DNA of 64,000 bases, from the NCBI RefSeq assembly GCF_025766255.1, contig NW_026516664.1, positions 744,001 to 808,000 of the forward strand. Direction: 5' to 3'. Shown piece by piece: positions 1 through 64,000 of the stretch. The notes beneath the pieces are model-generated. The model was not told where the DNA came from and did no database searches. It was given only the letters and a program-made list of their open reading frames with translations. This DNA is from Zychaea mexicana. Lineage: Eukaryota > Mucoromycota > Mucoromycetes > Mucorales > Lichtheimiaceae. Within the stretch, counting starts at the first letter, position 1; the number at the start of each line of letters is the position of its first letter. The translations under genes were made by a program, and so were the position numbers.

Positions 1-681
1 CCCAAAAAGCCATGTTTACAACGAGAGAAAACACCATCTTACCCGGTATGCCTTATGTCCCATAATCGCCTCCACCTCGAATTGTTCACCAACATCCTCT
101 TCATCCTTTTCTTCTTCCTCCGCGTTTGCATGTTTCTGAGTGGCAATTGCTACTTTTTCTTGAGCTGCGGATCTTGACGATGTTCTGCGACGCTTACGCG
201 CCACAGCAGCGCTGTTGTTACTATTACGTTTAGACGGAGAAGAGTCAAAGACGCACGGGTTTTCGGAGGAGCTGCCTTTGCTAGGCTTCAATGATGATGC
301 CTCATCAATGGTATCAATATCTTCTGGTTCCAAGCGTCTTCTTCTGCTTCTGCTGTTGTTGCTATTGCGCGTTAGGGGTTTTCGAGGTGTCGGTGGGTCA
401 TTGTGAGTGTCGTCTTGGTCGTTTTCTTTGTCAGGTGCGTTTGCTTGTTGCGATTTTTGAGCCGATTTACCCTTCTACAAAAACATGAATTGAATGTTCA
501 CAATTCATACGAAATCCTTTTGTCAGTTGGTAAAAGTAGGTTTTACCTTGTCGCCATTTTCAGTTACTGTTTTCTGTTTGACATGTTCCGCACGTTTTCC
601 TCGAATCCTAATAAAACCATGGGATTTCGACGGTCCCGTTGGTGACACTGAGGGAAACGAATTTCTGGAAGAGGCTGTCAT
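1..681 (-). CDS. Chromodomain protein, 5' part only
   Basis: The gene is read on the minus strand and is cut by the left window edge. The ATG at 681-679 opens an exon that ends at a GTAAAA donor near 545. The reading frame resumes after a TTTGTAG acceptor near 475 and runs to 43, where a GTAAGA donor follows codons for HKAYR. The first ~130 residues are Ser/Lys/Arg-rich and disordered, with an acidic Glu/Asp run just before the fold. The last coded stretch, EQFEVEAIMGHKAYR, matches the first beta-strand of a chromodomain (aromatic plus VE.I..H). Chromodomains bind methylated histone tails in the nucleus. Which subfamily (HP1/Swi6, Chp, CHD or retroelement-type) cannot be told because the rest lies outside the window. 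Confidence 0.6.
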
Positions 682-834
682 TTTGATTAAAGTTAATGTT
701 GGGGTACGATATGTAAACTAGGGTGTTTTTATAGTAAGCACACACTCTCGAAAGGATATAGAAAGGAGACGCGGAAGAAGAGGGGAAAAAAAGGACACGT
801 ACAAAATTCAAGATTCGCGCACTATATGTTTATT

Positions 835-1712
835 CTATGGAGACATCGGAATACTAATATAGGGTGCTGCTAAACCTTGGCTTGAGGCGCTATTCACCAA
901 GTTGATCAATTCCACTTTCTGTGTCAGTCTTTTCGCTCGACGGTTCGCTCCTCCTTCAAACAGTGTCATTTCAGCCTCGGTTTGCGGAATGGTTCGCGGT
1001 ATCCGAACAGGTATGTGATCTTTATCGATCGCCACAACCGTAAAAAACGCGTCGTTTGTAAAATTGGTCTCTCCCGTTTGTAAGTTTTCTATTATTTACT
1101 TTAGTCACAAGCAACGAATTTTATCCACACTACGGGTGTGTCCATCAACATTGACAGCGTACCGGCTTCCATGCTCACATAGACCTCCATGGAGGATGAA
1201 TAAGTCCGAGATACAATTGAACGAATGGTTACTACATCGCCAACATGTGTGGGTGTAATAAACGAAAGCGAATCGATGCTATTACGACGAGACATCATTT
1301 AGTAACAGCCGATATGTCTGCTCCCATTTGATTGCTATGACTATACCTGAGAAGAAATAGCGTAAATACCTTGCTGTCAACAAATAGCCTCTAGTTAATC
1401 GATGGGCACTAGCCAGGGCACACTGCTCTAGCCACTGGATAATGATGCCACCAAAGGTAATGTTTAGTGTATTTGCATGCTGAGGCATGACCAGTTCAAC
1501 CACTTCTGCGAATGTTGTCTCCATCGACGTCTCAGTGAAGGGGAGCTGCATGATTGGATCCATCGAATACCGTTTTCTCTTATTGGATGTAGTAACATGA
1601 TGCACTGACAGCTGTTCGTCCTCGTCACCCTTGAGTGTCTCGCTTGATTTTTCTCCAGTACTACTGCTTATACTTTCATCTTCATGCTTATCTCGTGGTT
1701 GCTCTTCCCCCT

Positions 1713-1745
<33 letters not shown>

Positions 1746-2748
1746 CATGTAACGCTGGATGTGATTTAATTGCAGCCGTGTTTTGATGTGCGTGCTCTCT
1801 TAAACCCTGCGACCACTCTCGCATCAAATCACGGATACTTTGCAACTGTTGTGGCTGTTTCTTGTTCGTTTCCTTGAAGCGGGACTGGCGACGTTGCTCA
1901 GCCATATCATATCGTTTCTTTTCCATGTCTGAATGCGGGCACAATGCAGGAACTTGCGTTGGACGATGTTCGACCCATTTGAGGCCCAGATAGGTTTTTG
2001 GTTGCGGCCGTGGTGAAAGTGCCACAAATGTCAAGTATGCGTGGGCTACAAAGAATCGTTCGCCTGTCAGTGGTGTTTGTGCTTCAACTTTGACACCCAC
2101 TTCCATGGATGTTCGCCATGACTTGTTTACGGACGCTTGAATTGTCAACTATATTTAGCATATCGTGTGTCGGTTAGGAAAAAGGTTATACTTTATTTTG
2201 TTTTCTCGGTTTTGTATGTTGAGAGTAAAGCTATGAAACGCTTCTTACTATATCACCGTTTTTCACGGGATGAAGAAAAGCTACATCATCAATGGATCGC
2301 GTCACCTAGTATAATAGCGATAACAACTCTTATCTGTCAATCAATGTGTATAAACCAAACCCTTTGGGCAGATAAAGGGCTATTATAAATCTGTATACCG
2401 AGGGCAAAGTAGCGTGACGTTTCGCAGCGATACCAGCAGCGATATCCACCCAAGCCATAATAGAACCTGCTCGACAAAGCCCCTAAACATAGTATTTGCA
2501 ATTAGTGAGAATAAAGAGCTGATGTGTGTAAAGTATTCAAATCTTACTCTGACATTGCAGTGATGAGGAGCAATGATTTCGGTCATGGTGACGCGGCTTT
2601 CATGAGCAGGTTTGGATTCGTCTCGGACATTGCCAGCTTGGGTGTACGGATCAGGTAAAAGGTAAGGAAATACAGGTGCTGCGATGAACAGGATCACCCT
2701 CAGCCAAAGGTTACGTATCAAATCAAAAGCTTTTATGAAAGGCTGCAT
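835..2748 (-). CDS. Acyl-CoA thioesterase with two hotdog domains
   Basis: Six exons: 2748-2548, 2482-2399, 2305-2249, 2148-1370, 1278-1163, 1088-835, all in phase (about 495 aa). Each half carries a hotdog domain. The first has IIAPHHCNVR, then AGSIMAWVDIAAGIAAKRHA, then VTRSIDDVAFLHPVKNGDI and NKSWRTSMEVGVKVE. The second has LVMPQHANTLNITFGGIIIQW, SIDSLSFITPTHVGDVVTI and NLQTGETNFTNDAFFTVVA. This is the ACOT7/ACOT12-type architecture that hydrolyses acyl-CoA to free acid and CoA. The linker (about residues 220-310) is low-complexity, with Ala/Thr runs and a basic KRKR patch, much longer than in animal homologues. The N-terminus is hydrophobic and may direct the protein to mitochondria or membranes. 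It diverges from LEU5, a CoA carrier, across about 0.6 kb. Exact substrate unknown. Confidence 0.88.
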
Positions 2749-3365
2749 GATTTTGCTCTATCTATGCGCAAAGAAAAAGAAAGTGGGAATGAAAATTTCG
2801 CTGCTGCTGCTGCTACTCTTTTTCAGAGCCTTGCTTTTATATTGAACCCTTCCTAGTAGCATGAATAAAATTCTTTAAAGTGAACAAAGAAACAGATGAC
2901 AATCTCTCATTCTTCTTACTCCTCTTCTTGCTCAAAAATAGTGGAGAGCAACAATATACCTTTTGTTGAATTTGAGCTCGAGCCCAAGTTTCCCTCAAAG
3001 GAACGTTTCCTGTTCACCATTTTATGGATTGCGTAGTGGCATGACAACGAAAAGAAAAGATAATAGAGACACATAATCAAAAATGAATAATCATCAATTC
3101 TCTCGTAATCATGCCAGTTTCCCATGCCATTACACCTTCCCCTGTATACTATCCTGCTTATCGTGTATCTACTGCCGAGGAGTATTAAGCTGTAGAGTTA
3201 CAATAAACGACCCATAAGCGTTGACGTTGCACACGAAGCTTGGTAAATGATCTTCCGCAAATCTGCATAATCTACACGTAAGTTATTCCGATAATCGGCA
3301 GCAGCAAAGCCGAGGGGCGGGTGCTGCACAGGCTACAATTCTTCCTTTTCCGAACACCTTGTTCA
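2749..3365. promoter_or_regulatory. Shared upstream region of thioesterase and LEU5
   Basis: This is the space between two divergently transcribed genes, both handling CoA or CoA esters. No convincing coding sequence was found; a 69-codon minus-strand frame here has no domain signal. It must contain both promoters and 5' leaders. No specific factor site can be supported. Confidence 0.5.
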
Positions 3366-4946
3366 ATGGCACATGGCACAGAGCAACGTGAACGTAAACA
3401 GAATCTCGGCTATGTAATACGTTCCGGAATTGCAGGTGGCATGGCAGGCTGTGTGGTGAGTGATCTACCATTTCTATTTCCACGGCTTACTTTTCTTTTG
3501 CACGGTGTGTTGTTGACAATGAAAAAAAAAATAACTGTGGACAATTAGGCCAAGACTGCAATCGCACCATTGGATCGAGTCAAGATTCTATTTCAAGCGC
3601 AAAATCCAGTGTTTGAAAAGTATGCAGGTATGGGTGCTCTTTTTCTTTCTTCTTTTGCTGGACACCACTTTAGCTTGTAGTTGGCTAAATAAAAATGCAA
3701 CACTGCATGCCTGTAATATCCATCATAGGAACGTTTACCGGCGCTTTTAAAGCCGGACGGGATATCATCAAGCACACTGGCGTTTTGGGACTATTTCAAG
3801 GCCATTCGGTGACGTTACTACGAATATTTCCATATGCATCGATCAAATTTGTTGCCCTTGAACAGTTTCGCGCAGTATGTTATAGTCCTGGGTTGCCATG
3901 ACTTTTACAAGGAGGCACATACCACACAGAAAAAAATAGGCTCACGCACAGGGCACTCTATTAGCTATTAATACCAACAAAGGCACAAGAGACAGCAGCA
4001 AAGCATTTCTTTGCTGGATCACTTGCAGGTAATGGGAATAAGCCTAGTATACGTTCACGTTGCAAGAAGAAAAATTGACAACTAGATACTACCCTCATGT
4101 GGCCGACAGGAATGACATGTGTATTATTTACCTATCCATTGGACCTTGTACGTGTCCGGATGGCCTATGTGGTCAAGCAAGAGAACCGAAAACGGCCTAC
4201 TTTGATCGATACCTGCAAACAAATATACAAAGAGCCTGCTGCAGCCTCGTCCACGCATCTGTTGAACTTTTACCGAGGATTTTTACCAACGGTGGCAGGA
4301 ATTGTGCGTATATTTATAAATGTTTAGATGCGAACTTGACACAAGTATAAAAATACTCATATACATTTCTCCTTTGTTGCGAATTAGATACCGGTAAAGC
4401 AGTGACATTGTTACTCAGTATATCAACAACCATACTAGTTTTTTATTAACAAAGACATACATAGTACGCAGGCGTCTCTTTCTGGACATATCATATCATG
4501 ACTCAAGCGTTTCGTTTCGATCCGACCATTTCACCCTATACACGCGCATCTAGAATAACAGACCCCGAAAATCGACGTATGATGGAGAAACCGCCATTGA
4601 AAACATGGGCTGAATTGTGTTGTGGTGGTGTCTCTGGATTGGTTGCCCAGACAAGTAGCTACCCATTAGAGGTAAAGTATAAGCGCGTGAATATAGTGAC
4701 GGTCAGAACACAAGGGATGCTTAAACGTATTCTATTTAGGTGATTCGACGGCGAATGCAGGTCGGCGGATTGCTTCATCCAAACAAGTTTGTAGGATTCA
4801 TGGAGACGGCTAGAAGCATTTATCAAACGAAAGGGTTCAAAGGGTTTTATGTGGGCCTGAGCATCGGATACATAAAGGTGGCTCCCATGATGGCCATCAG
4901 CTTTGCAGTATATGCCCGAATGAAATATCTTTTAGACATAGATTAA
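3366..4946 (+). CDS. LEU5: Mitochondrial CoA carrier Leu5-like (SLC25)
   Basis: Eight exons: 3366-3455, 3549-3627, 3729-3874, 3965-4028, 4110-4303, 4388-4393, 4465-4671, 4740-4946, giving 330 aa. It is a mitochondrial carrier with three repeats. The signatures are [11 protein letters not shown] in repeat 1, [12 protein letters not shown] in repeat 2 and [12 protein letters not shown] in repeat 3. The segments [31 protein letters not shown] and [18 protein letters not shown] match yeast Leu5 and human SLC25A16, which supply CoA to the mitochondrial matrix across the inner membrane. Exon 6 is only six bases (ATACCG, Ile-Pro) and is needed to complete the conserved GIIPYAGVSFW. An upstream in-frame ATG at 3321 would add 15 residues; I chose 3366. 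Confidence 0.92.
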
Positions 4947-5520
4947 AAATATACGATCATATTATGCAACACACAACGTGCACTTGTATTATGTATACGT
5001 GCTACTGCTGCCGATGATGATGCTGATACTGCTCTCAAAATATTCTCCCCCAAATCCACTTCATCATGTGTCATCATCAAGATAGAATACATGTTGCAAT
5101 GCATGTTTCAGTGTTATCTGATGAAACCACACATCATTCCAGCTTATCGCTGTGCAAGCACAAAATGCTCGTTCTGCACTGTTTTGAGAAAAGCTGATGA
5201 AAATGTTTGATTCTGAGACAGGGCCACGAAAAAAAAAAAAAACTAACCAGCAATCCCCATTTCACCGAGTCGAGCGATGAAGAAATAGGCACAAAATGCG
5301 CAAGACTGCGTATCACCGCAAACCCGCGATCCCCGCCTTGCCACTTTTTGACAGCGGGTATATGGCGGACCCTGGGTTTTTTCATTCTACATAAAAGAAG
5401 GGGGAAGGCGAGGATCGCTTTTTTTTCTGCCTTCTCTTTTTCTAAAAGACGCATATAAAGTTGGAACAGAGGGGGAACCTTTTTTTATATCAGCTACACG
5501 TCTCCGTTGCGACTATATAA
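4947..5520. promoter_or_regulatory. LEU5-ATM1 intergenic region and ATM1 promoter
   Basis: No coding sequence is supported. AT-rich 3' flank of LEU5 is followed by a pyrimidine-rich stretch. A TATAAA-like element lies at about 5453-5458, roughly 65 bp before the ATM1 start, and another TATATAA directly abuts the ATG. Confidence 0.35.
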
Positions 5521-7931
5521 ATGCTGCCGAGGATACCACTCGCCTGTTTCCGGGCTGTCCGGTCAGCAGGCAGCAGCACCACGTTTGCATTGTCTGCTCG
5601 GCGATTTCATAGTACCGTACTTTCCCGTCCTAATGCTGCTTCACTAACGACGACGACAACAACGACGCCATCGACTTCGAACCGACATTCAAGCTTAATA
5701 TTACGCCGTACATTCTCTAGCCACCGGCCTTTATGGCAAGAAACAAAACAACAAGTCACTAAAAAAGTCGAAACAACCACACAGCAACAACCTGCAACAA
5801 AGACGAATGGCACCGTTACTGCAGCAGCCAGCGCCAACAAGCAACGCAATGCAACCGACTGGGCCATTATTCGACAACTCATGAAATACGTATGGCCCAA
5901 GAATGACGCTGGTACCAAAGCTCGCGTAGCGATTGCCTTGTCGCTTTTGGTGGGCGGCAAACTGTTAAACGTCGAAGTCCCGTTCTTTTTCAAAGAAGTC
6001 ATTGATTCACTCGGTACAACGTTTCCTGCGGATGCGACCCTGTGGGCCGTATGTGGTGCTGCTATTATCGGTTATGGTTTGGCACGGTTGGGCGCTAGTG
6101 CGTTCCAAGAACTTCGTAATGCGGTGTTTGCCACGGTTGCGCAAAAGGCTATCCGGCGCGTCGCTTTGAACGTATTTGCACATCTCCACCGACTCGACTT
6201 GAGCTTCCATTTGACTCGACAGACGGGTGGTCTCAACCGAGCCATTGATCGCGGTACAAAGGGTATCAGCTTTTTGCTTAGCTCGATTGTATTCCACATC
6301 CTGCCAACGGCTCTCGAAATCTCCATGGTATGTGGTATCCTGGCCTACAAGTTTGGTACTTCTTACGCTGCAGTGACCTTTTCAACAATCGCCGCATACA
6401 CGGCTTTCACAGTCGTAACGACCGCATGGCGTACCGAATTCCGTAAGCAGGCTAACGCTGCGGATAACGAGGCTGCCACCAAGTCTGTTGATTCATTGAT
6501 CAATTTCGAAGCTGTCAAGTATTTCAACAATGAAAAGTTCGAGGCCGAGCAGTACGACAAGCCGTTGCAAAAGTACGAAAAGGCATCCCTCAAGGTCGCG
6601 TCGAGTCTGGCTGCATTGAATGCCGGCCAGAACGCTATCTTTAGCACAGCACTAACGGCCATGATGTTCCTTTCGGCCCAAGGGGTTATGGACGGTACCA
6701 TGACAGTGGGTGATGTAGTCATGGTCAACCAGCTCGTGTTCCAGCTGTCGATGCCACTTAACTTTCTGGGATCCGTCTATCGTGAACTGCGTCAGTCATT
6801 GATTGACATGGATACCATGTTCCATTTGGAAAACCAGCCAGCAATGATCCAGGATGCGCCGGACGCCAAGGATCTTATCTTCAAGGGCGGTGAAATTCGA
6901 TTTGAAAATGTTGTGTTTGGATATCACCCTGAACGTCCCATCTTGAACAATGTCAGCTTTACCGTCAACGCTGGTGAAAAGGCAGCTTTCGTGGGCCCAA
7001 GCGGTTGTGGGTAAAGTATCGTAACCAGGCTTGTCTTTTTTTTGCTCATTGAAATTAGGATTTTGTTTCATATTACATGACAAAGCTAATACTTCTATGT
7101 GTTGCACTATGTAATTGACTACTATCATAGTAAATCCACCATCCTGCGTCTTTTGTTCCGCTTCTATGAACCTCAATCCGGCAACATCTATATCGATGGT
7201 CAAAACATCAAGGATATCCGTTTAGACAGCGTGCGCAAGGCCATTGGTGTCGTTCCCCAGGACACGAGTTTATTCAACAGCACCATTCTCTACAATGTGC
7301 AATACGGTCGTATTGGTGCCACTCAAGATGAAGTCTATAGTGCAGCCAAGCGTGCAAAGATTCATGATGTCATTATGAGCCTACCGGATAAGTACGAAAC
7401 CAAGGTTGGCGAACGCGGTCTTATGCTTTCAGGTATATAAATTTAATAATTACTACTAACTAACGTGGATTCAGAGTTACAGGAAGGAGAGCGGAAAAGA
7501 GAGTCAAGCCTAACTATTTTGCTTCTATGATTCTGGTTTGAAATAGGTGGCGAAAAGCAGCGCGTATCGCTGGCACGAACACTACTTAAGAACCCAAAGA
7601 TATTGTTCTTGGATGAGGCAACATCTGCATTGGATACCCACACAGAACAGTCCCTGCTTGCCAATTTCAGAGACATATTGCGTGATACGAAAATGACGAG
7701 CTTCCACATTGCCCACCGGTTAAGAACTATCCGAGATGCTGGTGAGTATTATTATACCTTTTTTTCCAGCATAAAGGACTTATTCACACATTCTTTTTAT
7801 GATGAACTTTAGATACAATTTTTGTGCTCCGGGAAGGAAAAATCGTCGAATCAGGCAATCATAGTGGATTACTTAAAGCAGAACATGGTGTATATAAGGA
7901 AATGTGGGATCGGCAAGAAAAACTCAATTAG
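5521..7931 (+). CDS. ATM1: Mitochondrial ABC exporter Atm1 (ABCB7 type)
   Basis: Four exons: 5521-7010, 7131-7432, 7547-7741, 7813-7931, coding 701 aa. The first ~100 residues are Arg/Ser/Thr-rich with few acids, as in a mitochondrial presequence. The membrane domain follows (about 120-420) with the Atm1-typical segments [20 protein letters not shown] and [20 protein letters not shown]. The nucleotide-binding domain has Walker A GPSGCGKST (split by intron 1), signature LSGGEKQR, Walker [13 protein letters not shown] and H-loop AHRL. Atm1 sits in the inner membrane and exports a glutathione-linked sulfur compound needed for cytosolic Fe-S protein assembly. The length equals that of known Atm1 proteins. 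ARH1, another Fe-S pathway gene, lies 7 kb downstream. Confidence 0.95.
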
Positions 7932-9427
7932 AAACTTTCAATATACAAAATTGCATTATCATTTATACAATAAAAAACATTACATACAGAAAGAATATAT
8001 AAGAAAAGATGTTTGTTTATGAAAGTATATGTAGCAATGGTGTAAACAAATTTGCATTATCGAACTCTATTCTGTATCCTCAGTAACGACGTGTTACTTT
8101 TTATTGTTACTATATACCACCCCACATGACTGCAGGCATCGTTGCTATTGCCAGTTTCGCGGCAATCGAGCTTGATTCATTTTCGTCGTTTAGAGCATTT
8201 GCTTGTGGGATATATATATTACTTTCTAGCGCGTGATGCTGCTGCGCACAAATTTACATTGTATGGAATGAGGCTCTGCTCTGCTCTTATACGATCACTG
8301 TCATCCGCAGTATGTACACCGATTAGCATGGATACTAAAAAACCTATCTAAAAGAGAAGTATTATCTTCCTTCGTGGTACATATACAGTATATTGTAAAA
8401 GATTGAATTGCACAGAAATTAATTGATAATAAGCCGATTTACTAAGCGATGCTTAATGGTCCATCTGCAGTCCTAGTTAGTATTATTTCTCCCCTCTTTC
8501 TTGCTGGTTGGTGTCTTTTTTATATCTAATTCTTACGCAATCCTTGTTCAGGTTGTTTGATTTCGACTGCTACGGTTACATAATAAAATATGAATATTAG
8601 ATTAATTACTCTTTAGTGCATCTACATATCAAATGACATCGTCAGAGATTTGAGATACTTTTTGAAGCCTTCAGACCTAAATTTTGTGAGCCATACACAG
8701 CATATCTGTATTATGGAGGGCTCATTATAATGATGTAAGTAGCCAGGATGAAGCAGGCTTGTACAGTGTCTCATATTGTACAGGTATACGTGGACTAGTA
8801 ACTACATGCCTTTGATGATGCACCGGCAGCAAAAACCACGACAATAATACAAGGGTTGTGGCAGCGATCATACGATGCTAATTTCTGTTACTGCCTATGC
8901 AGCCACAATGAGTGTTCTGTTGTTGCATCAAGAAGTGTACATATGCGTTCTTGTAAATGGTTTTACATATTTATAACTCAATCTTCGATATGCTTGCTTT
9001 TTATAATTACATCAGCTTAAACCTCGGGTTCATTATTAGATTATAAGCGTCCCAGGCTGCAGCAAGAAAGACTGTAAGGCATCCGAGACCAATTGCTGTA
9101 CTGTATTTAAGGAAGTACTATACTGGCCAGTATACCACTATGCGCTTTCTGGGAAAAGATGGCTACTGCCTCGACTAAACATGAGCTTATTGTTGCTGTG
9201 ACTTGATTCATTACAAACATTGACCCCTATAATTATTGATCGCAAAAAGAAAGGTCAGAAAATGTTATATCATAGGAATCAATAGAGCGTACCAGCCATA
9301 TCACTAATTTATAAAGCTTTAAAAGATGTGATACAGTACCTAATCCAATAATTCCAGCCCAATATGCCATATCACTGTAGACACATTGGCCAAAGAGTAG
9401 CAATCCAAAAGGAAGGAGGCGCTTTTG
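7932..9427. other. 1.5-kb stretch without a recognisable gene
   Basis: This stretch lies between the ends of ATM1 (+) and the small minus-strand gene, so it holds two 3' flanks. No reading frame above 60 codons exists between about 8350 and 9427 on either strand. No tRNA-like T-arm was found by eye. A short non-coding RNA cannot be excluded, but nothing specific supports one. Confidence 0.5.
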
Positions 9428-9685
9428 TCACCTTTTCATTTTGTAAATATTCACACTTCGTCCCATCGGGTCCTTGTTTCTCAATGCATAGACTTCAATC
9501 TCCTCGGAGCTGAAAGTAGCGGGGCGAGGTCTACTTGTGGCTCCAAAATAGTTAGCCTGTCGACGGGACATACTCGGTTTATGCTTAAATAGCTTCCTTC
9601 TTTGCGCATTGAGTATCGGCAACTGTGTACATGTAATACATCACACTAACTATACTCTTACAGCCACGTTATCGTTGATGTACAT
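9428..9685 (-). CDS. Unrecognised small protein, 72 aa, two exons
   Basis: Exon 1 (9685-9662) codes MYINDNVA and ends at a GTAAGA donor. Exon 2 (9622-9428) begins after an ACAG acceptor and ends with TGA. The joined frame is in phase. The product is basic and hydrophilic, with Arg/Lys-rich stretches (AQRRKLFKHKPSMSRRQ), a central YFGATSRPRPATFSSEEIE and a basic end. There is no signal peptide or membrane segment. It follows ASK1 on the same strand with about 105 bp between the stop and this ATG. I do not recognise the family; the in-phase intron and sequence complexity argue for a real gene. The start could lie further upstream. Confidence 0.5.
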
Positions 9686-9791
9686 TGTATGTTAGCCTTG
9701 GCTCAACAATAACAAAAGCTTACAAATTTCCTCCTACGTAGCTCATACATTTTTTTTTTAAAATCGTACTTTATTGAAAACTTGTTTCTTT

Positions 9792-11343
9792 TCAAATCCT
9801 CAGTAACCAGCGACCAGCACTTTCCTTTCTTAGAAACTTTTTCGTCGTAAGCACGTCGATAAAAAGTTTGATACGGTCTATTGTGAAGGACTGATCATTC
9901 TCCAGCAACTCAAGCACTTGATCCGCTGACATGGATCGGCCCGGCCGGTCCGCAAAGAGGGTATATATCCGCGTCAGTTGCGTTGATGCTGGAGGTTCGC
10001 GATAAGAGCTTGCAAAGTAATGAAGACTGAACTCCCTTGGAAGCTGGCTTGCTGATGACGATACTGAGATACCACCCACACTCCCTGCTGGCGTGCCTGT
10101 TTCGCTTTGTCGTTCATCTGTCTGTGCTACAAGATCCGTTGGCGGGATTTGTGTAAATTCATAGGGACCACTCATGACTTCATCATGACTGTCGTTTTCG
10201 TCATTAACGTTGACTCCTTGTGCATTATGTTGGTCACGAGTATCAGGAGCGACAGAAGGAGAAGGTAGTAGCGATGTACAGTCCATATCATCGCGGATGC
10301 GTTTGGCTGATGGTCGAAGATCTTGATCCATGTTGATAGAAGGTGATCCAATATCAGATATCGCGAACGCAAAGTCTTGTTCCTGTGTGTCTTGATGTCG
10401 CTGTCGGCCAGGGGACTTTGGAGCAGGCCGATTTCCAAAAACCGGCAATTCAATATCCAAATCCATGTGCTGGTATCGTTCCTGTCGTACTCGCATAAAC
10501 TCCTCAAAATGACCACGATCGCTTTCATTGTTTTGATCCACCCAACTAGCCGGTGTCTCATTGCCATGTCCATCCTTTCGCTGTGGCTGGTGCTGTTGCT
10601 GCTGCTGTTCTCGACTGGATGATTCAGGGTCTTCCGAACTACCGCTAGATGGGCTCATAGCGCCAATCCGTCTGAGCTTGTTATTGACCATCATCCGTGC
10701 TGCTTCTCGAGCAGGTGTTTGCAGCAATTCGTTAGGTGATAAACGAAACGGAATCGTTTTAGGTGGTGATGTACGACGGCGGAACGACGATGTCGATGAT
10801 GCATCGCTGGTTGTGTTGGATAAATTGCTTGAAGCAAGTGCGCTTGCTTGTGGTCGTGCCAAAGTCGTCGACGATGCAGTTGTGCGTGAGCCGTGTGGAT
10901 ATGCGAGCGCTGGTCGACGCAGGATTCTGCTCAAGTCTTGAGACGTTGGCGAAAATCTGTCTCTGAAACGATCCCAAGGCGAACGATCTGCTGAATCTTG
11001 TTGTGGTATATTCGGATCTAGTGGTGGTCGATTCGTTTGCTGAAGGCGAGTGTTATTTTCAACGTGTTGGAAGAAGTGCAGCCATGTCTATTTGCATCAG
11101 TTAGCGTTTAGTTACACTACACGTATACATGTACAATCACTGATTATTTATTTTCTATATTACTTGTAAACCATCCCAAACAATCTTGCTGTGTGCTGCA
11201 TAGCGATCAACCTCAGGAATGATGCCCTGAGAAACGATCCGGACGCATCGAGCAAAATGTTCGTCAATTGTATGTAATGTAAAAGTAATTTCTTGTTGTA
11301 GCTTTACTAATTCAGCATTGGTTTCTTCATCAGTCTTAGCCAT
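9792..11343 (-). CDS. ASK1: DASH complex subunit Ask1
   Basis: Two exons: 11343-11164 and 11087-9792, coding 491 aa. The conserved Ask1 region is the N-terminal ~75 residues. It contains LQQEITFTLHTIDEHFARC, a run like ILPEVDRYAAHSKIVWDGL, and, across the intron, TWLHFFQHVENN. The rest is Ser/Pro/Gln-rich and disordered with several SP/TP sites. A short folded-looking C-terminus contains LTRIYTLFADRPGRSMSADQ and SFTIDRIKLFIDVLTTKKF. Ask1 is part of the DASH/Dam1 ring that couples kinetochores to microtubule ends; its SP/TP sites are typical Cdk targets. The winged-helix-like C-terminus is an inference. It neighbours NELF-C/D, also on the minus strand, with 320 bp between them. Confidence 0.85.
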
Positions 11344-11661
11344 TGAGTGAGGTTACTATATGGAAAAAATCCACGCGGATTACTTTCGCGTTTTTCAGCA
11401 CGAAAATTTAAGTTACACAGGTGATCAATTCGCTCCCAACACAAGAATTTTATTGTCAAGATATTATCATGGTAAAAGAGAATGTGGGCTAATGTAAAGA
11501 TTTTCGGTGAGGCTTTCGCTTTGCAACCAAAATTGCCATTTTTTCGCCAAGTTCGTCAGTCAATATACCGTCCTCTACAGCGCCAGGTACTTGCACTTGC
11601 GCTATATACATGATTCATCACGTGCATTAGCGTCCTCTCTCTCATGAACAAAGCAAAGGAT

Positions 11662-14282
11662 TTACATCATCTCAAATTGATAAAGATAAGAACAGAGGAA
11701 AAGGAAAATATAGTCACCAATAAATTTCTGAAGGATCGGTTCGAAGCCCTTGACAATAACAAGGGTATCAGCAATGGGGACGAGAGTATCAATGATATGT
11801 TCGACAAATTCAACACTGTAAGGCGCCTGCGCCAGTTCCAGCACTTTGGTCACAAAGTGTACAGTCAAACTGTAATCAATTTCTCGAGCCACGTTTCGGA
11901 TAAACTTGAGCACTGGAAGTGTATAGTTCAGTTCCACGAGATGAACCAATCGTTCGATCCATTGCTTTTGCAATGCAGCCTAGTAAGATATATGATTGTA
12001 AGTCGATGGTAAGAAAAGCAGTAAAACAACAAAGAGCCTTTATTGTATTCAACAAAAACAGCACTTACCAGTGTTTCTGGAGCAAAGTTTTGATAAGGAT
12101 GCAAGAAGCAGCGTTTGATCACTTCCAAGACGATAGGTTGTTGTAATGGATGGATGGAAGCTATTTCATCCAGTAATAGATGTGGTAACGGAACTTCGCT
12201 TGTCCGATAGTAGGTGTCGTAGTATTGTGTTCGGGTGGAAATATACTCAATCCATAAGAGTATACCCATTGATGCAGCCGGAACCCTATCAATCGATTAT
12301 ATAATGAGCCCGTTAAGTCGTGGCCTATTTCCAACCTTTCTCATTGTTGTACATAGTCTAAATTTACAAACTTACTGCATGCCCTCGACGATTTCAATCA
12401 TTGCACCTGAAAAGTTTGCCCCTGTTTTCTTCTGTAAGCTCTTGTGGAGGTTTTTCAGAGCTCGACCAACGCGCCTCAAATTATCTTCTTGTTGCTATTG
12501 AAGACATGTGAGAGTTATTAGATACAGTTTCGATTGATTGTTTTATGTTTCTTTCAGTCGCCTCAATGAAGAGAAAAGATACTCACATCTCTGGGTTTTG
12601 AATCATTATACGCAGTAGCGTACGCCAATAGACTTATCAGCTTGTCAACAAGGTCTGGTTTCATGTTAGGTACGGCATCAGGTACGTAAAGTGCTTGTAG
12701 CATAAGCACTATATGATTCGGATAAGGATAAATATAGGAATGCCACATATGATAATACTTGACAGAATCGAAATCTTTTTTTTGTCTAATCATTACCAAT
12801 AAAATCATAATCACGAATAAAGTATACGCTAGGCGCGTGTGCTGAGGTATATATGTTGTAAATCTATATTTCATACATCCTTGTAAGTAGGTTTGCTCCT
12901 TGTGAAGTGTGCTTTTCAAAAAAGATAGCTTACTGTCATTAAATCACCAGGTGTTGGCTGTCTAGATGCGCGAATGGCTTTAAGTGCGGTTGCTAGATTT
13001 TGTGGCATGTTGAGTGTGCATGATTTGATGATATAAACAAGTTCATGTCTTTCGAAAGAAAGTAAGTGATGTTGAGCAAACGATTTCTTTTAAACTCTCG
13101 GAAAGATGTACTGCAAATGAAGGTAAAAGAATAACTTACTGTCCACGGGCAATAGCAGCTTTTTCCAGCTCCTTTGCCAGACGAAGAAAAGAAATATCAT
13201 TAAACTCTTCATACAGCCGCTGTATAAGCACTAGAGCATACAAGTAAGTATGTTGTTGATCGGAGCAAACGCGCTATCATGCATGAAAACCAACTTGTTA
13301 ATTGACATATAACCAAAACAAAATAAAATCTCAAAGGTTGTACCGTTTGCTTACCAAAAGTGCCGGCAAATTCTCCTCAAATCCAATATCATCCTCTCCT
13401 CCAAGTTTGGCAAATGCGTCATTCAAGATATAATTGTAAACCTTGACATAACTTGAAGCTGTTCTTAACTGCGCAACTTCTTGTTGATAACCACCTTCTG
13501 CCATTCGCTAATAATATTTTCGGTACAATGATCAGTCTGTTGTTTCCCCACCCAATCCATCACGCACACTACGTCGACATCAAAGTTACCATGATTGCAA
13601 AATTCAAAAATTCGCAGCGAGGATATTTGTTAAGTAGCTCATAAATCATATGGCGCCATTCCGTATCGTGCACGAGCCCATCTAACCAATCCATTGATGC
13701 AGGAGACTTTTTTTTTTATACAAATAACAGTATACATACATTTTTTATATCAGCCGTTCCGTATTGCTCCAACAACAAGAAAAAGAGAAATGCAAACAAA
13801 CCTGTGAATTCAGGAGGGCCCGATCGATCGCTTTTGGATCAAACTTATTCATGAGTTTGTTTTTCACAGTTTCGCGTAAAATCGCTTGACAATCAATGCC
13901 CATTACAGACGCAGCATCCGCAGCTACTTTAATCATGGAAGGATACCCAACGTAAGACTCTGACAACGCAGATACTGCGTCCATGGGTGCACCGCCATTG
14001 GCAATGAACGGTTCGAAAGCGGTCGTGTAAATGTCAGGTTGAAGGATAGCGTCTGTTGTTGATATTATTATTAACACAATACGATTTAGTTTCAAGTCTT
14101 TCTTAAAATCGATTGATCGATCGCGCCGTGTGTGGTTTTTTTTATGACTTTTTCCTTTGTCGTACCTTGCTGTGTTAGTTCAAGCCCGTAATTCTGTAAA
14201 ACAGCGTAAACGTAAGTAAATTATTGATTCACGAGTGCAAAACGGCTTGCATAATGATGGAAATTCAGTGTTTCCTTACCAT
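11662..14282 (-). CDS. NELF-C/D (TH1) negative elongation factor subunit
   Basis: Eleven coding exons: 14282-14280, 14193-14166, 14052-13802, 13706-13590, 13507-13355, 13273-13140, 13048-12934, 12757-12587, 12494-12376, 12285-12069, 11979-11662. They join in phase to 541 aa; human NELF-C is about 590. Collinear matches to TH1 include LNKYPRCEFLNFAIM, GGYQQEVAQLRTASSYVKVY, QQHTYLYALVLIQRLYEE, MGILLWIEYISTR, LPHLLLDEIASIHPLQQPIV, ERLVHLVELNYTLPVLKFIR and EIDYSLTVHFVTKVLELAQA. In animals NELF holds RNA polymerase II in the promoter-proximal pause; NELF-C binds NELF-A. Whether the other subunits exist in this genome cannot be seen here. The first coding exon is only the ATG. The splice junction before YYHMWHS (12757) is the least certain. 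Confidence 0.88.
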
Positions 14283-14826
14283 TTTATTTTGTGGAGGAGA
14301 ATATATGAGAGCAAAAGAAGCTAAATGTCAAAATCCCGCTTTTCTGCTATCTTAACGTGTCTTTCTTTTCCGACAACAATATTGCATATTTTCCATGTAT
14401 GCATGCCAACTCGTTTCCTACTGCATTTTCTGTATTTGTCAATGCACTATATAGTCCCTGGAAGACTTGTAATGGTAGGATATTTGAAGAAGAACATGTC
14501 CCTGCGAACCTTAGTTTTCTCGGTCGATAAAGATCATGCATGGAGCGCTTTTTGGACTATTTTGAACTACTTTAAATCTCTATGGGTTGCAAGTCATGCT
14601 AGATACATATTTTTTGAATAAGGTCGAGGAAAAAGAACTTGATGCTAATAAGGTTTGTCACTCTTTAAAAGTGCACTTGCCCGGTTTCCCGCGAACAATG
14701 AAGTGCGGGCCGATCGAGACAGGTCCGATCAAGCGCGCACTGTATATGTACAAGGTTTCAAGAGAACCCCACTCTTTAATACCGGATTTTCTTTTTTCGC
14801 ATACAGCTTCCAACAAACCGAACGCA
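14283..14826. promoter_or_regulatory. Divergent promoter of NELF-C/D and ARH1
   Basis: About 0.54 kb separates two head-to-head genes. In-frame codons run upstream of the ARH1 ATG, but they lack any targeting or domain character and are read as 5' leader. No specific elements could be assigned. Confidence 0.4.
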
Positions 14827-16524
14827 ATGGTGCTTCGACGTTGTATTCGAGCTTTTTCCTCTGCTGCTGCTACTAGACCATTCCGCCTCGCAGTCGTTGG
14901 CAGCGGGCCTGCCGGATTCTATACCACGCATCGTTTGCTCAAAGAAGTCGACCATGTCAAAATTGATGTATACGACAGTCTTCCTGTCCCTCATGGCCTT
15001 GTCCGATTCGGTGTTGCTCCCGATCATCCCGAAGTCAAGGTATATATTAATACTCACATACTTTTTCGTTTTTTAAACAAATACACATACATATAGCTCT
15101 ATAGATTTAAAAAAAGCAATGATATAATAGAACGTAATGACAACGTTTGACAGGGTTGCTGAAGACGATCGCTTCCGATTCCTCGGCAATGTCAATATCG
15201 GCCCGTCGTCTGAAAGTGCTGAAAAGGGAACAGTTTCAGTGCAAGAGCTCAAGCAACACTATGATGCTATTGTCTTTTCATACGGCGCAAGCGAGGACAG
15301 ACACTTGGGTGTTCCTAACGAAGAGGTATACGGTGTCGAATCTGCCCGCGCGTTTGTGGCGTGGTACAATGGATTGCCTCAATTTGACAATCTAAAGCTG
15401 CCACTGGACGAAACAGACACGGCTGTCGTCATTGGCCAGGGTAATGTTGCATTAGATGTTGCCCGTGTCCTTTTGAGTCCAATTGATACGCTGCGCAAGA
15501 CAGATATTACCGAATATGCATTGGAAACTTTGTCCAAGAGCAAGATTCGACATGTTCATGTTGTGGGTCGACGAGGTCCTTTACAGGCAAGTCTTCTTTT
15601 TCTATTCTTTTTTTTTTGTTTTGTTCCGTTGCATATGCATATAACTAACCTTTGCTTATATAGGCTGCATTCACATCCAAGGAGTTGCGTGAACAAATGA
15701 ACTTGCCGAACGTTGCATTCAAGGCCGACAAGGAGTGGATCAAATCTGAAATTGAAGCTGCACAACCTCTATTGAGTAAAAACCGACCCTTGAAGCGCAT
15801 GATGGGGATTTTGGAAAAGGGATCGACTGTTTCAACGACATCAGCAGACCGTTCGTGGAGCCTGGAGTTTTTGAGAAGCCCAGTCGAAATTTTGACAGAT
15901 ACGAACCGAACTCGGGTCCAAGGTATTCGCTATGAATTGAATCAATTGACGGGTGGACCCTTGGGTGCAGCCAAGGCAATCGGTACCGGCCAGTTTGAGG
16001 ATCGCGCATGTGGATTGGTTTTGAGAAGTATCGGGTACAAGAGTTTGCCCCTGGATGGTGTCCCCTTTGATAGTCGTCAGGGCCTTGTGCCAAACCGTTA
16101 TGGCAAGATCCTGGATTCGGAAGGCCAAGAGGTAAAAAGATTAAGCTCACTAAAAAGATAGGAGCTGGCATTGTTTTCGAAAATTATGCTAATTTAATTT
16201 TTTACAAAGGTACCGGGTATGTATACCGCTGGTTGGTTGAAACGTGGCCCGACAGGTGTGATTGTGTCGACCATGACAGATGCATACGAGACGGCAGATA
16301 CCATTGTTGAGGATATCAAGGAAGCGCGACCTATGCTTAATGACGATTTGGATAAGGACGGTGCGGATGGTTTAAAAGGGATATTTAAATCGCGAGGCAT
16401 TCGACCTGTCAGTTATGTCGACTGGAAACGGATAGAAGCAGCTGAATTTGCTGCAGGCGAAAAGCTTGGAAAGCCGAGAGAAAAGTTCACAAAGGTAGAG
16501 GACATGCTGGCTGTGCTACAATAA
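14827..16524 (+). CDS. ARH1: Mitochondrial ferredoxin/adrenodoxin-NADP+ reductase
   Basis: Four exons: 14827-15039, 15131-15586, 15664-16131, 16210-16524, coding 483 aa. A short Arg/Ser/Ala presequence precedes the FAD-binding fold VVGSGPAGFYTTHRL. The next conserved segment is DSLPVPHGLVRFGVAPDHPEVK. The NADP-binding fold is VIGQGNVALDVARVLL followed by VVGRRGPLQAAFTSKELRE. The C-terminal FAD closure is MYTAGWLKRGPTGVI. The enzyme passes electrons from NADPH to mitochondrial ferredoxin for Fe-S cluster and heme A synthesis. Intron 2 has a GC donor (CAG|GCAAGT): only this junction keeps GPLQAAFTSKEL in frame. I used the ATG at 14827; an in-frame ATG at 14587 would add 80 unlikely residues. 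Confidence 0.93.
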
Positions 16525-16712
16525 CTCACTACCTCTAAAAAACGCTCTTGATGAGCCTTTTCCGCATTCACATGTACAAATTCATAGGTAGACGTTATAG
16601 AGTATATATGTTACATACAAAAGCAAAGAGCCAAAATTGGATTTTTTTAATATCTTTTATACATCATACACACTACACAGAAAAGGAAAAGTTGTTTATT
16701 TTAAATGAACTT

Positions 16713-17997
16713 TCAAAGGATAAATGGTACTGTTCCGAATGCTTGACCTTGATGTCGCACTTGGCCTAACACTTCTTGGACCTTTTCGTTATACCAATCA
16801 CGTTCAGATACAGCCATTTTCCATTTGCTTTGAAGCGAATTGTGTCCAAACTTCTTGCGACATAACCAAAGGATCGGCCAAGTGAGGATCCAAAGACATG
16901 TGAGGATAAAGAACCACCGAACCATCCAATTATCCGCCAACCGGGACACCCTGGAGTTTGTCTTGACAACGATCTTGTGCTCCTTCATCTCAAATGATAT
17001 CTCAACCGAATGATAATATCCATAATTTCTGATTGCAGCAGTAAAAGCTAAAAAGAATGGGTGAGTCTCTCTCTCTCTCTTTTTAATATCATTTCAAAGG
17101 CACACTTACCCCGTGTTAACTGAGCATAATCCCAGTCCACGACCTTAGTAAGTCGTAACTCTTTAAGCTGGTTCCTTTCATGAACATAATCATCACATAG
17201 CTCGCGAACCGATTTGGTAAATCCAGTCTTGCGATCCGGTAGGACATACATTCCTTCACAGTTGGGTGACACATAGTTGCTGCAATCAATCTCAAAACAA
17301 AAATCGTCAATACGCCGAGTCACTGGTTCGCGTTCTTCCACGAGGTTGCCATCTTGGTCCCGTGTGCTACGCGTTCGCCAATGTGTCTCTTCGTGATAAC
17401 CTGTTATGCCATCCCTGTTAGCGGAGACAATCATGCATAGTCCATCATCACTCGATTCATACCATAAAAACGCACAGCCATGAGAGGAGCAGTGTTTCTT
17501 TGTTTCAAAAACTGAAGCAAAGCTTCGCCGTCATGGTTTAAATGTGTATCACGCGATTGAATTGTACCGTCTTTAAGGGTTTCATAAGGTGCTCGATAGA
17601 CCGAATAACCGGGTGGGGCTGGACGTCCTCTAAACAGATCTTCTTGTTGCTGTGGTTGTGGTTGTTGAGTAAGGAGCGGTTCGTGATCGTCTTCGTCAGC
17701 ATCGGGTATATTGGCAGGATTGTAAGCGGGAATCGTATTGGTATAAGAATCGTCTCGAACATAGGAGTTGTTTTCAGGAGTGTTGTTGGTAGGCTTATTT
17801 AGGACTTGGCCAGTGTGATCTGATTGTTGAATAGCGTCATCGTAAGACGGAGGTGCATTAGACGATGATCCATTTATATCATCGGCGGACGGGGCACTCG
17901 GTGTAGCAGCAGTAGAGGAAGACGAAGACGAAGGTGGTGGTATGGTAGAAGGACTTGTGTATGTGTAATAATAGTTGGCGTGATTGTCTTTGCCCAT
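16713..17997 (-). CDS. Conserved fungal membrane protein, unknown function (copy 1)
   Basis: Three exons: 17997-17463, 17400-17110, 17047-16713, coding 386 aa, both introns in phase 1. The N-terminal half is disordered (Ser, Pro, Asn, Gln) and holds a PPSYDDAI motif of the PPxY type that recruits WW-domain/Nedd4 ubiquitin ligases. The conserved half has a beta-rich core ending CSNYVSPNCEGMYVLPDRKTG, then SVRELCDDYVHERNQLKELR. A membrane segment WFFILTCLWILTWPILWL and a basic tail KKFGHNSLQSKWKM close the protein. It is paralogous to the gene at 18805-20159 and transcribed divergently from it. I recall similar uncharacterised proteins in fungi but no function. An upstream in-frame ATG at 18126 exists; 17997 is preferred. 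Confidence 0.8.
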
Positions 17998-18804
17998 TGA
18001 ACGTTGAGGCGAGTGGTTGGGAATGAGTGATAGTAAAAGATAAAGTGGGTTGTCGATACAAAGCTTGGCGCCAATACCGTTGGATGGGGCCAAGAAAATT
18101 AAAAAGGTTGTCGGTCCCGCACGCACAGGGCTTTTATTCCTCTGGCATTCCCTGGGCTCCTCCTCCTTTCTTCCTACCCGTCAAAAAAAAAGCCAAGTGA
18201 TCTAGGACACCCCGCTTGAAACGTGAACTCGTATCATTGGTCTCGAGTATCAATTGAGATTTTGTTTCACTTTGTTAAAGAAGCTATTGTTTGAAATAAT
18301 TGGCAGCGTTCCTTGATTGTTACACAAGAGTGCAAACACTTCTTGTTGTTCCAGCAATAACTTGCGATATTTCCCTTTTTGCATAACAACTGGCGACAGT
18401 ATTACATATAACGGCATTAAAACGCTACACTGCTCAGAAGAGCAATGCATTCTGCTCATAGTTAAACATTGCCAGTTATGTTTGATCCCGAGCTGAACCA
18501 ACGTTAAAGGTGCTGCTTTTTGACGTTGCTCACTCATTAATCAACCGTATGTACTACCTGCACACTGCTGTAAGGAAACCATTAACTATATGAAAATATA
18601 CGTATCTAATGCCGAAAGCTAGCAAGTGCTTGTATATATAAAAGAAAATGGTAGAATAGACCAAAGAGTTTGATTTTGCCAAGGCGTGTGGCACCGACCC
18701 AATTAAATGGATAAAAGGAGAGGGCATCAAATTCAGTAAAACGAGCACAGACACACAGTTGTTTGTTCTTTTTTCCTTTCTTATAGTTCCACCCTCCTTA
18801 ACGT
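17998..18804. promoter_or_regulatory. Region between the divergent paralogues
   Basis: About 0.8 kb separates the two head-to-head paralogues, so it should hold both promoters. A 95-codon minus-strand frame at 18250-18537 lies inside and is listed separately with low confidence. Confidence 0.35.
18250..18537 (-). CDS. Possible small protein, 95 aa, unrecognised
   Basis: A single uninterrupted frame from ATG to TGA has mixed, non-repetitive composition, including five Cys in the first half and a basic, helical-looking KGKYRKLLLEQQEVFALL. There is no signal peptide. I do not recognise it. It sits in what would otherwise be the shared promoter region of two divergent paralogues, and may be spurious. 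Confidence 0.25.
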   Translation of the reverse strand: MSEQRQKAAPLTLVQLGIKHNWQCLTMSRMHCSSEQCSVLMPLYVILSPVVMQKGKYRKLLLEQQEVFALLCNNQGTLPIISNNSFFNKVKQNLN

Positions 18805-20159
18805 ATGTCGTTTTGGACACCTGGCAACGATCTGGATTCCAAGAGTTCATTACCTCGGTCAAACGAGACTCCTCTTGCTGATCGAAGCTACTTGCCCGAT
18901 GTCGAGGAATCTTTTGATCACCAAGCGTTGCTTCTTGGCACTGCCGACGAAGGCATCGAAGCCGACGACGACAACGGCATTCTAGACGAGGATGATTTTC
19001 TACTATCAGATAGAGGACCTAGATACCAGCGTGGGCTGTTGTCTCCCAGTGCACCACCAGCAGCAATTCACACTACTATTACTTCTTCTACCACTACCAC
19101 CACACAACCCCAATCCTCCTCCATACCACCACCACCACCACCACAGTACCAGGCACCTTTTGAAACGTATGCACAAGACGACAGAATACTATCTCGGGAT
19201 TGTAAAGTGAATGCGTTCACCCAAGAGTTATACGCCTTCTTACAACAGCGTAATACCGCTCCACCAAAAGTTCTAGTACGCATCAAGGGTTAGTGGCTCA
19301 CTGTGTCTCTCTATTGAACGTCTGCAACGTTAGCAGTAACGTATTCAGAATGGTACTGTTTTTGTTCTTGCGTGCTGAACTGTATATGTACTCGTATTCG
19401 CTGCTACTTATTCAGGAATAAGCAACGCGTACGAGCAATATCGGCGCACATATGATTCAAGTGGCCGGCAGTTGACTGTAGAGCCTGTGAATACAAAACC
19501 AGGCTCGAGACTTATGCATGTGGACTTTGACTACCGCATTGATTGCAGGAATTGGGTGTCCCCTGTATCGGATGGGTTCCTTGTATTGCCAGACCGGAAA
19601 ACCGGCAGAGTCAAGACTGTCCCAGAGCTATGTGAAGAATATGTACGAGACACCCATCGCTTGAAAGAACTGCAGCTTACAAAAGTCCTTGAGTGGGACG
19701 AAGACCTGCTGATTCGATGTAAGAAACTGACTCGTTGTCTGAATATGACAATGTGACATTGGATTATGTGTTTCGTAGTATGCGTTTTAACAACAACAAC
19801 AACATCTCGTAACATGGTATGTAGTACTGACAGCTGGTATACGAGCTCACGGTTACTCGAACGATCTGCAAATCACCGTTGAAAAAAGAGAAGCCAAAGT
19901 GACGGTCAAGCCCGGATCATGGATTGCTCGAGTCGTTGACAACGTTTTCGTCCATTGGTTCTGCTATATCACATTTCTGTTTATACTCACTTGGCCTTTG
20001 CTACTTGTGTGGAGGAAAAGGATTGGACACAAGACCCTGCAGAGCAAGTGGAAAATGACAGTTACGGAAAAACAGTGGTGTGCGCAACACATGCCAGAAA
20101 TATTGGGACAGATTCCGCCAGCACAATGCAACCCAATAACAATTACCGTGCATCAATAA
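18805..20159 (+). CDS. Conserved fungal membrane protein, unknown function (copy 2)
   Basis: Three exons: 18805-19288, 19416-19718, 19825-20159, coding 373 aa. The intron phases (1 and 1) and last-exon length (335 nt) are the same as in copy 1. The N-terminal ~150 residues are acidic then Thr/Pro-rich with a Pro run. The conserved half has YRIDCRNWVSPVSDGFLVLP, DRKTGRVKTVPELCEEYV, then LTAGIRAHGYSNDLQITVEK, a membrane segment WFCYITFLFILTWPLLLVW and tail KRIGHKTLQSKWKMTVTEKQ. The PPxY motif of copy 1 is absent. The pair most likely arose by inverted tandem duplication, with the disordered N-termini free to diverge. Function unknown. Confidence 0.8.
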
Positions 20160-20513
20160 ACAATACAATTACAATTGATATGCACCGAAGAGAGATAGAG
20201 ATTAAGATATTTATACGTTTATATAAGAAACTCAGAATAGTAACCAATTTCTGTGGGTGTTAGCTATTATGACGAATACAGGGAGAATAGAGAGAGAGAG
20301 AGAGAGGGTGTGCAGAATCCAGATGCAAGCGAAGAGGAAGAGAAATATAAGTGTTTTGTACGGGGTAGATAGAGAAGAGGGGGTGGTGGAGGAAAGAAGA
20401 GGGAGATAAAGATCCTGTGACGAGAATCGAATGTACAACAATAAAAATATATAAAATATATATATATACGAGAGACCTGACCTAATTGGAAAGCATGGGT
20501 CTACTAGTTTCTT

Positions 20514-21838
20514 TTACGATCGCAAATGCGGCTTGCCATCGGCGGTATCGGGCTTGTAGTAGTCACTGCCACCACCATGCATAGGCGCACCACCAGCAGC
20601 AGCGGCGGCAGCGGCAGCATTTGGATCGTACATGGGCTGACTCGACACTGCAGTGCTGCTATCGTAATAGTAGCCCTGATCATCATAATAACCTCCACCC
20701 TGATCTGGATAGTAGTAGCCTTGCTGATGTTGCTGATGTTGCTGTGGGGGCGACATGGCGCCAGCGCCGTATTCTTGAGGATGGCCCATATTCAATTGAG
20801 GCTCGTAATAGTGACGGCCAGAATCGTTGTAGAAATTGCCCTGATCGTTCAACCGCGGCAACGTAGGCGACTGTGCGTTCTTGGCAGCGGCGGCAGCGGC
20901 AGCACCACCTGCAGCGATATTGGCATTTGCCATAGGCGGCGATCGATGATGAGGGAAGTCCGTTTCAGCCAAGCCAAAGTCCTCAAAGTCCGTGGTGCGC
21001 TTTTGCTTGTTGCGGGCGGTGCATCCGCCACGACGGTTCAACCATGCCAACAAACCACCAATCAAAGCAAGACCGACTACACAATGAATCCAATTGATTA
21101 GTTTTTTCGTGTGTTTTCGGGCATTCTTCTGGAAAACTGATTGCATTTTTACAGGTACGGTTTCAGAACCCTTCCAAAAATAAAAAAAAACTTACCAACA
21201 CCTAAATTGTTTGGTTCATGTCGATATGATACGAATAGTGGGATTTTGTAAAAAGAAAAGAACGGGTCAGTTGGTAAAAGATTATTTTCGCAAAGGGAGA
21301 GGGACAGGGACAGAAAAGAAACCAGTTCTCCTCAATTCTAACCTCCAACAACGCCTCCTGCAATTGCGCCAACATTGGTATCGTCGTCGCCGCCATCAGA
21401 AGAATCACTGCTAGAAGTAGGCGATTCCGAGCGTGTGGTGCTTTGATTATCATCAGAAGTGTTCGAGGCTGTTTGTTCAGCGTCTGAAGAAGACTCGCTG
21501 GAGGAAGCGTTGTCTGTAGGTTGAGCGTCCGAAGATGAAGGCTGGGCAGCAGAGGACGTGGGTGCAGGATCGTCGCTCGACGCAGGAGGATTCGAAGATG
21601 CAGGCGGGTCCGAAGATGCAGGTGGGTTGTCGCTCGACGCAGGTGGATTCGATGGTGCTGGTGCTTCACTCGTAGCAGCTGGAGGGTCAGACGAGGCGGC
21701 TGGAGGAGAACCCGTGGTGGCAGGAGTCGAAGGCTCTGGGTCAGGTGCTCCTCCAGAGGACTCCTGGGACTCGACAATGAGTGTTGTCTGCAATAATACG
21801 AGCAGTGCTAATAGTAAAAGTGTGCCTGGAATCCGCAT
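20514..21838 (-). CDS. Mucin-like single-pass membrane protein, sensor type
   Basis: Two exons: 21838-21343 and 21076-20514, coding 352 aa. A signal peptide (LLLLALLVLLQTTLIVESQ) leads to a ~130-residue Ser/Pro/Ala ectodomain with repeated PPASS(D/N) units, expected to be heavily O-mannosylated. A membrane span GAIAGGVVGGVGLALIGGLL follows, interrupted by the intron, then a basic stop-transfer stretch LNRRGG. The cytoplasmic tail has Ala-rich and Tyr/Gln/Gly-rich segments (GYYYPDQGGGYYDDQG). The layout is that of fungal cell-wall stress sensors of the Mid2/Wsc kind and of alpha-dystroglycan-like proteins, but no WSC domain is present. The specific role is an inference. The antisense frames here are shadows. 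Confidence 0.75.
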
Positions 21839-22027
21839 TCTTTCTGTTTGCTCTTTTTTTTTAAGAATATAAAGAAGGGACTGGCGGTTGGTAAAGAAGG
21901 AGGGGACAACAAAAAAAAATAAAAATAAAGAAAGAGCGAAAGAAGAGGAGAAAAGGGAAAAGGGGAGGGACCCAGTGAAGAATAGGCTGTTGCGGGAACG
22001 AAAATTTTATTTTAGGAACCCGGACGT

Positions 22028-24891
22028 TCAAGTAGTGCTTTTTTCTATTTTTGATCTTTTACGTTCTCGACGCTCAAGCTCTTTGTCGCGATCATTCTTG
22101 CGAGGCACAAACGCTGATCCGGCCGTCTCTATCGCTCGGATGGCGGCTGCCATGCGATCAGCAGACGACGCTAACGATGGATCCAGTCGTTTCCTTCCCA
22201 CCACGGCAATGTTCTTTGTGCTCGGGATACGAAGATGATCTTGTTCCACCTGGAAGCCACATTGTGTGGCAATGTCTTTAACGTAACGTGTGTATGCCTT
22301 GTATTTTCCGCCCCCGCTGCCACCACCGGTCATCTTCTTCTTCTTCTTCTCCTCCTCCTCTTCCTTGTCCCTACTGCTGTCACTATCGTTGGCACTTGTA
22401 TTGAGCACGAGCCGTTTAGTACCGTCTAGGCCATAAAAGCAGCACGGGATCACCATGAATCTAAGTATAGACATTGGAAGAGGGAACAGACAATGCAAAG
22501 CATGATGAGCTTTGTTTTTTTTTTGGGGTGGATGATGCCGAAAATGCCTCTGTCTTTTTTTTTTTTTTTTTCTGGCTCCTTACTTGCATTGTGCCCCTGA
22601 TTTTGCGGCCATCAAAGGAATCCTGTAATGGATAATAATAACAGCATATAGCAATAATCAATATAAACAGTCAAAAGAGCGATAGTTATCCGGGTAACCC
22701 GACGCGCGCACACATAATATAAGGTCCATGGCCCTAGCAGGTTAGCTTTCTGCTAACTTTGTTTTTTTTTTCTCCGGTATATGTGCATCACGAACAAAAA
22801 AAAAAAAAGGTTCTTGTTATTACCATGGCACAAGCTCATCTGCGTGGTTCCCAATTAGCCAATCTGTACCCGGATAAACTGCCTGTGCTGGATAAAGTGC
22901 CTCCACTGTTTTGTTTCTTTATAATTAGTACCATGTCTTGCCATATATATCTCACACATTATGCCACTGCAGATATGAATACCTCGTAACTGATCATGCT
23001 TGCCATTGCGTAATTTCGCCCATATCTTTCTTTCTGCGACGTCAATCCCATATCCCTGGTATCCTTCACTCGTCAAAAGATAAGTCAACAGACCATTTCC
23101 GCACCCCAAATCAACAAAAGTAGGCTTCCTAGAGTACGTAGAACGGGTTGATTTTGCAAACACGTTGTCATACGACAGAAGGAGGAAACCTGTTATTTTA
23201 GCTCGCCACTAGGGTATGACTACGACTCGGTCTAAAGTCTAAAGTATTGCTACTATAGGCACACACACACACACACACACATACCGTTCTTCTTGTTGCC
23301 ACAAACAAATGAGATAGCTGGCAATTGCAATATCTTCAAATACAAACTTTTGTGGATCCGTCTTTTCGGTCCAGTTGCTATCAAGTGGTTATTGAATAAT
23401 AACTTGAGTGGTCCGGGTAATTAAAGTGGATGAGAAACCAGTTCTTCGTAAACTTACCTAACCAAGTCACTGGCATATTTTGCTTTGAGGTGCTGGTACA
23501 TGTTCACATACGTCTCTTTTGGGACTAGCGTATCGTGTTGTGCTCTTTTTTGGTACCCAAGGCGGGTTTGGATGCACCATTTGAAAAGTTTGTGTAAGAT
23601 CGTTCTGAGCGCATATTGCTATGATGGCCTATGTGAATAAAGGCTGAATCCTTTTCGTTTCTGCTTCTTCTTTTTTTTTGTTTTTGGTACCATTTTAACA
23701 TCTGTAATAGCTGGTTGATGATCGTCGATGGGAAGAATCTGTAAACGCAATGTTCCTTGAATTTCTATGTTACGGTCATGATCACCGTCGTCGTCGTCGT
23801 TGTCTTGGCTGAGTTCCCCATTTTAAAGTTATATACTCAGTGAGTATATATCAGGGATGTGATTACACAAGTCTCACGCGGCCGTGTAACAATTAAATTT
23901 ATACCTTCTTGGCAGACAAGTGGCGTCGTACACGAAACTATATGCTTTCACCTTTTCGGTAGATTGTCGTACAAGTTAACAAGAAGCACAGAGTATCACA
24001 TACCACCCCCCCCCAATGCAAACGGGCAAAGAGGGCCCCCCCCATCGTACGATGTTGGTGAGCATTAGCTCATGTTTCCTTTAGCGCGTAAATTACTCCC
24101 GTTTGTATTTTTTGAGTTACCTTTGGATAATAGAACGGCAGTGTCGTTTCTACTGTCTTTTCAGGTGGCACAACTGGTCTATAGATGACACGTCCGCGAC
24201 CTTTTGATAATGATAACACAATAGATTATATATTAACATGCATAACAACTCTCTTTTTTTTTTTGTGCTGACATTACTTTTATCACCGTTATAGCCATGA
24301 TATTCAACATCTTCGGCCAGAGGTGCGTCTTTGGCTTTTCGTTTGGGTATCAACTTGCGTCGTATTATTTGATCGTTGTCGTTTGATGCAGTGGCAGTCA
24401 TGGATAGAATTTCGGCCTTCTCCACAGGGGGGATCAGCAAGTGCGGCTCGTTTGTCCACGTTTTCTTTTTTTTTTTTAGAGTTTGACATACATACAGATA
24501 TGTGGGCTCGTTATATACACGTATACGGGTTATGTATGTAACTCATACACCACAGCACATAAGAAGTAAGAGGAGGAAAAGGCTTACAATTGTCTTCCAA
24601 AACGGTAGTATGGAGGTGGGTACTGACTGTTCCGCCACGGTGTACCACATTTCTTCAACGTCTGCTACTGTTCGGAATGCGGGATCGCCGTTGGATTGCT
24701 TAGGTGCATCAAAGTATAGATCTGGTGCGAATTGCATAAACAGCGCATGAGGATCTACTATATCTGTAGAAAAAAAAAATCAAGCACACACGCACCACGA
24801 TTACTTGTTTACATTTAAATCTTGTGCGAGATTGCGTCGTTTGTGTGTTTTGCCACTGCTGCAATTGTTTACCAGTGTCTGCGTCAGTCAT
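22028..24891 (-). CDS. TRM44: tRNA(Ser) Um44 2'-O-methyltransferase Trm44
   Basis: Twelve exons: 24891-24873 (or 24813), 24763-24588, 24464-24278, 24200-24121, 23951-23905, 23808-23691, 23618-23458, 23377-23285, 23128-22983, 22878-22824, 22622-22584, 22460-22028; about 517-537 aa. The SAM-binding fold is FVDLGCGNGLLTYLLTSEGY followed by GIDVAERKIW. Other Trm44 signatures are VPKETYVNMY, WTEKTDPQKFVFEDIAIASY, TDWLIGNHADELVPWIPLMA, FMVIPCCFYGLDG and CGFQVEQDHLRIPSTKNIAV. The enzyme methylates ribose of U44 in serine tRNAs. A basic Lys/Glu-rich insertion lies between the IPCC motif and the C-terminal domain. Two donors are possible for exon 1 (ACTG|GTAAAC or AAAT|GTAAAC), which changes only about 20 N-terminal residues. 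Confidence 0.9.
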
Positions 24892-27598
24892 TGTTTCGTT
24901 GTCACCGTGTGCGTGAATAGGTTAGAAAACAAAATAAAATTGAGGAGCTGCCTGTTGTCAAAAAGAAGTCCCCCTTTCTCAGCTCATTTGCGATACTACT
25001 AAACGGATCTTCCTGTCATGTTTGTATGTACCCAAGAACCGAATTAGTTGTTGCCGCTTACATATACCTCCTCCTCTTTGATCTTATTATCATATGCATT
25101 TCCACACAGAGTCCCAGTTAACGTCTAGCAGTAACAGTATACATATAAAACCAACCATCAAGAACAAGACTGTTGCATGATTCAACCACCATGGTCAACG
25201 TAAAAGAAGAAGGAAGAAACAGGTTGATGTTGTACTCTTTGTTCCAAGATACTTGTATTACAGTTCATTGGAATTTGGCTCCTGAAACTGGTATGTGTAT
25301 TGACAACTGCTTAAACCATAAATTTGGGTTTCCCACGTCGACGGAAGGTGGTGGTGGTGGTGGCCCCAGGACACCCACATCACCGAATGCGCGCCATCAG
25401 CCTTGTCTTTTTTCCCTTCCTCTCTCTCTCTCTCTCTCTCTCTCTCGCGGAATGAATCAATGGTGGAACAATTAGTACAGCGGGGTTCTCCAGAATCAAC
25501 ATATGAATAAGAGCATACTAGACTAAAGAACGGTGATAGTGTAACTATATGCCATATGTCTTCAATTGCTTTGTTTGCACTACGACTGCTGCCAGTTACC
25601 ATGAGTAGCACAGAAACACAAACAGTAAAGATATATGCATATGCTGTTTTTTTTTAATGCAAAGCGATATGGATGCAGAAACCAGCATTCAACAAGCAGC
25701 ACATTGAAAGATAAACATAACTTTAAAAGTAGGTGAAAAAAAAATAACCCTGCAGATCCATGCGATGCAGGGGGAAAAGTAAAAGGAGGGGAAGAAGGAC
25801 ATGATATAATCCTTTTCCATGTGTATTCTCCGGCTCTCACTGATGTGTAGTAAGTTATTTACTACATATAAGCCATTCTGATGCGATCTGATGTGATATA
25901 CACAAAATTTGCATTTGAGAAACAGAACTTGGAGATCGAGAGATCGTATATTGTTGCTAGGGGATCTATTATACGCTCGCGACTACATACTAATCGTCAT
26001 GATAATCAACTTATAAGCAGATTGCTTATCATTAAAACAGTATTATCACTACGTGATTATAAACGAATATCCACAACAACAGACCACAAATGCTGCCATG
26101 GCAACAGAGACAGAAAAATTGCTCTTGTCATGACAACAATATTATTTCCGTTCAACGTAGGCTCTGTCTATCGAAGGGTTTAGATATCCTGAAATGAAAG
26201 TGGGGCGTTTACTCTATGTAATTACTAAATCAGTATACTTAGCCCTGTGTTTGTTGGGCTTATTTTCCAGGTATACCTAGCTGAAAAGCAAGTAATTAAT
26301 GTGCTGTTAAACTACTATAAGCTATCCTATATTAACCCCCGATCATAATGCATCAACCACACACGACCAAATTTAAGGAGATCGGCGCGGAGGAGGGTGG
26401 GAGGAGGGAGGAGGAAATTGATGAAGGGGAGAGAGAGAGAGAGAGAAGAAAAAGAGTAAAATGAGCACGGACAAAACCACCAGGGAACCGACTTTTTACG
26501 GTATCCTTAACTCTCATTTTATCTTTTTGCACCCTATCGGCTTTAAGATATACGGAGCTAAAGAAGAAAAAGGCTGTTGGGCGATGATCGTACATAACGA
26601 ATCATATACTTATCACCTACTATATATATATATATATATCAAATTTATAAAGTAATTCTTCTTAGGTAACGTCATAATGATGATGATGATGACGATGATG
26701 ACGATGGAAAAAGGAGTTTTCACTACTTTATCGAATATCGAGTACACACATTTACGTATTCCTAAAGTGTGTCTGTAGACACACTGGTTTATTTCGAGAC
26801 AAGCAATCGATCTCTATCTCTATTTTCTCTTGCCCTACAACAAGCAGCATATATGCACAAAGCAACTATAAGAGATGAGGCAAAATGCGAGGTTGATCAC
26901 CCCGTCTGGAGATGTATGATACTCATGGCTAATAAATTCCAGCTCAACTTAATCTGGCTGTCTCCAATTTGAGGTAGTTTACTGTGTGCGACATAGAGAC
27001 ACAAAGAAAACGACGGTGCATGTTTTTGCTCTTTACAGTAATAACGGGGTGTAGCATTATACACGCTCGCCTATAACAGATAGAAAGAGTGTGTATGTTT
27101 GGAAATACGCGCGCCCAATCGATCATGAACCGCACGTTTGGGAGAGAGTGGGCAAAATGGGAAAAAGAGAATGGTGACACATGGAATACTAGTAACAAAC
27201 GCACGGTTCTCCAAAGGTGAAATGATGAAACAGTTAGAAGGCATTCATCAGAGATTCGTTTCTCTTTTTTATCTTTTTACATTGTTGATCTTCTGTTTGT
27301 TTTTTGAAATCCCTGAAGCTTCAAAGAGAAGTCAAAACACGGAGAGAAGTGAGGGCGTACTAACGATGATGATGTGTTTTATTTTTACTTTTTTTTTTCC
27401 TGAGACAGGCATGCACTCACAAAAAAAAACATGTGTAGTTCGAGATTAGTACAGGAAGCAGCTGAACTTGCCTGTGTGCTTAACAATTGCAAAATGACTG
27501 AGTGGAAGGGGAAACACACACACACACACACACGACACAGAGGAGAGAGGTATTTTTTTTTCTTCTTATTCCTACTTTCCTTCCTTCTCACTTTCCTT

Positions 27599-27642
<44 letters not shown>

Positions 27643-27706
27643 TCCCTCGCCCGCCAGAACACCTTCTCCCGTTCCACCTCAAACTTTTAGCTCAATTTCC
27701 GACATT
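24892..27706. other. 2.8 kb without a supported gene, microsatellite-rich
   Basis: This stretch lies between divergent TRM44 and the F-box/WD40 gene. It contains a (CT)n run at 25419-25446, (GA)n near 26427-26448, GATGATGAC repeats near 26678-26705, (CA)n near 27513-27533 and a long CT tract at 27600-27643 just before the next start. Reading frames here are short and biased by these repeats. It probably holds a long promoter and 5' leader. Confidence 0.5.
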
Positions 27707-29952
27707 ATGACTTTAGAAAATCAAGATCCTGCTAGTCAACTATGTGACATTCTCATGACTGAAGCTGCATTGACGACAACAACAACAACCACAACAGCCA
27801 ACGTCCGAACTTGTCATTCGGGCGCTATATTGACCAGCCGGTCTGTCACTTCGAGATCTCCAACCGGAAAGTGCAAAAAACGCCAGATCGTACCTAAACG
27901 ACGATTGACAATGCCTCTCTCTTTGCATCAACCATTCGTGCCATACCCATCGGTAGTGTTACCGCTACCAGTTGCAGCATTGACCACCACTACTAACAGT
28001 ATGGTTATGCATATCGATCGCGGCGACGAAAAGAAAATAGGTACACACACACACACACACACTTTCTCTCTCTCTCTCTTTCTCTGTATGGCACTATACA
28101 AAGACAAATCACATCAAATACAGGAGTAAAGCAGCGAGGAAGAAAGGGTCTTTTCAAAATGAGGGGAATACATAACGCATACAGCATATGCGTGTAAAGA
28201 CATTTCCATGTCACAGCTACTATTACTACTACGTTCTCCTCCAAAAGAACCAACTCAACAATCACACACTAATATCATCAACACCTTCTAAAAGATTTTC
28301 TCTCCTGCTTGCCATGCGAATTGGTGCTTCAAATAATTACATTGATCGATGTCACCAGTTTGGTAACCATGTCGGGCGTGTGTCGAACGTGGTACACGCT
28401 CTGCCGAAATAACGACATTTGGCGTTGGCGATTGTCGGAGATGCATTGGCTGCCACGAGAAATACCTGCTGCTATTCGACAACAGCACAAGGAGGACGGT
28501 GATGAACAAGTAAAAGAGCCCGAAGAACAAGAGCCAAATTGGCATTATTGGTTCAAGCAACGATATCAGCTCGAACGTCGATGGATGCTCGGCCAAGTAT
28601 CAACGCAGTATCTTCTCGGTCATCACGACAGCGTTTACTGCTTGCAGTTTGATGAGCATCGAATCATCACCGGTGGCAGGGACTGTACCATCAAATTCTG
28701 GGACATGAACACGCATGAATGCATCCGCACACTCAGGGCTCATGAAGGCAGTGTTTTGTCGTTGCAGTACAATGACTCGTTGATGGTGACGGGTTCGTCC
28801 GACAAGACGGTGGTCGTCTGGAGTATGAAGACGTTCGAGCCGATCCGTCGTCTTACGGTAATGATTTCTGTAAATTAATTAAAATCAACAGCCACACTAG
28901 TTGTCGTTGTTGTAATTTCGAGTTCATTGGCCAAATCATTAATCTAGTATCTCTTATTAACGGTATATGGCTTGCATTTGTAATGTAGGGCCATGAAGGA
29001 GGTGTGCTGGATGTTTCATTCGACGATCGATTTATCATCTCATGCTCCAAAGACAAATCTATCCGAATATGGAATACAGCGACAGGTGATCTTGTACGGA
29101 CGATTCATGCGCATCGCGGTCCAGTGAATGCTGTCCAATTAAGGGGGAACAACATCGTATCAGCCTCAGGGGATTCGCTGATCAAAATGTGGGACGTACA
29201 GACAGGCGAGTGTGTCCGTGAGTTCGCTGGTCATGGGCGCGGGCTGGCCTGCGTTCAATTCGATGGAAAGCGGATTGTGAGCGGATCAAATGATAAAACA
29301 ATCAAGGTTTGGGATGCCGAGGTAAGGAAGCCAGTCTCCCATCCCCATCCCCCTTACTTTTTTTTTTTTGGCGCGCCCTTTTTTTCAGTACCAACCCCCT
29401 TTACCCAGTCATCGCCATTCCAGCCCTTCTAATACATATACAAATATTCCTCCTTAGACGGGTGAATGTCTCATGAGTTGCGAAGGTAAAAATCATCCAT
29501 CGACAAGTAATCCACTAATTTATCATACAACAACAAGGAAGGCTCATCCTATATTGTCCACAACCTAGGCCATCAAGATCTCGTGCGAACTGTACATTTT
29601 GATAATGACAGAATTGTCAGTGCAAGTTATGACCATAGTATACGCGTCTGGGACATAAAGTGCGTTTATATATCTATGTATAGCAAAACAACCACAAAAC
29701 TTACGCTTTTTATTGAGTGTAGGACGGGTACATGTCTTCTCAACTTTGAGAACGCACATACGAGTTGGGTCTTTGACGTACGATTTAATAAGAATAGAAT
29801 TGTCAGGTAAGTAGATATAGTTGCCGCGATCTATGCCGAGATATGTTCCTCACGTACCTCTCGCTACTTTTATTGGGTCTAGTGCAAGCCAGGATCATCG
29901 ATTGATGGTTTTGGACTTTTCGACTGGCTTGGATACCCGTTTATTTCTATAG
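27707..29952 (+). CDS. F-box/WD40 repeat protein (SCF substrate receptor)
   Basis: Seven exons: 27707-28040, 28295-28857, 28989-29321, 29458-29485, 29569-29659, 29723-29806, 29883-29952, coding 500 aa. Residues 1-110 are low-complexity with basic patches. The F-box begins at about 113 (FLSCLPCELVLQIITLID, then VCRTWYTLC). Seven WD40 blades follow, for example GHHDSVYCLQFDEHRIITGG, GHEGGVLDVSFDDRFIISCS, AHRGPVNAVQLRGNNIVSAS, GHQDLVRTVHFDNDRIVSAS. The protein should bind Skp1 through the F-box and present phosphorylated substrates to a cullin-RING ubiquitin ligase, as Met30, Cdc4 and Pof1 do. Which of these is the orthologue cannot be decided by eye. Exon 4 is only 28 nt. Confidence 0.88.
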
Positions 29953-32511
29953 TTTCATTCGATATACCCTCTTACCACCATCAATAACAAAGACAACAAC
30001 TTCAGCAGCAGCAGCAGCAGCTTCAATGCAAACATCGTCTTTGCGATCAGTGACAACCTCCCGAATGGCAACTTCTTTTCGCTCAGAATCATATAGTACA
30101 TCTTTAAAAGCAAATTTCTTCATCTACCTACCTACCTATATCTATATCTATATATCGCTCTTACATCGCTTTATACACAACACGTTTCGTAACAGCAGCA
30201 ACAACAATAGCAGCACAAGCTTCCCGCAACCCTCGTACCGAGTAATAACGATATACCCTCTCTTTCTCTTTCTCGTCCTTTCTTCATCATTTCATCAATT
30301 TATCTTTCCAAACCCCATGACGACTGATCGATGTTAATGCTAAAGACATGCACACACACATACACACACACACACACATAACTCACGTGGCAGCATACAC
30401 TTAATTTTGTTCTGATTTGTGATTGATTCGCGTTGCTTTATAATATTAATCAATTAGTACAATAATACCAATTTTAATTCAAATATACAAATTTACTATT
30501 ACTACATACTACACTATTGCACGTATCCATCATCCTTCATATTTCCTAATTGTGTACCCTACTAACCCCTTTTTCTCGCAGGTATAAGCACTCTTCTGTA
30601 TGCAATATACTGTATATCATACAGGAGCACGTTTCTTGTGCATTTTGTTTGTGTAGGGTCCATGAAAAAATAAATACAAGTAAGCATCAGCAAATACGCC
30701 CATCGCAAACTCTAAATACATACTATACACAAGTAGTATGTAGTGCTGTCGCACACAGGAATTATACAATACATAAAGGGTTGTTGCCTATAAGATTGAT
30801 CAACAAACGATAACGACGAGGGCTTTAATACGCGAAATCTAGTTTTTTCTTCGCACAGATCGCAGGCGTTTAATAGGTGCTAGATTGGAGCATTCGAACC
30901 AAGAGGATCATGGAAAGTAAACAAAGTAAGCCGAATAAAAATGAACGTAGCCAAGAATCTAGCACCTCTCTTCCTGTTTCTTTTTTTTTTGGTTCATATC
31001 TGCAGGTTGGAAAGCAAACTTATATATGACCTTTTTCCTTCCCTTCTTTTGAAGGGTCTATTTTCCACTCCTATGAATTTACTATATCTACAATGTGCAG
31101 AGTGACTTGAAGACTTGGTAGCTTAGTGTGGAGAGTGTATTTTGAGGGTGTTATAGTATTAAATGCCCCTGTTGTTTGTTGTTATCTGTTTAGGTAAACA
31201 AATCGATCATCCCTATGACGAACAATGCTTCTTCATGTTTTTCAAGCTGTGTTTATATATAGAACTTTTATTCCAAACTAGAATATTAGAACCACATCTC
31301 TCCTCATGAAAACACGAGAAGGACGACGATGATGGCCACAGCAGCAGCAAGAAGTACGATATGATGGAATGTTATCCGAGAAGTATATGAAATTAAGAGA
31401 GTTTGGCAATCTGGGTGGTATTACTTTTTGCCGATGAGTAACAAAAATAGGGCACACACAAACCCTAATAAACTGCAGTACCTACTATTACTGCTACTAC
31501 TACTCTAGTATGTTTGACCATCGCAGATGAGAGACCGATAAATTTTTCCGTTTCTCCCTCTCCCACACGGCTGGTCCTATAAAAGTGCGTGGGTCCGTGC
31601 GTCGTACGGGTACACGGCGGACATAGCCAAGCATGTCTACTTGCCCAAAACACCAAACCTAACCAGCGATACAATTATTCTTGATTTCCCTAGTTAATAA
31701 ACATGTGAAAGTGCTTATCTGAAAAGATGAGCATAAGAACAGCTTTTATAAGACAGATTTAAATTTGCGGCCTGTAGAGCAGATCAACATCATCAACCGA
31801 TCTCCCCCTCTTCACCGTGGCGTACAACAGCAAAAGAGCATCTGTAATAGGTTGCTTATATTTTCGGCTGTTGTTGTAGTTGTACCAAATATAAAACGGT
31901 AAAAGTACGGCTCGCTTTTAACTTGTAACATTATGAGAAGGTTCCACAGGATTATGAATACCCTGGGCGGTGTGATCCTCCTGCTCCTCCCCCTTGTTCT
32001 TTTAATCGTCGGGCGTTGGCTCGCTCTCTCTTCTTGGTGATAAATACGATTGATCATCAGAAGGGAGGAGTTGCTAGTGTACTTCCATCTCCTCAGTACG
32101 TATATAGTAGTCGAGAGGTTCACAGGGGATGCTGATCAAAGCGGGAAGAAACGTTGACCACGTTATGGCAAGGAAAAAATAAAAGAAGAGTGTGAAAGGA
32201 AGGCGGTGGTCGAGCCGGGGGAAGAAAGCTGGTTGCGAATGAAATAACTACGTTACTGGTATATCCGCCTGATAGCCGAGCCGTTTGGAGGAGAAGAAGG
32301 AAAGCCACGGGGTTCCCTCCATCTTCCCACCCACACATCACCCATTCCCCCTTGTATTTTGAGCTTTGAGGCTCGGTATTTGACAGCCGTGCGGCTGCAG
32401 TTCCGCCATTTTTGCTGCTGTTGGTTCTACAATATGTATGTGCGTGTATGTACATGTAAGCTTCTCGTGCACTGTGCGTGTTATAATATGTATCATGTAA
32501 ATATAGCTTAC

Positions 32512-32545
<34 letters not shown>

Positions 32546-33128
32546 ATCCTGTATCTAATATTAATCATCAGCAACACAAACACTATTTATTTGTTTTTCA
32601 CACACGTCCACTGCATGTTACCCGTTCGTGAGCATGCTAACTGGGATGCGGCAACATAAATGGGAGAAGAAGAAGAGGTACTACAACAGGGAGAAACATA
32701 TGAATGGCAAAAAAAGTCACACACGTACACACACACTCTCTTGTACTCTCCTAAACAATCAGTCAACAGAAGCAGCAGCTACAGTAGTAACAGCAGCAGC
32801 AGCAGCAGCCAAGAGTGAGCTCACGCAGTGAGAAGAAATCTTTCTCTCTACACAAATCCCCCAAAACTCCTTTTCCTTCCTAATTTCTCGTTTCCCGCTC
32901 TTTGAGCCGAAGCGAACGAAAGCAAGAAAAAAAATTGATACTCGGTTTACATTTTCTTTTGCCTTGTCCCACGCCTTTTTTAAATTAATTCATTTGCATC
33001 ATAAGCATCGTACACAGACTCACACCTCTTCTCTCTCTCTCTCTTCTTCTTCCTTCTTTCTGTTACTCCTGACTATCATCAATCTGTTACCTTTTCTTAT
33101 TTCCGAATCCTTACTTTCCCTCGACCTT
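29953..33128. other. 3.2 kb without a supported gene, upstream of the Rua1-like regulator
   Basis: The stretch holds the 3' flank of the F-box gene and probably the long control region and leader of the regulator gene. It contains CAG runs near 30005-30030, CA repeats at 30349-30379, (CTA)n at 32511-32545, CAG/GCA near 32796-32812 and CT runs near 33029-33045. The frames present (for example 132 codons on the minus strand at 32120-32518) show repeat-derived composition and no domain signal. Confidence 0.45.
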
Positions 33129-35156
33129 ATGTATCATTTCTCACCATTGACACAGCAGTCTGATCTGCTTGCGCTATTGTCATCAACGGGAGCAACACCT
33201 CTTCAAAGCTCTGCTACAGACACAACTATGAATACTGCGAGTGGCGTAAATAATGGTGGGCTGAAAAACAACAACAATTGTAGTGTAGTACCAGCAAGAA
33301 TCTGCAGCGGTTATGTTGATGATGATGATGATGGAGGCGGCGGCGGCGACAACAACGGAGAAGGAGGAGACGACATGTTTATTTTCCAACAACAGCAAAC
33401 GTACAACGACGATGGTAGTACTGACAATGCGTTCGTGTACTCATCCACAGCAGGCCAATCACCTATCGCACCACTACATAGTCATGTATACTACTCACAA
33501 CAACAAGACGAGCTGGTTCTCTCAACAACGTCAACATCAGGATTAAATCAGCAACACGCTCCTGAATCAGCAATAGCACCAACGCTAACACCACCACAAG
33601 CTCCGCAGCAGCAGGCCTTTTACACAAAAGCCAACGGTAGTATTGACAATCCATATTACTACTGGCCTACAAGCTATTACTCAACTGGTGCGGCGACAGT
33701 AGCTATGGAAAGCACCGGGATGTCGTGTATGGATTCCGACCACAGCAGTAACAATGAAGGTAAACCTTACTAGCACTTGCCTCCTGTTTTTGTCAAAGGA
33801 AATTTCAATTTCTACTTGTCTGATCCACACAATCTATCATGTAGATTTGCTGACGCTTCAGTTACTTCAACAGCAACAGCAGCATCAGTACTCCCAGCAT
33901 GAGTACACTCACCAACAACAACAACAAAATCAACAACAACAACAACCAACACCCATGTATCAAACAGACGACGGGTCACACAGCAGTAACAGTAGTGTCA
34001 AGACCAACAATGCACCAGATTACGAAGACCTATGTCGGCGCTCTTCTTTTGACACCACTGCTACTGCTGCTGCTGTCGAGCAATTGCTGGCAGTTGCACA
34101 ACCATTGCCTGCTGATGGCTTCCAACAACACTATCATTATCACCACCAACACCGAGGATCTCTACCCAATCTCTACATTCCCGGCATGACCCAATCCTCC
34201 TCATCCTCAATGTCGTCCTGGACTGACAATGGCAAGATCAGTAACCATGCCAGTCATTACCATAGCAACGGTAGCAACAAGAAACGTCCCTCATCATCGC
34301 CTAAGCAACAGCGTACCAAACGTCGTCTTGTCAACGGTGGAGCTACCACCACCAAACCAGCCAATCATGCAGTGGCGTCAGCAGCAGCAACAGCGGCAGT
34401 GTTGGCGCGAAGCAAATCTGTCGATTTCACTGCTTTTGACAACAACAGTAAAGAATGGTTTGCTGCTGTTGCTACTGCCAACGCTTCTCCTAGTGCCGAC
34501 CATAGCAGCCGAGACGACGCAGACGCTGATAGTGGTCACAGCAGCCACAATCGAAACCAGAAAGAGCTTAATACCGAGCAACACGTAGAAGAAGCGTTTC
34601 CTGAAATCAACGATGTGGACTGGGACATAGCACGACACAACCCGAGCGCTGTACCTAGACGCCAAAAGCTACGATACGATGGAGACGAGTATACGCCCAA
34701 ATGGGTCCGCTATACAGGACAATTGAAAGAAGGGTATTGCGATAGTTGCAAACTGGGTAAATGGCTACAGCTGAAAAACAGCGCATACTGGTACCACAAG
34801 CAGTTCTTTCATGGCATCTCCTCTGTTTCTGGAAAACGATTTCTGGAACCTCTTGAGCAACGTGCGGGTGATCACGATGTCGTTGAGGGTCTGTGCCATC
34901 AGTGTCAACAGTTTGTGTCCATCTGTAATGCAAAGAGGAAAACGAGCGTTTTATGGTATCGTCACGCACACAAGGCAAGTAGCACCAAACCCGCCACAAT
35001 TGCGTACCAGTAGCAGTATGAGTGCAATACGACTAATTTACCATAACGTCATCAAATTTATAGTGTCACATTTACGATAAGCCAAAATCGATAGCGGCGA
35101 GTAAACGTAACAGCAGCAGCATGTCATCATCGGCAAAAAGATACCTTACACAGTAG
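33129..35156 (+). CDS. Rua1-like zinc-binding transcription regulator (DUF4451)
   Basis: Three exons: 33129-33759, 33845-34974, 35064-35156, coding 617 aa. About 450 residues of Gln/Asn/His/Ser-rich disordered sequence with poly-Gln and poly-Asp tracts precede the folded C-terminus. That part matches the Rua1 C-terminal domain: RRQKLRYDGDEYTPKWVRY, EGYCDSCKLGKWLQLKNSAY, WYHKQFFHGIS, GLCHQCQQFVSI, and LWYRHAHK joined across intron 2 to CHIYDKPK. The CxxC pairs and His residues suggest two zinc sites. Rua1 of smut fungi activates glycolipid genes; here the target is unknown. Intron 2 uses a GC donor (AAG|GCAAGT). Using the GT four bases later would end the protein early and lose the conserved Cys-His. 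An in-frame ATG at 32964 is less likely. Confidence 0.82.
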
Positions 35157-35584
35157 CGATATAATAACAGCAATAATGATAATAATAGGATTTAGGTAAA
35201 AATAAAAGAGCTGTTGCTTGTATTACTCTCCTTTTGTTGCCCGCGCCACACCTAGCAAATGTTGCGCGGACGATGGCTGACATGAAATAAATGACAAAGG
35301 GTGGAGCAGAAATATTCCTATTTAGCACACACCCTATTTCGCATGTGTAACTCGACAAAGCGAGTTTATTTAAAGTGCACGCACGCATGTTTGCTGCGTT
35401 GTGTTACACGAACAAGGGGTCCCCCACCCACCACCCACTCAGCAGTAATTTTTCATTCTCCAACCCGCACTCCTGTCTTTTTTAACCTTTTTTTTTTTTT
35501 CTTCTTTCTACTCTTCTCTTTCAACTCCTCCCCTGTCCCTTCCTTTTCCCCTCGATCTCTGCTTGAGAGAGTGAAAGAAAAACG

Positions 35585-38500
35585 ATGAATGTCTATGTAC
35601 CTTTTTCTGACCAGAAAAAGACGGATGCGACATTGACGCTCAAAGCCATGGGCATCCAATTGGGGATCAATATTGGCATTTCATTACTCGTTCTTGCTGG
35701 ATTCAGCTTTCTACGACCGCGTCATACCTTGGTCTATGCACCCAAATACAAGTTCTCCAAGCCTGAGTAGGAAGCAGTATTATATGATTATCCAATTAGG
35801 CTGTGAACTGTGAGCTGATCTAAAATGTACGAATAGGCAACGGCCACCGACTGTTGGGACTGGATGGTTCAGCTGGATCAAGCCTGTGCTGAAAGCCGAC
35901 GACGACTTCCTGATGGATCGCATCGGCTATGATGCCGTCATGTTTCTCAGATTCATACGTCTTATTCGACGTCTGCTCATTGTCATGAGCATCATTGGCA
36001 TATGTGCTTTGGTCCCTGTTAATATAGTTGCAACTTACTACACTGGGTAAAGTACACATATCTCCCCACCTCCTCTAACAATTTCTGGTTTTGAGGTTCC
36101 GACCACTCTACCGCTATTGCTCGTGTCACACACAAACAATCCCAGAAAAGAAAGGAAAAAAAACAGTACAAAGGGAAATGAAATGTTATTCATCCATTTA
36201 TCCACCCTCCCACACCTATTCTTCATGACATTAGAGACTGGCCACCGCCCGCTGGATTGGACTTGCTGTCCATCTCGGGCATCAATTACAACTCATCCAA
36301 CGACGAGTTCGTTCCGGATACCCGATGGTATTGGTCACCTGCCGTTGCCACATGGATCTTCTCCATATTGATTGCTTGGTTCATGTACCGCGCATCGTGT
36401 GACTATATCGAGATGCGTCAACGCTTTTTTCGCCACCCGCCAAACGCTTTGTCTGCCCGCTCGCTTTTGGTCAGTAATGTTCCCAAGGACAGCCGCTCAG
36501 ATGATAAACTAAAGTCCTGGATGGATTCAATGCGCTTGCCGTATCCTGTAAAACAAGCCATCATTGGCCTCCACAGCAACAAATTGACCAGTTTGACCGA
36601 GGAGCATGAAGCGGCTGTGCGGCACTTGGAGGATGCCTTGTCTAGCTATCTCAACGGTAATGTATACATATCCAAGCGCGTACCATCAGAGGGCGTATAC
36701 ACATGTCTAATACTTCATAGATGGCAAGTCAATGGGCAAGAAAAAAAGACCGACGATGCGAGTGGATGGTTTCCTTTTCTGTGGCGGCAAAAAGGTCGAC
36801 GCAATTGATTATTACACTGACCAAGTCAAGGAACTCGAAGCAGAGATCAGAAAGCGACGCAAAAACAGCACCAGCAAAATTTCCAACTATGGCTGGGTTT
36901 CCTTTGACCGTATCGAGCACGCTCATACCGTCAACCAGGCATTCAATAAGCAAGTTGACAAGAAGCAACAACGCGAATTCGGTGTACGGCTGTCGTCGCC
37001 CCCTAAAGACTTGATTTGGGCCAATTTGCCAATGGATGCAAAGACACGACGCACGCGACGATGGATCGGACGATTGGTGTACTGGATCTTGATCTTTGTC
37101 TGGATGATTCCGGTCGGTGCATTGTCAGCAACTTCTAATGTGGTCAATCTGATTCGGCTGTTTCCAAATTCGGAAGCATTTATTGACAATAACACGATGC
37201 TTATGGGTATCATCCAATCATGGTTCACGCCCATCGTCATGGCCTTGTTCTTCATATTGCTGCCGCATTTGTTCCGCTTCTTATCCAAGCAACAAGGCTA
37301 CCAGACCCACACGACCCTCGACCGTAAAGTCCTCGTCAAGCTCTATGTCTTTTTCATCATCAACAACCTGCTTGTGTTTACATTGGCCTCCATCCTGATT
37401 GGTATCTTTGGTCAGATCCGGTCCCTTATTCTGTCTGGTACGCTCGACCAACAAGAAACATCGATCGGAGACTATGTCAGCCAGCTCGCCAAGAACATTT
37501 CCGATGTATCGACGTTTTGGATCAATTATGTGTGTATCAAGGCGCTTGGTCTGACTATGGAAATGGCCCAGCTTGTGCCGCTGTTCATTATCACGCTACG
37601 CAAGTGGATTACTCGACCCAGTCCAAGAGAACTGCGCGACGTTGCCCAACCGCCCGAGTTCGACTATCCTCTGTGCTACAACATGATGCTGTTCTTTTTC
37701 ACTATTGCTCTGCTCTACTCGGCTATTGCCCCGCTCGTTCTGCCATTCGCCTTACTATTCTTTGCCATGTCCACTGTTGTGTACAAGTACATGTTGATGT
37801 ATATCTTTGTTACAAAGACCGAAAGCGGTGGCCGGATCTGGCCTGTCCTGTTCCAATCCATCATGACTTCAACACTGCTCTTTCAGATACTGATGATCAT
37901 CGTCTTGCGACTCAAGGATGGATTCGCCCAATGCTATGCTCTAATCCCGCTACCCGTACTGACTGTGGCGTTCCAGTACTTTTATTATCGCCGAATGCAG
38001 ACCTTGGGCTCGTTCCTCAATGGTACAGACTCATCCTCCGGTATTATCTTACCTCCTAGCGAGTTGATGTCTGTCAAAAAGGAGGACCACGAGGACGACG
38101 ATTATGAAAAGAAGAGCAAGAAGAAAAAGACAAGCACGGTGGCAGCGGTCAACAAGGAAGACGATCTATCGAAACAATTCCAGGATCCAGGATTACACAA
38201 GAAATTAATGACGCCAATGGTACACGAAGACGTCAAGCATTTGTTGCCGCAAGTATATCATCGTGCTGAAAACACCATGCATGACGGCATTGAGATGATG
38301 CGTCACCGTATGGACTTGAACCAACAGTATGGATTTGAGCAACAAAATCATCAGCAGCAACAAGGCACCGGAAGAGAAAGCCGTCGTTTGACTGTGCTGG
38401 AGATGGACGACGGATCGCCGATCAAGTTTTGTACTGTGGCAGAGAATGAGGCACTCGAACAAGGTGCTGATACGACCGACACTGAAGAAAGCGATGACGA

Positions 38501-39746
38501 GTCGACTCCATTGAATCGATCTACAGACGCAGTCGGTAATCGAGGGTTCTTTGATGATGACGACGATGATTACGACAAACACAGCCGTCAAGGACTGATG
38601 GAGAGTAATCATATGGATATGGCATGGCGATCGAGTAATAACAACCATAACATGAATGCTGATGAGCGCCGTAGCAGCTTCAACAGCTACAACACATCAC
38701 TGTCTTCAGAAGCAAGCAGTAAAGATGTCCGACAATCTACCGCGGTTCTGGTGACAAACATTCTAGCGACAACGAGTAGCAGTAACAAAAGCAATGACAT
38801 CGAAGAACCTGGTGCTATTTCCAGGCAAACTCAAGCTTGTAGCATCAGCAATAGCAGCGACAGCTATGACGATGACGACGACATGGATTCAATGATTGTA
38901 CAGACCGTTATATCACGACGCAACTCGGCACCCGAGCATCGCAACTCCTTATTCTGGCTTACCGCTACTACTGAACAACAACTACTGCGTCGTCATGCCT
39001 CAATGCCTGAGTTATTACGCTCTGAACCGAAGAGACAGAAGAAGACGAAAAAGGACATCGAAAAGGAGCCTGTTGCACCAGAGGTACGACGCAATTCGGC
39101 ACCATGGCATACTTTATCCCAGCAACACGAGGAAGAACTGCAAGACAACACACAACAAGAAGTTCCGCAATTACGACGGAACAAAACCATGCCGATATCA
39201 CGTCACCGTCGTCCTTTGATTGACGAACTGGAAGACCCAAACATCGAAGAAGAAGAAGAAGAAGGAGGGAGCAATGGCAATGAAGACCACGGCATGGTTT
39301 CACCACCGTCCAGACCCACTAGCCGTGTTATATTTTCACCATCACAACAGCAACGATTGAGCAGATCAACGTCCGTTCAAGGATCTACAGGCGGTCGACG
39401 ATCGTGGTACTGGACAGCCGAAGGACCGCCAACTGAAGACGATGACAATAACTCATTATCATCTAGACCACCCTCCTCATTACTGGTTCGGTCGCGCACT
39501 GTTCCTGGTCGACAAAGTGCCACACCATCCATTACCAACTCACGTTATCGCATCACATATTATGACGACTTGCTTAATGATATTCCGTCCTTACCAGAGT
39601 TTGGTACCCAGGATCGCAACTCCTTTGCCTCCAGCTTTGAACGATACTATAACACTAGAAGACCGAGCAGTAGCCGTACCGTTAGCAACGACAACAACGA
39701 GACATCAACGAATGAGCATTACCATAGCAGCAACAACAACCATTAA
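35585..39746 (+). CDS. CSC1/OSCA-type calcium-permeable stress-gated channel
   Basis: Four exons: 35585-35766, 35837-36046, 36235-36656, 36721-39746, coding 1279 aa. The order is the CSC1 one: an N-terminal three-helix part (IQLGINIGISLLVLAGFSFL, MSIIGICALVPVNIVATYY, VATWIFSILIAWFMYRAS), a cytosolic domain (SLLVSNVPKDSRSDDKLKSW, YGWVSFDRIEHAHTVNQAF, PPKDLIWANL), then the TMEM16-like helical bundle to about residue 850. The family forms osmotically or mechanically gated cation channels in the plasma membrane. The remaining ~430 residues are a hydrophilic tail with acidic runs and repeated RRNSAP-type motifs. This tail is far longer than in yeast homologues and is probably a phosphorylation and docking platform. 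It could also be an intracellular-membrane family member. Confidence 0.9.
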
Positions 39747-40893
39747 TTATTTCAAACCCGTCATCATTTTGTAAATCCATTTTTTTCCTGAGAATTAAAC
39801 CACATTGTATATTATATCATCTTTTTTACAAATAACAAAGCGGTACTTTTAAAAAATGTATGTAGATTGCAAACTATATCCGTATCTATCATATATCCAG
39901 CCATGACGTTGCATTCCAAAGTTTGACAATTTTTTTTGGGATCACAATTAATATAGAAAATTACTTTTGCCAAGTGCTGGACTTAATTAAAAAAACAGTT
40001 GGAAAGGGACGGGTTTAATTACATTAAACTACATAAATAGTATCAAGGATCTCTTCCCAAAATTCTCATGTCAACAACATCATGGACCTATTGTAATATT
40101 TCACATTGGCTAGAGGAGCTTCGTTGACAACGGCCAGGGACAACTACTATTATGGTGGCGCATTGATTGCCTTGCTACATGTGTGACACTGTTTTCCATC
40201 ATCTCATGCGAGGCTTTTTTCTTGCGTTGTACCTTGCTACTCGAAAAGGATATTTGTCCATCATGAAAGCTATACAACAGCAACGGCTATGCCATCAGAT
40301 CAATCCCAAATCTGAGAAAATAAAATCGGCAGTAACGGGCTGTAAAGTGTATTTTACTAATCGTCATCCATGAGGATTTAACGACATACAAACGGGTTAT
40401 CGTAAAATCTTTAAATAGATATAGGAAATTTGCTGCTGCTGCATATTGTGTCATCTCAAAGCAGGGTTCACCTGTTTTAATAATGGGGTTTGGTAAACAT
40501 GTAAAAAGTAAGGCTAACTGGTTATGGTATAGGAGAGGCAGGGTGTAAAAAGGGTGCGCACACAATATATCTGTTACTAGCTACAAATAGAAAGCTTTCA
40601 TAAATGAAAATAGGCATTAACGGCAACCAAAAAAAAAAGACATATTGGGTTTAGGTTCTTTCCACAGTCCATCCCATGACCAAAGTAAAAGCACCAGCAT
40701 TATCATCAGGCAAAACACAGTAAAAAGTAATTTCTTTTTGTTTCTCTGGTGTTACAAGTTTTTTGTATATTATCATTTTTACAACAGGTGTTCCTTTTTC
40801 TCTGGAAGAGAGCAGATGAAGAGCAGGAACACGAGGAAAAGAGCGGGAGGAAACAGAAAACACAATAGTGGGACAAAGGGAAGGAGGGTATCA
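39747..40893. other. Convergent intergenic region
   Basis: AT-rich 3' flanks of the CSC1-type gene (+) and the fasciclin gene (-). No gene is supported; the short frames show no domain character. Confidence 0.5.
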
Positions 40894-42449
40894 TTATAAT
40901 GGAGCTAAACCGGAAAGCACCACGTAAATAATGCAAGAAGTAATGAAGGCAATTAAGTTTGGGCTGCGGTGATGGATAGATGTGCCAATGCTTCCGTATG
41001 AATCAAGAATATCTGCTGGTGGTATATTGGATGGGTCATCTACCGGCGCTGCAGCAAGCGTGCTCCCGCCTCCACCCCTGCTGCCACTTTGATCATTGCC
41101 GCCTGTTTGGCTGTTAACTTTGCTGGCTCCATCAAAGTCTGCAGATAATACCTTATCGACTAGATGGACAACGCCTTCCGTTGTAATGACATCAGCACGT
41201 ACAACTCGAGCAATGTCCTCCCTGTTTTTGCCGATAACTAAGAGTTCGTTGTTGGCGGAGCGTTCGAATGTGAGAGACGAATCACGTCTCATGGTGTTCA
41301 GGGTGACCGTCGTATCAGGCACTGAGGAAAACAGCGACGTTGACAAGTAGATGCCTTCCAAGACCTGGAATTTAAGGTTGTGGACCAGTGTACCGTAGGG
41401 CATGGTGGAGGAATTGGCCTCGGCCCAGGCCTCGTTGATGGGTGCCAGCACCGTCTTGTTTGGCCCGGACACAACCGTAGTCAGATTCAGTGATTTCATC
41501 AACAATTCATGCGTTTCAAGTTCGGGTAACGTTTCTATGGTAGATAACGTGGCCATGGGCGGCTGTAGAAAGTGATCAATGAGGTGAATTATGCCTATTT
41601 GCCGACACACAACGGATTGCTGGTAAGTAAACATCACACAACGAAAAAGCTTTTTTTTTGGGGGGGGGAAGGGCGAATCGATGGAATTGAGTTTACGAAA
41701 TGCTGTTTTTTACAGTCCTGTATCAAGACAGGGGCTGGTTGGGGGGGGAAGGGGGGCAAGTTATAATTGGGTGTGCATGTGTGTGTACTGTTACGCGAAG
41801 AAGAAAATATTGGGGGTGGGGGTGAATTTTTTTAAGGATGGAAAAGGGGGATATTCTGGATATGCAATTGCAACACATACCATTGCTACATTGGATATCT
41901 TTCACAATTACATCCGCAGTAGTTATGCCTGACGACACTTGGAGGAGTGTGCTGTTGCTATTGTCTTGCTGACTGGACCCAATTACTAGCGGGAGATGCG
42001 TGGAATCGTCGCTGTAAAAGTACTGTCGTCCACGTAGTAAAAAATTGGAATTGTATGGAGTGGACAGCGTGTGTCGTAGAATTTGTGGTATCGTTGCATT
42101 AACCTGCGTGAAATTGAGGGTGCCTGTCGCCACGGCCGACTGTATCGCAGAGTCGTTCGGTAAGAAGAGCGTAATATTGGGTCGTGTTAATGCATCCTCA
42201 ATGACTTGGTAATCGTCCGATTCCAATCCGTTTAGCAATGTCTACCATTGTCTCTAACATTAGTACTTTCCGCTTCTCTGTGCGTATATGCAAAAGTTGA
42301 TAGAGGAGAGTTTTCTCTACCTTTGATCCTAGTTGTGACAAACGCGCATATACAGAAACAAGACTGGCGTTCTGGTTACTGAGTGATTTGCTATAAGCGA
42401 GCGACGACCCCGAGAAAAGTGACAGCCAGAAAAGAGCCCAAAGAATCAT
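40894..42449 (-). CDS. Fasciclin-domain GPI-type surface protein
   Basis: Three exons: 42449-42321, 42241-41881, 41594-40894, coding 396 aa. A signal peptide (MILWALFWLSLFSGSSLAYS) is followed by two fasciclin (FAS1) domains. The first has LTRPNITLFLPNDSAIQSA and ILRHTLSTPY, and ends GIIHLIDHFL. The second has MKSLNLTTVVSGPNKTVLAP, LVHNLKFQVLEG and GVVHLVDKVL. Several N-glycosylation sequons are present. After a Gly/Ser-rich linker the protein ends in a hydrophobic stretch (NLIAFITSCIIYVVLSGLAP) typical of a GPI-attachment signal. FAS1 proteins act in cell adhesion and wall organisation; the ligand is unknown. Confidence 0.85.
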
Positions 42450-44564
42450 CAAAAAACATGCCCGGAAAAAAAAAGAAGAAAGAAAGGAAAAGAGAAAGAA
42501 GAGGGGAAAGTGATTGGAGACAAAAAAAAAAAAAAGTAACGAGGCCCTGAAAAATACAACGCACAAAAGGAAGGCAAATGGAGCGCGCGGAGTGCCTTTG
42601 TTTCTGAGTTATTTGGTAATACACATACGCAACTGTGTGTCACATGGAGACAGAGCGCATTGTTCACAACAGCAGCAGCAGCAGCATTTAAAGTATGCTC
42701 CGCTTCGGTGTAACCCTCATCTTTGACTGCAAACACGTGTGAAGCCTTTTCTTTTCGGTGGCAAGGTGTTTACTTTTGCGTGTTAGCATCACAGCGAGTG
42801 ACAGCCCGGTTGATGGAATCATTGGCACGCACGTACTGCCATCCTTAAGTAGCATAGACGGATAAATGGTAACGATTACTAGGTGACGCATATTGCCTTG
42901 GTTACTGTAGGTAACGTAGCAACAAATGTTGAATTTCAAAAACCCCCTTCGGCTTCTGTTCAGTCGCCGTTTTCTCTTTTTTTTTTTGCGATCAGTAATA
43001 TAACGCCAGATAGAAAGACAGTGTGTGTGTGCTGTGTGCGTGTCAGCCTTTCCCCTTGTACCACCCACTTTGTTATATTTATGGTATTTCAGTCGTCATC
43101 GGGAACCATCAGGCATCAGTGGTACTGCTCAGTGACCCCCCTAAAATTTCATGGCAAACAGTTAAATTAAATTGCTGTCTGATTGATGCATTTTATCATG
43201 CTACTCTACGTAAAACGAAGAAAACACTTTCTCCAACTTGGTATCCTCCCCCCCCCTTTTGTTCTTTATTTGATCACCATTCCTATTCTCTTATACTGTT
43301 TTCTTTGTGCTTATGAGCATGCCGTTCCATACCTTGTCTTCCAGAGAAAAAGTATATCGGAGAAAAGAGAACATGCTATCTTGTATCAAAAGGAGATGAC
43401 TGTTGTCAGCGGAATACAGGGAATGATAATAAGCATTACGGCTCCGAAAAAAAACATAAAATTCAATGACGGAAGAAAAATGTGCTTCCCCAGTAATATA
43501 CAGAACACAACCGGGCCCGGATATCGGCAATAATAAAGTGACGATTGCAATTTGCAAAAGAGGCAGAAAAGGATAATATAGAGGCTGTGGCATTTTATCA
43601 TCAGCTACAAACTAAAGGTTGGGACATACTGCACGGGAAAGGGCCCTGTAGCTTATGACGATACTATTTAGTCAGAAAAGAGCCTCGGATGGACCGGAGA
43701 AGTAAATGAGCTGCGCGGACATGCCAATGGCTGATACGATAAAAAAAAATTATCATGTCTGCAACGTCATGATGCTTCAGTACAAGTAGTATGCACATCT
43801 CTATATGCAATGCCATACAATAGGTGTTGCTGTCCAATTCCATTGAATACAGTAGCATCATAACAACACTTACTATATACAAACAAAATTTCCTCCTATT
43901 TTTCTATGCTCTTGTTTCAATATCAACATGCTTTTTCTTTCAGAGCCGCAAAAGATGCTTTACACAGTTTATACCACTTGCGAGCCATTTCAGTAGAAAC
44001 GAATGGCAGAAAACTATAATGTTGCGGACACTACAATACCTTTTTATAAGAATGCAACCGAACTTCGCTGTTCTTCAAAAACAAACTGTCTGGGTAGTCT
44101 GCCGCCCCAAGCGAGTCACTAAAAAGAAGCATTATCAAATTAAAAAAAACAAAGGATGGCTTCAAATCACTTGTCAGGTGCAAGCGTCAAATTATGCGAC
44201 CAAGACTGATGTAGCTCTTCTAGTACATTTGAAAGACACAGTGACAATGTTTATCATAATCAGGTACCAGGCCCGATACAACACATATACGTTTTCTAAC
44301 TTGGTGCCCTGGATCAAAGTAAAAGGAGAGCATAGGCATAAAAGCTTTGACCGCAAAGTCGTCAGAATGCGATCGCTTTAAATGTGATTTATCACGTTTA
44401 CATTATAAAATCCGCGCTTGCTTGCTTTGCAACCATAAAAGTTGGTTGGCTTGCATTATTTTATACATAGCAAACTCCTGCATCATTCTCCGAAACACCA
44501 CCACCCACGTTACAGAGCTCTTTCTTTTTTACCACTTTGCTCACACACGGCGCGTGCACGCGGA
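42450..44564. other. 2.1 kb between fasciclin gene and SEC20
   Basis: This is a divergent intergenic region. The only notable frame is 186 codons on the plus strand at 43824-44381, non-repetitive but without a recognisable domain (see findings). The rest is AT-rich with homopolymer tracts. Confidence 0.4.
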
Positions 44565-46104
44565 ATGTCCGTCGAAACAAAGTTCCGATCTCTTAATAAA
44601 CGCGCTGCAGAATGTCAGCGACAGGTTGAAAGGCTAAACCACGTTGAGTCTATACGTGCTCGAGAGGATGTTGCCAGCCACATTAGAAGCGATCTTTTAG
44701 AACTAGAAACAGACATCAAGGTTTGCCTTTGCCCCAATGTCACCACCGGTGATGAGCTTTTTCTGTTTCCTCTAATTTTTTTAGGAAAGATTATGTCTCA
44801 TCGTATGCTGTATAACATACTCTTTTAGGCCATTCGAGAACTAGCAGAAGAGGATGAAGACTCGTCCAAAGTTCAAATCTTGCACAGACTGTCACAATAT
44901 GAGACTCAGTTCCGACAGTAAGCTATATAAATATCAATATGCATAAAAAGCATCGAACATTTAGAGAGTGTGTGTACAAGTGTTTGTGAGATAGAAAATG
45001 AGGGCATGGCATATATATTAATATACACACTTCTTTACATGTATTAATAGATTACAAACAACATCACGTGCTGCACTGTGGCAATCCAAAAAACGACTTG
45101 ATGAGCAAACCCAGAAAATGCGCCAGGAGCTGTTTGGGGGTCTGCAAAAGGGCGACAAGAGCTTTACTGAACAATTCGAACTGAAACAACGAAGAAATCG
45201 TGGGTATGAGGAAGAAAGAATGTAAAAAGAGGAGAACCAGGAGTGCGTCCACCATGCTAATAGTTTTAGAACACTTTACCATTATGGGGTTATACAGACA
45301 AGACCAATCACTCTTGCGCGCATCAACGGATGTCACCGAGGCACTGCGGCGCACGAGCACATTGATGCAGCAGGAGCTGGAAAAGAGCACATACACCACA
45401 ACCATGCTTGGTAATATCTACCATATGCTTGCTAATATGTACTATATATGGTAGAACTAAAGAAACATAGCATCTTTAACGCTCTTCCTTTTCGCTCGTA
45501 TCTACTAGCTGATTCGTCAAGGACTTTGGGAACGACCTATACAGAATATCAAAACTTTGGATCGTTAATGGTGATATCAAAAAGATTGGTTGGTCAACTC
45601 GAGGCAGCGGATTGGTGGGACCGACTATTATTACTGTTTGGATTATTTGTCTTCATCACCGTGGTGGCGTATATCATCAAAAAACGGACGTATGACGTCG
45701 GTATATCGTGGGTGAACTGGATCGCTGGTAAAGGCGCTAAGGCGGCAGCAGCAGCAACAAAAACAGGAACCACGTCAACCGCCATGATGGCAACTGCCTC
45801 ACCTTCAGCAGCCATGACAACGGGAGATGCGACCAACGTAGTCACTGAAACGTTAGCACAAGTATCCGGTACTCTCTTATCCGAAATCATTCCCTTATCA
45901 TCGTCATCGTCATCCAGTATCGCTTCTGCTGCTGCTACTCCTTCTTCAGAGATAGCAACAGTGGTAACGAAAAAAGCCGTTAGCGTTATAACTGAAACAC
46001 TAGCAGAAGCTTCCAACGTTTTGTTGCCCGATGAACTGATTAGCAGCGCAACCATACCCTCATTTGTAACTACTGCAACCGAACATATTAAAGATGAACT
46101 GTAA
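44565..46104 (+). CDS. SEC20: ER SNARE Sec20 (BNIP1 family) ending in KDEL
   Basis: Five exons: 44565-44720, 44829-44917, 45051-45203, 45298-45410, 45509-46104, coding 368 aa. The N-terminal ~150 residues are helical and charged. The SNARE-like region reads SLLRASTDVTEALRRTSTLM then QQELEKS, matching Sec20/BNIP1. A membrane segment LLLLFGLFVFITVVAYII follows, then a ~130-residue lumenal tail rich in Ser/Thr/Ala, and the last four residues are KDEL. Sec20 is a Q-SNARE of the ER for retrograde Golgi-to-ER vesicles. Yeast Sec20 ends in HDEL, so the lumenal retrieval signal is conserved in kind. Confidence 0.9.
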
Positions 46105-46416
46105 TAATTTTTGTTGTGCATCAATAATTGGAATGGGGCTGTGTATGTTTTTTGTCAAGTTAGTTATGTCTGGTAAACAGGTATTTATCACCACCTATAA
46201 CTTTAAAAGTAGTTGGAAGAGGAGGAGAAAATGGTCTCCACATGATGCATGCGTAAACAAGTTGCTTGGGTGGCAAAAAAGTTGGCTCCGTGTGCTCCTC
46301 GTAACAGCCAACTTGCTAAAGGGGCCTAAGATCAGGATTTTCAATTACTATATAGTGTGAATGCTGCTCGAACAGGCGTACACCTTTTTCTTTTTTCTTT
46401 CAAAAGAAAAACAGCA

Positions 46417-47713
46417 ATGTTTCTCATACTACTCGGTGCCTTGATAACCTACATTGCGGTTGTACGCTATTATCGCTATCAATATGTGAACAATCTTAAA
46501 CGTGATTATCCAGATCCGGACGTCATCCTAAAAAACGGCAAGATCGCTCAAGAGATCTACTGCCAAACGTTCCGCAAAGAATTTCCATGTAAGTAACCAT
46601 GATCATACATAGGTTATACATATACCATCCACTCTCTCGTTGGAAGATTTAAATGATCCTGACGACGAATACTGTACATAGTAATCAGTCGAGAGTCCGT
46701 TGAAGTTGCATTATTTAAAACGTTTACTTCGCCCACAGTGAGCAAAATTTTGGTCAGCACCCGCGAGCTAGAAAAGCATCCTCTTCGCCGTGCGGAGGAC
46801 ACCGAGTTGATCTTGTCTGAGATTATCGATGTCTATCCTCGAATACAAAACCAGCTCATGGAGAATCGGAAAGTCAGCTCTATGGAAACGGCAAAGCAAT
46901 ATGAACGCGCGGAAATGTCGATCCATCGTCTTAACGAGTTGCATAGCAAATATCCTATTTTAAACGATGACTATATCTTTACGATCGCGCTATTTGTAAA
47001 CGAACCAATCCGATGGATTAATGCATTTGAATGGCGCCAACTGGATATCCGTGAAGTCAACGCAAGTGTGCATCAAAAGCTTGATTATATGCAATAATAC
47101 ATTGCGAAGCTAAATAACCCGAATTCTCAATTGTATTTCTATCATATACAGGCATTTTTCAAGGTGTGGTATGATATTGGTCACAAGATGAATATCAAAG
47201 ATCTACCAGATACCTATGAGCGATTGATGGAATTCAAAAAGGTATTATACCACATATAACGTTGCTGTCCTTTAGTAAAATCTGACGTCAAAAACAAACA
47301 CTATTTAGGAGTATGAAGAAAGGGGAGTGCGTTACTCTCCATCCAACTGGAAAGTCGCTCAACCAACATTGTGCCTCTTATACAGCCGTCTCCCTCGATT
47401 CATGAAACCAGTGGTTCGGGGTGCACTGCCATGCTTCTTGGAAAAAGTTGATCGACAAGCATTCGGGCTTGAAGAACCGTCTTGGATGATGACCCAGCTT
47501 TTACACGGTATTTTGCGGCTACGTGCCAACTTTATCCGTTATTTCCTTTTACCCCGTCGTCAGTATTGGACGCGTACACCATGGCAGCCCGAACAGAACG
47601 GCAAGTACATGCCAACCTTTTGCATCTATGGCACGGTCTATCCCAATGGATACCGAATTTCAGAGCTAGGACCTGCCAAGTTCGGTCCCAAATGCCCAGT
47701 GATGCTCCACTAA
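46417..47713 (+). CDS. mpaB/rubber-oxygenase-type ER oxygenase (DUF2236)
   Basis: Four exons: 46417-46588, 46739-47061, 47152-47241, 47309-47713, coding 329 aa. An N-terminal anchor (MFLILLGALITYIAVV) is followed by the family pattern: ILVSTRELEKHPLRRAEDTE, RLNELHSKYPILNDDYIFTI, PIRWINAFEWRQL, then AFFKVWYDIGHKMNIKDLPD and EYEERGVRYSPSNWKVAQPT. MpaB of Penicillium cleaves a prenyl chain oxidatively in mycophenolic acid synthesis; latex-clearing protein is a heme relative. The substrate here is unknown. Intron 2 has a GC donor (AAC|GCAAGT): only this junction gives EVN-AFFKVW in frame; reading on meets a stop. It starts about 310 bp after SEC20 on the same strand. Confidence 0.82.
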
Positions 47714-48540
47714 ATAAGGAAATAAACATTTGTTTCATGGTTACACAAATGGAACCGGTATAAGAAAGATATCGTGACAAGTAATATGGAGAGTGGAGTG
47801 TGCTTTTCTCTAGAAGCATCACTTTCGAATATACATGAGATGCACTTTACAACTAAAACGACATAACGAAAGGGACGGTGGCGATCTTTGCAGTGCTCTT
47901 TCTCTCATTCTCCCTTCCGGCTTATGTTGTGCATCGTTTCTCACGACAATGAATAAACCGAGGACAAAATTGCTGTGTGCGACCCCATGTCTAACTGACT
48001 CGACTAACTTAGTAAAAGGTAATTCAGCATTTATATATTTGATGACATTTCAGCCAGCTCATATTCTCATGCAGAAAAAGAGCAGCTGATGTTTTTTTCC
48101 CATCCTGACCATGGCATACGTGGTGAACATTAAGGAGCCACTATCATCATCCTGCAATTCCAGAGTTCTGTGAAAATGCAAGTGCATTTGAAATTCCCAT
48201 GGCCAGTGTAGTTAGTATTCACTGCACATTTGGCGTATCTGTTTGTTTGAATTTTATACTTATTCCACTGATCCCCCTCCCCCCCACACCGTACCCCGCG
48301 CCCCTCTGCCGACTTCTCAAAGAATCATATGTCTTCGCCGCTCTTGAATCCGCATTACAAACGCAAAATACATTGAATCTCCGTGTGCTTTGGAACGTAC
48401 TTCCCCACTTCTTTTTGTACACTTCGTTGGCTAGACAATTATTCTTTTCTCTCTCTCTCTCTCTTATTCTTCTCTACAACCCTCCCTACTCTTTCTCTCC
48501 CCATATACATCGTTTATAAACGTACATTGTGACTATTAAA
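47714..48540. promoter_or_regulatory. Upstream region of the cytochrome b5-ACAD gene
   Basis: No gene is supported. A long pyrimidine tract (CT)n at about 48441-48478 lies 60-100 bp before the start codon, a common arrangement in strongly expressed fungal genes. A run of C's lies near 48275. Confidence 0.35.
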
Positions 48541-51025
48541 ATGGCTCCCTCTAAAATCTATACACGTGAAGAAGTCAAGCGCCATGCTTCCGAAGACGAT
48601 CTGTGGATCATTATTGACACTGTCGTGTATGACATGAGCCGCTTCATTGACATGTACGTAAATGAGCCTTTTACTTCCTCATTACCCAGTCATACTCTAT
48701 CGTACTCAACCAAGAAACGTATCATGCTGTAATATATAATTATCTATTAGGCATCCTGGCGGTGCTTTCCCTATCTTGGAATTCGCCGGTAAGGACGCGA
48801 CCGAAGCTTTCTACGGTCTCCATCGTCAAGAAGTCCTTCAAAAGTACAAACGTTACGAGATCGGCACCATTGAGGGTGAAAAGCCCCAAATCGATTTCCG
48901 TCAACCCGGCAGCCTTTCCAAGGTTCCTTATGCCGAACCCAGCGCCTGGCAAGGTTTCAAATCGCCCTACTTTAAGTATGTCCTTGTTTTCCTTTTTCTA
49001 CGTATACATACAGGAAATACGAACATACAATATGTGCTGCATTCTAGAGATATTTTATTAACGAGCGGGTCATCGTTATTCTATTACTATAGGGAATCTC
49101 ACTACAAGTTCCGTACTGCTGTTCGCGTGATCATGGACGAGCTCGCTGAAGAAGCACGTGAATATGAAGTTAGCGGCGAGCGACCCAGTGACGAATTCCA
49201 GCAAAAGCTCGGATCTCACGGTCTTTTGGCAGCCAACATTGGTCCTGGTAAATTTTTGAAGGATTTCAACATTCAGTTGCCCGGTGGCGTTGCTCCCGAG
49301 GAGTACGATTACTTCCATGAAATGATCGTTCATCAAGAGGTACTTTCCCTTAAATTTTGTTTTAGACATGCAAACATTTTGATTATATGATCTAACCAAC
49401 TTCCTCCTTATATTAAACTAGATGGTAAAATAATGCAAAATTAGTAGCAAAACAAGGTCATTCATTGTGTTCTAACCGGCTACATGTCATTTTATTATTT
49501 CTGTGACAGGCTCGCTGGGGTACACGCGGTACTGATGATGGTTTGATCGGTGGTATGACCATCTCTCTCCCAACTGTTATCAACTTTGGTTCGCCAGCTC
49601 TCAAGCAGAAGGTAAGCGAGAGCAGGAAAAAAACCTTTCAGACACTTGTCACACGCCATGTTATATGAGGAAGCTCCGCGGCTAAACCTGTATTTCCCGC
49701 TCCACGCGCCCAACCCACGCCCTTATTAGATTGTGCCTGAGGTCCTCTCTGGCAAAAAGAGAATGGCTTTGGCCATCACCGAGCCTTATGTTGGTTCTGA
49801 TGTCGCTAGCATTCGCACTACTGCTAAGCTTACGCCTGATGGAAAGCACTATATCGTCAATGGTGTTAAGAAGTGGATCACTACTGGTAACTATTTTAAA
49901 AGCACCGATAGGGTTACATCAATCCACATACATCATCGAGTTAGTGATAATATTTCTGACTGACATGTGAATATTTTGACGTCATTAAGGCCACTGGGCT
50001 CAATACTTCTCAACTGCCGTCCGCACCGAAAAGGGTATCTCCATGCTTTTGATTGAACGTAGTGAGGGCTTGGAAACCAAGCCTATCAAGACCTCGTATT
50101 CGCCTAGTGCTGGTACTGCCTACATAACTTTGGAAAATGTCAAGGTTCCTGTTGAGAACTTGCTCGGCAAGGAAGGTGCTGGCTTCCAGGTCATCATGTA
50201 AGTATAAATGTACATCTTTTTCCGTTTTTATACCCTGTCTTACTGACATATCATAATTGTTTTTTTCTTAGGTCCAACTTCAACCACGAACGGTAAGTAC
50301 CGCAACTAGTGTAAATGTAGTTATCAAAGGTGGTGTTTGACCAGAATATCTAATGCGTGTGTGAAAAATTTATAAATTATAGTTGGGTCATGCTTGCTGG
50401 TGCTACCCAGGGTGGTCGCTTGGCTGTTGAAGAGTGCTTCAAGTGGGCCATGCAGCGCAAGGTCTTTGGCAAGCGTCTGATTGATCAACCTGTCATTCGT
50501 AACAAGTTGGCTAAAATGGTAGGAAGCAATACAGAGGCATTCATCGACTAGAGACATATGTGGGCTTTTTTCCTTTTGTGATATAGTAACCAACTTTTCT
50601 TTATTACAGATCGCCAGTGTTGAAAGTGTGCACAGCTGGGTTGAGAACCTCACTTATCAAATGTGCAACATGAGTTATATGGAACAGGCACTCAAGTTGG
50701 CTGGTCCACTTGCTTTGTGCAAATACCAGGTATACATATAATATACTTATTGATGTTGATGGCGACACTATGAACTATTGGGAGAAGCGGATACTGATCT
50801 ACACAAACTATCTATTAGGTCACCCGTATGCTTCATGATGTAAGCGATGATGCTTGCCAGATCTTTGGTGGTCGTGCTATAACCAAGACTGGTATGGGTC
50901 GCAACATTGAAACTTTGCAACGTACCTACAAGTTCACTGCCATCCTTGGCGGTTCCGAAGAGATTATGGCTGACTTGGGTGTGAGACAAGCGATGAAGAA
51001 GTTCCCCAAGGATGCCCGCCTTTAA
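48541..51025 (+). CDS. Cytochrome b5-acyl-CoA dehydrogenase fusion
   Basis: Eleven exons: 48541-48653, 48751-48975, 49093-49339, 49422-49424, 49510-49611, 49730-49886, 49990-50197, 50272-50292, 50383-50518, 50610-50729, 50819-51025, coding 512 aa. Residues 1-80 are a cytochrome b5 domain with heme-ligand context HPGGAFPILEFAGKDATEAF and a second His in YGLHRQEV. The rest is an acyl-CoA dehydrogenase: RMALAITEPYVGSDVASI, KKWITTGHWAQYF, SNFNHERWVMLAGATQGG and QIFGGRAITKTGMGRNIETL. Such fusions are known in fungi; the flavin enzyme oxidises acyl-CoA at the alpha-beta carbons, and the b5 domain may accept or supply electrons. Exon 4 is three bases (ATG, Met), completing HQE-M-ARWGTRG. Exon 8 is 21 nt. 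There is no clear targeting signal. Confidence 0.9.
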
Positions 51026-52043
51026 AGTTTGCGAGCAGTACCATCTTTGACAGATACACATACAAAAATAGTCCCTCCCTTGCTTTATTACGATGAAAGA
51101 ACATGATTTTTCCGGTTTTTTGTTACAAATATATTCATTTTACATCACGAATATCAACACATATATATGCTCCTATGTTTATACATTTTCTTAGCATAAA
51201 TAAGTTTTATGATTTAGGCATATTTGCTTTGGTGGTCCACAACTGGTAGAGTGGTTGATGAGGCTAAGTTAGTAAATGGGGGAAGTATAACGTGATAGCC
51301 TTCCGTAGTATGCTGAGAGCTTGCCCATTCAATAGGAAAAAGAGTCTTTTATCTTGGTCACCGTATGCGCTCGCTCAATGCTAATGTGACGTATAATTCA
51401 ATTCACCATGTTACCTATCAGGCACTAATTGTGCTTTTTGTTCATCACACTGTACAATTGTCGTTGAAATGATGAAATAGTAATTGAACTAGTATGCTGA
51501 ATACGCTTCCCTTGCTAAATATGAAAAGAGAATTATGGGGTGTTCCAATGAGATATTGTTCACGCACAGTGGTACTATGAGACCCGTTTTTGTCACAGCG
51601 CTAACTTTCCACTGACTGTGTCTTTGATTACCAATTGTCTACAAAGCGCTATCGATCATCTCCACGAAATTTCTACGATGGAAATACGTATATCCGGATC
51701 TTTGCAGCTGTTCACGATCATATCGAATGCCCATGATCCGATAGCAGAATGAAACATTGAAGGCAACATTATGTGCCTAATGGTGTGCAAAGTAGATCTG
51801 TCGCATATGCACTCAGCGTACATACGCATTTAATTGTTATGCATAAATGCTGTTGTTTGTGGTTTGCTTATAACGTGATATGCATCGCCATTGCTTGGTT
51901 TATTATTCAGGCGTGGGATTTCTTTGCTGAATAGAAAACCTTATCTTCCACAACGATAGAGTTCGCCCCTCTATGTTTCGGTATAGCTGCTAAGCTTTGT
52001 GTTCCTTTGTCAGCTGTCCTTTTGAAACTATCGCAGCCTTTAC
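51026..52043. other. 1-kb intergenic region
   Basis: AT-rich, with no frame of note on either strand. It holds the 3' flank of the ACAD gene and the promoter of the flavin monooxygenase. Confidence 0.5.
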
Positions 52044-52758
52044 ATGTTTCAACTGCCTCGTATTTCCCGTGTAGCCGTCATTGGTGCTGGTCCTGGCGGT
52101 CTCGCTGCTGCTCGAGCACTACGTGAAGAGGGTGCATTCGACACTATTACAGTATTTGAAAGAAATGCGAAAGTAGGCGGTACATGGTACGTTAAACAAA
52201 GAAAAATAGAAAAGAAAAATTTCATAATATTTTGCCTGTATAGGTTATATTCTGAAAAGCCAAACTTTCCACCACCTCTGCCATCAGTGAATGCAATTGA
52301 CGTCGATCCTCCAAACCAGCCGGCACTACAGCACCCACCTGTTTCAGCCATTTATGACAATCTGCACACCAATCTTACAAAGGATGTTATGGCATACCGT
52401 GACATTCCATTCCCCAAAAACTACCCACTGTTTCCTACGCGTACCCAAGTGCTTGACTACATTCAAGATACTGCAGAGCAATACGACTTGTTATCTATGA
52501 TCCGCTTCAATACGACGGTCGTTCGAGCGGAGCCGGTGGATGATAACGATAGGCAAAAGAAGTGGCAAGTCAGTGTCACTGAATGGCGTGACAATAAAGT
52601 GACAAATTATACCGAGTCATACGATGCAGTTGTGGTCGCTTCGGGTCACTACTATGTGCCCTATTTACCAGATGTTGAAGGATTACCAGAGTTCGCCAGT
52701 ATAGCAAAAGTGATCCATTCTCGAGATTATCGTCGTCCGGAAGATTATGGAAGCAAGG

Positions 52759-52790
<32 letters not shown>

Positions 52791-53553
52791 GATTCTTGAA
52801 GAATCTATTTTGTATGCAACACTGATTAATTTTTGGATATTCGGGAGACATTAGACTGTTCTAGTCGTTGGAAATGGATCTTCTTCTGCAGATATGGTTC
52901 GGGAAATCTCCACGACAGCCACCAAGGTATATCACTGTGTACGAGGTGACGATACCTCGTTTTCACGAACTGTGGCGGAAAACATGCCTGCAAATGCCGA
53001 ACGGATTGGAGCTCTTGGCAGGTTTTCAGCATCAGCCGGTATGGTTGAATGTCAAGACGGCAAGCAGATCCAAGGCGTTGATACGGTCATCTTCGCCACA
53101 GGTTACCTTTATTCTTTCCCGTTCTTGCCATTTGAACAAGGCAATTTGATTGTGGATGGACAGAAGGTGCTTGGCTTGTACGAGTACATGTTTTATATCA
53201 ACAACCCTACTCTTACCTTTGTTGGCCTTCCGATCCGTGTTGTACCTATGCCAATGATGCAACTACAAAGCACAGTGATTGCTCGTTGTTATAGCGGACG
53301 CATCATGTTGCCTTCCCTGGAAACCATGCAAGAGACCATCAAGGACGAGACTAATTCGCGCAAGGAATTAGTGATGGGTGTACAAAGCGAGTTGGGCTAT
53401 GTGGATCGTATTGGTGCCTGGGCTGAAGGGTATCGAGGTGACAGTATCGAGGACTGGAAGTCCTCTGACCCAGTCACTGGACGTTTGTCAGAAGAATGGC
53501 GAGAGAATAGAGTCAATTCATTGGAGTTGCGTAGAAAGTACTTGGGATATTAA
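52044..53553 (+). CDS. Flavin-containing monooxygenase (FMO type)
   Basis: Three exons: 52044-52186, 52244-52757, 52855-53553, coding 451 aa. The FAD-binding motif is VAVIGAGPGGLAAARALREE and the NADP-binding motif is VLVVGNGSSSADMVREIS. Also typical are YDNLHTNLTKDVMAYRDIPF, VVASGHYYVPYLPDVEGLP, HSRDYRRPEDY and DTVIFATGYLYSFPFL. The FMO fingerprint FxGxxxHxxxY is degenerate: the His and Tyr are present but the Phe and Gly positions are replaced. Fungal homologues oxidise sulfur or nitrogen of small molecules, for example thiols to keep the ER oxidised (yeast Fmo1). The substrate here is unknown. No signal peptide precedes the Rossmann fold. Confidence 0.9.
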
Positions 53554-54156
53554 GAATATAGATTGTTTTTTGTATAAATTATTACTTTGTAGACAATAGA
53601 GCAGCATAAACTGTTGATTTAAGTAGAACGATCTTTCGTACACATCTATATAGAGAGCTTGTCGAAGATTTACTTATATTTTATCAAGGTTATTCTTTAG
53701 CATCTATAAATCTGCATAAAGTCCTGGTACTACTAATCTTAATGCTACTATACAAAGTAGTAGTAAGTAATTAATGCACTCTATTGTATTTCTCAGCTAA
53801 AACAAAATAGTACTAGCAAAGAAAAGACCCATCACAAAATACAAACCAGCATCAATAATCATGTCAAGGTATCATCTGTTGCATAACAAAAAAAGAGCTT
53901 TAAGTCATCAAGACATTTATTTTGGGATAGCTATAGATACAAAGGAGACAAGTCAACCAGCGACTGTCGGTACAGAAAGCAAAGTAAAGCAAAAAAAAAG
54001 CGTGTGTGGGGTATTTTTAAAGAACAAAGAAATCAGGAAGAGAAGGATAAGAGACGGCGAATTCGAGTGGATATGGTGTTCATTGGTCGGACGGATGTAA
54101 AATTGGTATGTTTCGTTTCTTGTAGTAGGTTTGTGGCTGTTGTGATGCGCATGCGC
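53554..54156. other. 0.6-kb convergent intergenic region
   Basis: AT-rich 3' flanks of the FMO gene (+) and the 70-aa gene (-). Nothing further was recognised. Confidence 0.5.
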
Positions 54157-54369
54157 TTAGAGACCACCACCGCTGCGGCCAACATCGACGAGGCCAATGC
54201 CGTTGTTCAACTTGCGCCATTGCTTGTGTCCTTGAGAGTCGGAGCCATTAAGAGTCATGATTTGCGAATGGGCTTGGGTGGGTTGAGTTGTAGAGCGAAC
54301 ATAAGTTGCGTAGCCAGCAGCAGTAGTAACGGGAACAAGGACAATGGAAGCAGTACGAGCAGCAATCAT
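54157..54369 (-). CDS. Small protein of 70 aa with strong TATA promoter
   Basis: A single exon codes 70 aa. The N-terminus (MIAARTASIVLVPVTTAAGY) is weakly hydrophobic with two Arg-free stretches and could be a mitochondrial presequence or membrane anchor. The C-terminus is polar and Gly-rich (LNNGIGLVDVGRSGGGL). GC content and codon use look like those of expressed neighbours rather than the surrounding AT-rich DNA. A canonical TATATAAAGG lies on the same strand about 85 bp upstream (54460-54451), followed by a short A/C-rich leader, which supports a real, highly expressed short gene. I do not recognise a family. Confidence 0.6.
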   Translation of the reverse strand: MIAARTASIVLVPVTTAAGYATYVRSTTQPTQAHSQIMTLNGSDSQGHKQWRKLNNGIGLVDVGRSGGGL

Positions 54370-54450
54370 GGTGTAGAAGTAAGGAGAAGATAAGAGCTTT
54401 GTTGCAGTTGTTGTTGGTTAATAAGCTTGATCCGATGTTTCAGGCACCAG

Positions 54451-54460
54451 CCTTTATATA
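54451..54460 (-). promoter_or_regulatory. TATA box of the 70-aa gene
   Basis: TATATAAAGG on the minus strand, about 85 bp before the ATG at 54369. It is the clearest TATA element in the window. Confidence 0.55.
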
Positions 54461-55197
54461 TAATTTTAAATTCTCGTATCATTTCGGCTACCTTACGCAC
54501 TATCGCTTTGCGGATCAGGACAATCAGCCCGCCTACCTTATTTTCCTCACGCCTTTTTTAATTGGCATCGGAAGTATAAAATGACCGAAAAAGGCATCTC
54601 GCTTTGACGTGCCATAGGGCGAGGACCGGATCGGGTTCTTCTCCGACAAAGGAATGATATCATATCGTCTTTAAATCAACGATGCCAGTGGAGGGTGCCG
54701 GTGCAGTGAAGGAGTGGAGTTGGGATGACGACGATTAGCACGGTGCACGGCGCACCGAACCGAGCAAAGGAAAAAGGTGTTCTCTACTATGAACATAGAC
54801 TCATTTAAAGATTCTGCTACGATAAAGTACGAAAACAAAGGCCATGATTCCAATACATTGGATACAAATGTTGTCTGTGTTCTATAACGTGAGTTACACC
54901 ATGTGTCAAACGCTATGTGTTCTTGTTACAGTTATTTTACTGAAAACGCAAAATTTTCCTGCATATAGGAAAGCGACTCGAATGTCCCATGCTCTCAATA
55001 ACAAACTCACGAACAAGAATTCTAGCAAACTCATAACAGATCATCCTTTGTTGTTTACAGCTCGTCGCATTGCAAATTGGATTTTCGACGCTTTATTTGT
55101 ATTTTGAACACATAGCATCTTCAATAGTGAAAATCCATATTGCATAAAAATTTTTCTTTTCTTCTCGCGCTCTTCCTTTTTGTTTTGCCGGTCTATA
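54461..55197. other. 0.7-kb divergent intergenic region
   Basis: Upstream sequence for the 70-aa gene and the Kre9-like gene. A pyrimidine-rich tract (55150-55190) precedes the latter. The short frames are not supported. Confidence 0.4.
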
Positions 55198-56446
55198 ATG
55201 TTTCGCTTGTTAATTACATTAGGTCTGAGTATCGCCCTATCACATTTGGCGAACGCCGCTCTTGCTCCGTCCTATCCCGAGCCGGGTACGGTGTGGACCG
55301 TGGGCCAAGAGTATGATATTACCTGGGGTAAGGCTACGCTTGTGTATTGTATCCATATCTGTTATCGATATCGACAACGTTTTTCAAACTGATGGTCTAT
55401 ACAATATCACTGATAAACAGAGGACGACGGTGCGAAGCCCTCTATGAAAAAGGGCTGGAAGAACTTCAAGATTGGTAAAAAGAAAAAGACATACATGACT
55501 TGACGTATACAAGAGAAAGCTTATACGAGTGCATGTATTGCTATCATACCAAGATCTGATGACGGGTGATAATATGGACCAAATCTTTTTGACCAACGTT
55601 GCAAGTGTAAGTGCCTTTTATTATATGCTCAACTGATAGCGCTTTTGCATACTCCCTTGCTCATATTTCTATCACCATTTTTGGCGCTGTAGAACTTGTC
55701 GGCTGCTGCAGGCCCGCCATCGTTCAAATACAAGGCACCTTCTGTTGAGCCTTATTCACCTATCTATTTCTTCATGTTCACTAATGGTATGGTGTATCTT
55801 TCCAAAACTCTAAAAAAAGTTCTTGTCAAGCACAACACATACACTAATGCGCAAGCTCTGCACAACAACAACGACAACCATATCAACGTCAACGATATGA
55901 TGATGCAGAGGACGGCGAGAACGCGTGGACAACTCGTTTTGCGATTGTCGGAGAGGATGGCAAACAAGAGCCCCCTACTAACCTTAAACAGCCATCTGGT
56001 TTGTCTCTTTATCGATCTTATTCTGCCGCTCAGAAGCTCACAGTGAATGCACAACACATGTGAATTTTTTTTTAAAAGACCATTTGCTGATGATTATTAT
56101 ACATCCCCTTCCACCATACCATTTATATAACCATATAGGTGAAAAAATCCCGTGGGGTGTAGGCAAGTTGGCCGTCAAAGCCGTGTCTGTGGATGATAAT
56201 GCATCGTCTTCGACGGAACCCGCAAATTCTATGTTAACCGAGCCAGCAGCAGCAGCAGCAGCAGCAATCCCTCCTACGGATGATACATCATCCACATCTG
56301 CTGAGAACTCTGATATCGCAGTGGATAATGAAATCAAAGCTGCAGCAATTCCTCCACAAAACAAATCCGCTGCCTCTTCTACAAGCTTGACGATTCCGCG
56401 TATAGTATTCACAACTTCTCTGGCGTTGTTCGCGACATTTTTTTAG
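55198..56446 (+). CDS. Kre9/Knh1-like GPI-anchored wall protein
   Basis: Six exons: 55198-55327, 55421-55474, 55554-55606, 55693-55786, 55909-55998, 56139-56446, coding 242 aa. A signal peptide (MFRLLITLGLSIALSHLANA) is followed by the Ser-Thr-rich/Kre9-Knh1 domain: PSYPEPGTVWTVGQEYDITW, GWKNFKIDLMTGDNMDQIFL, EPYSPIYFFMFTNGEDGENA and WTTRFAIVG. After it comes an Ala/Ser/Pro-rich stalk with a poly-Ala run, and the C-terminus (IVFTTSLALFATFF) is a GPI-attachment signal. The family acts in beta-1,6-glucan assembly or as a wall mannoprotein; the precise role is unknown. Six exons for 242 aa is dense even for this genome. Confidence 0.85.
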
Positions 56447-56532
56447 TTCAATTTTTTTGTTCTGTTTTGTTGTTTTCATTTCACAAAAAAAGTATAAGTA
56501 TGTTATTCGGAAAAATATATCGTGAGCGTAAT

Positions 56533-58849
<2,317 letters not shown>

Positions 58850-59297
58850 TATGCGTAAGTTTTTTAAGGAAAGCGTAAGGGAGCTGTGTGGCGGATAAAA
58901 AGAGCGCGTACTGTTCCCGCGAAAGAAAAAAAAGCAAGTCATGCTTGACGGAGGAATAGTTTTTCCTTACTGACAACTGCCTTGTTGGATGCACAGGAAA
59001 TCTTAGGTCTAATCTTAGTCACTAGGCGCAAAGCAACAAAACAGATCTCAAATGTAGTCAGAATAGGAATAGCACTATGGAAAAAAAGCATGTTGACAGA
59101 TCTTTCTACATCTTCCGCGTTGTATGCTATGAAATATACAGGTTTTCACTCTAGTCAACATATGTATGGGTAATGGCAGAACATCTGGTTGAGAATGCAA
59201 GAATTCAAATATAAAGCAAAATATGGTACAAAGGAGAATTGAAAAAATGCCAAATATACAAAATATGTCTGTTGTTTATGCTGCAGTTGATGATGGA
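58850..59297. other. Short region upstream of RVB2
   Basis: AT-rich sequence with the RVB2 promoter and the 3' flank of the glycosyltransferase pseudogene. A 64-codon frame at 58982-59173 has no domain signal. Confidence 0.4.
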
Positions 59298-60228
59298 CTA
59301 AGATGACGCTGGGGTTGTTACTGCAGTGGCGGAAGCTGCTTGTTCTGTTGTTGGCAAGTGATAGCGGTCAAGCACCTGTTCGATCTTATGCCAGCTGCCG
59401 CGTCGGATCGTAGGACGATGATAGGGCACGACAGCAGTTGATGAGACGAGCAACGGATCTTTCCCATTCCAATAATTTGTAATAAAATGCTCGACACACT
59501 CGCTTCGGCTCCCCATATGCTGCAGGTTCGTGCTGATGCCGTTCTTGAGTCCAAAGTCGATGATATAATTTTGCGGTGTTACGGCAATAGCAGGTGCACC
59601 CGGTAATCCAGAGACCATCATGTTGAAAGCAATATCTTCACAATTGGTCCATGTATCAATAGCATGATGCACTTTTCTATCCATTAAACTATGCATTACA
59701 CAGTAATTGGTCTTCATATTATGTACATGAAATATGAAACGAAAGCAAACAACATGATCTCTAACTCTTACCATGTATAGGCAAACAAGTATTCAGTGCG
59801 TACAAACATACTTTTCGTCAATACCATAGAATATGTATCTTTATTGGCGACCTTGTATACAACCTCGTGGGTATCCGGATTATACTGATGGATGCGCGGA
59901 AAATGACCGACAATGCTGTCTTTGTTGTTTCCTTGTTGCCAAACTTTGAATGTGAAGTCCAGGTCGTCGATATCAATAAATACGTCATCGTCCAAAATAT
60001 ACACAGCCTCAGTATGGACCTCGGTTACAGGGTTAAATCGATTGTTCAGCGAATCAAAAGACTGTGGAAGCACGCGAACGCGATCGTCCCATTCTTCCAA
60101 CATAAACGCAGGCACATCTAATTTTTTAATTTGTGCCAAGTGACGAAAATTTCATGTACAAAGCTGGATTGTAAATGCGTTCCGGTTTGTATGTGCTGAG
60201 CAAAACGGAAAATCGGTCCCGGATATTT

Positions 60229-60230
60229 GG

Positions 60231-60265
<35 letters not shown>

Positions 60266-60266
60266 G
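60229..60266. repeat. (TTG)n microsatellite, poly-Gln in the pseudogene frame
   Basis: About twelve TTG units (CAA on the coding minus strand). In the frame that continues from the upstream exon they code a poly-Gln run just before the GT64 start. Confidence 0.85.
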
Positions 60267-60501
60267 GCTGCCTCCTCGTATATCCGATGATGAGCATATC
60301 GACTTGCGACGGTCTCGGTTTGACCAATCATTGGCTAGGTGTTGTTACAATACCACGGCTTTTTAGCAACAATGCTGCACACCACCAGCAAATGCAATTG
60401 AGGATTTATATATTTATACCTGCTGTTGATGGTGAAGCAACCAAAGTGTCATACAGACTGCGCCATCGATGAAATGCGATAGGATCGTAAAATTTGCGCC
60501 A

Positions 60502-60509
60502 GTCAGTAT
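60502..60509. repeat. Target-site duplication, left copy
   Basis: GTCAGTAT, identical to 61409-61416; 8 bp, abutting the inverted repeat. Confidence 0.85.
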
Positions 60510-61408
60510 TAGGGGTCGCAATCTGACCCACGGGTCAAAACCGACCCGCGGGTTGAGGACGGGTCAACGGGTCGGGTTGATGCTTTTCTGACCCGCGGGT
60601 CAACCCGTCTAACCCTTGACCCGACCCGTTGACCCGTTGTGACCCGTGTATACATATGATATCTATGAGGTACTTGTATTCAAGTACTCAATTTTCTTGT
60701 TGGAAAGGATCATTATATTAAAGATGTAGTTGTCAATATGTCTGCTATAGAACTGTAACATAAAACGTACTTATATTCTTTTTCATTGTGGGATCATATT
60801 TTATATTCAAAAGTGTAAGATAAGTAAGCTATAAGCAATATATGTAATAGTAGTAAAGAAGTAGCAAAGTAAAGAAGTAGCAATAGTACAATGAGAATAG
60901 ACAATAGAGAGTGGCAGTGAGAGACGAGATTTGACAAAAGACGTAGAAGGAATTAAGAAAAGAGAAATGAAAGAAGAAGGAAGAAATGAAAAGAAAAGGG
61001 AAAAGGGAAAAGGATTAGGGGCATTTAAAGGAAGTCGATTTTTAACCACACTTTAACCATTATGCTTTCTTTAATGCATGTGAGCGCAAACGATTTCTTT
61101 TGCTATAGCACGAACCCTTTACCTTTAAGAATAATCACACAAAAGGTAGATATTGCTAGCAGTGCTAGGAATTTGCGTGCCATCATCTTAGAGAGCTGTG
61201 TATACATGTAGTTTTGCACTTCCAGTGCTCAAGCTCAGGTTGATTGACACCTCCTTTGTCACCAAATCAAAATCAGTAGTGACCCGTCAATCGAGTTTTG
61301 ACCCGTCGGGTTGAATGGGTCGGGTCAGGTCGGGTCAGTGTTTTCTTGACCCGTGGGTCAACGGGTCAGACCCTTGACCCGACCCGACCCGTCCAATTGC
61401 GACCCCTA
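60510..61408. mobile_element. Non-autonomous hAT-type DNA transposon
   Basis: The ends are perfect 13-bp inverted repeats: TAGGGGTCGCAAT at 60510-60522 and ATTGCGACCCCTA at 61396-61408. They are flanked by an exact 8-bp direct repeat GTCAGTAT (60502-60509 and 61409-61416), the target-site duplication size of hAT elements, whose ends usually begin YAGGG. About 150 bp inside each end is packed with CGGGTC/GACCCG motifs in both orientations, probably transposase-binding sites. The central ~600 bp is AT-rich with no transposase frame, so movement would need an enzyme supplied elsewhere. Because the duplication is perfect, insertion looks recent. It interrupts a GT64 coding exon. Confidence 0.85.
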
Positions 61409-61416
61409 GTCAGTAT
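61409..61416. repeat. Target-site duplication, right copy
   Basis: GTCAGTAT, identical to 60502-60509. Removing the element and one copy restores a continuous reading frame in the glycosyltransferase exon. Confidence 0.85.
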
Positions 61417-61577
61417 CGTGGTATTGATAAAAATCCTATGGTTTCATCGGTCCGTTGAACCAGAAAATTTCCTACAATTCCATGTTTAAGTTCTCTTTTT
61501 TTTTCTGCGTTTTTCTGTTTCTAAAAGTAGAAATGTGTTGTTTGCGTCACAAACAAACAAAGAGTAGTGCATCATCA

Positions 61578-61650
61578 TACAGTCAGGCTTATGGAAATTG
61601 GCGTTTTCTAAAAAATAATTAGCCGAAAGTCAAAAAAAAATTGATCGGAT
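61578..61650 (+). mobile_element. Tc1/mariner-like terminal sequence, copy A
   Basis: Begins TACAGTCAGGCTTATGGAAA and runs through an AAAATAATTAGCCGAA block. A TA dinucleotide followed by CAGTC is the usual start of Tc1/mariner inverted repeats. A diverged copy in the same orientation starts at 61762. No transposase or opposite end was recognised, so this is probably a remnant. Confidence 0.4.
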
Positions 61651-61761
61651 TTTAAATAAATGTCACAGGGTTAAATTATTTTTGGCACAAGTTGGTAACT
61701 AAAATTAGCAGATGGTTTTGACGGTTTTTTTTTCCTTTTGCTTCTTTACAAAAATATAACA

Positions 61762-61855
61762 TACAGCCAAACCTATGGAAATTAGCGTTTTCGCAAAAAT
61801 AATTGTCATTTCCGTAAAAATAATTGGCCGAATGACAAAAAATAAATTTCATAAG
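61762..61855 (+). mobile_element. Tc1/mariner-like terminal sequence, copy B
   Basis: Begins TACAGCCAAACCTATGGAAA and is similar to copy A along about 70 bp, with an extra internal unit (GTCATTTCCGTAAAAATAAT). It has the same orientation as copy A, so the two are not the ends of one simple element. Confidence 0.4.
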
Positions 61856-61882
61856 CTCAATTTTCTTTGTCATTTTGGTTAA

Positions 61883-62040
61883 GAGCATCTCCAACCGACG
61901 TTTTTAAATTAGGGTTTTTGTTTAAAAACCTCGAAATAAAAACTATTTTGCTCCAACCGGGGTTTTTGAATAGTTTTTAAAATAAAAACTTTTTTAATTT
62001 TAGCAGGACCGTTTTTGCAACGTTTTTGTTTTACACAGTA
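61883..62040. repeat. AT-rich repeat block with CTCCAACCG units, possible transposon end
   Basis: GAGCATCTCCAACCGACG at 61883-61900, preceded by TTAA, is followed 50 bp on by a second GCTCCAACCGGGG unit, each leading into GTTTTT/TTTAAA tracts. Similar GAGCATCTCCAAC termini occur on PIF/Harbinger-like and other short transposons. The identity here is only suggested. Confidence 0.3.
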
Positions 62041-62523
62041 GACTTGGCTCTTTCATGCATCAGATACTGACTAAGATGGTAGCCTCACCATGCAAAGTAG
62101 AAAGTTCGTGTTACAAATAAAGAGTAGAAAAGACCAACTTTTTATTGCTTTCATATAAGCTTTAGCCGAATTTTGTTCTTTTGCTTTAATTTTTTTATAC
62201 TTGGCCATAATGTCAAATGTAAAATGTTCCCATTGTTCTGATACTTTTACAACCAAAGGGGACTGGCCATAGTTATGATGATTTTAATGCAGTCTAGTAA
62301 CCCTAGATGACTAATTAGCTGAAATATGTCAGGATAGCCAAACTAATTTTTATTGAAATAATTCATGCACGAATGTCTTGGCATGCATACATTTAAATTT
62401 TTGAAAAAAAAATAAAAATTGAATTTTTTTTAAATATAAAAATAACACCACAGAATATAAAGCAAAATATATTTGTTATATTTTTTAGCACTCCAACAAA
62501 ACTACCCCAAACGAAAACACAAC
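62041..62523. other. AT-rich leader of the Rep-like gene
   Basis: No gene is supported; a 62-codon minus-strand frame (62071-62256) has no recognisable domain. It ends in A/T homopolymers immediately before the Rep reading frame. An imperfect palindrome around TAGTAACCCTA (62291-62317) is the only structure near the gene. Confidence 0.3.
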
Positions 62524-64000
62524 ATGGACCAAATGAACCTCCTCACATTTATTGCCATTATGGCTGAATTTATTCCTATTTTAGGAATAACATTGACGCT
62601 TTTAATAGAAAGAGCAAAGCATCTTACTGAACATCATCAAGATGTTAGTGAAAAAACAATTGCTGACCAACTGAGGGTCGAACTTGAAAAGGACCTCAAA
62701 AAGGCTAACATAACAAAGGAAGTAAGGGACGAGAACCGTACTGCAATAATGGGATGGATTAGGGCTTTTGCAAAATTCCTCAAATCCTCAAATCCTCAAT
62801 TTTACGATGCAATGTTAGAGGGTAACACCTCTGGTGCAGATTCCTCGCAGGGCGGCAAAGAATTCCGATTCCAAAATACTAAAGGGCTGTTCACATATAT
62901 TTGTAAGGACTTCCATTTAACAAAAGAACAAATCATGGAATGGTTTATAAAACATAAACGTATTGGTTATCGAATTGAAAAGGCAATTGCATGTGATGAA
63001 ATTGCACCAGAAACTGGTGAGAAACATGTTCATATATAGATACAAATGAATGAGTGGTTCGACACAAAAACAGCACATAAATTCTTTACTATCGATGGTG
63101 TTACTCCAAATATTAAACCAGGTGGTAATCCACAAAAGTCCATTAGCTACTGTATGAAAGGAAAAGATTATATTTGTTATAATATGGATCCAAATTATGA
63201 AGTTAAGACCAGAAAAATGCACCAACAGTTACTTGGATATCAATTAATTATGAAGCAGCTTAATATGCGGAAGGCTACCGAAATATATCCAGAATTGCTA
63301 TGGAAATATGATACTGTAAAATCAAATTTAAATTCTTACTTTCATGATGCAGATATGGAAAATAACCCTAGAAATAAATTACATATATGGTCTATGTTTA
63401 GGATTGAAACAATGTTTGGTGGTAAAAATAAGATACCACAATACTGGATTGTAGGTCCATCAAATGTAGGTAAGACATATAACATTGATGTATTAGAACA
63501 AGGTGGCCATCGAGCATATCTAATGAATAAAGAAAATGATTGGTCAGATTATAAGGATGATGATTATGATTTTATGTATAATGAAGAAACAGGTTCTGAT
63601 TTCAAATTAACATTTTTAAACCAAATGTTAGAAGGAACACGGTTAAAACTTAATGGCAAATTCACAAAGTCAATAACTAAAAAGAAAAATATGCCAATAA
63701 TACTGAATAGTAACTATATGCCGCACATGTTATACAAGAACAAATCAGTATATGAGTTAGAGCCAACGCTCAATCGTTTATATATTATCTATGTTGATAA
63801 GAACCGTAAAGGTCATATAATATGGAATCCATACACAATGAAGGTGAAGGATTATGAAAATAAATTCATGTATTATGAAAACATGGATATGTATGAGGAC
63901 TTATACAAAGGTGAATTCGAAAACGAATACCAAGATCAGCATACATTTATCCGTTATGCACATAATAGTGGTCAGGATGATATTAAAAAATATACACCGA
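62524..64000 (+). pseudogene. CRESS-DNA-type Rep (HUH endonuclease + SF3 helicase), interrupted, partial
   Basis: The frame runs from the ATG at 62524 to TAG at 63037-63039, then stays open in the same frame to the window edge, so the 3' end is unseen. In order: HUH motif I LFTY (62887-62898), motif II HVH (63025-63033), the TAG one codon later, motif III YCMK with the nicking Tyr (63148-63159), Walker A GPSNVGKT (63454-63477), an acidic Walker-B-like stretch (about 63565-63588) and motif C with Asn (63706). These are the rolling-circle initiator motifs of CRESS-DNA viruses and related plasmids. Motif I normally lies within ~20 residues of the start; here ~120 residues precede it, including a hydrophobic segment near the N-terminus. 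Base composition is much more AT-rich than in neighbouring genes. It is probably an integrated, decayed copy; stop readthrough is an alternative. Confidence 0.85.

Follow-up and report, generated by a model that had tools for sequence, protein, structure and literature searches.

The results of our analysis indicate that the Rep gene at positions 62524-64000 of the window (the whole stretch of 64,000 nucleotides analyzed here, corresponding to positions 744001-808000 of Zychaea mexicana contig NW_026516664.1, hereafter C1) belongs to a broken, 3'-truncated copy of a dispersed transposon. The transposon is a two-gene element with fixed ends, 3-bp target duplications and selection on its Rep protein. 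We consider it probable that this DNA transposon of 4.07 kb joins two mobility systems, namely pasting by a DDE transposase and a likely amplification of the circular form by Rep.

The motifs that a preliminary description of this DNA had read from the sequence are indeed present and in order, since HUH motifs I-III are followed by an SF3 helicase with Walker A, Walker B and the Asn of motif C (table 1). Its placement of a CRESS-type Rep within a fungal chromosome is confirmed, as is the RVB2 (TIP49) gene in its flank. Extension past position 64000 and a search for a repeated unit and its termini had been proposed as checks; the complete unit measures about 4.07 kb, and comparison with other copies places the left end of the window copy at 62258. 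The second part of the interrupted Rep frame stops at C1:808420-808422, 422 bases past the window end, and the whole copy ends at C1:808766 (766 bases past it), where it is cut by a GACCCG-rich element of approximately 0.9 kb. The second gene, on the minus strand, retains its chromodomain-encoding end alone in this copy.

Table 1. Coordinates of the element copy in the window, and of tandem joints and related elements elsewhere in the genome
Feature	Position	Strand	Remark
Left terminus of the transposon copy, GGGGACTGGCCATAGTTATGATG	62258..62280	+	sharp homology boundary against other copies
Part of the element copy within the window	62258..64000	+	from copy comparison; continues to C1:808766
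Rep N-terminal part: extension, HUH motifs I and II	62524..63036	+	
HUH motif I (GLFTYIC)	62884..62904	+	
HUH motif II (HVHI)	63025..63036	+	
In-frame TAG stop breaking Rep	63037..63039	+	directly after HUH motif II
Rep remainder: HUH motif III and SF3 helicase	63046..64000	+	
HUH motif III with Tyr (YCMKG)	63148..63162	+	
SF3 Walker A (GPSNVGKT)	63454..63477	+	
SF3 Walker B region (YDFMYNEET)	63565..63591	+	
SF3 motif C with Asn (IILNSN)	63697..63714	+	
Spacer joints	L008:702-716, L034:4823-4837, L113:4822-4836, L112:4978-4992, L100		
Family B	L034:4838-6022, L113:3670-4821, L112:4588-4976		last one truncated
Rep-less DDE elements and small ORF	L066:5033-5536, L066:4171-4698, L069:3008-3535		

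The surroundings of the window copy are rich in other repeats. The GACCCG-rich element, which has inverted end clusters and looks like a MITE, flanks the Rep copy on both sides in opposite orientation (window 60510-61405 and, inverted, L001:1767-2662) and is also found on the left side of L034, its boundaries being drawn by eye; the element copy on C53 is likewise cut off by it. Directly after it lies a tandem array of 33-bp units (GAGGAGACTGTAAAAAAACATGCCAGCTTAT.., L001:2662-2857), and a Helitron with a zinc-knuckle ORF follows at L001:5091-9898, approximately 3 kb past the point where the Rep copy stops (Helitron_like_N 207 bits, PIF1 174 bits). A (GTT)n microsatellite lies within short open frames at window positions 60230-60266.

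Across the genome (50.3 Mb in 305 contigs) the Rep element is dispersed in dozens of copies. The pattern of the left terminus matches 59 sites with up to 2 mismatches and that of the right-terminal hairpin 62 sites, each with a control of 0; the genome holds some 60 copies or pieces of the element. At least 99 places match the SF3 half of Rep with 66-100% identity (93 of 118 candidates scored) and at least 86 match its N-terminal part, these matches being fragments rather than copies and all copy counts lower bounds. Both ends of the element, GGGGACC... and ...GGACGCC, are met again next to other flanks, which differ in most copies and are shared by a few loci, for instance on the left side of the copies on C1 and C224. 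Several copies are situated near contig ends (C224, C202, C49, C174, C271, C63 and others), which may reflect either assembly breakage caused by the repeat or a true subtelomeric bias.

The full unit measures 4067 bp, with 30% GC, in the C262 copy, which adjoins frames of a DIRS-like retroelement (L033:4861-7072; RNase H-like and tyrosine recombinase-like, by eye). Its two genes are arranged tail to tail, Rep reading inward from the left end and a DDE_Tnp_4 transposase with a C-terminal chromodomain reading inward from the right end. The transposase forms a single frame of 494 aa in the C90 copy, where it matches DDE_Tnp_4 with 42.8 bits (cut-off 24.8) and Chromo with 29.9 bits, above cut-off. 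ORF lists of the 4067-bp unit contain Rep, the DDE frames and frames antisense to those, and no capsid-like frame, a gene that the preliminary description had suggested looking for, was seen among them. Many Rep copies, including that in the window, carry stops; among the copies read end to end none has both genes open, because the C262 copy has stops in both, the C53 copy combines a Rep open over 621 aa with a broken transposase, and the C90 copy, in which the transposase is open, is missing its left half. Between the heptamers at the two ends, GGGGACC and GGCGTCC, 5 of 7 positions are identical and there is no clear terminal inverted repeat (TIR), while an AT-rich subterminal inverted repeat of 34 bp (91%) occupies unit positions 147-179 and 3920-3953.

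The left gene encodes a genuine Rep of the CRESS type. Among ten sequences of fungal and metagenomic origin, the Tyr of motif III, Walker A and the first His of motif II are invariant, and the second His of motif II is kept in nine. The structure model has the HUH fold of viral Reps and is poor outside the HUH part (pLDDT 54.9); among the structural matches listed, the top ones are Vientovirus FB and geminivirus Reps, the Foldseek and VIA match lists leaving room for other families. The N-terminal extension is non-catalytic and, in a low-confidence model, helical at residues 6-87. A search of the whole genome with PF00910 gave no match (all 26 candidates scored), and nothing was found in single-sequence searches of Pfam, PHROGs and PDB with pieces of the window. 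For the transposase model, Foldseek returned no match at E <= 0.001, chromodomains being at the top and Tn5 transposase at 0.01, and a profile search of PDB sequences similarly placed chromodomains first, with no significant DDE match.

The nearest named relatives of both proteins lie in Mucorales. Rep is closest to a piece from Circinella minor (84% identity over a quarter of the query), followed by Rhizopus stolonifer and then by environmental contigs, a profile protein search adding three Circinella minor proteins alone. The transposase is likewise closest to a piece from Circinella minor (86% over 63%), followed by Mucor hiemalis and environmental contigs. Among the viral contigs of IMG/VR no relative was confirmed in three scans, in which a metagenome relative, the window Rep and the alignment of ten sequences gave 3, 26 and 21 pattern stretches, respectively.

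The mode of insertion is recorded in the flanks. An exact 3-bp target duplication, never longer, is found in 18 of the 31 copies of which both flanks were read; 2000 trials with permuted flank partners gave 1.6 on average and 7 at most. Some of these paired ends share flanks (C141/C13, C273:466/C273:480, C79:237/C79:257 and C46:71/C46:81); without C13 and C273:480, which share both flanks with another copy, 16 of 29 are duplicated. The 13 paired ends lacking the duplication include tandem or rearranged copies. The duplicated triplets, among them CTA, ACA, ATG, AAT, CAT, AAG, CTC, TTT and a single TAA, do not follow a TWA consensus. Since such duplications imply integration of the DDE type at the ends of the element, the flanking sequences point to insertion by the DDE transposase rather than by Rep. 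Empty sites for two insertions (C79:94 and C79:257) were sought in the rest of the genome and none was found: the flank halves of C79:94 are each found once and the right half of C79:257 twice. When joined, the flanks of C79:94 form a single open frame of 373 aa that spans the joint. A copy on C106 of 151 bp (L096:296-446) is internally deleted and keeps both ends, the hairpin described below and a TAT duplication; it either moved in trans or was deleted after insertion.

CRESS-DNA replicons are nicked within the hexamer TATTAC, which lies in a stem-loop origin with the motif NANTATTAC. In the C262 unit, a hairpin carrying TATTAC in its loop (TTATAATCTA-TATTACAGCTAG-TAGATTATAA) occupies positions 4008-4039, lies 28 bp away from the right end and forms the only perfect stem of at least 9 bp there (with loops of 6-16); the hexamer is preceded by CTA, unlike in the origin motif just given. 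Of 16 distinct segments, selected for containing TATTAC and the right arm, 1 has a perfect stem, 12 have one mismatch in it and 3 have two. Shuffling produced a TATTAC hairpin with no more than one mismatch in ten in 25 of 1000 elements when any position was allowed and in 2 of 1000 within the terminal 300 bp. Diversity across 16 distinct right ends (of 22 aligned) is lower in the hairpin than in the remainder of the last 340 bp (pi 0.012 vs. 0.035), a modest difference given that 36 of 318 windows are as low. The diverged C57 copy retains TATTAC and has one T-A pair of the stem replaced by C-G. At five related DDE loci without a Rep match such a hairpin is absent, two of them showing AT-rich chance matches. 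These features are suggestive of a candidate replication origin.

When the ends of the element are joined in silico, a region of approximately 460 bp that holds the hairpin comes to lie between Rep and transposase, which diverge from it. Small ambisense CRESS genomes have two genes diverging from one origin region, and the joined form, which also falls within CRESS size, would correspond to the layout of such a virus with the transposase in place of the capsid gene. On the model that we favor, the DDE_Tnp_4-chromodomain transposase would recognize GGGGACC/GGCGTCC, excise the element and paste it with a 3-bp staggered cut, as expected from its class; the ends of the excised element could join into a circle, of which Rep would probably nick the TATTAC hairpin, starting rolling-circle replication before re-integration. 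Replication of the circle by Rep would amplify the element instead of merely moving it, and the chromodomain may steer insertion to heterochromatin.

Five head-to-tail joints contain a recurring spacer of 15 bp (RATTTTAA..ATWCA) that is lacking in copies with plain flanks. A search with the spacer pattern retrieved four joints and three unrelated matches (control 0 forward and 1 reverse), the fifth joint being that on C194. The spacer is possibly the footprint of a circular or tandem form. We rejected the idea that all joints are simple dimers of the Rep element (A-A), because that on C53 is A-B and those on C51 and C79 are B-A, B being a second, non-autonomous family of about 1.15-1.19 kb. 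The C115 joint is A-A and its outer flanks match (TCA/TCA), which does not prove that this dimer was inserted as one unit since the spacer ends in TCA too. Family B adjoins Rep elements, resembles them in its termini, lacks the TATTAC hairpin and carries a small ORF of its own (MCMIACKPCMDKLND...). Other related DDE-chromodomain elements, with no Rep, lie beside a different small ORF (MVLLNxxILIC...CTYIHKRGKK.GHMC), which has at most a sub-threshold Pfam match. A fuller version of the favored model, in which a CRESS-virus-like circular genome, now both transposon and rolling-circle replicon, had its capsid gene replaced by the DDE-chromodomain transposase, Rep amplifies the circle from TATTAC, the transposase seeds it into chromatin and the spacer joints are footprints of circles, is put forward tentatively.

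An alternative that we regard as unlikely is that Rep is a captured passenger contributing nothing to an element moved by DDE cut-and-paste alone. It draws on the related DDE-chromodomain elements of this genome without a nearby Rep match, at least two of which carry the different small ORF, on the stops in many Rep copies, and on the deleted C106 copy and family B, which have similar ends without Rep; the ends alone may thus be mobilized, even if the deletion of the former could postdate its insertion. Against this stand the invariant motif III Tyr and Walker A, the CRESS-like hairpin that accompanies Rep and is absent from the five Rep-less loci examined, and the rates of substitution. For the HUH-SF3 part, dN/dS ranges from 0.09 to 0.26 in nine of ten pairs (1.26 in the remaining one), and for the whole frame its median is 0.34 over 55 pairs, two of which exceed 1; the values derive from fetched copies with long open frames (5 and 11, respectively) and the pairs are non-independent. 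These ratios indicate that purifying selection has acted on the HUH-SF3 part between element lineages. A stretch of about 400 bp (element positions ~200-600, L033:994-1393), comprising the N-terminal extension of Rep and upstream sequence, behaves as a mosaic module: in six of nine compared copies it is 69-82% identical to the C262 copy, the remainder being mostly 93-99% identical, a pattern that suggests recombination among element lineages.

That a CRESS virus integrated independently or repeatedly by means of Rep's own nicking, which would make the copies a family of endogenous viruses, is very improbable. The Rep is of genuine CRESS type, and amplified endogenous ssDNA viruses are thought, without confirmation, to integrate via Rep according to a 2023 review (PMC10175614); however, the copies end at fixed points that differ from the TATTAC site and have exact 3-bp duplications and an in-built DDE transposase, with neither a capsid-like frame in the unit nor a confirmed relative in the three IMG/VR scans. 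Insertion by Rep in the manner of a Helitron-like rolling-circle transposon, which the HUH enzyme with its helicase, the subterminal hairpin at one end and the genuine Helitron nearby might recall, is extremely improbable, being refuted in the main by the frequent 3-bp duplications and opposed also by the ends GGGGACC...GACGCC and by a helicase that is SF3, not Pif1. Assembly chimerism or contamination, raised earlier as what could undo the chromosomal assignment, is hardly credible even though several copies, as is common for collapsed repeats, are located close to contig ends, because dozens of copies are spread over many contigs, some of about 1 Mb, with duplications at their paired ends, the flanks of C79:94 are each single-copy, C224 shares the left junction of C1, and both proteins have their closest named relatives in Mucorales.

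The transposon that we favor resembles several known systems in part. With PIF/Harbinger elements it shares the DDE_Tnp_4 catalytic domain and the target duplication of 3 bp; these elements have the target consensus TWA and carry a Myb-like protein, the position of which is taken here by Rep, whereas the Zychaea element has duplications that are not TWA, no clear TIR and a C-terminal chromodomain. With CRESS-DNA viruses (Cressdnaviricota) it shares an HUH and SF3 Rep, the hairpin with a TATTAC loop and, once the ends are joined, the ambisense layout of two genes, but it is chromosomal, shows no capsid-like frame and possesses transposon-type ends with target duplications. Helitrons are also eukaryotic mobile elements with an HUH nuclease and a helicase; they make no target duplication, have TC...CTRR ends and use a Pif1 helicase, in contrast to the SF3 helicase, target duplications, other termini and DDE transposase found here.

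The closest precedent is the geminivirus-like transposon of Tuber melanosporum, for which the original report (Liu et al. 2011, PMC3198968) describes 42 genes or remnants of Rep. Its reconstructed unit has one interrupted Rep ORF and two defective transposase ORFs, one interrupted and the other truncated, together with 37-bp TIRs and no obvious target duplications, and was interpreted as a virus-derived transposon (PMC3198968). Likened by these descriptions, both elements combine a CRESS-type Rep with a transposase in a dispersed fungal repeat. The Zychaea element differs in having 3-bp duplications and ends that agree in 5 of 7 positions, only one transposase, of the DDE_Tnp_4 type and with a fused chromodomain, genes that are each open in some copies (not in one together), a measured selection on Rep, an origin-like hairpin and a host in Mucorales. 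The two are the same kind of thing with different anatomy. No other fungal unit of Rep and transposase was found in the literature searched, which included PMC9603141, PMC6431247 and PMC10175614. The preliminary description had proposed a virus-like or Rep-driven element not yet described: the mobile element stands, a single endogenous virus does not, the target duplications point to the DDE enzyme and not to Rep as the integrating agent, and the novelty is tempered by the Tuber element as published in 2011, from which the present one differs in anatomy.

The ends and 3-bp duplications found here offer a concrete alternative to Rep-mediated spread, in which a DDE transposase would do the pasting and a selected Rep would be kept, most simply for replication. 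The element also takes up again the one earlier fungal example found in the literature searched, that of Tuber from 2011 (PMC3198968), to which it adds a selected Rep, target duplications, a deletion derivative and a candidate origin of replication. The transition from virus to transposon thereby becomes testable in a fungus that is probably culturable.
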